A stretch of DNA of 64,000 bases from assembly GCF_030733745.1 (NCBI RefSeq), contig NZ_JASHIK010000009.1, positions 123,772-187,771 on the forward strand, read 5' to 3'. Position 1 is the first letter of the stretch, and each line of letters starts with the position of its first letter. Shown piece after piece: positions 1 to 64,000 of the stretch. Made by a program: the position numbers and the translations under genes. Source of the DNA: Stappia sp. MMSF_3263. GTDB taxonomy: Bacteria; Pseudomonadota; Alphaproteobacteria; Rhizobiales; Stappiaceae. The notes beneath the pieces are model-generated. The model did no database searches, had not been told where the DNA came from, and saw only the letters and a list, made by a program, of their open reading frames with translations.

Positions 1-2
1 AT

Positions 3-557
3 GCCGCCTCGCTGCTCGTGCGGCTCGAGATCGAGGGCGCCAATGTCGGCGGCCGCTGGGAGGAACTGGCCCGGCTGTCGGAGGGGCGCGTCGACGATCG
101 TTGCAACATCTTCGCCGACTTGCACTACCTGATGGCGCTTGGGGGGGGCGACCGGCGCGAGGCGGCCGACCACCTGCTCGCCGCGCTGGGCGCCCATGCG
201 GAGGAGGAAACCGACATGGGCCGCGTGGCAGGCAGTGCCGGCCTGCCGGCGGCCCGTGGTCTGGACGCCTACGGGCGCGGCAATTTCTTCTCCGCCTTCC
301 ACGACCTCGACAAGGCGCGTCCCGCGATGCAGTCGGTCGGTGGCAGCCATGCCCAGCGGGATGTCTTCGAGCGGCTGACCGTGGAGGCGGCGCTGCGCGC
401 CGGCCTCGCCGGCGATGCGGAGCGGGTGCTGCGCGAGCGGCTGGCGCTGCGCGGCGGCCTCGACCGCTTCGCGGAGGTCAGGCTGGAGCGGGCAGCGCGC
501 ATGCGTGCGGCGGCCCGTATCATGCAGGACGAGGCCTTGCGCGCTGTTCCCGCCTGA
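3..557 (+). CDS. TTC38-family tetratricopeptide protein, C-terminal part
   Basis: The frame is open at the left edge, so only the last 184 or so codons are present. The visible protein is helical and Ala/Arg/Leu-rich. It carries the HYLMALGGGDRREAADHL segment and a GGSHAQRDVFERL motif, which I recognise from the C-terminus of bacterial TTC38-like (TPR repeat protein 38) family members. These are soluble helical-repeat proteins without an assigned enzymatic role. No start can be chosen inside the window. The next gene begins 124 bp later in the same direction, so co-transcription is possible but not shown. The family call rests on motif memory. Confidence 0.7.
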   Translation, partial: AASLLVRLEIEGANVGGRWEELARLSEGRVDDRCNIFADLHYLMALGGGDRREAADHLLAALGAHAEEETDMGRVAGSAGLPAARGLDAYGRGNFFSAFHDLDKARPAMQSVGGSHAQRDVFERLTVEAALRAGLAGDAERVLRERLALRGGLDRFAEVRLERAARMRAAARIMQDEALRAVPA

Positions 558-681
558 GCGGCGTGCCGGCGAGATCCCGGTGGATGCGCGTCCCCGTGCC
601 CGAATTGGGCCATGATCGGCGGGTGAATGGGCGCAAGCTCCGGAACTAGGAAACCGGAAACGAACAGGAGACTGGCGGATC

Positions 682-2010
682 GTGAACGTTCATGCAAAAC
701 CGGCTGCCGCCGTGCCGAGGCCGCGCGATCCGCGGCTCGACTTCTTTCGCGGCATCGGCATGTTCATCATCTTTATCGCGCATCTGCCGAACAACACCTG
801 GACCCTGTGGATCCCGGCCCGGTTCGGCTTTTCCGACGCCACCGAGATGTTCGTCTTCTGCTCGGGCATGGCCTCCGCCATCGCCTTCGGCAAGGTCTTC
901 GACCAGCACGGCTGGGCGATGGGCGTCGCCCGTGTCGGCCATCGCGTCTGGCAGGTCTATTTCGCCCATGTCTGCCAGTTCCTGGTGATCGCCGCCGGTC
1001 TCGTCGCCATCCAGCGCAGCGGCTATCTGGAGGCCTGCTGCGGCCTCACCGAGGACTATGTCGCCTCGCTCAATCTCTGGCATTTCTTCGAGCGCGCCGG
1101 GGAGAACCTGCCCGGCCTGCTGACGCTCACCTATGTGCCCAACTATTTCGACATCCTGCCCATGTACATCGTCATCCTGCTGCTGCTGCCGGTGATGATG
1201 GTGGTTTCGCGCGTGTCGAAAGCTGCGGTCTTCGGCCTGATGGCGGCTCTCTGGCTTGCCGCCGGCTTCGGGTTTCTCGACCTGCCGGCCGAGCCCTGGT
1301 CCGACCGGGTTTGGTTCTTCAACCCCTTCGCCTGGCAACTTGTCTTCTTCACCGGCTTTGCGCTGATGCGCGGCTGGCTGCCGGCGCCGCCGGTCAACCG
1401 CATGCTGATCGCCGCCGCCGCCTTCATCGTTCTCGCCTCCGTGCCCTTTGCCTGGCATGTCGCCTACGATGCCGTCCCGGAACTTTATGCCGCTCGCGAC
1501 GCGGTCATGCCGCTGTGGGACAAGACAACGTTCGGGTTGCTGCGCTACGTGCATTTCCTGGCGCTTGCCTATCTCGCCTGGATCGCGGTTGGCGCGGGCG
1601 GGCGCTATCTTGTCGTCGACAATCTCTGGGGGCGCTTCGTGCGCGTCGTGCAGCGGGTCGGCCAGCAGTCGCTGGCGGTCTTCCTGGCAAGTCTCGTTCT
1701 TGCCCAGGCGATAGGCATCCTGCGCGACATGGCCTGGGGACGCGGCGATCCCTTGATGGAACTGCTTGCCAATCTCGGCGGCTTCGCCGGTCTGATCGCC
1801 GTCGCCTATCTGGTCTCATGGTTCAAGAAGGAGCCCTGGCGCCGGCCGCGCGCGGCCCAGATGCACAAGCCGGCACAGGCCTCGGCCTCTGACATGCACT
1901 CCGAAACCGGTCGCGGACCGGAACGGGCCTTGGCCGCCCGTCCGGGACACGCGCGTGAGGCAGGTGGCGCGGGCAAAGAACGGGTCCGCCAGGACGAGCC
2001 GGCCGAATAG
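682..2010 (+). CDS. OpgC-family membrane acyltransferase-like protein
   Basis: A 442-residue multi-pass membrane protein. The N-terminus reads RDPRLDFFRGIGMFIIFIAH, the typical opening of the OpgC family, whose best-known member succinylates osmoregulated periplasmic glucans at the inner membrane. About ten hydrophobic segments follow, ending in a hydrophilic Arg/Glu-rich tail of about 60 residues. The start is a GTG with AGGAG about 11 bases upstream (the AACAGGAGA stretch). The family also includes members of unknown substrate, so glucan modification is an inference. The gene is followed convergently by an esterase gene 22 bp away. Confidence 0.8.
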   Translation: MNVHAKPAAAVPRPRDPRLDFFRGIGMFIIFIAHLPNNTWTLWIPARFGFSDATEMFVFCSGMASAIAFGKVFDQHGWAMGVARVGHRVWQVYFAHVCQFLVIAAGLVAIQRSGYLEACCGLTEDYVASLNLWHFFERAGENLPGLLTLTYVPNYFDILPMYIVILLLLPVMMVVSRVSKAAVFGLMAALWLAAGFGFLDLPAEPWSDRVWFFNPFAWQLVFFTGFALMRGWLPAPPVNRMLIAAAAFIVLASVPFAWHVAYDAVPELYAARDAVMPLWDKTTFGLLRYVHFLALAYLAWIAVGAGGRYLVVDNLWGRFVRVVQRVGQQSLAVFLASLVLAQAIGILRDMAWGRGDPLMELLANLGGFAGLIAVAYLVSWFKKEPWRRPRAAQMHKPAQASASDMHSETGRGPERALAARPGHAREAGGAGKERVRQDEPAE

Positions 2011-2032
2011 GCCGTCTCCCCCTTCGCGCGGC

Positions 2033-2905
2033 TCAGCTGTCCCAGCCCAGCCGCGCCCCCAGCGCCCGCCAGGCCCGCTCCACCCATTCCGCGCGCACGG
2101 CGTGTCCGCCCTTGTGCAGGCAGATTTCCAGAACGCCCGTGCCGGCCGTCTCCTCCTGCCGCTGGCAGGCGAGCCCCTCCGGCGGCGCGGTTTCGGGAAA
2201 CGCGTGCGGCAGGCCGGCCTTGTCCTGCCACACGGCGAGGCTCTCGGCGACATCCGACTGCCGCCACTTGTCGCCGATCGGGCGACCCTCCAGCGGCACG
2301 GTGCGATCTGCCGTTCCATGGACATGAAAGAGCGCCGGCACGTCCGAGGGGCAGGTTTCCGGCACCGGGTCCCAGAAGGCGCCGGCGATGGGGGCGTAGC
2401 CGGCAAAAAGGTCTCCGCGGCGACAGGCGATGTTCCACACCATCGAGCCGCCCATGGAAAAGCCGGTTGCCATCAGCCGGTTGCGGCGCAGGGGAAACCG
2501 CTTTGTCAGGTCGTCGACCAGCGCCTCGAAGAAGTCGAACTCGTCGCGCAGCTGCCGGGGCGCGCCCGGATAGGACCAGGTTCCGCCCTCGCCTTGCGGC
2601 GCGACGAAGGCAACACCGAGCCGGTCGGCCAGCCGCGCCCATGCCTGGTTGCGCATCTCCGCTTCGGCCGATCCGCGCCATCCATGCAGGAAGACGATGG
2701 CGCCAAGCGGCGTCTTTCCGTCCCAGTCCCCTGGAAAACGGATCCGGTATTCCCCGTCCTTGATGCGGCAGGGGATCTCGACGCCGCAGGCGGCATCGGC
2801 ACTGATACCGGCGGCGCTGGCCGGCGGAGAGAGCATCGACAGAAAGGCATCGGCAAGGAGGATGGCAACGGCGACAACGGGCAGGTGTCGATGGCGGGGG
2901 ATCAT
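2033..2905 (-). CDS. Secreted LpqC/PHB-depolymerase-type esterase
   Basis: A 290-residue alpha/beta-hydrolase. Residues 1-31 form a signal peptide (basic start, hydrophobic core, cleavage near PPASA-AG). The mature part has IVFLHGW (oxyanion region), the nucleophile elbow GFSMGGSM, and a late HKGGHAVRAEWV segment carrying the probable catalytic His. This is the layout of the polyhydroxybutyrate depolymerase/feruloyl esterase (COG3509) family. Four or more cysteines suggest periplasmic disulphides. The ATG at 2905 was chosen over an upstream in-frame ATG because CAGGAG sits six bases before it and the signal peptide begins there. The substrate is unknown. Confidence 0.82.
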   Translation of the reverse strand: MIPRHRHLPVVAVAILLADAFLSMLSPPASAAGISADAACGVEIPCRIKDGEYRIRFPGDWDGKTPLGAIVFLHGWRGSAEAEMRNQAWARLADRLGVAFVAPQGEGGTWSYPGAPRQLRDEFDFFEALVDDLTKRFPLRRNRLMATGFSMGGSMVWNIACRRGDLFAGYAPIAGAFWDPVPETCPSDVPALFHVHGTADRTVPLEGRPIGDKWRQSDVAESLAVWQDKAGLPHAFPETAPPEGLACQRQEETAGTGVLEICLHKGGHAVRAEWVERAWRALGARLGWDS

Positions 2906-3019
2906 CTGCGCTCCTGACGGGCTGGCAAGCACCTGCCACAAGGATGGCCATGCCGGCCGCAGGGGCAAGGGCGGAGATGCCGCCGGCCGCTCACGCTTTG
3001 GTGAAAGCGCCGGGCGTCC

Positions 3020-3193
3020 CTACAGGATCGCCCAGCGTATCGCCCCGGCGACAACCGTCAGCACCGTCACGCCGGCAAGCCACAGGACGGCGAACCAGGC
3101 CAGCTTCCTGGCAAGGCCGCTGCGGTTGCCGCCCTTCCGGTCGCCATCCTCCCGCGTGCCCCGTCGTCTTCCGCTGGCCGTCACCTGCGCCAT
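3020..3193 (-). CDS. DUF2474 small membrane protein of the cyd operon
   Basis: A 57-residue protein whose ATG overlaps the cydB stop codon (TGATG). A basic hydrophilic half (residues 1-30, rich in Arg, Lys and Gly) is followed by one transmembrane helix, KLAWFAVLWLAGVTVL, and a short AIRWAIL tail. Tiny single-helix proteins of this kind (DUF2474) follow cydAB in cyanide-insensitive type operons. CydX, the equivalent in other operons, stabilises the haem-containing oxidase. Position, size and topology support the call. A stabilising role here is inferred by analogy. It is short enough to be missed by automatic annotation. Confidence 0.8.
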   Translation of the reverse strand: MAQVTASGRRRGTREDGDRKGGNRSGLARKLAWFAVLWLAGVTVLTVVAGAIRWAIL

Positions 3194-4200
3194 CAGTGAT
3201 AGCCCTCGTCGGGCCGCACCTTGCCGCGGAACACCCAGTAGGCATAGCCGCTATAGGCCAGGATCATCGGGATCAGCACCGCCGCGCCGACCAGCAGGAA
3301 GAGCAGTGAACTGTCGGGCGCGGCCGCATCCCAGATGGTGATCGCCGGCGGCACGATGTTGGGGTAAAGGCTGATCCCGAGCCCGGCGAAGGTGACGAGG
3401 AACAGGCCGAGGCTTGCCAGGAACGGCGTCGCGTCGCGCGTCGAGGCGAGGCTGGTGAACAGTAGCACGGCAAGGCCCAGCACCATCAGCGGCACCGGCG
3501 CCGTGTAGAGGATCTGCGGGAAGGTAAACCAGCGCGCCGCGATCTGCGGGTCGAGTGCCGGCGTCCACAGGCTGACGATGCAGATCATCGCCAGCATCAA
3601 CCCGCCGAGAAGGCGTGCCTTGGCGCGGAAATGCGCCTGCATCGGCCCCTCGCATTTCCAGATCAGCCAGGTCGCGCCGAGCAATGCATAGCCGATGACC
3701 ACGGCGATGGCGGTCATCACCGAGAACGGCGTCAGCCAGTCGAGCCAGCCGCCGGCATAGGCGCGCCCTTCCACCTCGATGCCCTGGACGATGGCGCCGA
3801 GCGCCAACCCTTGCGCCAATGCCGCCGTCAGCGAGCCGAGGAAGAAGGAGATGTCCCAGACCCAGCGCCGCTCGGGCGGGGCCTTGAAGCGGAACTCGAA
3901 GACGACACCCCGGAAGACGAGGCCGAAGAGCATCGCCATGATCGGCGCGTAGAGCGCCGGCATCAGCACCGCGTAGGCGAGCGGGAACACCGCGTAGAGT
4001 CCGCCGCCGCCAAGCACCAGCCAGGTCTCGTTGCCGTCCCACACAGGTGCGATGGAGTTCATCATCACGTCGCGCTCGGTCGAGGAGCGGGCGGTGGGAA
4101 ACAGGATGCCGATGCCGAGGTCGAAGCCGTCGAGCACCACATAGAGGAACACCGAGGTGGCGATGAGCAGCGCCCAGACGAGGGGAAGGTCGATGTCCAT
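3193..4200 (-). CDS. cydB: Cytochrome bd-type quinol oxidase subunit II
   Basis: A 335-residue integral membrane protein with eight to nine predicted helices. It has the family hallmarks VVLDGFDLGIGILFP near the N-terminus and VWDGNETWLVLGGGGLYAVFP around residue 50, both conserved in CydB. With CydA it forms the quinol oxidase that reduces oxygen to water at low oxygen tension or when the haem-copper oxidases are blocked. The start is the ATG of MDIDLPLVW, preceded by GGAG eight bases upstream. An in-frame ATG 39 bp further up lacks this and falls inside the cydA end. The order is cydA, cydB, DUF2474 protein, with almost no spacing. Confidence 0.95.
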   Translation of the reverse strand: MDIDLPLVWALLIATSVFLYVVLDGFDLGIGILFPTARSSTERDVMMNSIAPVWDGNETWLVLGGGGLYAVFPLAYAVLMPALYAPIMAMLFGLVFRGVVFEFRFKAPPERRWVWDISFFLGSLTAALAQGLALGAIVQGIEVEGRAYAGGWLDWLTPFSVMTAIAVVIGYALLGATWLIWKCEGPMQAHFRAKARLLGGLMLAMICIVSLWTPALDPQIAARWFTFPQILYTAPVPLMVLGLAVLLFTSLASTRDATPFLASLGLFLVTFAGLGISLYPNIVPPAITIWDAAAPDSSLLFLLVGAAVLIPMILAYSGYAYWVFRGKVRPDEGYH

Positions 4201-4204
4201 CTCT

Positions 4205-5629
4205 CTACTCCGCCGGTTCGGTTCTGGGAGGGTTGGCATAGGCCGGCGCGGGGGTCACGCCGGCGGCGCGCGAGGGTGTGCCGTTTTCGGGGCCGTCGCT
4301 GCCCGCGCCCGGGGTCTTGGCCATCGATTTCAGCAGGTAGCCGGTGCCGATGCCGAAGACGATGAAATAGACCACGATGAAGACGACCAGCGAGGTCGCC
4401 ACCGCCGGCGCGTCGACCGGCGACATGCTGTCAGCCGTGCGCAGCAGTCCGTAGACCGTAAAGGGCTGGCGGCCGACCTCCGTCGTGATCCAGCCGGCGA
4501 GCACCGCGATGAACCCGGCCGGCCCCATGGCAAGCACCGCCCTGTGGAAGATCGGCGTGTCGGCAAGCCGCCCGCGCGCCCTCAGATAGAGGCTCCACAG
4601 GCCGATCCCGAGCATGGCGAAGCCGATGCCGACCATCACCCGGAACGACCAGAAGACGATGGCGGCGTTCGGCCAGTCCTCGCGCGGGAAGTCCTTCAGG
4701 CCCGGCACCCGGCCGTCGAGGGAATGGGTGAGAATCAGGCTGCCGAGCTTGGGGATGGCGACCTTGTAGCGGGTTTCCGCCGCCTCCATGTCCGGCATGC
4801 CGAACAGGATCAGCGGCGCGCCTTCCTCGCCCTCGAAATGCCCCTCCATCGCGGCGATCTTGGCTGGCTGGTGCTCCAGCGTATTGAGGCCGTGCTGGTC
4901 TCCGGCGAAGATCTGCACTGGGGTGACGATCGCCGCCATCCACATTGCCATCGACAGCATCACGCGCGCCGCCTCGTTGCCCCCTGCCCGGCTGCGTCTG
5001 CCCTTCAGCAGGTGCCAGGCGCCGACCGCGCCGACGACGAAGGCGGTGGTCAGGTAGGCGGCCAGCATCATGTGCACCAGCCGGTAGGGGAAGGACGGAT
5101 TGAAGACGATCTCGAACCAGTTCTCGGGAATGAACTGGCCGGCCTCGTTGATGGCGTAGCCGGCCGGCGTCTGCATCCAGCTGTTGACCGACAGGATCCA
5201 GAAACCGGACAGCGCCGTGCCGAAGGCGACCATGACGGTGGCAAGGAAATGCAGCCGGGGCCCGACCCGCGTCAGGCCGAACAGCATGATGCCGAGGAAC
5301 CCGGCCTCCAGGAAGAACGCGGACAGCACCTCGTAGCCCATCAGCGGGCCCAGCACAGGCCCGGTCTTGTCGGAAAACACCGACCAGTTGGTGCCGAACT
5401 GGTAGGTCATGACGATGCCCGAGACGACGCCCATGCCGAAGGCGACGGCGAAGATCTTCAGCCAGTACTTGAACAGCGTCAGGTAGACGTCCCGCTTGGT
5501 CGCCAGCCACAGTCCCTCCAGCACCATCAGGTAGCTGGCGAGCCCGATCGTGAAGGACGGGAAGATGATGTGGAACGAGATCGTGAAGGCGAACTGGAAC
5601 CGGGCCAGGTCTAGTGCGGAAAACTCCAT
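4205..5629 (-). CDS. cydA: Cytochrome bd-type quinol oxidase subunit I (CIO type)
   Basis: A 474-residue membrane subunit carrying the haem groups. Visible ligand candidates are His20 (in ISFHIIFP), His186 (in RLVHMMLA) and Met332 (in SFRVMVG), with GRQPF at 386-390. The periplasmic loop after residue 240 carries GDQHGLNTLEHQPAKIAAME, including the Lys257/Glu262 quinol-site pair. The loop is short, as in cyanide-insensitive oxidases (CIO/CydA2), rather than the long Q-loop of E. coli CydA. The usual GRQPW is GRQPF here. It lies four bases upstream of cydB. No FNR-type box was found in the 248 bp upstream. Confidence 0.95.
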   Translation of the reverse strand: MEFSALDLARFQFAFTISFHIIFPSFTIGLASYLMVLEGLWLATKRDVYLTLFKYWLKIFAVAFGMGVVSGIVMTYQFGTNWSVFSDKTGPVLGPLMGYEVLSAFFLEAGFLGIMLFGLTRVGPRLHFLATVMVAFGTALSGFWILSVNSWMQTPAGYAINEAGQFIPENWFEIVFNPSFPYRLVHMMLAAYLTTAFVVGAVGAWHLLKGRRSRAGGNEAARVMLSMAMWMAAIVTPVQIFAGDQHGLNTLEHQPAKIAAMEGHFEGEEGAPLILFGMPDMEAAETRYKVAIPKLGSLILTHSLDGRVPGLKDFPREDWPNAAIVFWSFRVMVGIGFAMLGIGLWSLYLRARGRLADTPIFHRAVLAMGPAGFIAVLAGWITTEVGRQPFTVYGLLRTADSMSPVDAPAVATSLVVFIVVYFIVFGIGTGYLLKSMAKTPGAGSDGPENGTPSRAAGVTPAPAYANPPRTEPAE

Positions 5630-5877
5630 GCTGCCGTCTCCATCCTCTCGCTAGCGGTCGCCTTGCGGACGCTGTCCGGCGCCACGCATGCACACCGGCA
5701 TCCGCCGGCTTGTGCGCGCCGCGTGCACCCTTGCACGCGCTTGACGGGAATACTGTGTCGGCAGGCGGTTATGCCCATGCGACAGATTGAAGCCTGCACG
5801 CCCCGGCCGCAACCCCGCAGTCAGGACAGGCCGGCGTCATCTCCGCCGGACGGACGACGCGGGCCGCCCGGGGCCCC

Positions 5878-6687
5878 TCACGCCCCTTCGGTGGGGATGT
5901 TCAGCGTCAATCCGCAATGCTTGCAGTGGACCGCGTCCGGATCGTGCCTGCTCAGCCCGCAATCGGGGCATTTGTGGATGACCTTCTGCGGCCGGAAGAT
6001 CGTCTGCACCAGACGCAGGAACAGCCCGACCCCGAAGATCATGATCAGGACGGTGAGGAAACGGCCGTACTCGTCGGTCATGGTGATGTCGCCGAAGCCG
6101 GTCGTGGTCAGCGTCGTCACGGTGAAATAAAGCGCGTCGAGATAGGTGTTGATGCCCGGATTGCGGTGGCCTTCGGTGACGTAGACCATGGCGGTGATGA
6201 CGAAGACGAAAACGATCAGGTTGACCGTCGACTGTATGATCTCCTCGTTTGCGCGAAAGAACGAGGAGAACTCCCGCATCTCGCGCAGCAGGTGGTAGGA
6301 GCGCATCAGCCGCAACATGCGCACCACCCTGAGGAAGGCGAGGCTCTCGACGAAGGCGCTGGCGAAGAGCGAGGCGATGACGATCAGGTCGGCCAGCGCG
6401 GTGAATTCGATTGCCGCCCGCCAGGGCCGCGCGGCCGCGATCAGGCGTAGCACATAGTCGGCGGCCAGCACCGTCCCGATGAGATAGTCGAGGCGGTGAT
6501 CGATCCTGTCCGCCTCCAACATCGAGGAGGCGATGAAATAGGTGATCGTCACCAGATCGAAGGCGATCAGCGCCAGTCGCCAACGTCGCGCGATCGCGTC
6601 GGTGCCGAAATAAAGCCGGCGGACCCGAGCCTGCAGGCGCCGATAGGTGGAGTTGTCATCTTCGGCGTGAGAGGTCTTTGCGGTCAT
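5878..6687 (-). CDS. Voltage-gated-type potassium channel with C-terminal zinc ribbon
   Basis: A 269-residue inner-membrane protein with six hydrophobic segments. The fourth (S4-like) has Arg at every third position (LRVVRMLRLMR, residues 119-129). The pore loop contains the selectivity filter TTTGFGD at 194-200. The cytoplasmic tail ends in a two-CxxC zinc ribbon (Cys240, 243, 255, 258) instead of an RCK/TrkA domain, so its gating cue is unclear. The ATG at 6687 was preferred; an alternative in-frame ATG at 6729 would add 14 residues, and neither has a strong ribosome-binding site. Ion selectivity is inferred from the filter. Confidence 0.85.
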   Translation of the reverse strand: MTAKTSHAEDDNSTYRRLQARVRRLYFGTDAIARRWRLALIAFDLVTITYFIASSMLEADRIDHRLDYLIGTVLAADYVLRLIAAARPWRAAIEFTALADLIVIASLFASAFVESLAFLRVVRMLRLMRSYHLLREMREFSSFFRANEEIIQSTVNLIVFVFVITAMVYVTEGHRNPGINTYLDALYFTVTTLTTTGFGDITMTDEYGRFLTVLIMIFGVGLFLRLVQTIFRPQKVIHKCPDCGLSRHDPDAVHCKHCGLTLNIPTEGA

Positions 6688-6873
6688 CGTGCGATGAGAC
6701 CGCAGGTGTACGGCCACGTCAATTGTCCTCATGGAAAGGCTGGCCGGGGACCGGCGCAGCCCCGGGAAAAACATCGGCTTTTGACTCTTTCGCGAATCGG
6801 CGCAAACTTTTCGTTAACCATTTTAGTTTCGGGCGCCGCGAAATGGGGCGGCGACCGGGTGGGAGAGTTCGTC

Positions 6874-7170
6874 ATGGCCCGTTTTGTCACTTCGCTGCCG
6901 ACGCTCAATGACAGCCTGCGTTTCGCAGAGCAGCATGTCGGCGACATCCTGCACACGCCGAAATCGCCGGACGGCGCCGCCTATCGCTTCATCGTGCGCG
7001 GCACCGGGCGCTTCGGCAACGGCGCCCGGAGCGGCAGCCCGAGCGAGGTGCTGGCCACGACCCGGCGCGAGGCGGAGCTGCGCCGGCTGCATGCGGTCGC
7101 CACCAGCATCGCGCAATACCTGGAGGAGCGGATCGAGGCGGAAACGCCGAGCCTGCCCTTTCACCAGTAA
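6874..7170 (+). CDS. Conserved hypothetical 98-residue protein
   Basis: A small soluble, basic protein of 98 residues. The start MARFVTSLPTLNDSLRFAEQ is preceded by GGGAGAG seven bases upstream, a good ribosome-binding site. The middle (AAYRFIVRGTGRFGNGARSG) looks like a short beta region, and the C-terminal third (REAELRRLHAVATSIAQYLE) like an amphipathic helix. No known domain is recognised. The 186 bp upstream includes an AT-richer stretch around 6790-6830 that may hold its promoter, since the channel gene diverges. I do not assign a function. Confidence 0.65.
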   Translation: MARFVTSLPTLNDSLRFAEQHVGDILHTPKSPDGAAYRFIVRGTGRFGNGARSGSPSEVLATTRREAELRRLHAVATSIAQYLEERIEAETPSLPFHQ

Positions 7171-7248
7171 TCCGGTCGCGTTCGCCGGGCTGTCGCGTTC
7201 GCCGGACTCCGGCACGGCCGGGTCCGCGTCCCCGGTGACTTGCGACAC

Positions 7249-8304
7249 TCAGGCCCAGGTCCTGTCCAGCACCGACAGCCAGTTCCTCCAGGCGATCTTC
7301 CGGATCAGTTCCTCGCCGTAGCCGGCATCGCGAAAAGCCTGCAGCAACACCGGCAGCCCGGCGACGTCCGCGATCGCTCGCGGCACCAGGCAGCCGTCGA
7401 AATCCGACCCCAGCGCCACCCCGTCCTCGCCCAGCCGCGCGATCATGTGGTCCATGTGCCGCACCATGACCTCGAGCGGCGTGTCGGCGCGATGGCCACC
7501 GTCGGGCCGCAGGAACGCGACATGGAAATTCAGGCCTGCAAGGCCGCCGCTTTCGGCGATGGCGTCGAGCTGCCTGTCCGTGAGGTTGCGCGCCGACGGG
7601 CAGACCGCATGGGCGTTGGAATGCGAGGCGACCAGCGGCCGGTCGCTCAGGGCCGCGACGTCCCAGAAGCCTTTCTCGGTGAGGTGCGACAGGTCGATCA
7701 TGATCTTCAGCCGGTTGCAGGCGCGCACCAGCTCCTTGCCCGCGTCGGTCAGTCCGGGCCCGCTGTCGGGTGAGGCCGGGCAGGCCATCGGCGCGCCGTG
7801 GCCGAAGACGTTGGAGCGGCTCCACACCGGGCCGAGCGAGCGCAGGCCGGCGGCGTGCAGCACGTCCAGGGCGATGAAGTCCGGGTCGATCGCCTCCGCC
7901 CCCTCGATATGCAGCACCATGGCCAGCGACCCTGCTGCCATCGCCGCGCGGATGGCATCCGCGTTGCGGCAGATGGTGATATCGCCGCCGGAGTCGCGTT
8001 CCAGCCTGAACGCCCTTGCGGCCATGCGCAGCGTGAAGGCGAGGGCGGCGGGCTGTTGGACTTCTGCGAAATTGGCCGGATCCTGCGGGTCGTAGCGCAG
8101 GTTCACCCCCTCGCCGAGGCGTGAGGGCACATACATGGCGAAGAGCCCGCCGGCAAAACCGCCGGCCCGCGCCCGGGGCAGGTCGATATGGTCGCGCGAG
8201 GCGTGCTCGAAAAAGGAGCGTTCGCGCGGTGTCCCGGCACCCAGTTCCAGCTTCAGCAAGGTGTCGTTATGTCCGTCGAAGACGGGGACGGGAGCAGCCA
8301 CCAT
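7249..8304 (-). CDS. M19-family (membrane dipeptidase-type) zinc dipeptidase
   Basis: A 351-residue metallopeptidase. Metal ligands of the M19/renal dipeptidase family are visible in order: DGHNDT (His12, Asp14), HIEGAEAID (bridging Glu134), DLSHLT (His207), SHSNAHA (His228) and GSDFDG (Asp301). The family hydrolyses dipeptides, some with D- or modified residues. The ATG at 8304 has AAGGA eight bases before it; the frame continues open upstream, but that is antisense to the next gene. It is divergent from the aminotransferase operon across a 252-bp region holding an AT-rich palindrome. It may process a dipeptide linked to that pathway (inference). Confidence 0.9.
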   Translation of the reverse strand: MVAAPVPVFDGHNDTLLKLELGAGTPRERSFFEHASRDHIDLPRARAGGFAGGLFAMYVPSRLGEGVNLRYDPQDPANFAEVQQPAALAFTLRMAARAFRLERDSGGDITICRNADAIRAAMAAGSLAMVLHIEGAEAIDPDFIALDVLHAAGLRSLGPVWSRSNVFGHGAPMACPASPDSGPGLTDAGKELVRACNRLKIMIDLSHLTEKGFWDVAALSDRPLVASHSNAHAVCPSARNLTDRQLDAIAESGGLAGLNFHVAFLRPDGGHRADTPLEVMVRHMDHMIARLGEDGVALGSDFDGCLVPRAIADVAGLPVLLQAFRDAGYGEELIRKIAWRNWLSVLDRTWA

Positions 8305-8435
8305 TCGGGAGATCCTTGTCGTTCGGGCCCGCGGGCCTGCACACGTTGGCGTGGCCGGAGTGTCGCCGCCGCCTTCGCGGCTGGCAAGAGCCGGTGTGAC
8401 GGCCCATGAAGGGGGCGCGCGTGTCTTCATGCCCA

Positions 8436-8462
8436 TAATTATTATTAATTGCATAATAATTA
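8436..8462. promoter_or_regulatory. AT-rich 10-bp perfect inverted repeat, probable operator
   Basis: TAATTATTAT (8436-8445) and ATAATAATTA (8453-8462) are perfect inverted repeats separated by seven bases. Together they form a 27-bp almost pure A/T palindrome in a high-GC region. It lies in the divergent intergenic region between the M19 dipeptidase and the aminotransferase operon. The following 70 bases contain a TATAAA-like hexamer at 8527-8532. The site is placed to control both transcription units. The regulator is not encoded next to it. Confidence 0.6.
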
Positions 8463-8556
8463 AAAATGCACTTTGAGGTTGCAATTCCCTAAGGTTCATG
8501 ATGAGATTGTGAGAACAGTTGCAGTATATAAATTTTACAGCGCATTGGGTGATGGC

Positions 8557-10047
8557 ATGTTCGTCGAGCGACTGGCCGACCCTCCTCAGGGTGAAACCTA
8601 TCGAAAACTGCAACGTGCCCGCCAAGCCCTGATGGGGGTGGACGAGGCAGGTTTTCCCTGCTCTCCGGGCATGTTCGATGCCGGCGTGGTCTCCTTTGCT
8701 CATGGCGAGGGGGTGCGCCGTCCCTGGCACGGCGCGGTACGTGCGGCGCTGGGCGCGATCGCGGACGCGCATGGCAGTCCGATCGAGAACTACATGTTCC
8801 TGCGATCCTTTCCCGATCTGGAAACAGCGATCCGCGATGAATTCGTCCGCAACGGGGTTCCCGAAAGCTTTGCCGGCGAAGTCGTTCTCGATGCCGGCTC
8901 GACCCGGCTGATCGTCGCGGCCCTTGCGCTGGCGACCCGGGAGGGGGCGGAAGTCGTCACGGCTCCGGGCTTCTACCATCCGCTCGCCGGCTGGTGCGCC
9001 TATCTCCGGCGCACCCTGCATGTCGTGCCCGGCGAGCGCTCGCGCGACTACAAGCTGAGCGCCGAGGCGCTGGCGCGGTTCCTCGCCGGGCACCGGGCCG
9101 AGCTGCCACCGGTCCTGCTGCTGTTCAACCCGACCATGACAGGCGCGGTCTATTCCCGACCCGAGCTCGAGGCCATCGCCGACGTGCTGCTGACCCATGG
9201 CATGATCGCGCTCGAGGATGCGCTCTTCGCCGGGTCCGAGCATGATCCGGCGGCGCACCGGGCGCGGCTGGCGGCAACGCGGGCCGGGTCCCGCTGCCTG
9301 ACGGTCGCCGGCGCCAGCAAGCTGCATTGCCTTGCCAACCTGCGCATCGGCTGGGGCTGCGGGCCGGCCTGGATGATCGCGGCGCTGAAGGACTTCATCA
9401 CCTCCTCCTCCGCCAGCCTGCCGCATGTCGGCAAGGCGGCCGCGCTCGGCGCGCTGCAGGCGCCGGCACGCTTCATCCACCGCAATGTCGCGGAATGCCG
9501 CGACCGCATCGCCCTTGTGGAGGAACTTGTCGGCAGCCTCGATGCGCGTTTGCGCCGGGCGACGGGGAGCACCGCTCCGGTGGTCGAGATCGGCCATCCG
9601 GTCACTGCCGGCCATTCGTTGCTGATCGAGTTTCCGGGCCTTGAGGGGCATGCGGGGCCCGACGGCGCCGAGCTGGTCGACGGGGCCGACCTCACGTCCT
9701 TCTTCCTGCGCGAGGCCGGCGTCGCCTTCGCGCCCGCCCTGTCGCACGGCTTCGACGGGCTCAAGCTGCGCGCCAATGTCGCCTCGCTCGGCACCAGGCA
9801 CACATATGCGGCCTCGCGCGGCTTCGAGATCGATCCGCCCGCCGGCTGGGGCGATGCGCAGGAACGCGCCTTCGACGAAGGTTTCGCCAGGGGGCGGGAG
9901 GAGATCGCGGAGGCTTTCGCCGAGCGCATCGAGCCGGCCCTGCTGCGTCTGCTGACCCCGGCCCGCCCGGCGAGGGTGGCACGCCCCGCGCAGCGCCGCG
10001 AGAGGGTACCGGGCGATGGCGCCGCGCATGCGGGAGCCGTGTCATGA
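8557..10047 (+). CDS. Fold-type I PLP aminotransferase (class I/II-like)
   Basis: A 496-residue protein with an aminotransferase core. Visible elements are a DAGSTRLIVAALAL segment (cofactor phosphate region), LLFNPTMTGAVYSR (the NPxNPTG-like loop), and VAGASKLHCLANLRIGWG, whose Lys is the expected PLP Schiff-base lysine. The last 40 residues are a Pro/Arg-rich tail. The ATG at 8557 was chosen because the sequence before it is AT-rich promoter-like DNA. An in-frame GTG at 8509 and TTG at 8473 would lengthen the protein. Its stop overlaps the next start (ATGA). It is the first gene of the four-enzyme operon. The amino donor and acceptor are unknown. Confidence 0.8.
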   Translation: MFVERLADPPQGETYRKLQRARQALMGVDEAGFPCSPGMFDAGVVSFAHGEGVRRPWHGAVRAALGAIADAHGSPIENYMFLRSFPDLETAIRDEFVRNGVPESFAGEVVLDAGSTRLIVAALALATREGAEVVTAPGFYHPLAGWCAYLRRTLHVVPGERSRDYKLSAEALARFLAGHRAELPPVLLLFNPTMTGAVYSRPELEAIADVLLTHGMIALEDALFAGSEHDPAAHRARLAATRAGSRCLTVAGASKLHCLANLRIGWGCGPAWMIAALKDFITSSSASLPHVGKAAALGALQAPARFIHRNVAECRDRIALVEELVGSLDARLRRATGSTAPVVEIGHPVTAGHSLLIEFPGLEGHAGPDGAELVDGADLTSFFLREAGVAFAPALSHGFDGLKLRANVASLGTRHTYAASRGFEIDPPAGWGDAQERAFDEGFARGREEIAEAFAERIEPALLRLLTPARPARVARPAQRRERVPGDGAAHAGAVS

Positions 10048-11066
10048 CCGGCGCCGGCCTGCAGCGTCCGACCTCCGTTCCGTCACCGGCGCCGACCGGC
10101 TTGCTATGGCCTGACGTGCTGCCACGACGTGTCGCGGGGCTGCGCGGGCTCTTTGCTCACGGACAGGGCGAGCCCGCTGCCGGCCGTGCGCCACGCGCAC
10201 TTCTGGTCGATGTCTGGGGTGTCCTGACGGACGGGACGAGAGCCTTTCCCCGGGCGCTTGAGGCTGTTGCGACCGCCCGCGCCCTCGGGGTTCCGGTCGT
10301 GCTCGTCTCCAACACCTCGCGCCGCTCGGGTGAGCTTGCCGCGATGCTTGCGGTCCAGGGCATCGGCGAGACGCACTTCGATGCCATCGTCACCGGCGGC
10401 GAGCTGGCCTTCCACCACGTGCGGGCCTTGAGCGAACCGCGCCGGCTGCAGGGCAGTCCCCAGCTTCGCGCGCTGGTGCTCGGTCATCAGCCGGGCGGGC
10501 ACTGGGCGGCGGCGGCAGGGCTGGCGGAGACGGATGACCCGGATGCGGCCGACCTCGTCCTGGGCGTCGGCATTCTCGGCGAGCTCGACGGGGCTGTGCC
10601 CCTCGGGCAGGAGCGTCCCGATACGCCAACCCTTGAAATCCTGCGCCATGCCGCCGGCCGGCGGCTGCCGATGATCCTCACCAATGCCGACCGGCGGGTG
10701 CGCCTCGCCGGCCGCCTGTATGCCGGCATCGGAATACTCGCCGATGCCTACCGGGTGCCCGGCCAAGACCCGGCCGGGACGGTCAGTGTCTTCGGCAAGC
10801 CGGGGCGGGCGGTGTTCGACGCGGGCCTGGCGCTTGCCGGGCGGGTTCCCGCCGGCGAGGCGCTGATGATCGGCGACACGCTGACGACCGACATTGCGGG
10901 CGCCGCCGCGCTGGGCGCCCGGACACTACTGGTCAGCAAGGAAGGCTCGCATGCCGCCACCCTGCATCCGGGCCCGGGAGGCGCGCTCTGCGCCGGCGGG
11001 CTTGCCGGCCTTATCGAGGAAACGGGCATCAGGCCCGACCATGTCATGGAGGCGCTCAAATGGTAG
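10044..11066 (+). CDS. HAD-superfamily class IIA phosphatase (NagD/TIGR01459-like)
   Basis: A 340-residue protein. Residues 52-64 read ALLVDVWGVLTDG, the motif I of the class IIA HAD subgroup in which the second Asp is replaced by Trp (nucleophile Asp56). Motif II is VSNTS (88-92), motif III includes GKPG (251-254), and motif IV is IGDTLTTDIAG (277-285). An N-terminal extension of about 50 residues is Pro/Gly-rich. Family members dephosphorylate small phosphorylated metabolites. The start overlaps the aminotransferase stop by four bases and the end overlaps the next start by seven bases, so the three genes are translationally coupled. The substrate is unknown. Confidence 0.8.
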   Translation: MTGAGLQRPTSVPSPAPTGLLWPDVLPRRVAGLRGLFAHGQGEPAAGRAPRALLVDVWGVLTDGTRAFPRALEAVATARALGVPVVLVSNTSRRSGELAAMLAVQGIGETHFDAIVTGGELAFHHVRALSEPRRLQGSPQLRALVLGHQPGGHWAAAAGLAETDDPDAADLVLGVGILGELDGAVPLGQERPDTPTLEILRHAAGRRLPMILTNADRRVRLAGRLYAGIGILADAYRVPGQDPAGTVSVFGKPGRAVFDAGLALAGRVPAGEALMIGDTLTTDIAGAAALGARTLLVSKEGSHAATLHPGPGGALCAGGLAGLIEETGIRPDHVMEALKW

Positions 11067-12226
11067 ACCAGCATCCGCGTGCGACCGTTCTCGTCTTCGG
11101 CGCCGGCGTCATCGGCGGGCAGGTCTGCGACCTGCTGGCGCGCATGGACGATCGCTTTCGCATCGTCGTCGCCGCGCGCAACGCCGCCCGGCTCAACGAG
11201 CGGGCCAACCTGACCATCACCTCGGCGCTCTGTCTCGGCCACCAGCCGGATGTCGTCGCCGTCCCCTGCGACGTGACCCAGACCGACCGCTGCGCGGCGC
11301 TGATCGCGCAGGTCGATCCCGACATTGTCGTCAACGCCACCAGTGTGCAGACCTTCTGGCGCATCTCGCAGCTTCCCGGTGAGTGCCACAAGCGTCTCGA
11401 GCAGGCGAAGATCGGCCCCTGGCTGCCCAATCACCTGGCCACCGCGCGCGCTCTTATGCGGGCGATGCGCGCCGCCGGCAGCTCCGTGCCGGTCGTCAAC
11501 GCCTCCTTCCCCGACGCGGTCAATCCGGCGCTTGCCACCGTCGGTCTCGCGCCGCTGGTGGGTGGGGGCAACATCGCCAACATCGTGCCGACCCTGACCC
11601 GGGCCGCCGCCCGCCAGCTCGGCCGCGAGCGCACTGATCTTGATCTCGTCTTCGTCGCCCATCATGTCGCTTGCAACGCGATCTCCTCCCACGGATCTCC
11701 CGGCACCGCGCCCTACTGGCTGCGGGTGATGGACGGGGACCGCGAAGTGACCGATGAGCTCGACCATACGGCGCTGTTCGCCAGCGTCACCGGGGAGTTT
11801 CGCCGGGTGCGCGGCATTACCGGCCAGATCGTCGCCGCCTCCGGCGTCGCGGCGGTGGTCAGCGCGCTGGCCCGCGCCGATGGCGACCGGCTGATGCATG
11901 TGCCGGGGCCGAACGCGCTGCCCGGCGGCTACCCGGCCCGCGTGGGGCGCGGCCGGGTGGAGCTGGCGCTGCCGGAGGGTCTGGACCGGGACGATGCCAT
12001 CCGCGTCAATCTCGAAGGTCAGACGGTGGAAGGCATCACCGAGATCCGTCCGGACGGGACCATCGTCTATGGCGAGCCGGAAATGGCGGTCCTGCGCGAG
12101 GCGTTCGGCTATGATTGCGCCCGCATGCATGTCGACGAAGTCGACGACTGGGTCGGCGACCTGCAGGCCCGCTACACCGCCTATGCGGCCCGCCATGGCG
12201 TGCCGGTCGAGGGAGCGCGGGCATGA
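11060..12226 (+). CDS. Saccharopine dehydrogenase-like NAD(P)-dependent reductase
   Basis: A 388-residue protein opening with a Rossmann fold: ATVLVFGAGVIGGQVCDLL (glycine motif at residues 14-20), then an acidic strand and DPDIVVNATSVQTFW, and VVNASFPDAVNPAL. This is the saccharopine dehydrogenase/homospermidine-synthase-like group, which forms or cleaves a secondary amine between an amino acid and an oxo-acid or aldehyde. It begins seven bases inside the HAD gene and shares ATGA with the methyltransferase. In this operon it could join or reduce the product of the aminotransferase (inference). Specific substrates cannot be read from the sequence. Confidence 0.75.
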   Translation: MVDQHPRATVLVFGAGVIGGQVCDLLARMDDRFRIVVAARNAARLNERANLTITSALCLGHQPDVVAVPCDVTQTDRCAALIAQVDPDIVVNATSVQTFWRISQLPGECHKRLEQAKIGPWLPNHLATARALMRAMRAAGSSVPVVNASFPDAVNPALATVGLAPLVGGGNIANIVPTLTRAAARQLGRERTDLDLVFVAHHVACNAISSHGSPGTAPYWLRVMDGDREVTDELDHTALFASVTGEFRRVRGITGQIVAASGVAAVVSALARADGDRLMHVPGPNALPGGYPARVGRGRVELALPEGLDRDDAIRVNLEGQTVEGITEIRPDGTIVYGEPEMAVLREAFGYDCARMHVDEVDDWVGDLQARYTAYAARHGVPVEGARA

Positions 12227-12981
12227 ATTCCGCCGCCGAAAGCCGCAAGGACCTGCCGTCCGGAGCCGTGGGCGAAAGCCTGGTCACCGCCAATCGGCGC
12301 GGCCGCACGACGACGCGTCTGAACGAGATCAACGCCCGCTTCGCGCAGCTTGCCGGCGAGGCGAGGCTTCCGGTTCTCGATCTCGGCTGCGCCTTCGGGG
12401 TCGCCGCCCATGCGGCGCTGGCGGCCGGCGCCACGGTGATCGCCAACGACATCGATCCCCTCCACCTGGAGGAGACGGCGCGCAACGCGCCGCCGGGCAC
12501 GAGCGACCGGCTTCGGCTTGCTCCCGGCGCATTTCCGGCCGGGCTCGATTTCGATGATGGCAGCCTTGCCCTCGTCCATGCGTCCAACCTGCTCAATTTC
12601 CTCAAGGGTGAGGAGATCGACGCCGGGTTCGCCAGCATCTTTCGCTGGCTGGCGCCGGGTGGCCGGTTCCTGTCCATGTCGGGGTCGCCCTATTCGGCCA
12701 ATATTCGCGGTTTCATTCCCGCTTACGAGGCCAATGTCGCGGCCGGTCTCGACTGGCCCGGCGAATGCCATGACCTGCATGCCCGTTCGGACGACCCGAC
12801 AATCGCCGAACTGCCGGATTTCCTGCACCTGCTCGATCCCGCCGTGCTGTCGCGCTCGGCGCGCGAGGCCGGCCTCGAGGTCGAGGAGGCGCAGTTCTTC
12901 AACCGGGCCGGGACGCCCGACTACATCGCGCTCGACGGGCGCGAGAATGTCGTGTTCGTCGCCCGCAAACCTTTGTTGTGA
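12223..12981 (+). CDS. Class I SAM-dependent methyltransferase, last enzyme of the operon
   Basis: A 252-residue soluble protein. Motif I is VLDLGCAFGVAAHAAL (51-66), followed by an acidic ND-IDP turn that should bind the ribose, and GGRFLSMSGSPY after the fourth strand. The start (ATGA with the previous stop) was chosen over an upstream in-frame ATG that would overlap the reductase by more than 100 bp. The stop is only 20 bp before the tRNA-like gene, so the RNA is probably on the same transcript. The target is unknown; a small amino-acid metabolite fits the neighbourhood (inference). Confidence 0.78.
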   Translation: MNSAAESRKDLPSGAVGESLVTANRRGRTTTRLNEINARFAQLAGEARLPVLDLGCAFGVAAHAALAAGATVIANDIDPLHLEETARNAPPGTSDRLRLAPGAFPAGLDFDDGSLALVHASNLLNFLKGEEIDAGFASIFRWLAPGGRFLSMSGSPYSANIRGFIPAYEANVAAGLDWPGECHDLHARSDDPTIAELPDFLHLLDPAVLSRSAREAGLEVEEAQFFNRAGTPDYIALDGRENVVFVARKPLL

Positions 12982-13001
12982 AACAGAAAAGGTTCACGAA
13001 T

Positions 13002-13189
13002 GCATCCGTAGCTTAACCGGTGAAATGCTGCAGCGGAACGCCTGGAAGGCCTGGCGACTGGGGAATGATTTCACCAGGGCATCGTCATTCCACCCCGACC
13101 CGGATCCCGGAACGGCGGACTAAATGCGGCTTAAGAGCACCAGCTTTGGGAGTTGGTAGGTGCGGGTTCGAGTCCCGTCGGGTGCGCCA
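13002..13189 (+). tRNA. tRNA-like gene: Arg-type body, UGG anticodon, ~110-nt D-loop insertion
   Basis: The acceptor arms GCATCCG (13002-13008) and CGGGTGC (13179-13185) pair over seven positions (one G-U), followed by discriminator G and encoded CCA. D-stem GCTT (13011-13014) pairs with GAGC (13135-13138). The anticodon stem CCAGC/GTTGG encloses TTTGGGA, giving anticodon UGG (13147-13149). The T-arm is GCGGG-TTCGAGT-CCCGT. Acceptor, G73 and the TAGC start are tRNA-Arg-like; bacterial tRNA-Pro normally has C1-G72 and A73. The D-loop, AACCGGT...TTAA, holds an insertion (about 13022-13130). This closes with GCTGCA/TGCGGC (13027-13032/13125-13130) and contains a hairpin at 13060-13094. A T6 run follows. 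It is either a functional specialised tRNA or an interrupted pseudogene. Confidence 0.72.
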
Positions 13190-13224
13190 TTTTTTCCGGC
13201 ATTGCCGCCGGAACCAGGACTATG

Positions 13225-13253
13225 CGGGCCGGCCGTCATGCGCGGCCGGCCCG
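13225..13253 (+). promoter_or_regulatory. Strong 11-bp hairpin in the leader of the CCA-rich gene
   Basis: CGGGCCGGCCG (13225-13235) and CGGCCGGCCCG (13243-13253) are perfect complements around a seven-base loop. The hairpin sits between the tRNA-like gene and the small CCA-rich ORF, 72 bp before its ATG. There is no T-tract directly after it. It could separate the RNA gene from the mRNA (processing site), act as an attenuator, or protect the 5' end. Its role is not determinable from sequence. Confidence 0.55.
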
Positions 13254-13308
13254 TGGGGTTTCCCGGCCATTGCCGGTCGAGACCCGGAGATTTCCAGCCA
13301 TGGAAAGG

Positions 13309-13319
13309 AAAGGAGGTGA
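13309..13319 (+). promoter_or_regulatory. Near-perfect Shine-Dalgarno of the CCA-rich gene
   Basis: AAAGGAGGTGA matches the full anti-Shine-Dalgarno complement and lies five bases (AAATC) before the ATG at 13325. It is the strongest ribosome-binding site I noticed in the window. It decides the start of the small ORF and implies high translation, which argues against that ORF being a chance frame. Confidence 0.85.
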
Positions 13320-13324
13320 AAATC

Positions 13325-13666
13325 ATGGACAAAGTGATGGCCATTCGCGAGATCAAGGCCGCGCTCGCACTGACGAGCTCGCGTCTCTCCGAAACCGCTG
13401 CTCCAATGGCGCAGCGATCCGTGCCAGCGTCTGGCTTGCCAGCCGCGATGCCAAAACTGGCTGCTCCACCCGCTGTTCCAGCGGGCAAGGGCGTGCCAGC
13501 CGGTGCTCCACCGCTTGGCGTGCCACTGAGCGTACCAGCTGCAGATCTTGATGATCTGTCGGTACCAGCGGCGCATCCACTGGCGCGTGATGCGGCGCCA
13601 ATCGCCAGCGCGGCACCAGTCGTCGCCGGCGCACTCGCCAGGTTCGAAGCCGTTCCAGCCCGCTGA
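13325..13666 (+). CDS. Small 113-codon protein with CCA-restricted 'proline' positions
   Basis: Residues 1-25 form a plain helix-like head, MDKVMAIREIKAALAL, without prolines. The remaining 88 residues are rich in Ala, Val, Leu and Gly. There are 17 proline codons, of which 15 are CCA (residues 27, 34, 39, 43, 48, 52, 58, 62, 67, 71, 81, 85, 92, 98, 111), one CCC (49) and one CCG (63). Both exceptions directly follow a CCA. The CCA codons recur mostly every 4-6 residues. The tRNA-like gene upstream has the matching UGG anticodon. If CCA is read as an Arg-like residue, the protein becomes strongly cationic and possibly helical (inference). Otherwise it is an Ala/Pro-rich low-complexity protein. 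Other codons are also less GC-biased than in its neighbours. No family is recognised. Confidence 0.75.
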   Translation: MDKVMAIREIKAALALTSSRLSETAAPMAQRSVPASGLPAAMPKLAAPPAVPAGKGVPAGAPPLGVPLSVPAADLDDLSVPAAHPLARDAAPIASAAPVVAGALARFEAVPAR

Positions 13667-13745
13667 TCGCAGGCAGGCGGAAGACGGTGGCCCTGCCGCC
13701 CGGACCCGCCGCACCGGAACGCTTTCGGATTACGGACGTGCACAT

Positions 13746-13781
13746 GATGCCCTGGAAAGATGCCCTGGAAATGATGCCCTG
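13746..13781 (+). repeat. 13-bp tandem repeat, 2.7 copies
   Basis: GATGCCCTGGAAA occurs at 13746-13758 and again directly at 13759-13771. After one extra T, GATGCCCTG follows at 13773-13781. It lies in the 178-bp gap between the CCA-rich gene and the convergent ArgRS-like gene. It may be slippage debris or a protein-binding array; no coding role is evident. Confidence 0.7.
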
Positions 13782-13793
13782 TAGAACACGGCG

Positions 13794-13827
13794 CCGCGGG
13801 AGGCAGGCCTTTGGGCCGCTTCCGCGG
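13794..13827. terminator. Long hairpin between the convergent CCA-rich and ArgRS-like genes
   Basis: CCGCGGGAG pairs with CTTCCGCGG (13794-13802 with 13819-13827, one G-U). The stem is extended by GGCC/GGCC with small bulges around a TTT loop. It sits between two convergent genes, so it is probably a bidirectional transcription barrier. There is no T-tract, so it would rely on stem stability or Rho. Confidence 0.5.
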
Positions 13828-13844
13828 TCGCCTCGTCGCGCGGG

Positions 13845-15728
13845 TCAGTGCCGCCCCGTATCTTGAGGCCCCTGCCTGACACTGGCACCTGAAACCGGCT
13901 GCTGCGCGCGGTCCTGTCCGGCGCGGCCGGGTTCCCCGTCACCACCGCCGATCCCCAGGACCGCGAGCCCCGCGGCCGTCAGCCGGGCGAGAACGCCCCG
14001 CGCCATCTCCTCCCCCGTCCGATCCCGGTTTCCCGTCTCCTCCCCCGGCTCGGCAAGCCGCTGAAGGAACCGCGCCACCGCCACCGGATCGTCGCGCTCG
14101 CACGCCTGCAGCACGACCCGGCGCAGCCGTTCGCCTTGCAAGAGCGCGAAGCGTGCCTCGGGCGTCGTCGTGTTTCCTCCGGCAGCACCCCCGCTGCCAC
14201 TGGCGGCAAGACGCGCCACTGCCCATCCTGGGTTCGCTGCCCCGTCGGCGAGTGCGGCCAGGTCGATGTCGAGCGTCGTGCCGGTCTCGGCAAGGAGAAA
14301 GGGGAGAAGCGCGGCCGCCACGAGTGCCATTCGCCGGCTCGCCGGAGACAGGACGGCAAGGTCGGCGGGCATGGCGCGCTCGAGCGCGTCGATCAGGTCG
14401 TCGATCAGGATCGCGTTGCCGGCGCTTGATTTCATGTCGGAGCCGGCGACGCGAACCAGCTGGTGCGCCACCATCCGATAGTGGTCGAACAGCGTGCCCG
14501 CGCCAAGCCGGCGCAGGGTTTCGATGCGGATTTCCGAGGAGACCAGCCATTCCTCGCCCATCACATGGATCAAGCGGTCGGGCATCTCGTCCGGTTTCGC
14601 ACCCGCCGCCAGCGCCTCGTCCCGCCACAGGACGAGGGCACGCAGGTGTTCGGTGGCGAAGCCGTCGCTGCGGGTCAGGGGGCAGCGCGGATAGTCCTCG
14701 CGCCCGGTCTCAAGGACGATGCCGGCCGCGTCGGCGCTGCCGAGCCCGGCGCTCAGGATCTCCGTGCCCAGCCGCGCGCATCCGGGCACCGCGGCGGATT
14801 CCAGCAAGGTCCGGTCGAAGCCGATGCCAAGCCGGCTCAGTGTTTTCGCCTGGTCACCCAGAACCCGTTCGATCATCCGCCGCCACAAGGCGAGTGTCGC
14901 GGGGTCTTGCCCCCTCCACCGCGCCAGGACATCGTCGGCGGCATCGCCGTTCACCGTCAGTTCGCGGGCGATCGGCTGGTCGGCGAGCGCCACCTCTCCC
15001 TCGCCCTGGCCTTGGCGATGATCCTGACCACGGCCCGGGTCGGCCTGTTCGGCCTGTCTGGTCTGTCCGGCCTGTGCGGCGACATAGGCGCCGTAGAGCC
15101 CGCCGAGGTCGCGGTCGAGCCGTGTCGGGCGCGCCAGCAGCTCCTCCGCACCGGCCGCGATCAGCCCGGCCATCGCCTCGGCGATGTTGCGACCGATGTC
15201 GCAGACGACGCTTTGCCGGACAACGCTTGCGCCGCGGGCCTGCCACAGGCTGGCGAGCGCGTGGCCGAGCGCTGCGTTGCGCAAATGCCCCACATGCAGG
15301 GCCTTGTTGGCGTTGGGGTCGAGAAAATCGACGGAGATCCGCATGCCCTTGGCCGTCGCGGAAAGGCGCAGCGGGTCGGCGGGATCGGCCCGCAAGCCGG
15401 CCAGCAAGGCGTCGAACACGGCGGCGGCAAAGCGCAGCGTCAGCCGGTTGCCGGAAAGCCTTGCGCTCTCCACCAGCGGATCTGCCTCGACCTCGGCAAG
15501 CACCGCCCTGCCTGTCGCCTTGTCGAGCCGGCCGCGAAAGATCACCGACCCGTCGGCGGCGCCTTGGGGGCTCCGGCGGAAATCCGTCTGGCGGTCGATG
15601 CCGGGCGCGACCCGGTCGAGCAGGGTCTCGATCCGTGCGCTCAGGTCGCCGGGAAGAAGGCGTGCGGGCAAAGCGTGCCCGGGAACGGGCGCCTCGGGTC
15701 CGGCTTCCGGTGTCGTGTCGCTTCGCAT
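13845..15728 (-). CDS. Divergent arginyl-tRNA synthetase paralogue
   Basis: A 627-residue class I synthetase of the ArgRS type. The N-terminal part (about 20-115) corresponds to the ArgRS add-on domain that contacts the tRNA D-loop. Then come DPNANKALHVGHLRNAALGH with the HIGH-box HVGH at 145-148, GFDRTLLES, an LTRSDG segment at 351-356, HVMGEEW, and a KMSKS-equivalent loop degraded to DMKSSAGN (431-438). A shortened DALR-type anticodon-binding region follows to about residue 593, then a 30-residue Gln/Gly tail. A low-complexity Gln/Gly insertion occupies 217-249. ArgRS normally needs C35 and A20 of its tRNA, which the neighbouring tRNA-like gene lacks. The substrate amino acid is unknown. 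It is presumably not the housekeeping argS. Confidence 0.85.
   Translation of the reverse strand: MRSDTTPEAGPEAPVPGHALPARLLPGDLSARIETLLDRVAPGIDRQTDFRRSPQGAADGSVIFRGRLDKATGRAVLAEVEADPLVESARLSGNRLTLRFAAAVFDALLAGLRADPADPLRLSATAKGMRISVDFLDPNANKALHVGHLRNAALGHALASLWQARGASVVRQSVVCDIGRNIAEAMAGLIAAGAEELLARPTRLDRDLGGLYGAYVAAQAGQTRQAEQADPGRGQDHRQGQGEGEVALADQPIARELTVNGDAADDVLARWRGQDPATLALWRRMIERVLGDQAKTLSRLGIGFDRTLLESAAVPGCARLGTEILSAGLGSADAAGIVLETGREDYPRCPLTRSDGFATEHLRALVLWRDEALAAGAKPDEMPDRLIHVMGEEWLVSSEIRIETLRRLGAGTLFDHYRMVAHQLVRVAGSDMKSSAGNAILIDDLIDALERAMPADLAVLSPASRRMALVAAALLPFLLAETGTTLDIDLAALADGAANPGWAVARLAASGSGGAAGGNTTTPEARFALLQGERLRRVVLQACERDDPVAVARFLQRLAEPGEETGNRDRTGEEMARGVLARLTAAGLAVLGIGGGDGEPGRAGQDRAQQPVSGASVRQGPQDTGRH
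15040..15075 (-). repeat. Four 9-bp tandem repeats inside the ArgRS-like gene
   Basis: On the plus strand TCGGCCTGT is repeated at 15040 and 15049, with degenerate copies CTGGTCTGT and CCGGCCTGT at 15058 and 15067. In the protein this encodes the QAGQTRQAEQA stretch of the low-complexity insertion. It marks recent expansion by slippage in a surface loop. Confidence 0.7.
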
Positions 15729-15818
15729 GGCCCGGCTCCGCCAAGGGTGGATACGAAGCCGAGAGTTGCAACTATCGGATGTTTAATCAAGGGCGCCGCA
15801 ACCGCGCCCCTCCGAACT

Positions 15819-16922
15819 TCAGGCGGCCGCCGCGCGCTCGGGGAAGAGGCCGGCCAGCCCGTCGGCGCTCGCCGCGCAGATGCCGCGTTCGGTGATCAGC
15901 CCGGTCACAAGCCGCGCCGGGGTGACGTCGAAGGCCGGATTGGCGGCCGGCGTCGTCTCCGGGGTGATCAGAATGGTCTCGATCCGTCCGTCCTCCGTGC
16001 GGCCTTGCAGATGCGTCACTTCGCGGCCCGAGCGTTCCTCGATGGGGATTTCCCTGAGGCCGTCGCTCACGGTCCAGTCGATGGTCGAGGAGGGCAGGGC
16101 GACATAGAAGGGCACGCCATTGTCATGAGCGGCGAGGGCCTTCAGATAGGTGCCGATCTTGTTGCAGACATCGCCGGTGGCGGTGGTGCGGTCGGTCCCC
16201 ACGATCACCATGTCGACCAGGCCGTGCTGCATCAGGTGGCCGCCGGCATTGTCGACGACGAGCGTGTGCGGCACCCCGTGCCGGCCCAGTTCCCAGGCGG
16301 TCAGCCCGGCGCCCTGGTTGCGCGGGCGGGTCTCGTCGACGAACACATGCACGGGCACGCCCGCATCATGCGCCTGGTACATGGGCGAGGTTGCCGTGCC
16401 CCAGTCGACGGTGGCAAGCCATCCGGCATTGCAATGAGTGAGGATGTTGACCGGCTCGCCGGCCGGCTTGCGGGCGGCGATCTTGCGGATGATGGTCAGT
16501 GCGTGCCCGCCGATGGCGTGGTTGACGGCGACGTCCTCCTCGCAGATCTCGCCGGCCTGCTGCCAGGCCGCGGCGGCCCGTTCGCCCGGGGCGAGCGGCA
16601 TCAGGCGATTGCGCAGGGCATCGAGCGCCCAGCGCAGGTTGACCGCCGTCGGCCGGGTCGCGATCAGCGTCGCATAGGCCTTCTCCAGGGCCGCGTCCGA
16701 CGCGTCGCGATGCAGCGCCAGCCCCATGCCGTAGGCGGCGGTCGCCCCGATCAGCGGCGCGCCGCGCACCCACATGTCGCGGATCGCGGTCGCCGCATCC
16801 TCCAGCGAGACGAGATCCACCGTCAGGAATTCGTGCGGCAGGCGGGTCTGGTCGATGATGCGCACCGCCTCGCCGGTGGCAACCGGCCAGATGGAGCGAT
16901 AGGGCGTGCCGTCGATCTTCAT
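15819..16922 (-). CDS. mtnA: Methylthioribose-1-phosphate isomerase
   Basis: A 367-residue protein of the eIF2B-alpha-like sugar-phosphate isomerase family. Recognisable signatures are [17 protein letters not shown] near residue 50, [18 protein letters not shown] with the catalytic Cys, and [21 protein letters not shown] with the catalytic Asp. It converts 5-methylthioribose 1-phosphate to methylthioribulose 1-phosphate in methionine salvage. Length and motifs match MtnA rather than the regulatory eIF2B subunits. It lies 90 bp upstream of the ArgRS-like gene in the same direction, so the two could share a transcript. Confidence 0.93.
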
Positions 16923-17071
16923 GGGCTCGGATCCGTGTCTCGTCTTCGGGAGATGCGGACCCTATCACGGATGGCGGCGTGGACGGAACGTCCGCCCGCG
17001 CAACTTTCGCGTGCAGTCGGAAAGGCCAGGGTTGTCGTTCCGCTGCCCGGATGCCACCGCCCGGATGCCGC

Positions 17072-17386
17072 TCAGGCGGTCTCGCTGATCACCGCCTCGA
17101 AGCCTTCGAACTCCGGCGGGCCAAGGTAGAGCGGCTTGTTGCCGCCGGCATTCTTGTGGGCGTCGCGAAAGGCCTGGCTCTTGGTCCAGGCGAGGAACGT
17201 GTCCTTGTCGCGCCAGACCGTGTGCGAGGCGTAGAGCGTATGATCCTCGCGCTCCGGGCCTTTCAACAGCTGGAACTCGACGAAACCGTCCATCTCGGAC
17301 AGCCGCCGCTCGCGGTTGCGCCAGACCTCCTCGAAAGCGTCCTCGTTGCCGAGCTTCACGCGAAACCGGTTCATGGCGATGTACAT
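17072..17386 (-). CDS. IsdG/HmuQ-like antibiotic-biosynthesis-monooxygenase domain protein
   Basis: A 104-residue ferredoxin-like fold protein. It begins MYIAMNRFRVKLGNEDAFEEVW and has the family pattern MDGFVEFQLLKG with a conserved Trp in ASHTVWRDKDTFLAW. Proteins like this in alphaproteobacteria (HmuQ/HmuD type) degrade haem to release iron, although other ABM-domain proteins act on quinones. Its ATG overlaps the stop of the DUF2325 gene (TGATG), and a HemP gene is divergent from that gene. Iron-responsive sites lie upstream of the pair. Haem breakdown is therefore the best inference. Confidence 0.75.
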   Translation of the reverse strand: MYIAMNRFRVKLGNEDAFEEVWRNRERRLSEMDGFVEFQLLKGPEREDHTLYASHTVWRDKDTFLAWTKSQAFRDAHKNAGGNKPLYLGPPEFEGFEAVISETA

Positions 17387-18825
17387 CAGGCAGTCTCCCC
17401 CGGGGTGGTGTCGTCCCTTGCCATCTGGTCCCGGACATCCGCTCCCACAAGGGTCTGCAACGCCTTGCGGAAGGCGGTCTGGCCGGTGCTGCGCAAGGGC
17501 ACGAAGGGCTTGTTGAGCTTCTGGCAGATCTTCTTGGCCCGGAGGCAGGCATCATGGCTGACGCAGTTCACAGGGCAGAAGACGCAGTCGACCGACGGCA
17601 GCAGGTGGTCGAGGCGCTGCGGGGCATCCTCCACGCCGCCGTCGTGATGCAGGAAGGTGGCGTTGAAGGCCTCGGCGATGCCACGCAGCCGGTCGCGGTG
17701 GCCGTGCATGCCGCCAACATAGAGAATGGCCCGGGGGCGCTCGCCCGCCGCCGGCGGCAGCGGGCCTGTTTCGATACGCACGGGACTGGCGACCGGCGAT
17801 CGCGGCGTGGGTGCCGCCTCGGTTGCGGCCGTGCCCGCCTGGCCCCGGCGTCCGGGCCCGTTCTCGATCTCGCGCAGCCGCGCTTCGGCCATGCGGGCGC
17901 GCACCCTTGCCGATTGCAGCGCCCGTCCGGTCTTGTCGAGCCGCCGCCGCAGCGCCTCGCCGTCGACGGTTGCCGTCTCCGATGTCTCGGCCGCGTCCTG
18001 AAGGCGGTCGGCGCGCAGCCGCGCCACCGCCTCGCGCAAGTCCGCGATCTCCTTGTCGCGGGCGAGGAGGGCCGCGCGCAGGCCGGCCTCGACCCGCCTG
18101 GCGCGCTCGTCGGTCTCCTGGAGCTGGTCGCGCAGCGCCGTCGCTTCCTCGTTCTTGCGCCGGAAGGAGGCGCCCGCCAGATGCGACCACATATGCACTT
18201 CGCCGAAGATCCTGGCCCTCAGGCTCGCGGGAACATGCGCATGTGTCATGAAGGCCCAATAGGCCGGCGCCACCTGGCCGCGTTCGCACATCTCGCTCCA
18301 CAGGGCGTCGAGCGCGGCGGCGTCGCGCGCCCGCCCGACCCGGCGCAGGGCACCCTCGAAGCGGCTGTCGAGCAGTTTCTGGAAGGCGCGGGAAAAGGCG
18401 CAATCGGTGGTCGAAAGGCGCACGAAATGGCCGTGCACGTCATAGTCGGGCGTGTCGGGAGCCACCTCGATGCCGGTCTTGCGCGCCACCCGGCGCAGGT
18501 CGTCGACGCTGGCGCAGGTGCCCACGATCGAGCAGTGCACGCTGTCGCCCTGGTCCCACAGCGCGATGCGCCGCCTGGCGGCGCAGGGCCCGGCCGCGCC
18601 TGTGTCGCGGGTCGCCGCCGCCTCGGCTGCGACCGCGTCCTGGATTGCCTGCCGCAAGTCCTGATGTCTGGCACACATGGGGCCGAGGGCCTTCCCGAAG
18701 AGTTGGAAATGATCGTCCTTGCAAGAGCGTGGCTTGCTGACCGTCGAGGGAGTTGACGGGTGGCTTGCTGGCGCTTGGATCTCCGTAGCGCTCTCCCCGG
18801 GCACAGCGAGAGGCGAAACGGACAT
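17386..18825 (-). CDS. DUF2325-domain protein with coiled coil
   Basis: A 479-residue soluble protein. The N-terminal half is mostly helical with several cysteines (CKDDHFQLFG, ALWDQGDSVHCSIVGTC). A coiled coil runs from about 225 to 310 (RRKNEEATALRDQLQ...). The C-terminal 100 residues form a DUF2325 domain: AILYVGGMHGHRDRLRGIAE then DCVFCPVNCVSHDACLRAKK with four closely spaced cysteines. The function of DUF2325 is not established. The gene is paired with the haem-monooxygenase-like gene. An IRO-type box lies 18 bp before its ATG, so iron control through RirA is likely. Confidence 0.8.
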   Translation of the reverse strand: MSVSPLAVPGESATEIQAPASHPSTPSTVSKPRSCKDDHFQLFGKALGPMCARHQDLRQAIQDAVAAEAAATRDTGAAGPCAARRRIALWDQGDSVHCSIVGTCASVDDLRRVARKTGIEVAPDTPDYDVHGHFVRLSTTDCAFSRAFQKLLDSRFEGALRRVGRARDAAALDALWSEMCERGQVAPAYWAFMTHAHVPASLRARIFGEVHMWSHLAGASFRRKNEEATALRDQLQETDERARRVEAGLRAALLARDKEIADLREAVARLRADRLQDAAETSETATVDGEALRRRLDKTGRALQSARVRARMAEARLREIENGPGRRGQAGTAATEAAPTPRSPVASPVRIETGPLPPAAGERPRAILYVGGMHGHRDRLRGIAEAFNATFLHHDGGVEDAPQRLDHLLPSVDCVFCPVNCVSHDACLRAKKICQKLNKPFVPLRSTGQTAFRKALQTLVGADVRDQMARDDTTPGETA

Positions 18826-18843
18826 TGCCTTTGCTATAAAACA

Positions 18844-18858
18844 TGAGTATTTGAGTCA
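18844..18858. promoter_or_regulatory. RirA-type IRO box (TGA-N9-TCA)
   Basis: TGAGTATTTGAGTCA matches the TGA-N9-TCA iron-responsive operator bound by RirA in Hyphomicrobiales. It lies just upstream of the DUF2325 gene, in a locally AT-rich stretch where its promoter should be. Iron-replete repression of the DUF2325/HmuQ-like pair is inferred. Confidence 0.6.
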
Positions 18859-18866
18859 AGAATAAT

Positions 18867-18885
18867 CTTGCGAACGGTTCGCAAG
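18867..18885. promoter_or_regulatory. 19-bp perfect palindrome of unknown regulator
   Basis: CTTGCGAACGGTTCGCAAG has nine-base arms around one central base. It abuts the Irr-like box directly and lies between the divergent DUF2325 and HemP genes. It is neither a standard Irr nor a standard RirA site. A third regulator or an overlapping dimer site is possible. Confidence 0.6.
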
Positions 18886-18902
18886 TTTAGAGCGGTTCCA
18901 AA
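18886..18902. promoter_or_regulatory. Irr-type iron control element (ICE box)
   Basis: TTTAGAGCGGTTCCAAA is close to the Irr consensus TTTAGAA-N3-TTCTAAA. It sits 104 bp before the HemP start. Irr acts on haem and iron genes under iron limitation, which fits the HemP, DUF2325 and haem-monooxygenase-like genes on either side. Confidence 0.65.
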
Positions 18903-19006
18903 CCACGCGCCGTCGCGCCTCGTCCGGATCACAGGCCGGAGGCGCGGGACGGCGCGCCGGCCGGCCACGCGCTCGCCCGTCACGCGATCGAAGGAGCAAG
19001 ACGATC

Positions 19007-19228
19007 ATGACACAGACGCCCAACCACGCCCATGCCACGCTCTACCGGCGGCCGCGCACCACGCAGCGCACCCTGACCCTGCCCAAGGCCGCGCAGCAGC
19101 AGGCCGCGCCGCTGGAGCTGGACAGCTCCGTCCTCTTCCAGGGGGCCCGCGAGGTGCATATCCGCCACAAGGACATGGTCTATCGCTTGTCGATCACCCG
19201 TTTCGAGAAACTGCTCCTGACCAAATAG
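19007..19228 (+). CDS. hmuP: HemP/HmuP-family hemin uptake regulator/protein
   Basis: A 73-residue protein whose last 40 residues, SSVLFQGAREVHIRHKDMVY then RLSITRFEKLLLTK, are the HemP/HmuP signature (S-x-x-LF-x-G...EV-I-H...YRL...T...KLILTK). In Bradyrhizobium, HmuP co-activates haem uptake genes together with Irr. An Irr-like box lies upstream here. The N-terminal 30 residues are basic and Thr-rich and unlike other members. The ATG follows AAGGAGCAAGACGATC, so AGGAG is about 11 bases away. No haem receptor gene is in the window. Confidence 0.88.
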   Translation: MTQTPNHAHATLYRRPRTTQRTLTLPKAAQQQAAPLELDSSVLFQGAREVHIRHKDMVYRLSITRFEKLLLTK

Positions 19229-19284
19229 GTCCGACCTGGTCCCGCGTGCCTGACCGAAGCCTCTTCCCCGCGCCGGCAGGAAAC

Positions 19285-19316
19285 GGCCCGCGCCCCTCGC
19301 GGCGCGGGCGCGGGCC
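19285..19316 (+). terminator. GC-rich hairpin downstream of hmuP
   Basis: GGCCCGCGCCC (19285-19295) pairs perfectly with GGGCGCGGGCC (19306-19316) around a ten-base loop, 57 bp after the hmuP stop. The T-run is missing; only TTCT follows. It is a likely end of the hmuP transcript. Confidence 0.5.
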
Positions 19317-19723
19317 GCTTCTCCACCCTCGGTCCGCGCGCGCGGCGGCGCTGCCGCTTGCCTTTGGCCGGTCGATCTGGCAGGACTTGATCCCGTTGTC
19401 GGCAACAGGCAGGAACAGACGTGAGGATCTCCCTCGTCCACTTCCGGGAAATGAGGCGCGCGCCGCGCATCGCGCAGGGCGGAACAATCGCCGTGCCGCG
19501 CCCGGCCGCATGCGTCCTCCCGCCGGCCCGCGCCCTGGCGCAGGGCCCCGCCTGCGGACGATTTAGACGCACCTGACCCCGGGCGCTCTCCCGCCCCCGC
19601 CGGTTCCGCGCAAGCCTGAGCGCTGCCGCTGGAAACCGGCTGAAAGTCTGCTAAAAGACCTCAACTCCCTGTCAACGTGCCGCGCCGGCAAGCCGGCCGC
19701 GCGCCGCCAAGTCCGACGGTGCC
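19317..19723. other. Non-coding gap before pheS
   Basis: I see no gene here on either strand. The stretch must contain the pheS promoter. A slightly AT-richer segment lies at 19630-19680 (AAAGTCTGCTAAAAGACC, a small hairpin with GTCT/AGAC arms), which could belong to the leader. I found no Phe-rich leader peptide and no T-box, so classical attenuation of pheST is not supported. Confidence 0.5.
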
Positions 19724-20806
19724 ATGTCCGAACTGCAATCCCTTGAAACTGCGATTCTCGCGGCCGTCGCCGCCGCGTCCTCCGAAGCCGAGCTGGAGGA
19801 GGTGCGCGTCGCCGCCCTTGGCAAGAAGGGCTCGGTCTCCGAGAAGCTGAAGACGCTGGGCGCTCTCTCGCCCGAGGAACGCCGCGAGATGGGGCCGGCG
19901 ATCAACGGCCTCAAGACCCGCGTCACCGACGCGCTCGCCGCCCGCCGCGACATCCTGCAGGAAGCCGCTCTCGACGCCCGCCTGCAGTCCGAGCGCGTCG
20001 ACGTCACCCTGCCGCTGCGCGCCGCACCGGCGGAAGCCGGGCGCATCCATCCGGTGAGCCAGGTCGTCGACGAGCTTACCGCGATCTTCGCCGACATGGG
20101 CTTTTCCATCGCCGAAGGCCCGGACATCGAGACCGACCATCTCAACTTCACTCAGCTCAATTTCCCGCCGGACCATCCCGCGCGCGAGATGCACGACACG
20201 TTTTTCCTGCATCCGAAGGAGGACGGCGAGCGGATGCTGCTGCGCACCCACACCTCGCCGGTCCAGGTCCGCACGATGATGTCGCAGGAGCCGCCGATCC
20301 GCGTCATCACGCCCGGGCGCACCTATCGCTGCGACAGCGACCAGACCCACACGCCGATGTTCCACCAGGTCGAGGGCCTGGTCATCGACAAGGGCAGCCA
20401 TATCGGCCACCTGAAATGGATCCTGGAGGAGTTCTGCAAGGCGTTCTTCGAGGTCGACGAGATCAAGATGCGCTTCCGTCCTTCCTTCTTCCCTTTCACC
20501 GAGCCGTCGATGGAGGTCGATATCGGCTGCGACCGCTCCGGTAACGAGGTGAAGATCGGCGAGGGCAACGACTGGCTGGAAATTCTCGGCTGCGGCATGG
20601 TCCATCCCAATGTCATCCGCAATTGCGGCCTCGATCCGGATGTCTACCAGGGCTTCGCCTGGGGCATGGGCATCGACCGCATCGCCATGTTGAAATACGG
20701 CATGCCGGACCTGCGTGCCTTCTTCGACGCCGATATCCGCTGGATCGAGCATTACGGCTTTCGCCCGCTCGACCTGCCGACCCTGTTCGGAGGCCTGTCG
20801 CGATGA
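19724..20806 (+). CDS. pheS: Phenylalanyl-tRNA synthetase alpha subunit
   Basis: A 360-residue class II synthetase subunit. The N-terminal coiled coil (about 1-85) binds tRNA. Motif 2 is seen around [12 protein letters not shown] and [21 protein letters not shown], and motif 3 as [19 protein letters not shown] near the C-terminus. It pairs with PheT to charge tRNA-Phe. The start [12 protein letters not shown] has only a weak ribosome-binding site. Its stop overlaps the next start (ATGA). The length is normal for bacterial PheS. Confidence 0.97.
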
Positions 20807-21471
20807 GCGCTGTCCTGACACTTTCGCGTGCCGGCCGCCTGCTCGTGCTGCTCGCGCTTCTTCTCGCGCCCGCAGCCTCGGCCCTGCCGGCCGCCGCGCA
20901 AGGCACGGGCACGCCGGCCTCCTTCGTCGAGGTCTGCGCCGACAAGACCATCGAGCGCGGCCGGCTGCGCTATTGCGATGCCTACTTTCGCGATGCACTC
21001 GGCCCGCAGGCCGACGCGGTTCTCTACCTGCGCGACCGGATCACCACCCTGCGCGCCAGCCAGGAAGTGAATGCCGAGAGCAATTACGAGAGCTTCCTGA
21101 CCGCGGTCGCCATCGTTGCCTTCCTGTCGATCGCGACAATGTTGCTGGTGGTCAGCGAACGGCGCATCACCGGCATTGCCAAGTGGTCGTCGGTCACCTC
21201 CGCCGCCGCCGTGCTGGTGATGGCCGCGACGATGACGCTCGGCTGGCTCGACAAGTATCGGGCCGAGGACGCGACGATGCTGGAGCTCGGCCTGTTGCGC
21301 GACCAGATCGAGGTCGAGGCCTCGCACGCGATTGCCGGCGGCCGCCTGCTCGACGACGCGCAGATCCGCCGCTGGACGGACCGGCTGTACCAGATCGGCG
21401 TGCGCTTCGCCACGAGCTACGGCGATGCCTCCATCGTCCCCGATCTCGACCGCTTCACCCCGACGAACTGA
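20803..21471 (+). CDS. Membrane protein of unknown function between pheS and pheT
   Basis: A 222-residue protein translationally coupled to pheS. Residues 1-32 are a signal-peptide-like segment ending ALPAAAQG. The N-terminal domain has two cysteines ([18 protein letters not shown]). Two transmembrane helices follow: [20 protein letters not shown] near 100 and [17 protein letters not shown] near 135. A soluble C-terminal helical part ends the protein. No family is recognised. Its place inside the pheST operon, 58 bp before pheT, makes stable co-expression likely, but nothing ties it to tRNA charging. Confidence 0.75.
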
Positions 21472-21529
21472 TCGCTCGCGCCCGCGCCGGCCGGCGCCCG
21501 TGGCTGCAAGACACGAAGAGACCAAGACC

Positions 21530-23950
21530 ATGAAGTTCACCCTCTCCTGGCTGAAGGAACACCTGGAGACCGACGCGAGCCTCGACGAGATCGTCGAGAC
21601 GCTGACCCGCGTCGGCCTCGAGGTCGAGGATGTCGCCAGCCCGGCCGACCGGCTGAAACCCTTCACCATCGCCAGGGTCGTCGACGCCAGGCAGCACCCC
21701 AATGCCGACCGGCTGAAGGTGCTCACCGTCGATGCCGGCAACGGCGAGGCGCCGTTGCAGATCGTCTGCGGGGCGCCCAATGCCCGCGCCGGCCTGGTCG
21801 GCGTTCTGGCCCGGCCGGGCGACTATGTCCCCGGCATCGACGTGACGCTGTCGGTCGGCAAGATCCGGGATGTCGAAAGCTTCGGCATGATGTGCTCCGA
21901 GCGCGAGCTGGAGCTCTCCGATTCGCATGACGGCATCATCGACCTTGGCCCCGACGCGCCGGTCGGCGCATCCTATGCGCAATGGGCCGGGCTCGACGAT
22001 CCGGTCATCGAGATCGGCCTGACACCGAATCGCCCCGACTGCACGGGTGTTGCCGGTATCGCCCGCGACCTTGCCGCCGTCGGCCTCGGCAAGCTCAAGG
22101 AGAACCGTCCGGCGCAGATTGCCGGCGAAGGGCCTTGCCCGGTCACGGTGCGGCTCGAGTTCGGCGACACGCCGCCGCTCTGCCCGGCCTTCGCCCTGCG
22201 CCTGGTGCGCGGCGTCAGGAACGGCCCGTCGCCGGACTGGATGCAGAAGCGGCTGAAGGCGATCGGCCTGCGCCCGATCAACGCGCTCGTCGACATCACC
22301 AACTACGTCACCTTCGATCGCGGCCGTCCCTTGCACGTCTTCGATGCCGCCAAGGTCAAGGGCGATCTCGTCGTGCGCCGCGGCCGCGAGGGCGAGGAGC
22401 TGCTGGCGCTTGATGGCAGGACCTACAAGGTCGACGAGACGATCTGCGTCATTTCCGACGAGAACGGACTGGAATCCCTGGCCGGCATCATGGGCGGCGA
22501 GCTTTCCGGCTGCACGGAGGAAACCACCGACGTGCTGATCGAATCCGCCCTGTGGGACGACACCAACATCGCCCGCACCGGTCGCAAGCTCGGCATCAGC
22601 ACCGATGCCCGCTACCGGTTCGAGCGCGGCGTCGATCCGGCCTTCTGCGTGCCCGGCGTCGAACTCGCCACCGGGCTGGTCATGGACATGTGCGGCGGCA
22701 CGCCGAGCGAGATTTCGGTGGCCGGCAAGGTCCCGGAGACCGACCGCAGCATCGATTTCCCCTTCTCCGAGGTGAAGCGGCTGACCGGTCTTTCCGTCTC
22801 GGACGCCGAGATCAAGGGCGTGCTGACGCGGCTCGGCTTCTGGGTCACCGGCAGTGGCGGCACGGTCAAGGTTGCGCCGCCTTCCTGGCGCCCGGACGTG
22901 CACGGCAAGGCCGATCTGGTCGAGGAGGTCGTGCGCATCGTCGGCCTCGACAAGGTCGTCTCGACGCCTCTGCCGCGCCTTGAAAGCGTTTCGGGCCGCG
23001 TGCTGACGCCGGGCCAGACGCGCCGCTCGCAGGCGCGCCGCGCGCTTGCCGTTCGCGGCATGAAGGAAGCGGTCACCTGGTCCTTCATCTCGCGCGCCCA
23101 GGCGGAAGCCTTCGGCGGCGGTACGCGCCTTCTGGAACTGGCCAACCCGATCTCTGCCGACATGTCCGACATGCGCCCGAGCCTGGTGCCGGGTCTGGCG
23201 GCCGCCGCCCAGCGCAATGCCGATCGCGGCTATGCCGATGTGGCGCTGTTCGAAGTCGGCCAGGTCTTCGCCGACGACACGCCGCAGGGCCAGTCGATGG
23301 TTGCCGCCGGCGTGCGCCGCGGCACCGCGGGCATGACCGGGTCGGACCGCCACTGGTCGGGCAATGCGCCGCAGGTGGACGTCTTCGACGCCCGCGCCGA
23401 TGCGGAAGCCGCGCTGGCCGCCATCGGCGCGCCGGTCGACAAGCTGATGGTCTTCGCCGAAGCCCCGTCGTGGCTGCATCCGGGCCGGTCGGGCGAATTG
23501 CGTCTTGGGCCCAAGACGGTGCTTGCCCGCTTCGGCGAGCTGCATCCGCGCGTTGCCAGGGCTCTCGATCTCGATGGCCGGCTCGCCGTCTTCGAGGTCT
23601 ATCTGGACGCCGTGCCGCAGCCCAAGGCCAAGGCGGGGCGCTCCAAGGGCGCCTTCGAGGCCTCCGACCTGATGCCGGTGCGCCGCGACTTCGCCTTCGT
23701 CGTCGACGAGGCGGTGACCGCCGACCGGCTGATCAAGGCAGCGCGGGGCGCCGACAAGGCGCTGATCGTCGACGTGACGCTGTTCGACGTCTATCGCGGC
23801 GCCGGCGTTGCGGAAGGCGCCAAGTCGATGGCCATCGATGTCACCCTGCAGCCGCGCCAGCGCACGCTGACCGAGGAGGAGATCGACGCGGTCGGCGCCA
23901 GGATCCGCGCCGCGGTGGAAAAGGCGACCGGCGGTACCTTGCGCGGCTGA
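21530..23950 (+). CDS. pheT: Phenylalanyl-tRNA synthetase beta subunit
   Basis: An 806-residue subunit with the full domain order. It has an N-terminal tRNA-binding (OB-fold) domain ([14 protein letters not shown]... to about 150, including [12 protein letters not shown]), a B3/B4 editing domain with [15 protein letters not shown]5 ([20 protein letters not shown]), a catalytic-like domain, and a C-terminal ferredoxin-like anticodon-binding domain ([13 protein letters not shown] to the end). It carries out editing of mischarged Tyr-tRNA-Phe as well as tRNA binding. The ATG at 21530 follows GAAGAGACCAAGACC. The frame is intact and of normal length. Confidence 0.97.
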
Positions 23951-24054
23951 CGCCGCGCCGCCAACCGAAACGACCGGGCACGCGGAGCCCTGGAAAAAGC
24001 GAACAAAAGGGCGCGGGAGAGCTTTCCTGCGTCTTTTTGTGCTGCCTGTTTAAT

Positions 24055-24441
24055 TTACCTTCTACTTTCCAAGCACCCTCTGGAATTGAATCGAAAAACG
24101 ACCCCAGGTTCTTTGGAAAACGGCATTTCTGGATTTATGTATATACGCATGGAATAGGGGTCGTTTTCTAATTCATCAATGTATTCTTGTGATTGACCGG
24201 AATCCAGACGCCATTCATGAATGTTGTTATCAATTCTCCACTTATTTCTTTTGGATATTTCAATGACCGAGTTTTTCTGGACGCAGGAGATTTCAGCCGC
24301 ATCCCTTAGGAGGCCATTGTAGGCGGTCAAAAATCCGTTCACGCCTCTCGTGTCCCAAATTTGGAGGTGCAGATAACCGGCATAGATAGCCAAGGCAAAC
24401 GCAACCATGGCCCACAGAAGAGAGTTCCTGAAGATTTCCAA
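24055..24441 (-). CDS. Low-GC hypothetical single-pass membrane protein
   Basis: A 128-residue protein from a TTG start with AGAGGATCAAG upstream. Residues 5-25 (RNSLLWAMVAFALAIYAGYL) are one membrane helix. The rest is polar with two cysteines and a Tyr/Asn/Glu-rich tail (YIDELENDPYSMRIYINPE). No family is recognised. The segment 24050-24480 is clearly more AT-rich and uses codons such as AAA, AAT and TAT that are rare in neighbouring genes, so it was probably acquired horizontally. It is a lone gene without mobility functions beside it. Confidence 0.6.
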   Translation of the reverse strand: MEIFRNSLLWAMVAFALAIYAGYLHLQIWDTRGVNGFLTAYNGLLRDAAEISCVQKNSVIEISKRNKWRIDNNIHEWRLDSGQSQEYIDELENDPYSMRIYINPEMPFSKEPGVVFRFNSRGCLESRR

Positions 24442-24698
24442 AAATCTTGATCCTCTTGACCTGCCACTGAACTGTCATCCAGCGGCGATTGGAGCCTCGA
24501 TTGTGTCTGTTACGCCGTAGGGCGTGGGTTGAGCAACCGGCGGAGACGCGTTGCCGTCAATGAGCGAAGCGTCGGAGCCGGTTGCGGTTCGGCTTCCGGC
24601 GTCTCGCTCGGGAGGCTTGCACCGCGCGCGATGAGCCCGCATCCTGTCGGGCAGGGGGTGTGCGTTGCGCGAGGCGGCGCGAGTGACGAGGGGATCAG

Positions 24699-25547
24699 AT
24701 GACGGCGGCGCAGGCTGCGGCGGTTGACCGGGGCCCCGGTCTTGCCTTCGGGCGCACGACGCTTGGCGATCCGGCCCTGACCGGCGAGGACGACCGGCGG
24801 CGCGTGCTGGAACTGATCCTGCGCATGGACCCGGTGGTGATGCAGGTTCTGAAGACCGCGCGCCGCCTGACGCTGCCCGACTGGCGGCTGGCCAGCGGCG
24901 CGATCTACCAGACGGTCTGGAACGCGTTGACCCGCCGCCCGGCCGGATACGGCATCAAGGATCTCGATCTCATCTATTTCGACGGCGACACCAGCTACGA
25001 GGCGGAGGATCGGGTCATCACCCGCGCCCGGCCGCTGTTCGCGGGCCTGCCGGCGCCGCTGGAGATTCGCAACCAGGCCCGCGTCCATCTCTGGTTCCGG
25101 GAAAAGCACGGCACCGCCTATCCGCGCCTGCCCTGCACCGATGCGGCCCTGCTCAACTACGCTGCCCGTACCCACGCGGTCGCGGTTCGGTTGGAGGCGG
25201 ACGGGCGCCTGTCGATCGCCGCGCCCTTCGGCCTTGCCGACATCTTCGCCATGCGGCTGGTGCCCAATCCGGTGCTCGACAACGCCGCCACCTACATGGA
25301 AAAGGCGGTCAGGATGAAGGCCGCCTGGCCGGAGATCGAGATCGTGCCCTGGCCGGCGGCCGCAGGCGATGCCACGCCCTGGCCGGCGGCGGCAGGCGAT
25401 GCCACGCCCGGGCCGGTGGCGCCGAAGGTGCGGGGGTCAGGCATGGCCACCCCCTCAGGCGAAGCGGCCGCGCCTCATTCGGCGGCCTCGCGCAAGCGCG
25501 ACTGGATGACGCTTTCGACCAGCCCGCGCAGCGAGTTGCCGAGGTAG
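24699..25547 (+). CDS. Nucleotidyltransferase-fold protein (DUF925 type)
   Basis: A 282-residue protein. The core has LASGAIYQTVWNALTRRP and GIKDLDLIYFDGD, in which the Asp pair after GIKD is the nucleotidyltransferase-like metal motif of the DUF925 family. ARVHLWF and FGLADIFAMRLVPNP follow. Substrates of this family are not established. The C-terminal 65 residues are low-complexity: PWPAAAGDAT occurs twice from a 30-bp tandem duplication, and the last 73 bp overlap the convergent pabBC gene. The enzymatic core ends near residue 215, so the tail may be dispensable. Confidence 0.8.
   Translation: MTAAQAAAVDRGPGLAFGRTTLGDPALTGEDDRRRVLELILRMDPVVMQVLKTARRLTLPDWRLASGAIYQTVWNALTRRPAGYGIKDLDLIYFDGDTSYEAEDRVITRARPLFAGLPAPLEIRNQARVHLWFREKHGTAYPRLPCTDAALLNYAARTHAVAVRLEADGRLSIAAPFGLADIFAMRLVPNPVLDNAATYMEKAVRMKAAWPEIEIVPWPAAAGDATPWPAAAGDATPGPVAPKVRGSGMATPSGEAAAPHSAASRKRDWMTLSTSPRSELPR
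25347..25406 (+). repeat. 30-bp tandem duplication in the nucleotidyltransferase tail
   Basis: Two adjacent 30-bp units (25347-25376 and 25377-25406) differ at one base and encode PWPAAAGDAT twice. A partial third copy starts at 25407. Because the unit is a multiple of three, the frame is kept. It looks recent. Confidence 0.85.
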
Positions 25548-27310
25548 ATGCGTCCGGCGCCTTCCAGGTCTTCCACCCTGAGATCCGCCTCGTAGGCACG
25601 TCCGCTGTCGATCAGTGCGGCGCGCAGCGTGCCGGGCAACAGGCCGTGCCTGAGCGCGGGCGTCAGCAGCCGCCCGTTCCGGGCGATGAAGAGGTTGGTG
25701 AAGCTCCCTTCCGTCAGGTACCCGTCCCGGTTGACGAACAGCACCTCGTCGCAGCCGTTCTCGCCGGCAAGACGCGCGCGCGTGTCGTCATATAGCGCTC
25801 GCCGCGTCGTCTTGTGGGCAAGCAGGGGGTCGCCGGCATCGACCGCGACATCGGCAAGCGCCACCTTCCAGCGCAACGGCGCCGGCGGCATCTCGCGCGC
25901 CTCGAGGTGCAGGCCGCCGTGCGGATCGAGCGTCAGTTTCACCCGGCGCGCCGCGGCAAAGCCTTCCGCGTGCCGGGCGAGCAGCCGCTCCGCCGCGCTC
26001 CTGTCGAAGGCGAAGCCGAGCCGCGCGGCGCTCGTCGCCATGCGCTCCAGGTGGCGTTCAAGCAGCAGGTAGCCGGCAAGCCCCTCGCTCTCGCCCGGAT
26101 GCCAGGCCATCGTCTCGAACAGGGAGAAACCGGGCGCCGGCCGCTCCAGGAAGGCGAGCTTCAGCCGGCATTCGTCATATTCGGGACTGGCGGCGGAATC
26201 GAAGACAAGACCTGAGCCGGCGCCCATCTCGAACCGCCCGTCGTCCTGCGCGACCATGGTGCGGATCGCCACGTTGAAACGGAAGTCGCCGGAGGGCTCC
26301 AGGTGCCCGATGGCACCCGTATAGGCGCCGCGCGGGCCCCTTTCCAGCCGGTGGATGATCTGCATCGCCGACAGTTTCGGTGCGCCGGTGATCGAGCCGC
26401 AGGGAAACAGCTGGCGCATGCACTCGGCAAAGCCGGTTTCCGCCGGTACCCGCGCCTCCACGCTCGAGGTCATCTGGAACAGCGTCGCGTAGGGTTCGAC
26501 CTCGAACAGGCGCGGAACCTGGACGCTGCCGGTTTCGGCAATGCGCGACAGGTCGTTGCGCATCAGGTCGACGATCATCACGTTCTCGGCCCGGGATTTC
26601 GGATCGCGGGCAAGTTCGGCGGCGATCGCCCGGTCCTCGGCAGCGCTCGCGCCGCGCCGCGCCGTGCCCTTCATCGGCCGGGTCAGGAGGCGGGAGCCGC
26701 GTCGCTCGAGAAACAGCTCCGGCGACAGCGACAGGAGCGTAGTGCCGTCGAGCCGCAGGAAGGCGGCGTGGCCGACCGGCTGGGCGGCGATCAGCCGGGC
26801 GAACAGGCGGGCGAGGCTGCCGCGCCAGCGCCCCTGCGCCCGCATCGTCAGGTTGGCCTGGTAGATGTCGCCCTTGGCCAGATGGTCGCGCACGGCGGCG
26901 AAGGCCGCGTCATAGTCCGCCCGCGACATGTCGAAACCGTCGATCTCGGCGCAGGTCTCCTCACGGTCCGCGTCGCCGCTTTCCTCCTCCAGGAGCCGGG
27001 CGAGCGCGTCCGCCATCGGCAGCCGCGCGGGCGCCGCGTGCAGGCCCAGCCAGACCAGCGGCAGGGCGGGATCGGAAGGGGCAAGGGGGAGGAGTTTCTC
27101 CTCGAAGGCGAACCCGGCCTCATAGGCAAGAAAGCCGGCGACATGGGCGCCTGCGCGGGCGGCTTTCTCGGCCCGCCGCAATGTCTCCTCCACCTCGCCG
27201 ACATCGCGGCAGGCGAGCACTTCGCGCGGCGGCGGAAAGACCAGCGCCTCGCCGGCGATCGCGTCGACGAGGACAAGCCCTGTTCCGGCGGTCTTCGATG
27301 TCTCGTCCAT
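25475..27310 (-). CDS. pabBC: Aminodeoxychorismate synthase I / aminodeoxychorismate lyase fusion
   Basis: A 611-residue bifunctional protein. Residues 1 to about 375 form a chorismate-binding PabB domain: GDIYQANLTMRAQGRW, RPMKGTARRG with the catalytic Lys, SRAENVMIVDLMRND, and CGSITGAPKLSAMQIIHRLE. Residues from about 385 to 611 form a fold-type IV PLP lyase (PabC): RRVKLTLDPHG, LLAHKTTRRALYD with the PLP Lys, FVNRDGYLTEGSFTNLFI and LRHGLLPGTLR. It makes 4-aminobenzoate for folate with a separate glutaminase. Fused forms are common. The ATG of MDETSKTAG was chosen as the first Met of the conserved part. Confidence 0.9.
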   Translation of the reverse strand: MDETSKTAGTGLVLVDAIAGEALVFPPPREVLACRDVGEVEETLRRAEKAARAGAHVAGFLAYEAGFAFEEKLLPLAPSDPALPLVWLGLHAAPARLPMADALARLLEEESGDADREETCAEIDGFDMSRADYDAAFAAVRDHLAKGDIYQANLTMRAQGRWRGSLARLFARLIAAQPVGHAAFLRLDGTTLLSLSPELFLERRGSRLLTRPMKGTARRGASAAEDRAIAAELARDPKSRAENVMIVDLMRNDLSRIAETGSVQVPRLFEVEPYATLFQMTSSVEARVPAETGFAECMRQLFPCGSITGAPKLSAMQIIHRLERGPRGAYTGAIGHLEPSGDFRFNVAIRTMVAQDDGRFEMGAGSGLVFDSAASPEYDECRLKLAFLERPAPGFSLFETMAWHPGESEGLAGYLLLERHLERMATSAARLGFAFDRSAAERLLARHAEGFAAARRVKLTLDPHGGLHLEAREMPPAPLRWKVALADVAVDAGDPLLAHKTTRRALYDDTRARLAGENGCDEVLFVNRDGYLTEGSFTNLFIARNGRLLTPALRHGLLPGTLRAALIDSGRAYEADLRVEDLEGAGRIYLGNSLRGLVESVIQSRLREAAE

Positions 27311-27350
27311 TGGATGAACCTGCAAGCCCTGCCCCTCGGGTCGTCTCTTA

Positions 27351-27613
27351 GGACGTGGACTCATAATTGTGCCGGAAACGGCGTCCGGTCCGGCAATGAT
27401 CCGCCAGAAAGGCCGCGATGGCCGGGGCGGGACCCCGGTCAAGCGGTCTGACGCCGCGGGTCGAAGCCGGACGGGCGCCCTCCGGGTATGAGAGAACGGG
27501 CTGGCAACGGCGTCGCACCCCCTTGAAAACCGGTCGGTTTCCTGCGGGTTTGCTCCTGGTATCCAGTCCCGTTCCCTCATACCGTTTCTCGCCAGAATTA
27601 TGAGTTCACGTCC
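27351..27613. mobile_element. MITE-like element with 18/19-matching terminal inverted repeats
   Basis: The left end, GGACGTGGACTCATAATT, and the reverse complement of the right end, GGACGTGAACTCATAATT, differ at one base. The 263-bp element is flanked by TA on both sides, as expected for TA-target transposons (IS630/Tc1 or IS427-type IS5 elements). It carries no transposase frame and contains a second nested inverted-repeat unit. It lies between pabBC and the methyltransferase gene. It is probably mobilised, if at all, by a transposase elsewhere in the genome. Confidence 0.75.
27485..27583. repeat. Nested ~99-bp inverted-repeat unit inside the MITE-like element
   Basis: GGTATGAG-A-GAACGGG-CTGG at the left (27485 onward) is mirrored by CCAG-T-CCCGTTC-C-CTCATACC ending at 27583. 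The arms of about 20 bases differ at two positions. It could fold as an imperfect hairpin or be a smaller element inserted in the larger one. Confidence 0.7.
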
Positions 27614-27683
27614 TAGTGCAGTTGGCCTGCGTTGCAAAGGCGCCGGCGCGACGGGGCGCGGTGCATATGCGTCCTTGCCGTCG

Positions 27684-28682
27684 CTACGGCCTGCGGGCCG
27701 CGTCCATCCGCTTGAAGACATGGTCGAGAATGGCGCGCGGCGAGCCGTGGGTCTTCGCCAGGATATATTCCTTGGGGTAGCGGTAGAGCTTGCCCACGAA
27801 CCGTCCGATCCCGCGCCGGCTCGCCACATGGCCGGCAACGGAGGTCGATGCCGTCAGGCTGGACCAAAGCCGGCGATAGTTTTCTTCCATCGGTCGCGGC
27901 ATGTCGCAGAACGCCGCGCCGGTCTTGCGGACGATCAGCGTCGTGCTGCCGGTGCTTTCGGGCAACAGCTCGAAGCCCGATTTCAGCACCATGGCCTTCA
28001 GCGTGTCATGGTTGAAATTGTGCACATGGGCGTAGTGGAACCGGGTCCAGGGCGCGTGGCTGGTATGGGCGATGTCCGGCACCGCCACGCACAATATACC
28101 GCCCGGCCGCAGCAGGCCGTTGAGGAAGCGCAGCGAGGCGAGGGGGTCCGGCAGGTGCTCCAGCACATGGTTCAGGTTGAGGATGTCGAAGTGGTCCTTC
28201 GGCAGCTCGGCCTGCTCGTAATTGCAGTTCTGCACCGGCAGGTCGAGCTTTGTCCGGGTGTATTGCGCATAGCCGGTGTTCGGTTCGATGCCGGTGACCT
28301 CGAACCCCATCCTGCGCGCCATGTAGAGGATCTCGCCGCTGCCCGAGCCGATGTCCAGGAAACGGCGCTGTTCGGGGCCGGCCAGTGCTGCGAGCTGCGC
28401 CACCCGCTGATACGCCCCCGGCGCATAGCGATAGACATGTTTCAGCTTCGGCTCGTAGGTGGACTTGTATTTCTTGCGGTAATCGACCGCATAGAAGCGC
28501 TCCAGCTCCGCCGCGGTCGGCATCGGGTGGCTTTGCAGAAGACCGCAGCCGGTGCAGATCACCGTGGTGAGCTTTTCGAAGCCGCGGCCGATGCGCGACA
28601 CGACCTTTCGCTCGTGTCCATGGCAAATGCTGCAGGCCTGCTCGCCGTCGAGCGTCAGCCCCACATCCGGATTATCTGCCAT
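27684..28682 (-). CDS. Methyltransferase with N-terminal zinc-binding motif
   Basis: A 332-residue protein. The N-terminus has CSICHGHE and CTGCGLLQ, a four-Cys zinc-binding region as in sugar/C-methyltransferase-like proteins. A class I SAM fold follows: FLDIGSGSGEILYMARRMG, GIEPNTGYA, and DILNLNHVLEHLPDPLASL. The C-terminal 100 residues have FHYAHVHNFNHDTLKAMVLK. Such proteins often modify sugars in surface polysaccharide synthesis, but there is no sugar cluster here. The ATG at 28682 opens the zinc motif region directly. The MITE-like element lies 70 bp beyond its stop. Confidence 0.82.
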   Translation of the reverse strand: MADNPDVGLTLDGEQACSICHGHERKVVSRIGRGFEKLTTVICTGCGLLQSHPMPTAAELERFYAVDYRKKYKSTYEPKLKHVYRYAPGAYQRVAQLAALAGPEQRRFLDIGSGSGEILYMARRMGFEVTGIEPNTGYAQYTRTKLDLPVQNCNYEQAELPKDHFDILNLNHVLEHLPDPLASLRFLNGLLRPGGILCVAVPDIAHTSHAPWTRFHYAHVHNFNHDTLKAMVLKSGFELLPESTGSTTLIVRKTGAAFCDMPRPMEENYRRLWSSLTASTSVAGHVASRRGIGRFVGKLYRYPKEYILAKTHGSPRAILDHVFKRMDAARRP

Positions 28683-28841
28683 GTCGCCCCCAGTTTCCCG
28701 TTTTTTCACAATATCAGCCCGGAGGGACCCTAGTAAGTTTCTCCGGGAAGTAAACACCGCAGGGAACCATTCCTGCGTCGGCGCCGTTCCAACTGGCGGG
28801 TCAAGCCTGTAGACAGGTGATGACGTAACCGGGAGTTCTCC

Positions 28842-30719
28842 ATGAGCGGCGACCAGATCGCGATCCTTGCCATTCTCGCCGCGACGATGGGCCTGTTCCT
28901 GTCCGGCCGCCTGCGCCATGACGTGGTCGCGCTGGCCGCGCTGATTGCCTGCGTCGTCGCCGGCCTGGTGCCGGGCGAGGAGGCGTTTGCCGGCTTCGGC
29001 CATCCGGCGGTGATCACCGTCGCCTGCGTGCTCGTGCTCAGCCGCGGGCTGCAGTCCTCCGGCGCCGTCGACGTGCTGGCCCGCACGGTTCTGCCCGCCA
29101 ATGCCGGGCGTACCGTGTCGCTGGCGGCACTCACCGGGCTTGGCGCGGCCCTGTCCGGTTTCATGAACAATGTCGGGGCGATGGCGCTCCTGATGCCCGT
29201 TGCCCTGCAGCTTTCCCGCAGACTGGAGATGACGCCCGGCCGGGTGCTCATGCCGCTCGCCTTCGGCACCATTTTGGGCGGCATGACAACGCTGATCGGC
29301 ACACCGCCCAACCTCATCGTCTCCGGGTTTCGCGCCCAGACCGGTGCCGAAGGCTTCGCCATGTTCGACTTCGCCCCCGTCGGCCTTGGCGTGGCGCTGG
29401 CCGGGCTCGTCTTCGTCGTCTTCGCGGGCTGGCGCCTGGTTCCGGTGACCCGGGCGGCGGCGGGCGAGGATTTCGAGACCGGCGCCTATTTTACCGAAGC
29501 GCGCGTCAAGGAGGGCGGCAAGGCCGTCGGCATGACCTTGCACGAGATCGAGATGAAGCTCGATCCGGATGTCGCCCAGGTCGTCGGCCTGGTGCGCAAC
29601 GAGGTGCGAGTCAGCGCCCCTCATGGCGCGCGCCGCATTCGTTCGGGCGACATCCTCGTGCTGGAAGCGGACATGGACGGCATCGCCGACGCGCTGTCGA
29701 AGCTTGATCTCAAGCTGGAGGAGCAGGTCAGGCCGGAGCCGAAGGCGGCCGGGGCGGAGGGCGAGAGCGAGGTCGCGGAGGCGGACACGGACAGCGCTGC
29801 CGAAGGCGCGGACGGCGAGAGCAAGGACAACCGCCCGGAAGCCCGCCAGAACAGCGAGAGCGAGGAGATCGTGCTGCGCGAGCTCGTCGTGCGCCCCGGC
29901 GCGCTGATCGTCGGGCGCTCGGCCCGGGACCTGTCGCTCAGGACCCGCTACGGGCTCAATCTGCTCGGCGTGTCGCGCAACGGCCGGCGTTCGACCGCGC
30001 GGCTGAGGACGATGACGCTGCAGTCCGGCGACCTGCTCCTGATGCAGGGGCCCACGGACGCGCTTTCCGATTTCGCCTCCGACATGGGCTGCGTTCCGCT
30101 GGCCGAACGCGAGCTGCGCATTCCGAACAAGCGCAGGGCTTTCATTTCGGCGGTGATTCTCGGCCTGTCGATCCTTGTCGCGGCGCTCGGCCTGCTGCCG
30201 GCCGCCGTCTCGTTCTCCGCCGGCGTGCTGGCCTCGATGGTGCTGAAGACGGTGCCGCTGCGCTCCGTCTACACGGCGATCGACTGGCCGGTCGTCGTGC
30301 TGCTTGCAGCGCTCATTCCGGTCGCCGGAGCGATGGAGGCGACCGGCACGGCCGAGCTCCTCGCCTCCTTCCTTGTCGGCACGGTGGCCCAGGGTCATCC
30401 CGTCGTCGCGCTGGCGATGGTCATGCTGGTCACCATGTTCCTGTCGGACGTGATGAACAATGCGGCGACGGCGGCGGTGATGTGCCCCATCGCCATCGGC
30501 ATCGCCGCCGCGCTCGGGGTCGGCGCCGACGCCTTCCTGATGGCGGTGGCGATCGGTGCCTCCTGTGCCTTCCTGACCCCGATCGGCCACCAGAACAACA
30601 CGCTCATCCTTGGTCCCGGCGGCTTCGGCTTCGGCGACTACTGGCGCCTCGGCCTGCCGCTGGAGGTGGTCGTCACCGTGGTGGCTCTGCCGCTGCTGTT
30701 GCTCGTCTGGCCGCTCTGA
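28842..30719 (+). CDS. SLC13/DASS-type transporter with two TrkA-C domains
   Basis: A 625-residue membrane protein. N-terminal helices contain the hairpin motifs MNNVGAMALLMPVA and GTPPNLIVSGF. The C-terminal half repeats them as VMNNAATAAVMCPIA and TPIGHQNNTLILGPGG. Between them (about 205-430) lie two TrkA-C (RCK_C) ligand-binding domains. The first (VAQVVGLVRNEVRV) and second (RELVVRPGALIVGRS) are joined by an acidic Glu/Asp/Ala linker. Family members carry sulphate or carboxylates with Na+. The substrate is not determinable. The ATG at 28842 follows GGGAG. Confidence 0.85.
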   Translation: MSGDQIAILAILAATMGLFLSGRLRHDVVALAALIACVVAGLVPGEEAFAGFGHPAVITVACVLVLSRGLQSSGAVDVLARTVLPANAGRTVSLAALTGLGAALSGFMNNVGAMALLMPVALQLSRRLEMTPGRVLMPLAFGTILGGMTTLIGTPPNLIVSGFRAQTGAEGFAMFDFAPVGLGVALAGLVFVVFAGWRLVPVTRAAAGEDFETGAYFTEARVKEGGKAVGMTLHEIEMKLDPDVAQVVGLVRNEVRVSAPHGARRIRSGDILVLEADMDGIADALSKLDLKLEEQVRPEPKAAGAEGESEVAEADTDSAAEGADGESKDNRPEARQNSESEEIVLRELVVRPGALIVGRSARDLSLRTRYGLNLLGVSRNGRRSTARLRTMTLQSGDLLLMQGPTDALSDFASDMGCVPLAERELRIPNKRRAFISAVILGLSILVAALGLLPAAVSFSAGVLASMVLKTVPLRSVYTAIDWPVVVLLAALIPVAGAMEATGTAELLASFLVGTVAQGHPVVALAMVMLVTMFLSDVMNNAATAAVMCPIAIGIAAALGVGADAFLMAVAIGASCAFLTPIGHQNNTLILGPGGFGFGDYWRLGLPLEVVVTVVALPLLLLVWPL

Positions 30720-30734
30720 TCAACGCGTGCCGGT

Positions 30735-31196
30735 TCAGGCTGGCGGCAGGATGGTCATGCCGGTTTCGCCGGCAACCCGCATCACCCGGGCAACGTCCGG
30801 CGGACCGTCCATCGGTGCCGGCACCGAGGTGCCTTCCGCGACAGGTTGCCCGAGTTCGGTGAAGAAGCGCTCGTGCATGTGCCCCGGCGCGTTGAGGATC
30901 AGCACCCGGGCCGGTGCGTCTCCCCTGGCGGTGAAGGCATGCACGGCCCCGTCGGGAATGGCGACATGGTCGCCGCGCCGCGCCAGCCGTGTCTGGCCGT
31001 CGACCATGAACTCGATCTCGCCCTCCAGCATGTAGAAGGCTTCCGTCTCGCCGGCATGATGGTTGGGCGGCGCGCCGAGGCCCGGCGGCACGACTGCCTC
31101 CACCAGACAGAACTTGTCCTGCGTATCGCCGGGAAAGGCGTGGAACTTCATCAAGATACCGAGGGTTTCGTAGGTTCTTGCGCGACGGTCGGTCAC
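30735..31196 (-). CDS. Cupin-domain protein
   Basis: A 153-residue single-domain cupin. The first motif is GLGAPPNHHAGETEAFYMLEGE (metal-ligand His, His and Glu) and the second is GDHVAIPDGAVHAFT. C-terminal to it is GHMHERFF, then a Pro-rich tail. The family includes small dioxygenases and sensors. It is divergent from a TetR regulator across 88 bp with palindromes, so it is likely that regulator's target. The substrate is unknown. Confidence 0.85.
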   Translation of the reverse strand: MTDRRARTYETLGILMKFHAFPGDTQDKFCLVEAVVPPGLGAPPNHHAGETEAFYMLEGEIEFMVDGQTRLARRGDHVAIPDGAVHAFTARGDAPARVLILNAPGHMHERFFTELGQPVAEGTSVPAPMDGPPDVARVMRVAGETGMTILPPA

Positions 31197-31244
31197 GGCT
31201 TTTCTCCGCTTGTGGGAACTGGGTGACGATTATATGATACACGA

Positions 31245-31269
31245 GTCTCTTGATGAGACAATAGTCTTA
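31245..31269. promoter_or_regulatory. Overlapping palindromes, probable TetR operator
   Basis: GTCTC-TTGAT-GAGAC (31245-31259) overlaps TGAGAC-AATA-GTCTTA (31254-31269) in an AT-rich stretch between the divergent cupin and TetR genes. TetR regulators usually bind such sites next to their own gene. Confidence 0.55.
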
Positions 31270-31284
31270 TAAGGAAATCTGCGC

Positions 31285-31896
31285 ATGCCGCCGACCCGTG
31301 AACGTGTCCTGCAGAAGAACCGCACCCGCGAGGCGATCCTGGCCGGCGCGCGCGTGCTTATCGAGCGTGGCGAACCGGTCAATGTCACCGCTGCGGCGGC
31401 CGAAGCCGGCATCTCCAAGGCGACGGCCTATCGTTACTTCTCCGATCCGGCGGTGCTGGTGGCCGAGGCGGGGCTTGCCGTCGAGGTGCGCTCCTATGAG
31501 GAGGTCGTTGCCGGCGCCGAGGGTCCGCGCGAGCGGGCGATGGCCGTCTCGCTCTACTTCTTCGACCTTGCGGTGGCGCATGAAGCCGCCTTCCGCCAGT
31601 TCCTGGCGCGCAATCTCGATTGCTGGCTCGCCGAGGGTGGCGGTGACCGGGTCCGGCGCGGGGCGCGGCGGGTGGCGATGCTGCAACGGGCGCTCGAGGA
31701 CGTGCGCCCGCTGATGCCGGCGCAACGGTTCGACAGGATGATTGGCGCGCTTTCGGTGGCAACCGGCGCCGAGGCGCTGATCGCGCTCTCCGACATTGCC
31801 CGCGCGGGTCCGCAGGAGGCGCGCGAGACGGTGGCGGAACTCGCCGGAGCGGTGCTGGACAGGTTCATGGGTGTCGAAAACCGGGCGGCGCGTTGA
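31285..31896 (+). CDS. TetR-family transcriptional regulator
   Basis: A 203-residue protein. The N-terminal helix-turn-helix is VNVTAAAAEAGISKATAYRYF (residues 32-52). The remainder is the helical ligand and dimer domain. AAGGAA lies nine bases before the ATG. It probably represses the divergent cupin gene and itself through the palindromes at 31245-31269 (inference from arrangement). The ligand is unknown. Confidence 0.88.
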   Translation: MPPTRERVLQKNRTREAILAGARVLIERGEPVNVTAAAAEAGISKATAYRYFSDPAVLVAEAGLAVEVRSYEEVVAGAEGPRERAMAVSLYFFDLAVAHEAAFRQFLARNLDCWLAEGGGDRVRRGARRVAMLQRALEDVRPLMPAQRFDRMIGALSVATGAEALIALSDIARAGPQEARETVAELAGAVLDRFMGVENRAAR

Positions 31897-31911
31897 CCGC
31901 CGCCCCGGAGA

Positions 31912-32508
31912 TCAGGTCCCGCCGGCGCGTTTGCGGCCGGTGACCATCGCGCGGACGAGGTTTTCCCTGTGCTCGAAGCTCGCCAGCAGGACGCCTGCAA
32001 GATGCAGGAAAACGAGCGCCAGGGTGCCGTTGGCGAGCACCTCGTGCAGGTCCTCGACCCAGCCGATGCCCCAGAAGGCGTCGGTCGTCATCATGTAGCC
32101 CGTGACGCAGGCGCCGGCGAGCGTCGCGATCAGGGCCAGCACCATGGCGCCGCCCGCCGGATTGTGGCCGATGAAGCGTCGGGCCTTCAGGCGGAGGCTG
32201 TCGAGAAGAAACGAGGCCACCTCGCCGGGCGGGCGGACGAAGTCGGAAAAGCGGGCATGCGGCGTGCCGACGAAGCCCCAGAGGATGCGGAGGACGAGGA
32301 GGCCGGCGATCGTGTAACCGGCAAGCTCGTGGATGCGCTGGATCTCGTCCGCCGTGACATAGGCGGTGGTGAAGCCGGCGACCAGCGACCAGTGGAAGAG
32401 GCGGACGAGCGGATCCCAGACCCGGACGGTGGCGGGGCCGGGCTCGCTTGTCTGGCCGCCGGGCGACATCTCGCCGCCCGGCAGGGCCGTGCCCTCATGC
32501 GAGGTCAT
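31912..32508 (-). CDS. Cytochrome b561-family diheme membrane protein
   Basis: A 198-residue protein with four transmembrane helices and conserved His residues for two haems (LFHWSLV, IHELAGY, DLHEVLA, FLHLAGV). Such proteins pass electrons between quinols and periplasmic partners. The ATG of MTSHEGTAL overlaps the stop of the PepSY gene (TGATG). The unit PepSY-b561, with a divergent PepSY and two-component system, is typical of alphaproteobacterial redox or metal-response loci. Confidence 0.88.
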   Translation of the reverse strand: MTSHEGTALPGGEMSPGGQTSEPGPATVRVWDPLVRLFHWSLVAGFTTAYVTADEIQRIHELAGYTIAGLLVLRILWGFVGTPHARFSDFVRPPGEVASFLLDSLRLKARRFIGHNPAGGAMVLALIATLAGACVTGYMMTTDAFWGIGWVEDLHEVLANGTLALVFLHLAGVLLASFEHRENLVRAMVTGRKRAGGT

Positions 32509-32801
32509 CAGTCGTCGTTGTCGTGGGCGAGGATCTCGCCGGTGACCGGGTGAACATAGGCCTCGAGACGCAGGCCCTGGGCATTGACGGCGTAGATTTC
32601 GTAGACGCCGTCGTCGAGCTCGACCTGACGAACCTTGAAGCCCTGCGCCTCGTATTTCTCGGCGATCTGGGCGACGCTCATCCACTGGTCGCGCGGCGCG
32701 TCGATGTTGAAGCGCTGGCGGCCGTCATTGCCGGCGAGAGCGGCACCGGCCGTGCCGGCGAGGATCAGGACGAGAACGGAAAGAAGGGTGGGCTTGCGCA
32801 T
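32508..32801 (-). CDS. Periplasmic PepSY-domain protein
   Basis: A 97-residue protein. Residues 1-23 are a signal peptide (MRKPTLLSVLVLILAGTAGAAL-AG). The PepSY domain follows: MSVAQIAEKYEAQGFKVRQV and LRLEAYVHPVTGEILAHDND. The start was chosen for AAGGAG nine bases upstream; an in-frame ATG further up has no such site. PepSY domains act as small inhibitory or binding modules. Here it is co-translated with cytochrome b561. Confidence 0.85.
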   Translation of the reverse strand: MRKPTLLSVLVLILAGTAGAALAGNDGRQRFNIDAPRDQWMSVAQIAEKYEAQGFKVRQVELDDGVYEIYAVNAQGLRLEAYVHPVTGEILAHDNDD

Positions 32802-32937
32802 GTGTCTGTCTCCTTTTGGTCTGCCGTGCGGCCCGTGCCACCGGTGACGGAAATGACAATGCGCCATCGACCCTGACGTCAGGCCTTTGCGCGAAGTCAG
32901 TGAATTGTCAGTTTCGGCGCGCTATAGATCTCCTGTG

Positions 32938-33261
32938 ATGACACAAGCTCCCGCCCGCCGCCGGCCCGTCGCCCTGTTGCTCGCCCTTCTGCTGGGCGCA
33001 TCCCTTGCCGGCGCCTCCGCTTTCGCCGGCAGCGATCATGAGAAGGCCATGCGTGCCGTGCGCGAGGGGCGGGCGCTGCCGCTCGCGGAGATCCTTCCGG
33101 GCATCGAGAGTCGGATCGGCGGCCGCGTTCTGGAGGTCGAGCTGGAACGCGAGGACGGGCGCTACTTCTACGAGTTCAAGATGGTGACGACCTCCGGCCG
33201 CTTGTTGGAGGTGATGGTTGACGCCGCCAGCGGCCGCGTCGTCGAGATCGAGGACGACTGA
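32938..33261 (+). CDS. Periplasmic PepSY-domain protein upstream of two-component system
   Basis: A 107-residue protein. A basic N-terminus and hydrophobic segment (RRPVALLLALLLGASLAGAS) form a signal peptide. The mature part has LPLAEILPGIESRIGGRVLE and GRLLEVMVDAASGRVVEIED, a PepSY fold. Its stop overlaps the response-regulator start (TGATG). It may sense or buffer the signal read by the kinase (inference). The ATG at 32938 has no clear ribosome-binding site, and a GTG three bases earlier is equally possible. Confidence 0.82.
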   Translation: MTQAPARRRPVALLLALLLGASLAGASAFAGSDHEKAMRAVREGRALPLAEILPGIESRIGGRVLEVELEREDGRYFYEFKMVTTSGRLLEVMVDAASGRVVEIEDD

Positions 33262-33926
33262 TGCGCGTGCTGGTCGTGGAGGACGACGCGCGCATCCGCC
33301 GCGACGTGACGGCAACGCTCGAGGGGGCCGGCTATCTGGTCGAGGTTGCGCGGGACGGCGAGGAGGCCTGGTTCTCCGGCGACACCCAGGATTTCGACCT
33401 CGTGGTGCTCGATCTCGGCCTGCCCGTGCTGGACGGGCTGTCGGTGCTGAAACGCTGGCGTGCCGGCGGTCGCGCCATGCCGGTGCTGATCCTCACCGCG
33501 CGGGGCTCCTGGTCCGAGCGTGTCGAGGGCATCGATGCGGGCGCCGACGACTATCTTCCCAAGCCGTTCCGCATGGAGGAACTGCTCGCCCGTTGCCGTG
33601 CCCTCATCCGCCGTTCCGTCGGGGTTGCCAGCGCGGCGATCGCGGCCGGCCCCCTGCTGCTCGACACCCGCCAGATGCGCGTCTCTCGCGACGGTGCGCC
33701 GCTGTCGCTGTCGCCGCTGGAATATCGGCTTGTCGCCTATCTGATGCACCACAAGGGCCGCGTCGTGCCGGCGACGGAACTGCTCGAGCATCTTTACGGC
33801 GACGACGATGCCCGCGACCCCAACGCGCTGGAAGCCGTGATCGCCAGGCTGCGCAAGAAGCTCGGCCCCGGTGCCGTCGAGACCCGTCGCGGCTTCGGCT
33901 ATCTTGTCGAGGATGCGGCGCCGTGA
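33261..33926 (+). CDS. OmpR/PhoP-family response regulator
   Basis: A 221-residue protein. Its receiver domain has Glu/Asp cluster VVEDDARI, phosphoacceptor Asp51 in LVVLDLGLPVLDG, Thr in ILTARGS and Lys in LPKPFR. The C-terminal winged helix has SLSPLEYRLVAYLMHHKGRV and RRGFGYLVED. It is translationally coupled on both sides (TGATG with PepSY, GTGA with the kinase). Probable targets are the flanking PepSY and cytochrome b561 genes. Confidence 0.93.
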   Translation: MRVLVVEDDARIRRDVTATLEGAGYLVEVARDGEEAWFSGDTQDFDLVVLDLGLPVLDGLSVLKRWRAGGRAMPVLILTARGSWSERVEGIDAGADDYLPKPFRMEELLARCRALIRRSVGVASAAIAAGPLLLDTRQMRVSRDGAPLSLSPLEYRLVAYLMHHKGRVVPATELLEHLYGDDDARDPNALEAVIARLRKKLGPGAVETRRGFGYLVEDAAP

Positions 33927-35359
33927 GGCACGGCTCGCTGCGCCTGCGCCTGCTGCTGGCCGGCGCCGTCTCGATCCTGCTGGCGCTGGCGCTCTCAGCC
34001 GCCGGTCTCGTGCTGCTGTTCGAGCGTCATGTGGAGCGGCGCATCGATCAGGAACTTTCCGTCCATCTCGATCAGCTGATCGCCGGGCTCGATCGGCCAG
34101 GTGGCGGCGCGCTTGACGTTGCCCGCCCGCCGGGCGACCCGCGTTTCGCCCTGCCGCTGTCCGGTCTCTACTGGCGGGTGGAGCAGGAAGGTCTCGTGCT
34201 GCGCTCCCGTTCGCTGTGGGATGGCGATCTCGCCCTTCCCCCCGATGATCCCGCCGACGGCGAGTTGCACAGGCATGCGGCAGAGGCGCCGGACGGGGCC
34301 CGTCTTCTCGCGCTGGAGCGCCGCATCTCCCTGCCGGAGCGGCTCGGCGGCGGCACGGCCCGGGTGGCGGTGGCACTCGACCGGGCCGAGATCGACGCGG
34401 CCGTTCGGGCCTTCGCCTTCGACCTCGTGCCCTATCTGGCGGTTCTGGCGCTGTTCCTGCTTGCCGCCGCCTTCGCCCAGGTGAGCGTCGGCCTGAGCCC
34501 GTTGAAGGCGGTGCGCGACGGGCTTGCGGCGATCCGCTCGGGTGACCGCCGCCGCCTCGGAGATGCCTTCCCGGACGAGATCCGGCCGCTGGCCGGCGAG
34601 TTCGACGGGCTGATCGCGGCACGCGAGGCACAGGTGGCGAGCGCCCGGGCGCGGGCCGGCGACCTTGCCCACGGGTTGCGCACGCCGCTTCAGGTCCTGG
34701 CCGGCGATGTCGAGCGGTTGCGGACGCACGGCGAGAGCGAGATCGCCGGCGAGATCGAGACCGTCGCCACCGCCATGCGGCGCCATGTCGAGCGCGAGCT
34801 TGTGCGCGCCCGCATCGCCTCCGGCCGGGCGGCTGCCGACCTTTCTGTCGGTGCGCGCCCCGCCGATGTCGCCCGCAGCGTCGTCGCTGTCGTTGCCCGC
34901 ACGCCGGCGGGCAGTCGTCTCGACTGGCGGATTGACATTCCCCCGCTTGCCAGCCTGCGCATCGACCCGGACGATCTTGCCGAGGCGCTCGGCAATCTCG
35001 CCGAGAACGCAGCCCGCCATGCGCGCTCGCGGGTCGCTTTCACGCTGGAGGCGGAACCGGGCGCCGGCATGGCGGCGCTGGTCCTGCGCGACGACGGTCC
35101 CGGCATGGCGCGGGAGCGGATCGCGGAGCTTGTCGCGCGTGGCGGCCGGCTGGATCTTGTCGGAAGCGGCGCGGCGGGGACACGTGCGGAAAGCGGGCGC
35201 CCCGGCCCGGGGACAGGCAGCGGCGCCGGTCTCGGCCTTGCCATCGTCACCGACATCGCCGAGGCCTGGGGCGGGCGGCTGTCGATCGGCAACAGTGACG
35301 AGGGGGAGGCATCCGGCCTCGAGGTGCGGCTGCACCTGCCGTGTGCCGGTGCCGGATGA
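33923..35359 (+). CDS. Sensor histidine kinase (QseC/PhoQ-like)
   Basis: A 478-residue kinase starting at a GTG inside the regulator's stop. Topology: transmembrane helix 10-33, periplasmic sensor about 35-165, second helix about 168-190, HAMP-like linker, then DLAHGLRTPLQVLAG with phosphoacceptor His250. The ATPase part has NLAENAARHAR (N-box), DDGPGMA (G1) and GTGSGAGLGLAIV (G2). The sensor domain is Arg/Asp-rich with no known fold. Its signal is unknown; the PepSY neighbours suggest a metal or redox cue. Confidence 0.92.
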   Translation: MRHGSLRLRLLLAGAVSILLALALSAAGLVLLFERHVERRIDQELSVHLDQLIAGLDRPGGGALDVARPPGDPRFALPLSGLYWRVEQEGLVLRSRSLWDGDLALPPDDPADGELHRHAAEAPDGARLLALERRISLPERLGGGTARVAVALDRAEIDAAVRAFAFDLVPYLAVLALFLLAAAFAQVSVGLSPLKAVRDGLAAIRSGDRRRLGDAFPDEIRPLAGEFDGLIAAREAQVASARARAGDLAHGLRTPLQVLAGDVERLRTHGESEIAGEIETVATAMRRHVERELVRARIASGRAAADLSVGARPADVARSVVAVVARTPAGSRLDWRIDIPPLASLRIDPDDLAEALGNLAENAARHARSRVAFTLEAEPGAGMAALVLRDDGPGMARERIAELVARGGRLDLVGSGAAGTRAESGRPGPGTGSGAGLGLAIVTDIAEAWGGRLSIGNSDEGEASGLEVRLHLPCAGAG

Positions 35360-35467
35360 AAACTCGTGCAATTGCCATACAAGTTTTGATCAATCTGACG
35401 CAGAAAATTGTCGAAACTTGTTCGGGATTGTCGCAATTGCACGCGCTGGAAACGTTCTCCGCCGCCC

Positions 35468-36094
35468 TCAAGCCCTGCGTGCGACGATGAAACGCGAGGC
35501 CGAGCGCACCGGATAGAAGCCGGTTTCGATGATCTCGAAGCCGGTCTCCGCGACCATCCTGTCCAGCTCCGCAGGTCTCAGGAACGTGACATGCGGCGCC
35601 TTGCCGAAAAGGCGCATCGCGGCGATCAGCGGCCACAGCAGCAGCGCCCGCCAGCCGCCGAGACAGACAGTCTTGGTAATCAGCAATCCCCCGGGAACGA
35701 GCCGCCCGCGAAGCACCTGCAGCGCCGCCGGCAGGTCCTCGACGAGATGCAGCAGGTTGAAGGCAAGCACTGCGTCGAACGACCCGGCCGGGAGGTCGGC
35801 CTGCGTCAGCTCCGCCTGCTCGAAGACGACGTTTCCAGGATCGCCCGCAGAGAGCTTTTCCCTTGCGATTGCAATCATCTCCCCCGAGCCATCGGTCGCC
35901 GTCAGGTGGCCGGTGGCGGGTGCCAGGATCAGGGCCGTGGTTCCGGTGCCGCAGCCCACTTCCAGCACCTTTTGCCCTGCCTGAAGGTGGGCTTTCGCCC
36001 GTTCGAGCGTGGCGTGATAGGCGTCCGGATCGCCAACCGGCCTTGCCGCGTATCGACGCGCGACCTTGTCCCAGAAACGTGCCGAACTCGTCAT
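35468..36094 (-). CDS. Class I SAM-dependent methyltransferase
   Basis: A 208-residue protein with VLEVGCGTGTTALILAP (motif I), ATDGSGEMIAIA, and SFDAVLAFNLLHLVEDLPAAL (motif IV region). A C-terminal hydrophobic segment (GGWRALLLWPLIAAMRLFG) suggests contact with membrane lipids or a lipophilic substrate, as in UbiE/phospholipid methyltransferase-like proteins. It is divergent from a LysR gene. The substrate is not determinable. Confidence 0.82.
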   Translation of the reverse strand: MTSSARFWDKVARRYAARPVGDPDAYHATLERAKAHLQAGQKVLEVGCGTGTTALILAPATGHLTATDGSGEMIAIAREKLSAGDPGNVVFEQAELTQADLPAGSFDAVLAFNLLHLVEDLPAALQVLRGRLVPGGLLITKTVCLGGWRALLLWPLIAAMRLFGKAPHVTFLRPAELDRMVAETGFEIIETGFYPVRSASRFIVARRA

Positions 36095-36229
36095 TGCCTG
36101 TCCTTGCGCTTCGCCGGTGATCGCGTCCCGGTGGATCCGGGATTGGCCGCAACGGCGATGCCTCTCGCTTAGCGCGTCGACGGGTCAAAAGAAATTGCAG
36201 AAAAATGCAGCCTCGATATACAGATTTGC

Positions 36230-37174
36230 ATGAATTGGCGCAGCGTCACCTTCGACTGGAACCAGGTCCGGGCCTTTCTCGTCACGGCGGAGGAAGGGTC
36301 CCTTTCCGCCGCCGCCCGGGCGCTCGGGCTGACGCAGCCGACCCTTGGCCGGCAGGTCGCCGCCCTTGAGGAACGGTTGGGTGTTGTCCTGTTCGAGCGG
36401 CTCGGGCGGTCCCTGTCGCTCACCCGATCGGGACTTGAACTGCTTGAGCATGCAAGGGAAATGGGGGAGGCGGCAGGCCGTGTCTCGCTGGTCGCATCCG
36501 GCCGTGTCGAGGCGGTCGCCGGGGAGGTCTCGGTCACCGCGAGCGATGCCTTCGCCGCCTATCTGCTTCCCTCGATGCTCGAGCGGTTGCGGCAGGCGGC
36601 GCCCGGCATCACCGTCGAGGTGGTTGCGTCGAACGGCCTGCGCGACCTGCGACGGCGGGAGGCCGATATCGCCATCCGTCACGTCCGCCCGGAAGAGCCG
36701 GAACTGATCCTGCGCCGGGTCGCCGACATGCGCGCCCGCCTTTACGCCGCGCGCTCCCTCGTCGAACGCCTGGGTCGTCCTTGCGAGGCAGCGCAATTGT
36801 CGTCCTGGCCCTTTGTCGGGTTCGAGCGTTCCGACCGGTTGATGAACGCGCTCAACGCGCAGGGCCTGGCTCTCACCCCCGACAATTTCCGCATTGTCAC
36901 GCAGAATGGCGTGGTTGGCTGGGAATACGTGCGCCAGGGGCTCGGCGTCGGGGCGATGGTCGAGGAAATCGCCGCGCTGGCGCCCGATGTCGAGTGTCTG
37001 CTTCCCGGGTTTCCGCCATTCGTGGTCCCGGTCTGGCTCGTCACCCACCGGGAATTGCGCAAGAGTCGCAGGATCCGGGTCGTCTTCGACCTTCTCGCCG
37101 AAATGCTGGCGGGCGAGGGTGATGACGGGACGGGTCCCGAGCCTAGCTCATCCAGCGCAGCACGCGTTCCTTGA
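36230..37174 (+). CDS. LysR-family transcriptional regulator
   Basis: A 314-residue protein. The N-terminal winged helix has LVTAEEGSLSAAARALGLTQPTLGRQVAALEERLG. A periplasmic-binding-like effector domain runs from about 95. It is divergent from the methyltransferase gene; the 135-bp intergenic region has repeated TGCA/ATGCA motifs around 36195-36235 that could be its sites. Its last 32 bp overlap the convergent Rieske oxygenase gene. Confidence 0.88.
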   Translation: MNWRSVTFDWNQVRAFLVTAEEGSLSAAARALGLTQPTLGRQVAALEERLGVVLFERLGRSLSLTRSGLELLEHAREMGEAAGRVSLVASGRVEAVAGEVSVTASDAFAAYLLPSMLERLRQAAPGITVEVVASNGLRDLRRREADIAIRHVRPEEPELILRRVADMRARLYAARSLVERLGRPCEAAQLSSWPFVGFERSDRLMNALNAQGLALTPDNFRIVTQNGVVGWEYVRQGLGVGAMVEEIAALAPDVECLLPGFPPFVVPVWLVTHRELRKSRRIRVVFDLLAEMLAGEGDDGTGPEPSSSSAARVP

Positions 37175-38201
37175 CCGGATTGACGAAGGGTCGCTTCTCC
37201 TCGCCCGAGCGCTGCCACTCGTCCTTGAGCTGCATCCACCAGCGCCCCTGCGTGTCGGCGTCGTTGATCAGCATCAGCTTCGGGTTGTGCTCCAGGCCCT
37301 CGCGCTGCTGGATGACGACGCGGCGATCCTGGTCGAGGAACACCTTCATCAGGTGGCGGGCAAGCGGCGCCAGCGGTGCGACCCAGCCCATGCTGGCCCA
37401 GAACATCTGCCGCACTTCCGTGTGCGAGGGATCGATCGGCGTGATCGTGGTCAGCCCGACCACCGTGTGCTTGCTGCCCTTGATGTGCTCGATGCGCAGG
37501 CCCGGCAGCGCGTAGCTGATCTCCGTGGTCACGTCATCGCCGAGCACCCGGTAGGCGATGTTCTGTGGCGGCAGCTTGTGGCGCACCATTGCCCATCCGA
37601 GCCCCGAAGGAGCGAAGTGCTTTTCCTTGGAACGCAGCACCTTGGCGTTCTTCTTGAACCACCACGAGGTGTGCACGAAGGCCGCATGCGTGGGGTCCAT
37701 CAGGCCGAGCGCGGCATGGTCGACCGAGCACACGAACGGCAGCATGATCTTCAGCCGCGGGCCGGTTTGCGGATCGATGTCCGGCATCATCGGAGGCTCG
37801 GGCTGGCGTCCGTCCTCGGGGCGCTCGCCGTTTTCCGGGAAATAGATCCAGATCAGGCCGTTCTGCTCGCGCGCCGAATAGGCGCCGCAGGAGATCTTCG
37901 TATAGTCGATGGTCTGCGTCGCATGGGTGGAGGGGATGTCGACGCAGGTGCCGTCGGTGTCGAACTTCCAGCCATGATAGCAACACTGCACGGTCTCGCC
38001 GTCGAACCAGCCATGGCGCAGCGGGATGCCGCGATGCGGGCAGATATCGCGCAGCGCGAAGACCTTGCCGCTGGCTGCCCGGCCGATCAGCACCGGCTCG
38101 CCGAGCAGCGTCTTGCCGAGCATCTTGCCGGGCTTCACCTCCGACCCGGGGCAGGCCACGTACCAGAGCCCCCGCAGCAGGTCGGCTTCCAGCTTGTTCA
38201 T
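37143..38201 (-). CDS. Rieske non-haem iron oxygenase, large subunit
   Basis: A 352-residue protein. The Rieske [2Fe-2S] motif is CPHRGIPLRHGW...VQCCYHGW with ligands Cys54, His56, Cys73 and His76. The mononuclear iron motif is MDPTHAAFVH (Asp-x2-His-x4-His). Similar proteins are O-demethylase or aromatic ring-hydroxylating oxygenases. No reductase or ferredoxin gene adjoins it, so the partner is elsewhere. The start MNKLEADLL has AGGAG nine bases upstream; a longer frame upstream lacks one. It is flanked by two LysR genes. Confidence 0.88.
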   Translation of the reverse strand: MNKLEADLLRGLWYVACPGSEVKPGKMLGKTLLGEPVLIGRAASGKVFALRDICPHRGIPLRHGWFDGETVQCCYHGWKFDTDGTCVDIPSTHATQTIDYTKISCGAYSAREQNGLIWIYFPENGERPEDGRQPEPPMMPDIDPQTGPRLKIMLPFVCSVDHAALGLMDPTHAAFVHTSWWFKKNAKVLRSKEKHFAPSGLGWAMVRHKLPPQNIAYRVLGDDVTTEISYALPGLRIEHIKGSKHTVVGLTTITPIDPSHTEVRQMFWASMGWVAPLAPLARHLMKVFLDQDRRVVIQQREGLEHNPKLMLINDADTQGRWWMQLKDEWQRSGEEKRPFVNPVKERVLRWMS

Positions 38202-38330
38202 CTGTCGGATCTCCTGATGCGGCCAAGGCGACGCCGGGCTGATGGTGCCCTTTAGCCCGTGCGCCCTCCGGCTTGCAAGGCACAACTCGTCGCGGCCCGA
38301 ACGGGGCTGCGGTTTGTAGAGCGCGACGGC

Positions 38331-39233
38331 TCACCCGGAGCCGGGGTGAGCCTCGCGCAGGAAACCGATCATCGCCCGGGTTTTTGCCGGCAGATGGGTG
38401 CGGCTCGGATAGACCAGCCATGCGGCAGTGTCGAAGCGTGTGGCGGTCACGGCCCAGTCGGCAAGGCAGCGGACCAGTCGCCCGCCGGCAACGTCCTCGC
38501 GCACCAGCCAGTCAGGCAGGAGGGCAGGGCCCAGTCCGCTGACGGCCGCGTCGCGAATGGCGCCCGCCGGCGCGAGTACGAGGTCCCCGTCCACTGGCTG
38601 CTCGACAATGTTCCCGGATGCGCCGCGAAACAGCCAGCGGCTGCGATAGTCGCGAAGCGGGAAGCGCAGCACCCGATGGGAGGCTAGGTCGGAAGGCTGG
38701 CGCAAGGCGGGTGCACCGGCAAGATAGGCCGGCGAGGCGACGACGAGATAGCGCGTGTCCATCAGCTTGGAGACGATGACGTCGCCCTCGACCGCGGGCG
38801 CCAGACGGATCGCAAGATCCACCCGTTCGCCGACAAGGTCGACATTGGCATCGGTGAAGAGGCATTCCACGCCGACGAGCGGAAAGGCGCGACGGAATCC
38901 GCCGAGCAGGGGAACGACGATCTGCTGCCCGAACGCGACCGACGCCGAAAGCCGCAAGATGCCGCGCGGCCGGGCGCGGGTGTCGCGCGTCGCCGCCAGG
39001 GCGTCTTCCAGTTCGTCCATCAGCGGGGCGACGCGGGCAAGACAGGCCGCGCCCGCCTCGGTCAGCGACAACCGGCGTGTCGTGCGCTGGAACAGCCGCA
39101 CGCCGAGTTGTGCTTCCAGCGCGGCAACGGAGCGCGAGATCGAGGACGGGTCCGTGCCTCGCGCCCGGGCGGTGGCGGCAAAGCTGCCATGGCGGGCGAT
39201 CTCGACGAAGAGGGCAATGTCTTGCGTGTCCAT
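38331..39233 (-). CDS. LysR-family transcriptional regulator
   Basis: A 300-residue protein with the helix-turn-helix HGSFAATARARGTDPSSISRSVAALEAQLG and the effector domain from about residue 90 (GILRLSASVAFGQQIVVPLL). It belongs to the one-per-many CrgA/AaeR-like subgroup by its LFQRTTRRLSLTEAG signature. It is divergent from the carboxymuconolactone-decarboxylase-like gene across 116 bp containing two ATCAAT repeats, and so probably regulates that gene and the following dehydrogenase. Confidence 0.9.
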   Translation of the reverse strand: MDTQDIALFVEIARHGSFAATARARGTDPSSISRSVAALEAQLGVRLFQRTTRRLSLTEAGAACLARVAPLMDELEDALAATRDTRARPRGILRLSASVAFGQQIVVPLLGGFRRAFPLVGVECLFTDANVDLVGERVDLAIRLAPAVEGDVIVSKLMDTRYLVVASPAYLAGAPALRQPSDLASHRVLRFPLRDYRSRWLFRGASGNIVEQPVDGDLVLAPAGAIRDAAVSGLGPALLPDWLVREDVAGGRLVRCLADWAVTATRFDTAAWLVYPSRTHLPAKTRAMIGFLREAHPGSG

Positions 39234-39349
39234 TCATGCATCTTTCACATCAATGACCTGGAGGATCAATCATTTTACCCGGATTTCGGCATCGGTAGCG
39301 TTCAGCGACGGGATGGCCATGGTGGCCACCCTGTGAAAAGGACGGATCG

Positions 39350-39940
39350 ATGAACGCATTTCCCCTTCACACACTCGACAGCGCGCCGGAGGGCGCCCGC
39401 GACCTGCTCGGGGCGGTACAGGCGCACTGGGGTTTCGTGCCCAACCTTCACGCCATCCTGGCGGAAAGCCCGCTGGCGCTGGCAGGTTACGAGTCTCTGT
39501 TCGGTCTTGTGCAGGAACGCGCCAGTCTTGCCCCGGTCGAGCGCCAGGCAGCTTTTCTGGCTGTGAGCGTCTTTCACGGCTGCGCCTATTGCACCATGGG
39601 CCACACGTTCCTTGCCCGGCAGGCCGGAATGGAGGCGGCGGACCTGGACGCCCTGCGCGCCGGCGGACGACCGGTCACCGTGCACCTAGCTGCCCTTGCC
39701 GTGTTCACCCGAAAGTTGCTCGAAACGCGGGGCGATGCAGGCCCGGCAGTGCTTGCGGATTTCCTGGCCGCCGGCTTTACCCGGGCACAGGTTCTGGAGG
39801 TTGTCGCGATCATCGCGACGAAGACAATTTCCAACTATGTCAACCATATCACGGCAACGCCGCACGAGGATTTCATGGCGGATCCGGCGCTCTCCTGGAG
39901 TGCTGGCGACGCTGTCGCAGCACCGGCGGGTGGCGCATGA
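39350..39940 (+). CDS. Carboxymuconolactone decarboxylase/AhpD-like peroxidase family protein
   Basis: A 196-residue helical protein. The redox motif FHGCAYCTMGHTFLA carries Cys-x2-Cys and a nearby His, as in AhpD-type alkylhydroperoxidases. It opens with APEGARDLLGAVQAHWGFVPNL, the CMD-family start. Its stop overlaps the next start (ATGA). With the divergent LysR and the downstream dehydrogenase it forms a probable stress- or aldehyde-response unit (inference). Confidence 0.88.
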   Translation: MNAFPLHTLDSAPEGARDLLGAVQAHWGFVPNLHAILAESPLALAGYESLFGLVQERASLAPVERQAAFLAVSVFHGCAYCTMGHTFLARQAGMEAADLDALRAGGRPVTVHLAALAVFTRKLLETRGDAGPAVLADFLAAGFTRAQVLEVVAIIATKTISNYVNHITATPHEDFMADPALSWSAGDAVAAPAGGA

Positions 39941-40818
39941 GCCGGGTCGCCGTTCTCGGCCTCGGGGCGATGGGATCGCGCATGGCCGCAAGGCTCCTCA
40001 AGGCGGGGCATTCCGTTACGGTCTGGAACCGCTCGGCCGGTCCAGCCGATGCCCTGGTGGAGAGCGGGGCCGTGTCCGCGCCCACCCCGCGCGCCGCTGC
40101 CGCGGGATGCGAGCTTGTGATCACGATGGTTTATGACGATGCGGCCTCGGAAGCGGTCTGGCTTGCTCCTGACACGGGCGCGCTGGCGGGCCTGGAAAAA
40201 GGATGCGTCGGCATCGAGTGCTCGACGGTCTCCTTGCGGCATGTGCTGCGGCTCCATGACCTGGCGCAGGAGCGGGATCTTGCCTTTCTCGACGCACCGG
40301 TGGCCGGATCGAGGCCGCAGGCGGAGGCGGGCGAGCTTGTGTTCATGGCGGGCGGCAGGGTGGATGTACTGGAGACGGTGGGGGCGGTGTTTCTCGACCT
40401 CGGCAGATCCGCCTTCCATGCCGGCGGGCCGGGTGCCGGTGCGCTGGTCAAGCTGATGGTCAACGCGCTGCTTGCCGCCCAGACCGCGACACTGGCCGAA
40501 CTTCTCGGCCTTGCCGCAAGGTCGGGCGCGGACACCGCCACTGCGCTTGAAATCATCGGGGCGACGGCCGTGGCGAGCCCGGCGATCGTTTCGGGCGGCC
40601 GGGCAATGCTGGCAGGTACGTTCGCGCCGGCAGCGCCCGTCGATCTCATCGCCAAGGACCTGGCGCTCGCCTTGCGGGCAGGCAGGGACGTCGGGGCCCG
40701 GTTGCCGATGGTCGCGGCCGGCGGGGCCGTGTTCGGGACCGCCAACGCCGCTGGCTTTGGCGGTGACAACCTGACCGGCGTCGTGAAGCTGTACAGAAAT
40801 CCTGTGCCGGCCGGCTGA
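39937..40818 (+). CDS. 3-hydroxyisobutyrate dehydrogenase-like NAD(P)-dependent oxidoreductase
   Basis: A 293-residue beta-hydroxyacid dehydrogenase. The Rossmann motif is VAVLGLGAMGSRMAARLLKAG. The substrate-binding signature is FLDAPVAGSRPQAEAGEL. The catalytic Lys is in GALVKLMVNALLA and the late KDLALAL motif is present. It is translationally coupled to the AhpD-like gene. Exact substrate unknown; members reduce semialdehydes such as succinic semialdehyde. Confidence 0.9.
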   Translation: MSRVAVLGLGAMGSRMAARLLKAGHSVTVWNRSAGPADALVESGAVSAPTPRAAAAGCELVITMVYDDAASEAVWLAPDTGALAGLEKGCVGIECSTVSLRHVLRLHDLAQERDLAFLDAPVAGSRPQAEAGELVFMAGGRVDVLETVGAVFLDLGRSAFHAGGPGAGALVKLMVNALLAAQTATLAELLGLAARSGADTATALEIIGATAVASPAIVSGGRAMLAGTFAPAAPVDLIAKDLALALRAGRDVGARLPMVAAGGAVFGTANAAGFGGDNLTGVVKLYRNPVPAG

Positions 40819-40854
40819 GCCGTGCAGGTCTCTCCCGCCTTGACCCATGCAACG

Positions 40855-40884
40855 AAAAAGGGCGCGCCCGGCGGGCGCGCCCTT
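40855..40884 (-). terminator. Rho-independent terminator of the infC-rpmI-rplT transcript
   Basis: Read on the minus strand, a 12-bp stem AAGGGCGCGCCC / GGGCGCGCCCTT with a three-base loop runs into a TTTTTC tract. It lies 25 bp after the rplT stop, the expected end of the transcript. Confidence 0.9.
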
Positions 40885-40909
40885 GATGTCAGTCGGGTCG
40901 ATGCCGGTC

Positions 40910-41269
40910 TTATGCCGACAGCGCGCCCTTGGCCTGCTCGGTCAGGACCTTGAACGCATCCGGCTCGCGGATCGCGATGTCGGACAGGACCTTGCGGTCG
41001 ATCTCGATGCCGGCCTTGTTGAGGCCGTCGATGAAGCGCCCGTAGGTCAGGCCGTGCTCGCGCACGGCGGCGTTGATGCGCTGGATCCAGAGCGAGCGGA
41101 AATTGCGCTTGCGGACCTTGCGGTCACGATAGGCGTACTGTCCGGCCTTCTCGACCGCCTGCTTGGCAACGCGGATCGTGTTCTTGCGACGACCGTAATA
41201 GCCCTTGGCGGCCTTGAGGACCTTCTTGTGCTTTGCGTGGGCGGTTACGCCCCTTTTGACACGCGACAT
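40910..41269 (-). CDS. rplT: Large ribosomal subunit protein bL20
   Basis: A 119-residue basic protein opening [20 protein letters not shown] and including [20 protein letters not shown] and [14 protein letters not shown], all bL20 signatures. It binds 23S rRNA early in 50S assembly. In other bacteria L20 also represses its own operon. It follows rpmI by 38 bp, and a strong terminator lies after it. Confidence 0.98.
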
Positions 41270-41307
41270 GGAATTGAACTCCTTGGAAAGTCAGAACGCC
41301 GTCAGGT

Positions 41308-41505
41308 TCAGCCGTAGGGCAGGAACTGCTTGACGATACGGGCATCGGGCTCGGACAGCGTGGTGGTGCCGCGCGCGTTGCGGATGAACTTGTTCGAACG
41401 CTTGATCATCCCGTGACGCTTGCCCGCCTGGGCGGTCTTGACCTTCCCGGTCGCGGTAAGCTTGAAGCGCTTTTTCGCTCCAGACTTGGTCTTCAGCTTG
41501 GGCAT
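41308..41505 (-). CDS. rpmI: Large ribosomal subunit protein bL35
   Basis: A 65-residue basic protein, [20 protein letters not shown], with the family pattern [20 protein letters not shown]. The ATG at 41505 has AAAGGATG upstream; the frame is open further up but without family similarity. The 348 bp between infC and rpmI contain no other gene I can support. They include GAACCCGGTCG...CGACCGGGTTC-like complementary stretches near 41740-41805 that may form a leader structure or internal terminator. Confidence 0.97.
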
Positions 41506-41853
41506 TTCGCATCCTTTCTTGACCCGGCGGGTGTAACGCCGCCGGCTGTTGTTGGAAGCCGTTGTGAGCCGCCACGGCATGCCCGTTCGTCACGGGAGGT
41601 CCGCCAAAACAGACCGGTCCCGCGAAGCCGGGCGGCTCGGGACACGGGCTTATAAGCGCGGTCCCTGCAAAACACAAGGGCGGGAATGGCCCTGGCAGGC
41701 CCAAATGCGCGCAAAAATCGCGCGAGATTGCGACCGGCCCCCTCCAACTGCGCACGGCGCTGGGGGGCACAACGAAAAGAACCCGGCCACACGACCGGGT
41801 TCCTGTCTTCAACACGGGCCCCGCCAAAGGCAGGGCAGCGTCCGCTGGGTCGT

Positions 41854-42396
41854 CTAGCGCGCGATCGGCGCCAGCACCATCACCATCTGGCGGCCCTCGA
41901 GCCGGGGATGGGACTCGACCTTGGCGAATTCCGCCGTCTCGTCACGCACCTTGTGGAGCAGTGCGATGCCGAGGTCCTGGTGCGCCATTTCGCGTCCACG
42001 GAACCGCAGGGTGACCTTCACCTTGTCGCCTTCGTCGAAGAAACGCTTCATGTTCCGCATCTTCACCTCATAATCATGGGTGTCGATGTTCGGACGCATC
42101 TTGATTTCCTTGACCTCGACGATCTTCTGCTTCTTGCGCGCCTCTGCCGCCTTCTTCTGGCTCTGGTACTTGTACCGGCCAAAATCGAGGATCTTGCAGA
42201 CAGGCGGCGAAGAGTTCGGGGAAATCTCGACAAGGTCCAGGCCGGCTTCCTCGGCCATTCTCATTGCGTCTTCCGTAAGGGTGACGCCGAGATTCTCTCC
42301 ATCCTGGTCGATAAGCTGGACTTCCCGAACGCGGATCTCTTGGTTTGTGCGCGGGCCTTCCTTGGTCGGCGGCGGTGCGCGGTATGGACGGCGAAT
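41854..42396 (-). CDS. infC: Translation initiation factor IF-3 (ATT start)
   Basis: A 180-residue factor, first residues [20 protein letters not shown]. It has an N-terminal domain with [26 protein letters not shown], a linker with [19 protein letters not shown], and a C-terminal domain with [17 protein letters not shown]. It discriminates start codons on the 30S subunit. No ATG/GTG/TTG exists where homologues begin, but an ATT at 42396-42394 is preceded by AGAGGAG with nine-base spacing. infC is classically started by AUU, which lets IF-3 repress its own translation. Confidence 0.93.
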
Positions 42397-42405
42397 GGTC
42401 GCTAA

Positions 42406-42412
42406 CTCCTCT
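42406..42412 (-). promoter_or_regulatory. Ribosome-binding site fixing the infC ATT start
   Basis: AGAGGAG on the minus strand lies nine bases before the ATT codon at 42396. Together they support the non-canonical start and therefore IF-3 autoregulation. Confidence 0.85.
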
Positions 42413-42900
42413 AATGTTTCAACGAATCTGCTTGGTGAACCTTCCGGTTCGACGGCCTGCTCCCCGGTTCCGGCTGCCTTTCGGTTGCCGGAAAAGAGGG
42501 CTGACCCGGTGCGCAACAACAAATGCCCCGGACGCCGGGCGCCGAGGACCAATGTGGCGACCGATCAGGCCGTTGCCAAGAAAATCCAGTGAAAAGCAGG
42601 AGAAGTCAACCGGATTCGGGCGCAGGTGGATGATGCCGCAGCTGCGCGGCCGGGTTGCGGCCGCAACTGGTCGGCCGGCTTGGTCGAATGTCGAGGCAGG
42701 CCGGCAGGGTCGGAAGTTGCTGTGCTCAAGACCAGGAGTTGCGTGCCCGTAACATAAGGAGGGGTGTGCCCTGGTAAATTATGACAGGGGATTAACCGGC
42801 CGTTATGAGTATTCCGGCACAGATGCTTGTGGGAGGGATGGTTTGACCATCGTGAAAAGCTGCGCCTTTTCGTGGTCGTCGATATCCTCAGGAGCGCATC
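42413..42900. other. Non-coding divergent region between infC and the chemoreceptor
   Basis: No gene is supported here. On the infC side, GC-rich inverted segments (CCCCGGACGCCGGGCGCC near 42528) suggest a structured leader. On the chemoreceptor side, an AT-richer stretch at 42750-42800 (TAACATAAGG, AAATTATGACAGGGGATTAACC) should hold the promoter. Confidence 0.45.
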
Positions 42901-44889
42901 TTGTCCCTCTGGTCTCTCGCCCTTCCCCGTCAAAAGAACGGCGTTCCCGTAGCTGTGCGTGTCGGTGTTCTGGCAGCGATCGCCGTTGTTGCCGTCATCG
43001 CGCTGTCGCTGACGCATTTTCTTGGCGACGCGCGCAACAACGCGGCTGTCGATCGCATGCAGGACAACCGCCGACTGGAAACGCTCGCCGGGCAGCTCGC
43101 CAACGAGACGTTGCAGATGCGTCGGCGCGAAAAGGATTTCCTGATCCGCCGGAACCAGGAAGAAGCGGATCGATACGAGGCCGCCGTCAAGCAGGCGCTT
43201 TCGATCATTCCGCGCATGTCTGAACTGGCGGCTGCCAGGCCGGTTGCCACGCAGATCGGCCTGGCACAGGCGGGTGTCACAGCACACCGGGATCAGTTCC
43301 GACGCATCGTCGAGGCCTATCGGACGATGGGATTCGATGAGAAAAGCGGTCTCCAGGGAGAGCTGCGCACGGCGGTACATGCCGTTGAAACGCGCCTCAA
43401 GGCCGCCAATCTCGACGCCCTGACCGTCAGGATGCTGATGATGCGGCGCCATGAGAAGGACTTGATGCTGCGCGGCGACCTCAAATATGTCGGCGAGGTC
43501 GATGCCCGCCGCGCAGAGTTCGATGGCCTGATGCAGCAGACGGAACTGGATACGGGCGCGCGCGCCGAGATTTCCGGTCTGTTGGACGCCTATGTCTCCG
43601 GCTTCAAGGCGTATGCCGCCAATCAGGCGCGGATCGCGGAGGAGGTGGAGGCGCTGAGCCGGATCTATGCCGACCTGACGCCTCATGTAGAGACGATCGT
43701 CAGCAAGGCGGTCGACGGGCTGGAGGCCGCCGAGGCCGACCTGGACCGGACGCGGGGAACGGTGGCAACGGTTTTCGTCATCGCCGCTTCAGCGATGCTT
43801 CTGGCAGCCCTGGCGCTTGCCTACCTGATCGGCCGAGGCATCACCCGCCCGGTGCTCGGCATCACCGGGGCAATGCGGGCGCTGGCCGACGGCGATACGT
43901 CCGTATCGGTTCCCGACGCCGCGGCCCATCGCGAGATCGGCGCCATGGCGCGGGCCGTCGAGGTCTTCCGGGCCAACGCGATTCGCACCCGGGAGTTGGA
44001 GGCGGAGCAGGCCGAGCAGGCAGAACGCTCCGAAGCGGAGAAGCGCGCGATGATGGCAAGGCTGGCCGAGGAGTTCGACGGATCGGTTGGCCGCATCGTC
44101 CAGGCGATTTCGCAGGCTTCGCATCAGCTTGACCATGCGTCCCAGGTCATGGCCTCCGCTTCGCAGGACGTCGATGCACGCTCCGCTTCGGTGGCGGCGG
44201 CATCCGAGCAAACGGCGTCGAACGTCCACACCGTTGCGGCGGCGACCGAGGAAATGTCAGCCTCCATCGAGGAGATCAGCGCCCAGGTGCTGCGCGCATC
44301 CAACGCGACACAGCAGGCGTCCGACAACATCGTCCAGACCACGGATCAGATGACGGCCCTGTCCGGGGTCGCGGACCGCATCGGCGAGGTCGTCTCAATG
44401 ATCTCCGACATCGCCGCCCAGACCAACCTTCTGGCTCTCAACGCGACCATCGAGTCGGCCAGGGCCGGGGAGGCGGGCCGGGGGTTCGCCGTGGTTGCCG
44501 GCGAGGTCAAGGCACTGGCCAGCGAGACCTCGAAGGCAACCGACGGCATTGCCAGGCTGGTCGGAGAGATCCAGACAGAGACGCGTACCGCCGTCTCCGC
44601 CATCGACGGCATCGGCAAGATCATCAGCGAGCTGAACGGAACCACCGCGGCGATTGCCGCGGCAATGGAAGAGCAGGGTGCAACGACCCGGGAAGTGTCC
44701 CGCAACGTGGTCGAGGCAGCCGAGGGAAGCCGGTCGGTTTCGCAAAGCATTGCCGGCGTCAGCACGGCCTCGCGGGAGAGCCGGAGTGCGGCGGACACCG
44801 TGACCGAGGCGGCACAGGGGCTGTCGAGCCAGTCGGCGGCCATGCGTGAAGAGGTCGAGCGGTTTCTTGCACATATCCGCGCGGCCTGA
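42901..44889 (+). CDS. Methyl-accepting chemotaxis protein with helical sensor domain
   Basis: A 662-residue receptor. Transmembrane helix 18-40, periplasmic all-helical sensor about 42-285 (two bundles, resembling the HBM helical bimodular domain), second helix about 288-312, HAMP to about 370. The cytoplasmic signalling domain contains the highly conserved hairpin tip [20 protein letters not shown] then [19 protein letters not shown]. The start is TTG with CAGGAG eight bases before it. The ligand is unknown; HBM sensors in Pseudomonas bind organic acids. Confidence 0.92.
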
Positions 44890-44898
44890 GCCGCCGTG

Positions 44899-46086
44899 TC
44901 AGCGACCGGCAAGCAGCCGGTCGTAGACCGCAAGGGTTGCCGCGCACATCGCCTCGACGGAGAAATGCGCGGTGACATGGGCCCGTGCCCGCCCGGCCAG
45001 CGCCTCGCGCCGGTCGGTCGCTAGGGCCAGCATCTCGGCAATCGCGGCGGCCAGCGCTCCGGCATCGCTGGCCGGCACGCGCCAGCCCGTGCGTTCGTCT
45101 TCCGCGACATCGGGCGGCGCCAGCACGGTCTCTGGCACGGCGCCGAGGTTTGTCGCAACGACCGGCACGCCGGCGGCCTGCGCCTCGACGGCGGCGCGGC
45201 CGAAGGCTTCCGGTTCGACCGAGGCGACGACGGCGACATCGGCAAGCGCCAGCGCCGCGCCGACATCCGTGCAATGGCCCACGAGCCGCACATGGCCGGT
45301 CAGGCCGGCGGCGGCGATCCGGTGCTTGAGCTCCGCCACATAGGCCTCGCGCCCCTGCGCGTCGCCGGCAAGGATGCAGGTCCAGCCCGGCGCGTGCCGG
45401 GGCGGGCGGTCGTCCCCGGCAAGCCGGGCCAGCGCCTCGATCAGCACCGTCTGGCCTTTCCAGTGGGTCAGGCGGGCAAGGTTGAGGATCACCCGCTCGC
45501 CTCCCGCAAGACCCCATGCGCTCGCCAGAGCCTGCCGGCGCTCGGGCGAAACCGAGGCCGGATCGAGCGCACCAAGATCCGAGCCGCGATGGATGACGGT
45601 GATGTGCCCCTGCGCGAAGGGATGGCGTTCGGCGATCAGCCTTGCGGTGTAACGGGAATTGGCGATCACGGCATCGCCGCGCGCCATCACGGAATTGTAG
45701 AGGGCCTTGGCCGCGTTCGACTGGTTGTAGATGCCATGATAGGTGGTGACGAAGGGCACGCCTTGCGCCCGCGCGGCGCGCAGCGCCGACCAGGCGGGCG
45801 CCCGCGAACGCGCATGGACGAGGTCGACGCCCTCGGCGCGAACGAGCTGCCGGAGCGCTTGCGCGTTGCGCCAGAGCGCCAGCGGCGCCTTGCGCTTCAA
45901 GGGCATTGCGACATGTTCCGCGCCGCCGGCCACCAGCTCCGCGACGAGCCGTCCGCCCTGGCTTGCGACAATGGCGCGGTGACCGGCCGAGACCAGCGCA
46001 TGGGCGACGTCCACGGCCGTGCGTTCGGCGCCGCCGGTGTCGAGTTCGGGAATGACTTGCAGAACGGTGCGGCGGGTCACAGGCAT
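44899..46086 (-). CDS. Family 4 glycosyltransferase (GT-B fold)
   Basis: A 395-residue cytosolic enzyme. Its N-terminal half has VIPELDTGGAERTAVDVAHAL and VDLVHARSRAPAW. The C-terminal half has VILNLARLTHWKGQTVLIEAL and the donor-binding EPEAFGRAAVEAQAAGVPVVAT with the Glu-x7-Glu pattern of GT4. It probably acts in lipopolysaccharide core or capsule synthesis (inference). The start MPVTRRTVLQ was chosen because the longer frame overlaps the divergent hydrolase gene. Confidence 0.88.
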   Translation of the reverse strand: MPVTRRTVLQVIPELDTGGAERTAVDVAHALVSAGHRAIVASQGGRLVAELVAGGAEHVAMPLKRKAPLALWRNAQALRQLVRAEGVDLVHARSRAPAWSALRAARAQGVPFVTTYHGIYNQSNAAKALYNSVMARGDAVIANSRYTARLIAERHPFAQGHITVIHRGSDLGALDPASVSPERRQALASAWGLAGGERVILNLARLTHWKGQTVLIEALARLAGDDRPPRHAPGWTCILAGDAQGREAYVAELKHRIAAAGLTGHVRLVGHCTDVGAALALADVAVVASVEPEAFGRAAVEAQAAGVPVVATNLGAVPETVLAPPDVAEDERTGWRVPASDAGALAAAIAEMLALATDRREALAGRARAHVTAHFSVEAMCAATLAVYDRLLAGR

Positions 46087-46177
46087 CCTGTCGGGCAAGG
46101 TTGCGGGAGCCGGGGCGGGCTTCTCAAAGCCTGCATCCTGTGCCACATCGGGCAGCGACCAGGCAAGGAGCGACGAC

Positions 46178-47002
46178 ATGAGCGATGCAGTGACGGGACC
46201 CGGCGGCGAACGCTTCATCGAGGTGGGACGCGGCGCGCAGGCGCGGCGGATCGCGGTCCTGCGCGAGGAGGGCGAGCCCGGCCGCTGCGGCATTCTCTGG
46301 CTCTCGGGCTTCAAGTCCGATATGGCCGGCACAAAGGCGGAGGAGCTTGCGGCCTGGGCGCGCGCCACCGGCCATGCGATGACGCGGCTCGACTATTCCG
46401 GCCACGGCCTGTCCGGCGGCGCCTTCGAGGATGGCACCATCTCGCTATGGGCGGAGGAGGCGGTTGCCGTTCACGCCGCCTTCTGCCGCGAGCCGACCAT
46501 CGTCGTCGGCTCGTCCATGGGCGGCTGGATCGCGCTACTGCTGGCCCGTGCGCTGCTGGCCAAAGGCGCCGGCGCGGCGCCGCTTGCCGGCATGGTGCTG
46601 ATCGCCCCGGCTCCCGATTTTACCGAGGAGCTGATGTGGAAGCACGAGTTCACCGACGAGATTCGCGAGACGATCCTGCGCGAAGGCCGCTATGAGCGCC
46701 CGTCAGAATATGACGACAGCCCCTATGTCATCACCCGTGCCCTGATCGAGGACGGCCGCGAAAACCTGCTGCTCGGCGGCGCCGTCGAGACCGGCTGCCC
46801 GGTGACCATCCTGCAAGGCCAGCGCGACGATGCGGTGCCCTGGCAGCACGCGCTCAGGCTGACGGAATGCCTGGCGCTGGACGATGTCGTGCTGACCCTT
46901 GTCAAGGACGGCGACCACCGCCTGTCGCGCCCCGAGGACCTTGACCGGCTGCTCGATGCCGTTGCCCTCCGCGCCGAGGCTGCCGAACTGCACATGGGCT
47001 GA
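46178..47002 (+). CDS. Alpha/beta-hydrolase (serine esterase/thioesterase-like)
   Basis: A 274-residue protein. It has LWLSGFKSDMAG (oxyanion region), LDYSGHGLSGG, nucleophile elbow VVGSSMGGWIALLLA, Asp in GQRDDAVPW and His in KDGDHRLSR. The pattern resembles the mammalian ABHD10 and bacterial carboxylesterase group. AAGGAG lies seven bases before the ATG. The substrate is unknown. Confidence 0.88.
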   Translation: MSDAVTGPGGERFIEVGRGAQARRIAVLREEGEPGRCGILWLSGFKSDMAGTKAEELAAWARATGHAMTRLDYSGHGLSGGAFEDGTISLWAEEAVAVHAAFCREPTIVVGSSMGGWIALLLARALLAKGAGAAPLAGMVLIAPAPDFTEELMWKHEFTDEIRETILREGRYERPSEYDDSPYVITRALIEDGRENLLLGGAVETGCPVTILQGQRDDAVPWQHALRLTECLALDDVVLTLVKDGDHRLSRPEDLDRLLDAVALRAEAAELHMG

Positions 47003-47114
47003 GGCCCGGCCGGGCGTGCGTTTTTGCCGGCGGGTCATCGGTTTGTCGTATTTCGCGCCAAGGCTTGGCACGGCATGATCGTCATTGGCGGGCTACGGAC
47101 AGGCGAGGGTACTT

Positions 47115-48146
47115 ATGACAGGGCGCAGGCGCTTCATTCTGGCGATCGACGGAGGCGGGATCCGGGGGCTTGTTCCCGTGCGGATCCTCGAGACGCTGGA
47201 GGCGCGCCTCCGGGCGCTGGGCAAGAGCGCGCCGATGCACCGTTATTTCGACATGATCGCGGGATCCTCCACCGGAGGGCTGATCGCCGCGGGCCTTGCC
47301 GCCCCCGGTCCCGACGATCTTGGCGGTCAGGCGGCCGGCATTACCGAGCTGCGCCGCTTCTTCGAGGTCGACGCCCGCGATGTCTTCCGCCGCAAAAGCC
47401 TGTTCGAGCGTTTCGTCGCCAATCCCCGGGCGCTGTTCGACGAGCGCTATGACGAGCGGCCGCTGGAGCGCATCCTCAAGGACCAGCTCGGCTGGACGTC
47501 GCTGCAGTCGGCGCTGACCCGGATCGTGCTCACCGCCTATGACATCGAGCGGCGCGAGGCCGTGTTCATGACCAATGGCCGGCAGAGCGATGGCGGTCGG
47601 CCGGACGACTATTATTTCTGGCAGGCGGTGCGGGCGACGACGGCGGCCCCCGTCTATTTCGAACCGATGCGCGCTGAAAACCTGACCCATGGCGACGAGC
47701 GCGTGCTGATCGATGGCGGCGTGGTGATGAACAACCCCGTTCTCGCGGCCTATCTGGAGGCGATGAAGCTCGGTTGGAGCGCGCAGGAGATCACCGTCCT
47801 CTCGCTCGGCACGGGCGCCGCCAACCGGCGCGGCTATTCGTTTCGCGAGGCCTCGACCTGGGGACCGCTCGGCTGGCTGTCGCCGGGCAATGGCACGCCG
47901 CTCCTGTCGATCCTGGCGCACGGGCAGTCGACCACCGCCGCCTACCAGGCGGAACGGCTGCTGCCGGCCGCCGGCATCGCCGAGGTGATCCGCCTCGACG
48001 GCGACCTGCCGGAAGGAGCCGAGGCGCTGGACAACACCCGGCCCGGCAACATCATCGAACTGAACGGGGTCGCCGACCGGATCATCCGCGACAACACCCT
48101 GACGCTCGACCGGATCGCCGCCGAGATGAGCGAGCGCGACGACTGA
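47115..48146 (+). CDS. Patatin-like phospholipase
   Basis: A 343-residue lipid acyl hydrolase. It has the glycine-rich oxyanion motif [14 protein letters not shown] near the N-terminus, the nucleophile Ser in AGSSTGGL, and the catalytic Asp in [10 protein letters not shown], all in the order of patatins. There is no signal peptide, so it is probably cytosolic. Such enzymes act on membrane lipids and sometimes in defence systems, but there is no nucleotide-signalling partner nearby, so a housekeeping role is more likely. The ATG has GAGGG just upstream. Confidence 0.9.
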
Positions 48147-48271
48147 GCCGTCTTGCCGCCCCGCCGTGGTTTATGGTTAACCGAACGTAAACGCTCCGGC
48201 GCGACACTGCTTCAACGGGCCATGGCGGATGCCGCCTGCCCGGGAAGACCAAGGCCACGAGGGAGCCGGCC

Positions 48272-49516
48272 ATGAGACGCGCGACAGCAGCCAACAGTGT
48301 GCCCTTCGAAACGTCGGAGGCCTGTCTGCGGACCCGCCATGCCTGGCTTGGCCTGCTCGCCGCCGCCTCCATCGCGGCGCTGGCCGTGACCGCCGTGCTG
48401 AGCCCGGCCGCATCCGCCCCGCTGCCGCGCGAAAAGCCCGCCAGCCTGATCGCCGCCAATGCCCTGTCGCGGCTGGAGGAACGGCGGGTGACGACAACGC
48501 GCATCCTTCCCTCCACCGATATCGGCGACCTGGTTTCCTCCGGCGGCGAACGGCCCGTTGCCGAGGCAGCGCAGTCGCGTTTCGCTGCCGCCCCGCTGCC
48601 GCAGCCGGCCCCGCGCGAGCGTGCCGAAACCGCTGCCGGGGCCGCACCGGTGGCGCGGGAGACAGCCTCCGCCATTCCGGCGAATGTCTCGCCGTCGGCC
48701 GTCGCCAAGGACCTCTTCGGCGCCATGCGCTCGCCCGCGCCGCTCGCCGCCCGCTCTATCGGCTCCTATGCCAAGGGCTGCGTCGCCGGTGCCACCGCGC
48801 TCGCCGTCGACGGGCCGAGCTGGCAGGTGATGCGCCTGTCGCGCAATCGCAACTGGGGCCATCCGGAACTGATCGACATGCTGCAGCGCCTCGCCGCCGA
48901 CGCGCCATCGCTCGGCTGGAACGGCTTGCTCGTCGGCGACCTTGCCCAGCCGCGCGGCGGGCCGATGACCTCCGGCCATGCCAGCCACCAGATCGGCCTT
49001 GACGCCGATATCTGGCTGACGCCGATGCCGGACCGCACTCTCACCCGCGACGAGCGCGAGAGCATGTCGGCGGTCTCCATGCTGAAGGGCCCGTCCAACC
49101 TGAAGGACGCCGACCGGGGCGTCGATCCGTCGAAATGGAGCGATGCCCGCGCAAGGCTGATCCGCCGCGCGGCTCAGGACCCGCGCGTTGCCCGCATCTT
49201 CGCCCATCCCGGCATCAAGCAGGCGCTCTGCCGCTTCGAGACCGGCGACCGTTCATGGCTGAGGAAAGTGCGCCCCTGGTGGGGGCACCACTACCACTTC
49301 CATGTGCGCATCGCCTGTCCGGCGGGAAGCGTCGGCTGCAAGGACCAGAACCCGCCCCCGCCGGGCGATGGCTGCGGCAAGGAATTGGCATGGTGGCTTT
49401 CCGACGAGCCTTGGGTGCCGAAAAAGCCGGCCAAACCTTCCAAGCCGGCGAAGAAGAAGCACATGACCCTCGCCGCCCTGCCGGACGCCTGCACGCAGGT
49501 GCTGGTGGCAAGGTAA
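48272..49516 (+). CDS. mepA: Penicillin-insensitive murein endopeptidase
   Basis: A 414-residue LAS-type zinc peptidase that cuts D-Ala-mDAP cross-links in peptidoglycan. A membrane segment at 24-48 anchors or exports it, followed by a Pro/Ala-rich linker. The catalytic part has [18 protein letters not shown] and [15 protein letters not shown], giving the zinc-ligand His and Asp residues. Several cysteines and a Lys/Pro-rich C-terminal tail follow. It is longer than E. coli MepA (about 274) because of the linker. Confidence 0.93.
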
Positions 49517-49626
49517 ACGGGAAGGCGCCGCCGTTAGGGCGGTGCAGGGAAACTCCGGTCTCTTTTTCCCGTCTCCCCCGCGCAATCCCCTTTGCGGGGG
49601 CGTGCGGCGATGGTAAATGGGCGCGC

Positions 49627-51432
49627 ATGAGCACGCAGAAAATCTCCGACATCCGCAATTTCTCCATCGTGGCGCATATCGACCACGGCAAATCGACGCT
49701 GGCCGACCGTCTGATCCAGATGACGGGCACGCTGACCAGCCGCGAGATGAAGGAGCAGGTGCTCGATTCGATGGACATCGAGCGCGAGCGCGGCATCACC
49801 ATCAAGGCGCAGACCGTGCGCCTGATCTACAACGCCGCCGACGGCAAGCAGTACAAGCTGAACCTGATCGACACGCCGGGCCATGTCGACTTCGCCTACG
49901 AGGTGTCGCGTTCGCTCGCCGCCTGCGAGGGCTCGCTGCTGGTCGTCGACGCCAGCCAGGGCGTCGAGGCGCAGACGCTCGCCAATGTCTACCAGGCCAT
50001 CGACAACGACCACGAGATCGTCTCGGTGCTCAACAAGGTCGACCTGCCGGCGGCCGAGCCGGACCGGGTCAAGGAGCAGATCGAGGACGTGATCGGCCTT
50101 GACGCCTCGGAAGCGGTGATGATTTCCGCCAAGACCGGCCTTGGCGTGGAGAACGTGCTGGAGGCCATCGTCAAGCGCCTGCCGCCGCCCGAGGGCGACC
50201 CGGACGCGCCGCTGAAGGCGCTGCTGGTCGACAGCTGGTACGACCCGTATCTGGGCGTCATGGTGCTGGTGCGCATCATCGACGGGCGGATGAAGAAGGG
50301 CCAGAAGATCAAGATGATGGGGGCGAACGCCACCTACGAGATCGACCGCGTTGGCGTCATGACCCCGAAATTCCTGATGACCGACGATCTCGGCCCCGGC
50401 GAGATCGGCGTCATCACCGGCTCCATCAAGGAAGTGGCGGACACCCGCGTCGGCGACACGATCACCGACGAGCGCAAGCCGACCGCCAAGGCGCTGCCCG
50501 GTTTCAAGCCGGCCCAGCCGGTGGTGTTCTGCGGGCTCTTTCCGGTCGATGCCAACGACTTCGAGGACCTGCGCGCGGCGATGGGCAAGCTGCGGCTCAA
50601 CGATGCCAGCTTCTCCTTCGAGATGGAGACCTCGGCAGCGCTCGGCTTCGGCTTCCGCTGCGGCTTCCTCGGCCTCCTGCATCTGGAGATCGTCCAGGAA
50701 CGGCTGGAGCGCGAGTTCGATCTCGACCTGATCGCGACGGCGCCCTCGGTCGTCTACCGGATGCATTTGACCGACGGCACCTTGAAGGAGTTGCACAACC
50801 CGGCCGACATGCCCGATCCGGTCAAGATCGACACGATCGAGGAGCCGTGGATCCGCGCCACGATCATGACGCCGGACGAGTATCTCGGCGCCATCCTGAC
50901 GCTCTGCCAGGAGAGGCGCGGCGTGCAGGTCGACCTCAACTATGTCGGCTCGCGCGCCATGGTCACCTATGACCTGCCGCTCAACGAGGTGGTCTTCGAT
51001 TTCTACGACCGGCTGAAGTCGATCTCCAAGGGCTACGCCTCCTTCGACTACCAGATCACCGACTATCGCGAGGGCGACCTGGTGCGCATGTCGATCCTGG
51101 TCAATGCCGAGCCGGTCGACGCGCTGTCGGTTCTGGTCCACCGCTCGCAGGCCGAGCGTCGGGGCCGCGCCATGTGCGAGAAGCTGAAGGACCTGATCCC
51201 CCGGCACATGTTCAAGATCCCGATCCAGGCGGCCATCGGCGCGCGGGTGATCGCCCGCGAGACCATTGCCGCGCTGAGGAAGGACGTCACCGCCAAGTGC
51301 TATGGCGGCGACGCGACGCGCAAGCGCAAGCTTCTGGAAAAGCAGAAGGAAGGTAAGAAGCGCATGCGCCAGTTCGGCAAGGTGGAGATCCCGCAGGAAG
51401 CCTTCATCAAGGCCCTGAAGATGGACGAGTGA
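49627..51432 (+). CDS. lepA: Elongation factor 4 (back-translocase GTPase)
   Basis: A 601-residue translational GTPase. It has [15 protein letters not shown] (G1), RERGITI (switch I), DTPGH (G3), NKVDLP (G4), then LepA-specific C-terminal elements [19 protein letters not shown] and [24 protein letters not shown]. It acts on stalled or mistranslocated ribosomes under ionic stress. The ATG at 49627 gives the conserved [13 protein letters not shown] start. Length is normal. Confidence 0.98.
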
Positions 51433-51448
51433 GGCGTGCGGTTGCCGC

Positions 51449-53053
51449 CTATTCGGCGGCGACCAGCACCGGCTGTTGCCACCGGCCCGCCGCGATCTCG
51501 GCGATCTGCGTGTCGATCTGCCCCAGCACGAAGCGCGAGAACGGGCCAAGGTGCACGTAGAGCGCCACCATGTGCAGCATCGGGTTGAGCGCGCGCGGAT
51601 TGTGGCGCAGCGTGAAGGCGATCATCCGCCACAGATGTCCGCGGTGTTCCGGATGATGCCGGGTGATCGACCAGACGAGCCGGCCGAGCTTCTTCACGTC
51701 GCTGAAGAGGCGGGCGTTGAGAACGTCGCCATTGGGGCCGCTCATGTCGAGCAGTGAGACCATTTTCTTCAGCCGGTCGAAATAGGCCTGCGGCGCATAG
51801 ACCCGCTCGATCACCTTTCGGTAGTCGCCCAGGATCTGCCCGCGCGGGCGCAGGGTTTCGAAATTGAGCCCCGCCGTGCATTGGTCGCCTTCCTCGTGGT
51901 CGGGATCGGCCATGTCGAATTCGGCATGCAGGCGCCCTTGCGCCGCCAGACGCCGGGTGAGCTGGGTGTTGGGCAGCGCGTAGAGCAGGCCGGTCATGGC
52001 GACGGGAATGGCGGCCTCCTCGATGAGGTTCGCGATCTCGTCGGCAACCCGCTCGCTCTCCTCGTCGAACCCGACGATGAAGCCGCCGATGACGAAGATG
52101 CCCGCCTCGTAGATCTTGTGCACGCTGGCGGCGATGTCGCGCCGGGTGTTCTGCTTCTTGCGGGTGGCGATCAGCACGTCCGGGTCGGGGCTCTCGATGC
52201 CGACGAAGACGACGAAGAAGCCGGCATGGCGCATCATTTCCAGAAGGTCGTGATCGTCAGCCAGGTTGAGCGAGGCCTCGGTGGAGAGCTCGAACGGGCG
52301 GCCATGCGCCTCCTGCCAGGCAATCAGGTCCGGCAGGAAGGCCTTCACCGCCTTCTTGTTGCCGATCAGGTTGTCGTCGACGAAGTCCACATGGCCGCGA
52401 TAGCCGAGATCGTAGAGCGCCTGCAGTTCCGCCAGGATCTGGGCGCTGCCCTTGGTGCGCGGCTTGCGGCCGTAGAGCTCGATGATGTCGCAGAATTCGC
52501 AGGTGAACGGGCAGCCGCGCGAGAACTGCACGTTGACCTGGACATAGTCGGAGAAGTTGAGCAGGTCGAAGCGCGGCACCGGCGTGGTGGTGACGTCGGC
52601 CTTGAACTTCTCCGCCTCGAAGGTGCCGGACCGTTCGCCGCCCTCGAAGGCTGCGACGAACTGCCCGAAAATGCCTTCCGCCTCGCCGATCACCCGGAAA
52701 TCGGCCGCCGCATAGTGGTCCGGGCTGGAGGTGACGTCGGGACCGCCGACGACGACGGGAATGCCGGCTGCCTGGCACATGGCGATGATCGCGAGCGTGT
52801 CCGACTGCTGCGGCAGCATGCCGCCGGTGAAGACGACATCGGCCCAGGCAAGCTCTTCCTCCCGCAGCTCGGTGGTATTGCGGTCGACCAGCCGGGGCTG
52901 CCAGTTCTCCGGCAGCATCGCGGCAACGGTGATCAGTCCGAGCGGGGGCGCCGGATATTTGGCGCCGACCAGGGTGCATGTCTCCCGGTAGTTCCAGAAA
53001 GAGCCGGCCTGGAAGCGCGGATAGAGCAGCAGAACGTTGACGTTCGGGTTCAT
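51449..53053 (-). CDS. B12-binding radical SAM protein with DUF4070
   Basis: A 534-residue protein. Residues 5-150 form a cobalamin-binding-like Rossmann domain (NVLLLYPRF..., VVVGGPDVTSSPDHY). The radical SAM domain has the cluster motif CPFTCEFC (Cys181, 185, 188) and FVDDNLIGNKKAV. A DUF4070 C-terminal region follows from about 370. It resembles HpnP-type methylases in architecture but lacks close resemblance to HpnP. It stands alone between lepA and a cold-shock-like gene. The target is unknown. Confidence 0.87.
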   Translation of the reverse strand: MNPNVNVLLLYPRFQAGSFWNYRETCTLVGAKYPAPPLGLITVAAMLPENWQPRLVDRNTTELREEELAWADVVFTGGMLPQQSDTLAIIAMCQAAGIPVVVGGPDVTSSPDHYAAADFRVIGEAEGIFGQFVAAFEGGERSGTFEAEKFKADVTTTPVPRFDLLNFSDYVQVNVQFSRGCPFTCEFCDIIELYGRKPRTKGSAQILAELQALYDLGYRGHVDFVDDNLIGNKKAVKAFLPDLIAWQEAHGRPFELSTEASLNLADDHDLLEMMRHAGFFVVFVGIESPDPDVLIATRKKQNTRRDIAASVHKIYEAGIFVIGGFIVGFDEESERVADEIANLIEEAAIPVAMTGLLYALPNTQLTRRLAAQGRLHAEFDMADPDHEEGDQCTAGLNFETLRPRGQILGDYRKVIERVYAPQAYFDRLKKMVSLLDMSGPNGDVLNARLFSDVKKLGRLVWSITRHHPEHRGHLWRMIAFTLRHNPRALNPMLHMVALYVHLGPFSRFVLGQIDTQIAEIAAGRWQQPVLVAAE

Positions 53054-53440
53054 CGAGGGCTCTTCGTCGTGGCGAGGGCGGGTCGTGGATTGCAGGATAT
53101 CAAACTTGACGGTTTTTGCATGACCTACGGGTGACGAACTGTCGGTTCGCGGCCCCGGACTTGCAAAATGAAATCCGGTCACCATTTCTTAACGGTAGTT
53201 GTTCATCATTCGCTGACGATATGGCGCGCCTTGCGGTGTCGCATGCCTGTCACCCTCACATTGCAAGATGAGGACCGGGCGCTTTCGAGACGAACCGAGA
53301 CGCAATTCGTCATGCGGCGGCGCGACACGTTCCGCGCGAGCATGAACGTTGCCCCGGCGCGACACGCGCCACGGCGGCATGACCGGCACCCCGCACGGGT
53401 GCGCAACAAGACTGACAAGAACGATAAGAAAGAGACTGAA
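53054..53440. other. 387-bp non-coding divergent region before the cold-shock-like gene
   Basis: No gene is supported. It must contain promoters for the radical SAM gene (minus) and the CSD gene (plus). TTGCAAAATGAAATCC and CATTTCTTAACGG near 53161-53195 are the AT-rich part. A transcript from there would give the CSD gene a leader of roughly 200-250 nt, as often seen for cold-shock mRNAs (inference). Confidence 0.45.
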
Positions 53441-53641
53441 ATGGACTTTGGTAATGTGAAGTGGTTCGACATCAAGCAGGGTGTCGGCCAGATCGAACCG
53501 GACGAGGGCGACTTCGTCCATGTCGACATGGCGGCGCTGCGCCGCGCGGGTCTCCCGACCCTGCGCGAAGGCCAGCTGATTGCCTATGAGCTCGACTATG
53601 CGCGCGGCCATTCCGCCGCCGAGAACCTGCGCGTCCTGTAA
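53441..53641 (+). CDS. Small cold-shock-domain-like protein with divergent RNP motifs
   Basis: A 66-residue protein, MDFGNVKWFDIKQGVGQIEP, with the CSD fold pattern. However, RNP1 (normally KGFGFI) is QGVGQI and RNP2 (normally VFVH) is DFVHV, so two nucleic-acid-stacking aromatics are missing. The C-terminus ends GHSAAENLRVL as in CspA proteins. It may bind RNA weakly or have changed specificity. A clear terminator follows 43 bp later. Confidence 0.8.
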   Translation: MDFGNVKWFDIKQGVGQIEPDEGDFVHVDMAALRRAGLPTLREGQLIAYELDYARGHSAAENLRVL

Positions 53642-53683
53642 CGCGCGTAAAACCCCGGCGGCCTTGAAAAAGGCCGCGAGCAA

Positions 53684-53716
53684 AGCGCCGCTGCCGTGAC
53701 GGGCAGGGCGCTTTTT
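53684..53716 (+). terminator. Rho-independent terminator after the cold-shock-like gene
   Basis: AGCGCC-g-CTGCC pairs with GGCAG-GGCGCT (11 bp with one bulge) and runs into TTTTT. A smaller hairpin, GGCCTT-GAAA-AAGGCC, lies just before it at about 53660-53676. Confidence 0.9.
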
Positions 53717-53734
53717 GCGTTTTGGCGGCAGGTT

Positions 53735-55000
53735 TCAGCCGCTGGCACTCTCTCCGGCCGTCAGCCGCCGCAGTCGCAGCATGGCGACAAGCCCGAAGGC
53801 AGGTCCAAGCGCCAGCAGGGCCAGCAGCACCGGCCAACCCGCCGTCTCGACCACGATCGGTGTCGCCTGCACGGTGATGAAGGTCAGCGCGAAGCCGATC
53901 GCCGTTTGCAGCGTCATCAGGCTGCCCGCCTGCGAAGCCGGGGCAAAATCCGCCACCAGCGCCGAGAATTGCGGGGAATCGGGCGCGATCGAGGCTCCCC
54001 AGACGAGAACGACGAGGCAGAAGAGCCAGGCGGGGCCGCCAAAGGCGAGGGCGGCGGCAAGCGCGCTGGCGAAGCTGATCGCCAGTGCGATGATCGCCAC
54101 GCTCTCCTTGCCGATCCGGTCGGCGACAAGCCCGCCGGCGATGCAGCCAAGTCCGCCGAGGGCGATCGCCGCGAAGGTGGCAAGCCGGGCGAGCGTCAGC
54201 CCCCTGTCGGGCCCGAGTTCCGGGACGAAGGTGGCGGCCATCGCCGCGCCGGCCCAGGTCCACATGGCGTAGAGTTCCCACATGTGGCCGAAATAGCCGG
54301 CATAAGCGAGACGGATGCGGCGGTTCGTCCAGGCACTGCCGATGACGCCCGGGTCGAATCGCGGCGAAGTGGCGTGATAGGGGCCAAGCCGCACGCCGAG
54401 AGCGAGAAGGGCGGCCGCGAGGGAGGCGAGGGAGGCGAGAAGCACCGTGACGCGCCAGTCGGCGCCGCCGCCAAGCGCGATCAGGTGCGGGGCGGCAGAG
54501 CCAAGCGTCACCGCTCCGACCAGCAGCCCGACGAGGAAGCCGCGATCCTGGACGCCCCAGCCGACGGCGATCTTCATGCCGACAGGATAGACGCCGGCAA
54601 GCAGCGCGCCGGTGAGGATGCGCGCGGCGATGGCTCCGTCGCCGCCCACGGGCAGAGCCAACAGGGCGGCATTCACCAGTGCCGCCAGCGTGGCGCAGGC
54701 GGCAAGCAGGCGTCCGGGGTGGATGCGGTCGGGAAGGCCGAGAAAGGCCGAGAGAAGCGCGCCGGCCACGAAGCCGACCTGCACGCCGCTGGACAGCAGC
54801 GCCTGACGCGCGGCGGAGATCGGTGCCTCGGCAAGCATTTCCGGCAGGATCGCGGCGGAGACGAACCACAGCGACAGCGCCGCGATGACCGCGATCGAAA
54901 GGAGGCTGAGCGAGAGCGTCTTTATGGCCGTGACCCGGTTTGGCCGCGACCGCGGCGACGGGAGAGGCGGCCGGACGGCCGCTTGTCGAAAGCCTATCAA
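53735..55000 (-). CDS. Major facilitator superfamily transporter
   Basis: A 421-residue protein with twelve hydrophobic segments and Gly/Pro-rich helices (GVQVGFVAGALLSAFLGLPDR, LTGALLAGVYPVGMKIAVGW). It resembles nitrate/cyanate-type or drug/metabolite MFS members, but the substrate is not readable. The first 22 residues are hydrophilic and basic; an in-frame GTG 66 bp downstream of the ATG could be the true start. It converges on the cold-shock-like gene. Confidence 0.85.
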   Translation of the reverse strand: MIGFRQAAVRPPLPSPRSRPNRVTAIKTLSLSLLSIAVIAALSLWFVSAAILPEMLAEAPISAARQALLSSGVQVGFVAGALLSAFLGLPDRIHPGRLLAACATLAALVNAALLALPVGGDGAIAARILTGALLAGVYPVGMKIAVGWGVQDRGFLVGLLVGAVTLGSAAPHLIALGGGADWRVTVLLASLASLAAALLALGVRLGPYHATSPRFDPGVIGSAWTNRRIRLAYAGYFGHMWELYAMWTWAGAAMAATFVPELGPDRGLTLARLATFAAIALGGLGCIAGGLVADRIGKESVAIIALAISFASALAAALAFGGPAWLFCLVVLVWGASIAPDSPQFSALVADFAPASQAGSLMTLQTAIGFALTFITVQATPIVVETAGWPVLLALLALGPAFGLVAMLRLRRLTAGESASG

Positions 55001-55139
55001 GGTCGGTAAAACGCGTCATCCTGCATTTGGGGGCGGCAGCCATGCATGGAGCGGGATTTTCGATTGACCGTTTTTTTGTTTCGTTTGATTGTCGTTCTCG
55101 GCAATAAGGAAAGAAAACGAACGTATCGGGAGGCGGCGT

Positions 55140-56636
55140 GTGAGCGGCGGACATATACTCGCAATCGATCAGGGCACCACATCGAGCCGGGCCATCGTCT
55201 TTGACGGGGATCTGCGGTCGGTGGCGGTCGGCCAGCAGGAATTCGCCCAGCACTTTCCCCATTCCGGCTGGGTCGAGCACGATCCGGCCGACCTGTGGAC
55301 CTCCACGCTGGCCGTCTGCCGCGAGGCCTTGTCGAAAGTCGAGGGAGGGGCTGCGGCGATCGCCGCTGTCGGCATCACCAACCAGCGCGAGACCACGCTG
55401 GTCTGGAGCCGCAAGACCGGCGAGCCGGTCTGCAATGCCATCGTCTGGCAGGACCGGCGCACAGCGGAGTTCTGCGCCCGGCTGAAGGGGCAAGGACATG
55501 AGGAGCTGTTCACGCAGCGCACCGGCCTGCTGCTCGATCCCTATTTCTCCGGCACCAAGCTTGCCTGGATCCTCGGCAATGTCGAGGGCGCAAGGGCGCG
55601 AGCCGAGGCCGGGGAACTGGTCTTCGGCACGGTCGACAGCTGGCTGATCTGGAAACTGACAGGCGGCCGCGCCCATGTCACCGACGCGACCAATGCCTCG
55701 CGCACGCTGCTCTACAATATCGACGAGAATTGTTGGGACGAGGAGCTTTGCGGCATTCTCGGCGTACCCTTGTCGATGCTGCCCCAGGTGAAGGACAGCG
55801 CGGACGAGTTCGGCACGGTCGACGCGGAGCATTTCGGCGCCGAGTTGCCGATCCTCGGCGTTGCCGGCGACCAGCAGGCGGCGACCGTCGGTCAGGCCTG
55901 CTTCCGTCCCGGCATGGTCAAGTCGACTTACGGCACCGGTTGCTTCGCGCTGATCAACACGGGTGAAACCCGGGTCGCCTCGCAGAACCGTCTGCTCTCG
56001 ACGATTGCCTACCGGCTGGCGGGCCGGACCACCTATGCGCTGGAAGGCTCGATCTTTGTCGCCGGCAGCGCTGTGCAGTGGCTACGCGACGGGCTCGGCA
56101 TCATCGATCACGCTGCCGAAAGCCAGCAACTCGCGGAAGCCTCCGATCCTGAGAACCGGCTGTATCTGGTGCCGGCCTTTGTCGGCCTCGGCGCGCCTTA
56201 CTGGGACCCGGACGCGCGCGGCGCGTTGTTCGGCCTGACACGGGCGAGCGGTCCGGCCGACTTCTGCCGGGCGGCGTTGGAAAGCGTTGGCTACCAGACC
56301 CGCGACCTGATCGAGGCGATGCGCGCGGATGCGGCCAGCATCGACACCGCCGGCATCGTCCTGCGCGTCGACGGTGGCATGACCGCCTCGGACTGGACCA
56401 TGCAGTTTCTCGCCGACCTGCTCGGCGCGCCGGTCGACCGGCCGCAGATCCTTGAGACGACGGCCCTGGGCGCGGCCTGGCTCGCCGGCCACAAGGCGGG
56501 CGTATGGCCGGACATGGCGGCCTTTGCCGAGACCTGGCATCTCGACCGTCGTTTCGAACCGGCGATGGAGGAGGGCGCGCGCGAGGCGCTTTATGCCGGC
56601 TGGCAGGATGCGGTGCGCCGCACGCGCAGCAAATGA
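55140..56636 (+). CDS. glpK: Glycerol kinase
   Basis: A 498-residue FGGY kinase. It has [17 protein letters not shown] (phosphate 1), [67 protein letters not shown] (phosphate 2) and [12 protein letters not shown] (adenosine). It converts glycerol to glycerol 3-phosphate. The GTG at 55140 has GGGAGG seven to eight bases upstream; the in-frame ATG 51 bp earlier lies in the AT-rich promoter. Complementary TCGTTT (55081) and AAACGA (55115) stretches could be a DeoR/GlpR-type operator (weak). Confidence 0.97.
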
Positions 56637-56640
56637 GACG

Positions 56641-56674
56641 CAGCACGGGGCCGTTTCGCTCCGGCCCCGTGCTG
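56641..56674 (+). terminator. 13-bp stem hairpin after glpK
   Basis: CAGCACGGGGCCG pairs perfectly with CGGCCCCGTGCTG around a short TTTCGCTC loop, four bases after the glpK stop. No T-run follows, but stability and position support termination. Confidence 0.7.
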
Positions 56675-56774
56675 CCGACGGCTGACCCCCACCGTTGATG
56701 CGCCGCACGCTCCGCTTGCCGGCCACGGACGACGCTGCGTCAAAAGACGTCTTGAGTGCAGGTTGCGCGCCAAG

Positions 56775-56795
56775 TATGTTGACTATGGCAACATA
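56775..56795. promoter_or_regulatory. Inverted repeat, probable MarR operator
   Basis: TATGTTG-ACTATGG-CAACATA has seven-base arms with a seven-base spacer. It lies immediately before the MarR-GNAT gene, and a half-site-like GCAACAT recurs at its start codon. MarR proteins typically bind such sites to repress their own promoter. Confidence 0.7.
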
Positions 56796-56812
56796 TTATG
56801 GAGTTCGGCAAC

Positions 56813-57781
56813 ATGCATCCCGATCCCTCCAGTGCGCTCGCGGCGACCGCCGCGCCGGTGAGCGAAGAGGACATTACCGCCGTCCGGCGCTTCAACCGCT
56901 TTCACACGCGGCTTGTCGGCGCCCTCAACGAGCATTTGCTGGCATCTCCCTATTCGCTCGCCCAGGTGCGTGTCCTTTATGAACTCGCCAACGCGCCGCC
57001 GGATGCGCTGCCATCGGCGCGCGAGCTTGGCGAAGTCCTGAGGATGGATGCCGGCTATCTCAGCCGGCTGGTCTCGGGCCTTGAGGGCGACGGGCTGCTG
57101 CAGCGCAACCCGGCGCCGGACAATGCCAAGCGCTTGCTGCTGGCGCTGACGGAGCGGGGGCGCGAGGTCTTTGCCAAACTGAATGCCACCTCGGCTGGCG
57201 AAGTCGCCGAGTTGCTGGCACCGCTTTCGCCTGCCGGGCGCGGCCAGCTGACGGGTGCCATGGCGTGCATCCGCCGGCTGCTGGGCGATGTACCGGATGC
57301 CCGCGCCTTCATCCTGAGGGGTCCCGAGCCCGGCGATCTTGGACAGGTGGTCCACCGCCAGGCCGCGCTCTATGCACGCGAATACGGCTGGGACTGGACA
57401 TTCGAGGGGCTGATTTCCGAAATTGCCGGTCAGTTCGTCCGCAATTTCGATCCCGCCAGCGAGCGCTGCTGGATCGCCGAGATGGAAGGCGAGATCGTCG
57501 GATCGGTCTTTGTCGTGCGGGAGGACGAGCATACAGCCAAGCTGCGCATGCTCTATGTCGATCCCGTGGCGCGCGGCAAGGGCCTCGGCCGCACCCTTGT
57601 CGATGAATGCCTGCGCTTCGCCCGTGCGAAGGGCTACCGTCGGATGGTGCTGTGGACCAACGACATCCTCGTTTCCGCTCGTCGCATCTACGAGGCAGCC
57701 GGCTTCGAGTTGATAGAGGAAGAACCGCATCGCAGCTTCGGCAAGGACCTTGTCGGTCAGGTCTGGGAGCGCACGCTGTGA
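56813..57781 (+). CDS. MarR-type regulator fused to GNAT acetyltransferase
   Basis: A 322-residue two-domain protein. Residues 20-150 form a MarR winged helix (YSLAQVRVLYELANAP, SARELGEVLRMDAGYLSRLVSGLE). Residues 160-322 form a GNAT domain (KLRMLYVDPVARGKGLGRTLVDEC with the acetyl-CoA loop RGKGLG, then GFELIEEE). Fusions of this kind are widespread; the substrate of the GNAT half is usually unknown. The ATG at 56813 was chosen for GGAG nine bases upstream; an ATG at 56798 sits against the operator. Its stop overlaps the transporter start (GTGA). Confidence 0.9.
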   Translation: MHPDPSSALAATAAPVSEEDITAVRRFNRFHTRLVGALNEHLLASPYSLAQVRVLYELANAPPDALPSARELGEVLRMDAGYLSRLVSGLEGDGLLQRNPAPDNAKRLLLALTERGREVFAKLNATSAGEVAELLAPLSPAGRGQLTGAMACIRRLLGDVPDARAFILRGPEPGDLGQVVHRQAALYAREYGWDWTFEGLISEIAGQFVRNFDPASERCWIAEMEGEIVGSVFVVREDEHTAKLRMLYVDPVARGKGLGRTLVDECLRFARAKGYRRMVLWTNDILVSARRIYEAAGFELIEEEPHRSFGKDLVGQVWERTL

Positions 57782-58704
57782 GGCTGCCGCTCGCCGCCGC
57801 CATCGTCACCGGCCTGCAGGTGGGCGCGGCACTGGTGGCGAGCGAGGCCGTCGTCGCTGAGGTCGGGGCCGGCCGGCTTGGCTTCCTGCGCTACGCCATC
57901 GCTCTCGCCATCCTGGTGCCGGTGGCGGCCCTGTCATCCGGCGCACCGGTGGCACGCCGCGACTTGCTTCCCGTCGCGCTGATCGGCATGGGGCAGTTCG
58001 GCGTGCTTGTCGCCCTGCTCAATGTCGCGGTTCTGCATACCGGTTCGCCGCGCGTGTCTCTGGTCTTCGCCACCTTGCCGATCGTCACCCTGGCAGTCGG
58101 CTGGGGACTGGGCGCGGCACGGGTGACACGGCTGGCGCTCTGGTCGATCACTCTGTCCGTCGTCGGCGTCGCCTTCCTACTCGCCGGCGACGCGCTGGGC
58201 GGCCGGATGAGCGTGTCCGACTGGATCGGCCTGGGATGCGCCGGGCTTGCCACCCTGACGGGAGCGATCTGCTCCAGCCTCTACCGCCCCTATCTCCAGC
58301 GCTGCGGTGTCGCCCGGGTCAGCGTCATCGCCATGTCCGCCTCGCTATTGCCGCTCGGCCTGATGGGACTGATCGAGCCCCATGGCGTGGCCGTGGCGGA
58401 CTGGACGGCCCGCACCGTGGCTCTGGTCGGCTTTGTCGGCCTGTCGAGCGGTTTCGGTTTCCTGTTCTGGCTCTACGCCCTGTCGCAATTGCCCGCAGCC
58501 GTGGTCACGGCGTTTCTCGCCCTCAGTCCCGTAACCGCCGTTATCCTGTCGGTGGTGTTTCTGGGAACGGTTCCTTCCGCGTCGCTCGCGGTGGCGCTGG
58601 TTCTGGTGATGGGGGGCCTTGGCGCAACCGCCTTCGCGCAGCGCCCGGGCAAGGAGGCGGCGGCTGTTGTCGTCGCCACAGGCACGAACCGGCCTGCGAG
58701 CTGA
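57778..58704 (+). CDS. EamA/DMT-family transporter
   Basis: A 308-residue protein with ten predicted transmembrane helices in two EamA repeats. The second repeat's LYALSQLPAAVVTAFLALSP then VTAVILSVVFLG is typical. It starts at a GTG inside the MarR-GNAT stop. Being co-translated with an acetyltransferase-regulator suggests that it exports the compound that the regulator senses or modifies (inference). Confidence 0.9.
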   Translation: MRLPLAAAIVTGLQVGAALVASEAVVAEVGAGRLGFLRYAIALAILVPVAALSSGAPVARRDLLPVALIGMGQFGVLVALLNVAVLHTGSPRVSLVFATLPIVTLAVGWGLGAARVTRLALWSITLSVVGVAFLLAGDALGGRMSVSDWIGLGCAGLATLTGAICSSLYRPYLQRCGVARVSVIAMSASLLPLGLMGLIEPHGVAVADWTARTVALVGFVGLSSGFGFLFWLYALSQLPAAVVTAFLALSPVTAVILSVVFLGTVPSASLAVALVLVMGGLGATAFAQRPGKEAAAVVVATGTNRPAS

Positions 58705-58823
58705 CGTTGCGTTTTCGGTCACTCGCGTGTTGCGAAGTTTCTCTCTTGCGGGTTGAATGGCCTGTGCCGGGTTCCCGTCATGCGGGTGCGACGGCGGTTT
58801 CGATCAGCCCTTTGGAGACGACC

Positions 58824-59555
58824 ATGACTGCACTCCGTTCTTCCGATACACTCGAAAACGGCTTGCCGCTGCCCTATGCCGGCCTTCCCTATGTCGACGA
58901 TGTCGAACGTTTCGATCCGGCCGGCGATGCGCCCCTCTTCGCTGCCATTGCCGAGATCCTGATCGATGCCGGTCTCGACGACACTTTCGGCGTCAACCTT
59001 CTGCATGTGCACTTCACCTTGGCCGCGGGCGAGATCGTCTGGGAAAGCCATGACCGTCGGACCAATAGCCTGTCCGTCACCGTTTGCGCGCGGGATTCGG
59101 CGCTGTCGCGCGAGGGGCGACCGACATCATGGCGCTGTCTCGATGGCCGGTGGCTGCCGCTCGCCTTCGCCCGCCATGGTCTCGACGAGGCGGAACTGGC
59201 GCGCGCCGCTCCCGCCATGGAGCGGATCGGCCGTCTGCTGGAAAAAGCAGGGCAGGCCGGACGTTTCGGTCTCTGCCTGGCGCGGGGCGGCCTGCGCTCA
59301 TGGCCGCTACGCATCCACGTGGAACGCACGGACGAGGCCGGCCGCCGCCAGATCCTTGCGCCCGAATGGGCGCCGCTGCGCGACCGGGGCCAGGATCTCG
59401 ACACGTCCTGGTCCTTCCGTCCCTCGCTGCTGGCGCGCGCCGGGATCGTTCGCAACACCGGCACGCGCTGCAAGACCAAGTGCAAGACGACCTGCCTTGT
59501 CGGCAGTGTCCATGGGCCGTGGCACGACGGGAAGGAGCACAAGAAGGAGGTTTGA
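58824..59555 (+). CDS. Conserved hypothetical protein with C-terminal Cys cluster (DUF6925-like)
   Basis: A 243-residue soluble protein with TGGAG before the ATG. The middle has LPLPYAGLPYVDDVERFDP and a two-sheet-like region. The C-terminus carries TGTRCKTKCKTTCLVGSVHG with three cysteines spaced CxxxCxxxC and a following His, which could bind metal, then a Lys/Glu/His tail. I recognise it only as a conserved alphaproteobacterial unknown and assign no function. Confidence 0.65.
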   Translation: MTALRSSDTLENGLPLPYAGLPYVDDVERFDPAGDAPLFAAIAEILIDAGLDDTFGVNLLHVHFTLAAGEIVWESHDRRTNSLSVTVCARDSALSREGRPTSWRCLDGRWLPLAFARHGLDEAELARAAPAMERIGRLLEKAGQAGRFGLCLARGGLRSWPLRIHVERTDEAGRRQILAPEWAPLRDRGQDLDTSWSFRPSLLARAGIVRNTGTRCKTKCKTTCLVGSVHGPWHDGKEHKKEV

Positions 59556-59672
59556 GCGGCCGGCGCGCCGCCCGCTCGCCAGAACGTGAAAGGTTGAGGC
59601 CGGTTTTCGCCGTTCCCTGGCGTGAGCGGGCATGTTTCACTCAGGGCGACCGTGTTGCCTTGGAGAAACAGC

Positions 59673-60449
59673 ATGCGCGCACTCTCCGCTCTCGTGCTTT
59701 CCTTGCTGCTTGCAGCCGCCGCACCGCTCGTCGGTGCGGCGGCGGAAGAGGTGGATCTGGAGCTTGTGCTGCTGGCCGATTCCAGTGGTTCCATCGACGA
59801 TGCGGAGATCCGCTTCCAGCGGCAGGGCTATGCCGATGCCATCACAGATCCCCAGGTGCTCTCCGCCATTCTCGACAATGCCCATGGCAAGATCGCCGTT
59901 ACCTATGTCGAATGGGGAAATGCCGCCTCGCAGGACGTCGTTGTCGGCTGGACCGTGATCGACGGCGTCGAAGCGGCGGGCCGCTTCGCCGATGCCTTGA
60001 TGGCTGCGCCACGCCGTGCCTACGGGCGCAATGCCATCGGCTCGGCGCTGCTGAAGGGCAAGCGACTGATCGAGGACAACGGCCATCGCGGGGTCCGACG
60101 GGTGATCGACCTTTCCGCCGACAGCGCCAACAGCTGGAACGGGCCGCCGCTGGAGACCGCGCGGGCCGAGGTGGTTGCAGCCGGCATCGTCATCAACGGC
60201 CTTGCCGTGCTGTGCCGGCACTGTTCGGGGCGTCCGGCCAGCTACGATCTGGAGGAGGCGTTCGCCAGGCTGATCATCGGCGGTCCCGGTTCGTTCGTCG
60301 TTACCGCCGATTCCAAGGCGACCTTCGCCGATGCGGTGCGCAAGAAACTGATCCTGGAAATCGCGGCAGGCCCGTCCGCAAGCAGCTTTGCCGCCCTGTC
60401 GGGCCCGCCCGTCCGCTTCGGCGGGCAGGCGGAGATGCGGCGCGAGTGA
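59673..60449 (+). CDS. Secreted DUF1194 (von Willebrand A-like) protein
   Basis: A 258-residue protein. Signal peptide 1-24 (MRALSALVLSLLLAAAAPLV), then ELVLLADSSGSIDDAEI with the MIDAS metal-site motif DSSGS of vWA folds, ALLKGKRLIEDNGHRGVRRV and VIDLSADSANSW. Two cysteines (LCRHCSG) may form a disulphide. DUF1194 function is not established; the fold suggests metal-dependent protein binding in the periplasm. GGAG lies eight bases before the ATG. Confidence 0.85.
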   Translation: MRALSALVLSLLLAAAAPLVGAAAEEVDLELVLLADSSGSIDDAEIRFQRQGYADAITDPQVLSAILDNAHGKIAVTYVEWGNAASQDVVVGWTVIDGVEAAGRFADALMAAPRRAYGRNAIGSALLKGKRLIEDNGHRGVRRVIDLSADSANSWNGPPLETARAEVVAAGIVINGLAVLCRHCSGRPASYDLEEAFARLIIGGPGSFVVTADSKATFADAVRKKLILEIAAGPSASSFAALSGPPVRFGGQAEMRRE

Positions 60450-60456
60450 AACGCGT

Positions 60457-61323
60457 TCAGCGCCAGCCGTCGCGATACAGGGCCGAAAGAGCCTCGCGAT
60501 AGGTGGGGAAGAGAAAGTCGTAGCCGAGCTCGGACTTCACCCGGGCGTTCGAGACGCGCTTGTTCTCGCCGTAGAATGAGCGCGCCATCGGGCTGAGCTC
60601 GGCGCTCGCAAAATCCTGTTCCGGCGGCGGCGTCACGCCAAGAAGGCCGGCGGCGTGGGACACAACGTCCTGCGGCGGCGCGGGCTCGTCGTCGGTGATG
60701 TTGAAGATACGTGTTCTGGCCGGACCGTCGATCGCCGCTTCCAGCGCGCCGGCAATATCGGCCACGTGGATGCGGTTGAACACCTGGCCGGGCTTGACCA
60801 GCCGGCGCGCGGTGCCCTTCTCGAAATTGACGAAGGCGTTGCGACCCGGACCGTAGATGCCCGACAGGCGAAACACCTGCACGACACGGTCATGTGTCCC
60901 GGCATGTGCCAGCCATGCCTCCTCGGCGGCCACCCGCTGGACGGAGCGCCGCGAGACCGGCTTGCAGGGCGTTTCCTCAGTGACCCAGGCGCCGCCATGA
61001 TCGCCATAGACGCCGACCGTCGACAGGTAGCCCGTCCATTGCGGCCGGGCGGCGGCAAGGTCCGCGCCGTGATGGGCGAGCACCGGATCGCCGGCCTCCC
61101 CCGGGGCGATCGAGACGAGCACATGGGTTGCCTGCGCGAGGGCATCGGCGATGCCCTCGCCCGGCGTGGTCCCGTCAAAGAGGAAGGGGGCAATCCCCTG
61201 CGCCCTGAGGGTCTCCGCCTTGGCGGGGCTGCGCGTTGTCGCGCCGATCCAGGCGCAGCGCGATGCGATGCGGGCGACGAAGGCCTCCGCCGAATAGCCG
61301 ATACCGAAGACAAAGAGGCGCAT
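60457..61323 (-). CDS. NAD-dependent epimerase/dehydratase-like (extended SDR-type) protein
   Basis: A 288-residue protein. It opens MRLFVFGIGYSAEAFVARIA with a GxGxxx Rossmann motif lacking the usual second spacing. It has YLSTVGVYGDHGG with the catalytic Tyr region, FRLSGIYGPGRNAF and RIHVADIAGAL. It resembles YeeZ-like proteins of unknown substrate. The classical YxxxK is not obvious (here VQRVAAEEAW), so catalysis may be altered. Confidence 0.82.
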   Translation of the reverse strand: MRLFVFGIGYSAEAFVARIASRCAWIGATTRSPAKAETLRAQGIAPFLFDGTTPGEGIADALAQATHVLVSIAPGEAGDPVLAHHGADLAAARPQWTGYLSTVGVYGDHGGAWVTEETPCKPVSRRSVQRVAAEEAWLAHAGTHDRVVQVFRLSGIYGPGRNAFVNFEKGTARRLVKPGQVFNRIHVADIAGALEAAIDGPARTRIFNITDDEPAPPQDVVSHAAGLLGVTPPPEQDFASAELSPMARSFYGENKRVSNARVKSELGYDFLFPTYREALSALYRDGWR

Positions 61324-61440
61324 GGCGTGATTTCCCGGGGGTTGTGGTTCTGTGGTAACTTCTCACATGGCGTGTGCCTGTGGCGGATTTCGCCGCCTTG
61401 GCGTCAACGCCGTTTTATTGCCGATACAGGGAGTTTCAAC

Positions 61441-61776
61441 ATGGATATCGCAAAGACGCTGCAGGCGCGGCCCGCCTCGCGGAGCTGTGCGCTGATCGAT
61501 TTCGACACGGCCGAGGTTTTCGTCGGTCTCGGCGGCAACGGCAAGTTCCTGCTGGTCACCGGCGAGCGGGCGACCGTTTCGATGCGGGTGGAATTGCGGC
61601 CGCTGGTCTATGTGACGCAGCCGGATTACTGGGGGATCGAGGTCGTCGGTTGCGTCTCCGGCATCGTCCTGCCGCAGACCGCGCCCTACGCCGAGACGCT
61701 GGAAATTTCTGCGGTCACGGGCACGAAGGGCATCGAGGTGATCGGTGCGGGCGAAAGCCGCCGGATCGACCTTTAG
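61441..61776 (+). CDS. Conserved hypothetical 111-residue protein
   Basis: A small soluble protein with CAGGGAG eight bases before the ATG. It alternates short hydrophobic strands (EVFVGLGGNGKFLLVTGE, VELRPLVYVTQPDYWGIEVV) and looks like a beta-sandwich. One Cys (GCVSG). No family is recognised and neighbours give no hint. Confidence 0.65.
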   Translation: MDIAKTLQARPASRSCALIDFDTAEVFVGLGGNGKFLLVTGERATVSMRVELRPLVYVTQPDYWGIEVVGCVSGIVLPQTAPYAETLEISAVTGTKGIEVIGAGESRRIDL

Positions 61777-61818
61777 GTCGTGTCCGGTTGCGCTCCGAGG
61801 GACGCTGCCGCGCCCCCC

Positions 61819-62679
61819 TCAGAGCGCAAGGTCGGCGCGGCGGATCTCGTAGAGCATCACGGCGGTGGCGACCGCCAGGTTGAGGCTGTCCGCCTGTCCG
61901 GCCTGCGGGATGCGGGCGAGCGCGTTGCAGGCCTGCGCCATCTCCTCGGGAAGGCCGGACTGTTCGTTGCCCATCAGCAGCAGGGTGGGCCGGGCATAGG
62001 GGATGGTCCGGTAGTCGCACGATCCCTTGAGATGCGTGCCGACGACCGTGCCGGGCCAGGCCTGCGCGATGTCGCGGAACTCGGCGCGCGGAAGGCGCAC
62101 AAGCGGCACATGGAAGAGCGAGCCCATGGTGGCGCGCACCGCCTCCACGGCAAAGGGATCGGTGGTCTCGCCGACAAGCATGACGCCGGCCGCGCCGACC
62201 GCGTCGGCGGTGCGGATGATCGTGCCGAGATTGCCGGGGTCGCGGACCTGGTCGAGGGCCACCCAGACGGCGTCGGGGCGGGCTGCGATGGCCGCGCGCA
62301 ACGCAGCGGGAGAAAGGGTTTTCTGCCCGTAGACGCCGACGACCATCTGCGGGTTGTCGCGCCGTGTCATGGCTGCCAGGACGGCGGTCGAGACCTCCAG
62401 GATCGTCGCCCCGCGGGCCCGCGCGGTGGCCGCTGTTTCCCGCACCGGGGCGCTGTCGCGCGCTTCCGGTCCGATCGCCAGCATGTCGACCTCCCAGCCG
62501 GCGGCGAGCGCGTCGGTCGCCAGCTTCAGCCCTTCGGCGACAAAGCGGCCCGTCTTTTGTCGATGCTTGCGTTGCGCGATCAGCGCCTTGATGTCCTTGA
62601 CCAACGGGTTGGAAAAGGAGGTGACCTGCTTGACCTGTCCGGCCCTGCGGGTGCCAGAAGGATCGTCGCGCCCGCTCAT
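61819..62679 (-). CDS. TrmH/SpoU-family RNA 2'-O-methyltransferase
   Basis: A 286-residue protein. The N-terminal substrate-binding domain has SFSNPLVKDIKALIAQRKHRQ. The SPOUT catalytic domain has VWVALDQVRDPGNLGTIIRTADA, LLLMGNEQSGLPEEMAQ and ADSLNLAVATAVMLYE, the three SpoU motifs with the C-terminal knot. The target is probably rRNA, as for RlmB-like enzymes. The ATG overlaps the stop of the upstream methyltransferase (ATGA). Confidence 0.92.
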   Translation of the reverse strand: MSGRDDPSGTRRAGQVKQVTSFSNPLVKDIKALIAQRKHRQKTGRFVAEGLKLATDALAAGWEVDMLAIGPEARDSAPVRETAATARARGATILEVSTAVLAAMTRRDNPQMVVGVYGQKTLSPAALRAAIAARPDAVWVALDQVRDPGNLGTIIRTADAVGAAGVMLVGETTDPFAVEAVRATMGSLFHVPLVRLPRAEFRDIAQAWPGTVVGTHLKGSCDYRTIPYARPTLLLMGNEQSGLPEEMAQACNALARIPQAGQADSLNLAVATAVMLYEIRRADLAL

Positions 62680-63644
62680 TGTCCGCTCCAACGGCTGTAG
62701 AGGGAAGTGGAAAGCGCCCGTTCGCCGGTCTCGGAGCGCAGCACCAGCTCGCCCGATTCAAGCCTTCCTCCACGCGTGGCCAGCGTGTCGGCCATGACCT
62801 CGTGCAGCGCCAGGAAGCTGGCGCGGATCGCATAGGCGGTCAGCACCAGAAAATCGGCCTCCGGCGAGAGGATCTTCTCGATCATCGGCAGCATCTGCGG
62901 CAGGCTCTCGTAGAGGTCCCAGATCTCGCCCTTCGGCCCGCGGCCGTATTTCGGCGGGTCGAGCAGGATCCCGTCATAGGTGTTGCCGCGCTTGACCTCG
63001 CGGGCGACGAACTTGGTTGCGTCCTCGCAGATCCAGCGGATCGGCAGGTCGTCGAGGCCCGACAGGGCCTGGTTCTCTCGGGCCCAGCCGATCGCTTTCT
63101 TCGAGGCGTCGATATGCGTCACCTCGGCCCCGGCGGCCGCCGGCACCAGCGAGGCAAGGCCGGTATAGCCGAAGAGGTTCAGAATGCGCATCGCCCGCGC
63201 GCCCGCCGCCTGGCGGGCCTTCACCCGGTCGGCCATCCATTGCCAGTGGGCGGCCTGTTCGGGGAATACCCCGACATGGCGGAACGACATGAAACGGCCG
63301 AGGAAACGGACGTTGCCGAAGCCCATCTGCCAGGTCTCCGGCAGGTCGCGGTTCAGCCGCCAGCGTCCGGGACCGTCGTCCTCGTCATTGCCGGTGAAGA
63401 CGGCATCGGCCGCGTCCCAGCGGCCTTGCGGCAGGCGCGGCGCGCCCATTGCCTGCGGTTCGGGACGGTCGACGACAATGCTGCCATAGCGTTCCAGCTT
63501 GCGGCCATGGCCGAAGTCGAGCAGCGCATAGTCGGACCAGCCCCGTGTCTGGAGCATGGTCGGCCAGACCGGCGCCGGCGGATTGCCGGCGGGCGCGGCC
63601 TCCTGCGTGTCGCCGGTCTCCCGGTCTCTCGCGTCGTCGGACAA
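62676..63644 (-). CDS. Class I rRNA methyltransferase (RlmI/RlmK-like)
   Basis: A 322-residue protein. It has RILNLFGYTGLASLVPAAAGAEVTHIDASKKAIGWAREN (motif I and ribose loop), then YDGILLDPPKYGRGPKGE with the DPPK catalytic motif of base methyltransferases of the RlmI/RlmL group. It lacks the N-terminal PUA domain of RlmI. It is translationally coupled to the TrmH-family gene, so both may act on the ribosome (inference). Confidence 0.87.
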   Translation of the reverse strand: MSDDARDRETGDTQEAAPAGNPPAPVWPTMLQTRGWSDYALLDFGHGRKLERYGSIVVDRPEPQAMGAPRLPQGRWDAADAVFTGNDEDDGPGRWRLNRDLPETWQMGFGNVRFLGRFMSFRHVGVFPEQAAHWQWMADRVKARQAAGARAMRILNLFGYTGLASLVPAAAGAEVTHIDASKKAIGWARENQALSGLDDLPIRWICEDATKFVAREVKRGNTYDGILLDPPKYGRGPKGEIWDLYESLPQMLPMIEKILSPEADFLVLTAYAIRASFLALHEVMADTLATRGGRLESGELVLRSETGERALSTSLYSRWSGQ

Positions 63645-63923
63645 GCGATGGTCCTTTCCTGCGGTGGTCTTGCGTGTGATCGCTGGCGAACGCCTTAGGG
63701 CGCTTGCCTGCCGCGGTCAATCGCCATGCGCGGCCCCGCCGCTTTCTGCAGGGAGGTATCGCGGGAACCGTTCGGCGTGCCGCGCTGCACCAAAGAGAAG
63801 TTTGTAGCTGATTTTCTTTCAAGCACTTGAAAGGCGGGGCCGGCTTGGCCAAGCTGTCGGCAACTGAAAACGCGCAAGGCGCGATCACGTGCGCGCGAAC
63901 CCGTTTGCAAAGGTGCCTGGAAC

Positions 63924-64000
63924 ATGGATTTGGTAGGCGATTACCGTTTGTTGGCTGGTCGGGTTGCTGTTTGGGATGCATTGAATGATGCGGATGTTCT
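63924..64000 (+). CDS. CoxG-like SRPBCC protein, N-terminus (runs off window)
   Basis: The ATG at 63924 opens MDLVGDYRLLAGRVAVWDAL then NDADVL and continues past the edge. This is the standard opening of CO-dehydrogenase subunit G (CoxG)/SRPBCC-domain proteins (MD-x-x-G-x-Y-R...VW-x-AL-N-D-P-x-VL). AAAGGTG lies nine bases upstream. Only 25 codons are visible. CoxG proteins usually accompany molybdenum hydroxylase genes, which would lie to the right. Confidence 0.7.
   Translation, partial: MDLVGDYRLLAGRVAVWDALNDADV

What the first reader, a model, noticed from the sequence alone, without database searches (positions are those of the whole stretch)
8304..15728. Candidate genetic-code-expansion locus: dedicated ArgRS paralogue, UGG tRNA, CCA-marked target gene and biosynthetic operon
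Seen: four coupled enzymes (aminotransferase, HAD phosphatase, saccharopine-dehydrogenase-like, methyltransferase), then 20 bp later a tRNA-like gene with an Arg-type acceptor and UGG anticodon, then a strongly translated small gene with 15 of 17 Pro codons as CCA, and a convergent divergent ArgRS. UGG pairs with CCA. Known: ProRS needs A73/G72 and ArgRS needs C35/A20, so neither housekeeping enzyme should charge this RNA well. Inference: the operon makes an arginine-like or other non-standard amino acid, the paralogue loads it on this tRNA, and it is inserted at CCA in the small protein. I know of no described system with these parts.
Basis: partly seen in the sequence, partly recalled or inferred. 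Interest (0 to 1): 0.97.

Follow-up and report, generated by a model that had tools for sequence, protein, structure and literature searches.

The report
Antenna tRNA recoding one bacterial message
Some bacteria carry a gene set that likely expands their genetic code for a single message: a tRNA gene with a 112-base extra stretch that is complementary to repeats just behind one small gene, next to an altered synthetase gene and predicted amino-acid-making genes, and it would insert a non-standard amino acid at that small gene's CCA (normally proline) codons.

Summary
The tRNA gene (window 13002-13189) has an Arg-type body and a UGG anticodon. It also carries a 112-nt insert in its D loop that reads as a hairpin with paired changes. 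The hairpin's loop, CCAGGGCAUC, is the exact reverse complement of two of three tandem repeats behind the small CCA-rich gene; the third matches 9 of 10.

In Rubrivivax the loop and one repeat change together.

CCA makes 125 of 140 Pro codons in the nine SPs. All 13 Pro-Pro pairs read CCA first and another Pro codon second. The ArgRS paralogue folds like ArgRS and keeps its catalytic motifs, but its arginine-pocket positions differ.

Best reading: a tRNA addressed to one mRNA by RNA pairing delivers a non-standard amino acid at CCA in that mRNA only. The amino acid, its charging and its insertion are inferred.

The parts
8473..10047 (+). PLP aminotransferase-fold enzyme (start codon uncertain)
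   Evidence: PF00155. NCBIfam: aspartate transaminase PRK06107 first, GntC next, VioD (capreomycidine synthase) fourth, all far below cut-off; in L014, L015 and L023 GntC is the best aminotransferase model, also below cut-off
10044..11066 (+). HAD-IIA phosphatase
   Evidence: TIGR01459 above cut-off; in one open frame with the aminotransferase in Oceaniradius and Alkalicaulis (L014:7671-9995, L015:7617-10007)
11060..12226 (+). saccharopine-dehydrogenase-like NADP oxidoreductase (SDH)
   Evidence: PF03435; used to find the homologous loci
12226..12981 (+). class I SAM-dependent methyltransferase-fold enzyme (MT)
   Evidence: PF13649; 54-76% identical to the five relatives aligned
13002..13189 (+). 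antenna tRNA: Arg-type body, UGG anticodon at 13147-13149, G1-C72, G73, encoded CCA
   Evidence: alignment and fold; covariance model R1, built with it, scores 215 bits; best ordinary match in G000 is tRNA-Arg(CCG), 60 bits
13021..13132 (+). 112-nt D-loop insert (the antenna), placed after G18-G19 at about position 20; imperfect hairpin
   Evidence: pair counts on A7, an alignment fitted to the model; local stem test
13074..13083 (+). antenna loop CCAGGGCATC, complementary to the repeats
13308..13319 (+). extended Shine-Dalgarno GAAAGGAGGTGA of the small gene
   Evidence: the same 12 bases stand before the start codon in nine of nine loci
13325..13666 (+). small protein SP, 113 codons, 15 of 17 Pro codons CCA
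   Evidence: no Pfam or NCBIfam match; 15 database proteins including itself
13746..13755 (+). repeat 1 behind SP (presumed 3'UTR), GATGCCCTGG, 10 of 10 complementary to the antenna loop
13759..13768 (+). repeat 2, GATGCCCTGG, 10 of 10
13773..13782 (+). repeat 3, GATGCCCTGT, 9 of 10
13793..13828 (+). hairpin directly after the repeats, possibly a terminator (no T-run test made)
   Evidence: a strong hairpin follows the repeats in the 6 of 6 loci folded
13845..15728 (-). ArgRS paralogue, 627 aa, convergent

Best explanation
This is likely a natural genetic-code-expansion module addressed to one mRNA: the operon would make a non-standard amino acid, the ArgRS paralogue would charge it onto the UGG tRNA, and the tRNA's 112-nt D-loop insert, part of which is exactly complementary to tandem repeats just behind the small gene, would dock on that mRNA so that its CCA codons would be read as the new residue while CCA elsewhere would stay proline. 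Shown by sequence: the tRNA gene, its insert, the complementarity, the codon bias, the changed synthetase pocket positions and their joint conservation. Inferred: the amino acid and its synthesis, charging of this tRNA, that the repeats lie in the transcript, docking in the cell, and insertion at CCA. The insert sits at about tRNA position 20, where ordinary ArgRS reads A20 (recalled), so it could also be what the paralogue recognises. The second cluster type, with a LeuRS paralogue and other enzymes but the same tRNA, SP and repeats, suggests an interchangeable platform in which the tRNA-SP-repeat core stays and the amino acid and its synthetase change.
For: The tRNA, SP, Shine-Dalgarno and repeats occur together in 9 of 9 genomes found with this tRNA; starting from the tRNA alone, R1 searches of five groups (299, 137, 346, 199 and 8 genomes) found four antenna tRNAs, all with SP and repeats. 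The loop is fully complementary to at least one repeat in 9 of 9; in Rubrivivax the loop reads CCAGGGCGTC and one repeat GACGCCCTGG, while the other two pair through one G-U. In six whole genomes (window, L011, L013, L014, L015, L017) the tandem repeat was found only at the cassette. Stems flanking the loop differ between lineages but still pair: summed length 31 against a shuffled mean of 16.4 and maximum of 29 in 20,000. CCA is 125 of 140 Pro codons; of 13 Pro-Pro pairs, 13 are CCA then another Pro codon. The third base differs in 9 of 307 shared Pro pairs against 267 of 483 Ala, 50 of 116 Val and 32 of 52 Gly; between distant SPs, for example window and Rubrivivax, 0 of 11 against 13 of 15. 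An ordinary tRNA-Pro(UGG) and CCA use elsewhere remain in the host, so an address is needed. HVGH and KSSAGN are kept, but yeast Y347 aligns with E and D351 with A (26 of 33 each) and Q375 with W (33 of 33); the host's own ArgRS keeps Y and D (by eye). Independent cluster type in G1187.
Against: No chemistry is shown. Folding energy of the tRNA or its insert is mostly no better than shuffles (z 0.49; z -0.98, 0.49, -2.91, 0.80, -0.74). RNAalifold on an alignment that includes the divergent member did not recover the long hairpin, and pair counts on A7 come from an alignment fitted to the model. The local stem is not significant on its own in Rubrivivax (P 0.34), G1187 (0.10) or Alkalicaulis (0.08). 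Repeats alone are not specific: 22 of 397 genomes, G000 included, hold the loose two-copy pattern, and 11 viral stretches hold three copies with no cassette. Two non-CCA Pro codons in Rubrivivax SP do not follow CCA. Five of the nine genomes are close relatives and eight were first reached through the synthetase or SDH, so counts overstate independence. The Thr codons of SP also vary little, 1 of 14.
Confidence: 0.77

Rival explanations
1. The paralogue charges a standard amino acid, such as arginine, onto the UGG tRNA, so CCA in this mRNA is read as a standard residue; the operon makes an unrelated metabolite.
For: ArgRS and tRNA-Arg ancestry; in Rubrivivax SP, CCA and Arg codons occupy like places in 'VADXVATRVA' repeats, and an Arg stands opposite CCA once in Alkalicaulis.
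Against: Arg-pocket positions are changed; Arg codons are used beside CCA in the same SP; a different synthetase paralogue and different biosynthetic genes accompany the same tRNA and SP in G1187.
Confidence: 0.1
2. The charged tRNA serves as an amino-acid donor for a peptide-modifying or peptide-bond-forming enzyme (PEARL-like or cyclodipeptide-synthase-like) rather than for decoding; SP is the acceptor or carrier.
For: Aminoacyl-tRNA donors are known in peptide natural products (start of abstract in the listings: PMC11962472; PMC4159871).
Against: No PEARL or cyclodipeptide-synthase domain was found among the cassette proteins scanned; this does not explain the frozen CCA third base, the CCA/non-CCA split in Pro-Pro pairs, or the kept UGG anticodon.
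Confidence: 0.05
3. The tRNA-mRNA pairing is regulatory only (a decoy, a stabiliser or a translation switch), and CCA clusters mark a slow or regulated proline codon.
For: The complementarity is between the tRNA and the region behind SP; the extended Shine-Dalgarno suggests control of translation.
Against: It needs no synthetase paralogue, no Arg-type acceptor and no biosynthetic genes, yet such genes stand beside it in 9 of 9 genomes; it does not explain why the Pro codon directly after CCA is never CCA (13 of 13).
Confidence: 0.05
4. The 112-nt insert is an intron removed from the tRNA precursor; the mature tRNA is normal-sized and the loop-repeat match acts in splicing or precursor control.
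For: Removing it leaves a complete ordinary tRNA.
Against: No intron family matches; it lies in the D loop, not the anticodon loop where bacterial tRNA introns are usually found (recalled); an intron would not need a loop complementary to repeats behind another gene.
Confidence: 0.03

Closest known systems
Selenocysteine system (tRNA-Sec, SelB, SECIS element)
   Same: A dedicated tRNA with an unusual D arm and a cis element in the mRNA that limits recoding to chosen messages (D arm of tRNA-Sec: passages of PMC7609411; the rest recalled)
   Different: Here the codon is a sense codon (CCA), there are many sites per message, the address would be direct tRNA-mRNA base pairing with no SelB-like protein seen in the cassette, and the charging enzyme is a class I aaRS paralogue
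Pyrrolysine system (PylRS, tRNA-Pyl, pylBCD)
   Same: Dedicated synthetase, dedicated tRNA and clustered amino-acid biosynthesis genes (recalled)
   Different: Sense codon, Arg-type tRNA body, ArgRS- or LeuRS-derived synthetase, and an RNA address to one message
Engineered orthogonally translating organelles
   Same: Recoding of chosen mRNAs by bringing the tRNA/synthetase pair to tagged mRNA (passages of PMC10521639)
   Different: Engineered, eukaryotic, protein-mediated (ms2/MCP and a phase-separating assembler); here natural, bacterial and by direct RNA pairing (inferred)
allo-tRNAs and other odd bacterial tRNAs
   Same: Natural tRNAs of unusual shape whose anticodon does not fit the body (passages of PMC7609411)
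   Different: Allo-tRNAs have 8/4 or 9/3 acceptor domains; this tRNA has 7 acceptor and 5 T-stem pairs and a 112-nt D-loop insert, plus a linked synthetase, target gene and address
T-box leaders
   Same: Direct base pairing between a tRNA and an mRNA (recalled)
   Different: A T-box binds the anticodon and 3' end in a 5' leader (recalled); here the D-arm loop matches repeats behind the gene; no T-box match

Membership tests
Natural genetic code expansion (Sec/Pyl kind) | dedicated tRNA distinct from the housekeeping set | tested here: met
   antenna tRNA in the window; ordinary tRNA-Pro(UGG) and tRNA-Arg genes are separate
Natural genetic code expansion (Sec/Pyl kind) | dedicated charging enzyme | tested here: inconclusive
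   an ArgRS paralogue is linked in 8 genomes and a LeuRS paralogue in the ninth; charging of this tRNA is untested
Natural genetic code expansion (Sec/Pyl kind) | the new residue found in protein | not testable with these tools
   needs mass spectrometry
Natural genetic code expansion (Sec/Pyl kind) | recoding of a stop codon | tested here: not met
   the codon matching the tRNA is CCA, a sense codon
Selenocysteine system | specialised elongation factor SelB in the locus | tested here: not met
   no such domain among the window cassette and L139 proteins scanned; the rest of the genome was not searched
Arginyl-tRNA synthetase | ArgRS fold and class I HIGH/KMSKS-type motifs | tested here: met
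Arginyl-tRNA synthetase | arginine side-chain pocket (yeast Y347, D351, Q375; roles recalled) | tested here: not met
   aligned residues are mostly E, A and W; the equivalog cut-off is missed, 80 against 262 bits
Bacterial tRNA-Pro | C1-G72 and A73 | tested here: not met
   G1-C72 and G73 in the antenna tRNA; the host tRNA-Pro has C1-G72 and A73
allo-tRNA | 8/4 or 9/3 acceptor domain | tested here: not met
   7 acceptor and 5 T-stem pairs
PEARL / aminoacyl-tRNA peptide ligase pathway | a PEARL-type ligase in the cluster | tested here: not met
   no such domain in the six window cassette proteins or the L139 proteins scanned; L014 has a LanM-like protein upstream, a different family
tRNA group I intron | group I core | tested here: inconclusive
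   no Rfam intron match at E up to 1

The most novel reading that the evidence does not exclude
A naturally occurring, interchangeable code-expansion platform: a tRNA carries an RNA arm that addresses it to one mRNA by pairing with 3'UTR repeats, so that a sense codon (CCA) means a non-standard amino acid in that message and proline everywhere else. Different bacteria plug different biosynthetic operons and different synthetase paralogues (ArgRS-type or LeuRS-type) into the same tRNA-SP-repeat core, so the same codon would stand for different new amino acids in different species.
Probability: 0.6. Interest if true: 0.99.

Novelty: categorically new. Interest (0 to 1): 0.97.

Why it matters
If true, this would be an amino acid beyond Sec and Pyl that is inserted during translation and, to my knowledge, the first at a sense codon. 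It would also show a new way to give one codon two meanings in one cell: choosing the message by direct tRNA-mRNA pairing. That is the specificity problem that engineered code expansion struggles with, and the parts (tRNA arm, repeats, synthetase) could be portable. The question becomes directly testable with one small protein in named strains such as Stappia stellulata DSM 5886.

Tried and rejected
Housekeeping ArgRS next to SDH in Syntrophomonadaceae (L077, L084): L077's enzyme passes the ArgRS equivalog cut-off (543.7 bits), so it is ordinary and only a chance neighbour; L084 was not scanned. The R1 hits of 76-77 nt in 20 of the 21 genomes matching in Rubrivivax's family, and 11 of the 12 in the own genome, have the length of ordinary tRNAs; ARAGORN named the 5 of those 20 scanned (all tRNA-Arg(UCU)) and all 11 own-genome ones. 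L016, L022 and L037 hits are also ordinary tRNAs.

Repeats as a diagnostic by themselves were rejected: they occur elsewhere in coding and low-complexity DNA. Mobile carriage was not seen: no match to the window's or L139's tRNA in plasmids nor to L139's tRNA in phages (the window's tRNA was not tried there), no ArgRS paralogue in plasmids, and the exact tRNA pattern is absent from viral contigs. Plasmid hits to the LeuRS paralogue (64 records) or MT (12 records) are under 60% identical and were not followed. R1 searches of families and a genus around the finds added only G1187: 1 of 137 (self), 2 of 346 (self and G1187), 0 of 199, 1 of 8 (self).

Product identity: the GntC/VioD likeness of the aminotransferase and the opine-type transporter beside the SDH-AT-HAD set in Roseibium gave leads but no structure. 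MT matches to solved structures were weak.

Limits: the SDH scan kept the best 80 of 102 relatives and used one peptide pattern; protein searches scored only about 8000 candidates each; contigs of the database proteins could not be fetched, so their tRNA and codons were not seen.

Literature: searches (open-licence PubMed Central only; listings with starts of abstracts) showed no description of this system; two papers were read as passages. No paper for the yeast ArgRS pocket residues was found, so their roles are recalled.


Full report
What is there. The window lies in a 5.0 Mb genome (G000) in one genus with Stappia stellulata (kinship of G004; G004 and L011 share the same DNA). Four overlapping genes (aminotransferase, HAD phosphatase, saccharopine-dehydrogenase-like, methyltransferase-fold) are followed after 20 bp by a tRNA gene, then a 113-codon gene (SP), then a convergent ArgRS paralogue. 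ARAGORN misses the tRNA and Rfam sees only its 3' part.

The tRNA. Read by eye and by alignment, it has a 7-bp acceptor, 4-bp D stem, anticodon stem with UGG, 5-bp T stem, G73 and encoded CCA, with A14, G18, G19 and A21 in place. After G19 there are 112 extra nucleotides. The closest ordinary tRNAs by covariance score are tRNA-Arg: CCG in the own genome and, in the five Rubrivivax-family genomes whose hits were scanned, UCU. The host keeps an ordinary tRNA-Pro(UGG) with C1-G72 and A73, so the antenna tRNA lacks the proline acceptor marks (that ProRS needs them is recalled).

The antenna and its target. In the consensus fold of seven tRNAs the insert is a long imperfect hairpin whose apical loop shows CCAGGGCAUC. 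The stem sequences around that loop differ between lineages but still pair: 8, 7, 7, 4 and 5 contiguous pairs in window, Oceaniradius, Alkalicaulis, Rubrivivax and G1187, sum 31, against a shuffled mean of 16.4 and maximum of 29 in 20,000; singly the shuffle fractions are 0.004, 0.02, 0.08, 0.34 and 0.10. On the model-fitted alignment A7, 93.1% of cells pair, against 36-44% when partners are slid by 1-3 columns, and 16 of 22 pairs in the insert helices have two-sided changes (this alignment leans towards the structure). Single-sequence folding energies mostly do not stand out, and adding the divergent member to a free alignment lost the long hairpin. So the local stem and loop are reasonably supported and the lower part of the arm less so.

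The loop is the exact reverse complement of tandem repeats GATGCCCTGG lying behind the SP stop codon; a strong hairpin follows the repeats in the 6 of 6 loci folded. That the repeats are in the SP transcript is inferred from this layout. The nine genomes with the tRNA have two to four such sites, at least one with 10 of 10 complementary bases. Rubrivivax has loop CCAGGGCGTC, one repeat GACGCCCTGG, and two that pair through one G-U. The tandem pattern occurs nowhere else in the window's genome, and among ten further genomes it occurs only at the cassettes of five; the genomes of L010, L012 and G1187 were not searched for it. Loose copies do occur elsewhere in nature, so the repeat alone proves nothing.

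The small gene. SP has no family match. The Shine-Dalgarno GAAAGGAGGTGA stands before its start in nine of nine loci. Pro codons are CCA in 15 of 17 (window), 14/15, 14/16, 14/16, 14/15 (Stappia and kin), 15/19 (Oceaniradius), 11/12 (Alkalicaulis), 18/20 (Rubrivivax) and 10/10 (G1187), in all 125 of 140. Background CCA counts are 79 of 1009 in 41 window ORFs, and 3 of 74, 9 of 75, 2 of 46 and 37 of 200 in neighbouring ORFs of Oceaniradius, Alkalicaulis, Rubrivivax and G1187. The 13 Pro-Pro pairs all read CCA first and another Pro codon second, never CCA-CCA; of the 15 non-CCA Pro codons 13 follow CCA and two, in Rubrivivax, do not. Over all pairs of eight SPs (the ninth, L012, left out as near-identical) the third base differs at 9 of 307 shared Pro codons, against 267/483 Ala, 50/116 Val, 32/52 Gly and 1/14 Thr. 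Between distant SPs, Pro against Ala/Val/Gly/Thr: window-Oceaniradius 2/15 and 21/27, window-Rubrivivax 0/11 and 13/15, Rubrivivax-G1187 0/8 and 13/15. If CCA and CCN both meant proline, neither result would be expected.

Spread and a second type. A profile of the SDH protein found 102 relatives in species genomes, of which 80 were kept. MT homologues were found in 7 of the 80 and the ArgRS paralogue in 6 (L011-L015, L017). The covariance model, run on 46 loci and the window, found the antenna tRNA in exactly the window and those 6; a stricter sequence scan of all loci then held found it only in cassette loci. With G010 this makes 8 genomes of the ArgRS type (L007, L008 and L009 duplicate L012, L013 and L011). 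L016 (Acidimicrobiales) has the four biosynthetic genes but no tRNA, SP or paralogue in its 21 kb. A model search of genome families found one more, G1187. There the tRNA (94.7 bits), SP (10 of 10 CCA) and two repeats stand, in the 15.6 kb fetched, without homologues of the AT, HAD, SDH, MT or ArgRS genes. Around them lie a 676-aa LeuRS paralogue (421 bits, cut-off 548), a methyltransferase-domain protein, a class V aminotransferase, a radical SAM/SPASM protein, an arginase-family enzyme and an ATP-grasp ligase. The tRNA-SP-repeat part is thus the constant core and the chemistry is variable, with one example of the second type so far.

How it likely works. Shown: the parts, the complementarity, the selection on CCA and the joint inheritance. 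Inferred: the operon makes a non-standard amino acid; the paralogue charges it on the antenna tRNA, perhaps reading the antenna itself since it sits at the A20 position that ArgRS normally reads (recalled); the antenna loop docks on the repeats and raises the local level of this tRNA on the SP message; ribosomes there read CCA with it, while the ordinary tRNA-Pro(UGG) reads CCA elsewhere and other tRNAs read the few non-CCA Pro codons in SP. What the amino acid is, and what SP does, stay open. CCA and Arg codons share places in Rubrivivax SP, and the aminotransferase resembles enzymes that cyclise arginine derivatives (all below cut-off), so a cationic arginine-derived residue is a guess for the ArgRS type only.

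Novelty. Sec and Pyl recode stop codons (recalled). No natural sense-codon system with its own synthetase, tRNA, biosynthesis genes and RNA address appeared in the library searched (open-licence PubMed Central, listings with starts of abstracts). The nearest idea is engineered: mRNA-selective recoding in synthetic organelles (PMC10521639, passages).

Noticed in passing
L023:7375-17448 (Roseibium album); L026 has the same SDH-AT-HAD order by tblastn: SDH-AT-HAD genes without tRNA or synthetase, followed by a weak EamA-type transporter match and a nickel/opine-type ABC transporter; a HalD-type halogenase and a LysR regulator lie just upstream. It could make a diffusible metal-binding amino-acid product.
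   Followed up: partly
L016:7597-11883 (Acidimicrobiales MAG): Aminotransferase, HAD, SDH and MT homologues (MT 58% identical) with no tRNA module, SP or synthetase in the locus; next to a peroxiredoxin-like gene.
   Followed up: partly
   Followed up: partly
L014:4088-7246 (Oceaniradius): A LanM-like lanthionine synthetase (DUF4135 plus LANC) upstream of the cassette; whether it acts on anything here is unknown.
   Followed up: no
window 15819-16922 and L027:13273-14490: An IF-2B-family gene (MtnA-like, by my reading) beside the ArgRS paralogue in the window and beside SDH-AT-HAD in Dactylosporangium; a link to SAM-derived methylthioadenosine is possible.
   Followed up: no
L015 and L017, in front of the SP Shine-Dalgarno: The Shine-Dalgarno matches essentially the full 16S 3' tail (recalled); in these two loci a CCTGGA stands shortly before it, which could pair with part of the antenna loop.
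   Followed up: no
most of L018-L090 (many Pseudomonas and Streptomyces loci): Distant SDH relatives (about 30-42% identical) in gene sets without the other cassette genes by tblastn; product unknown.
   Followed up: no
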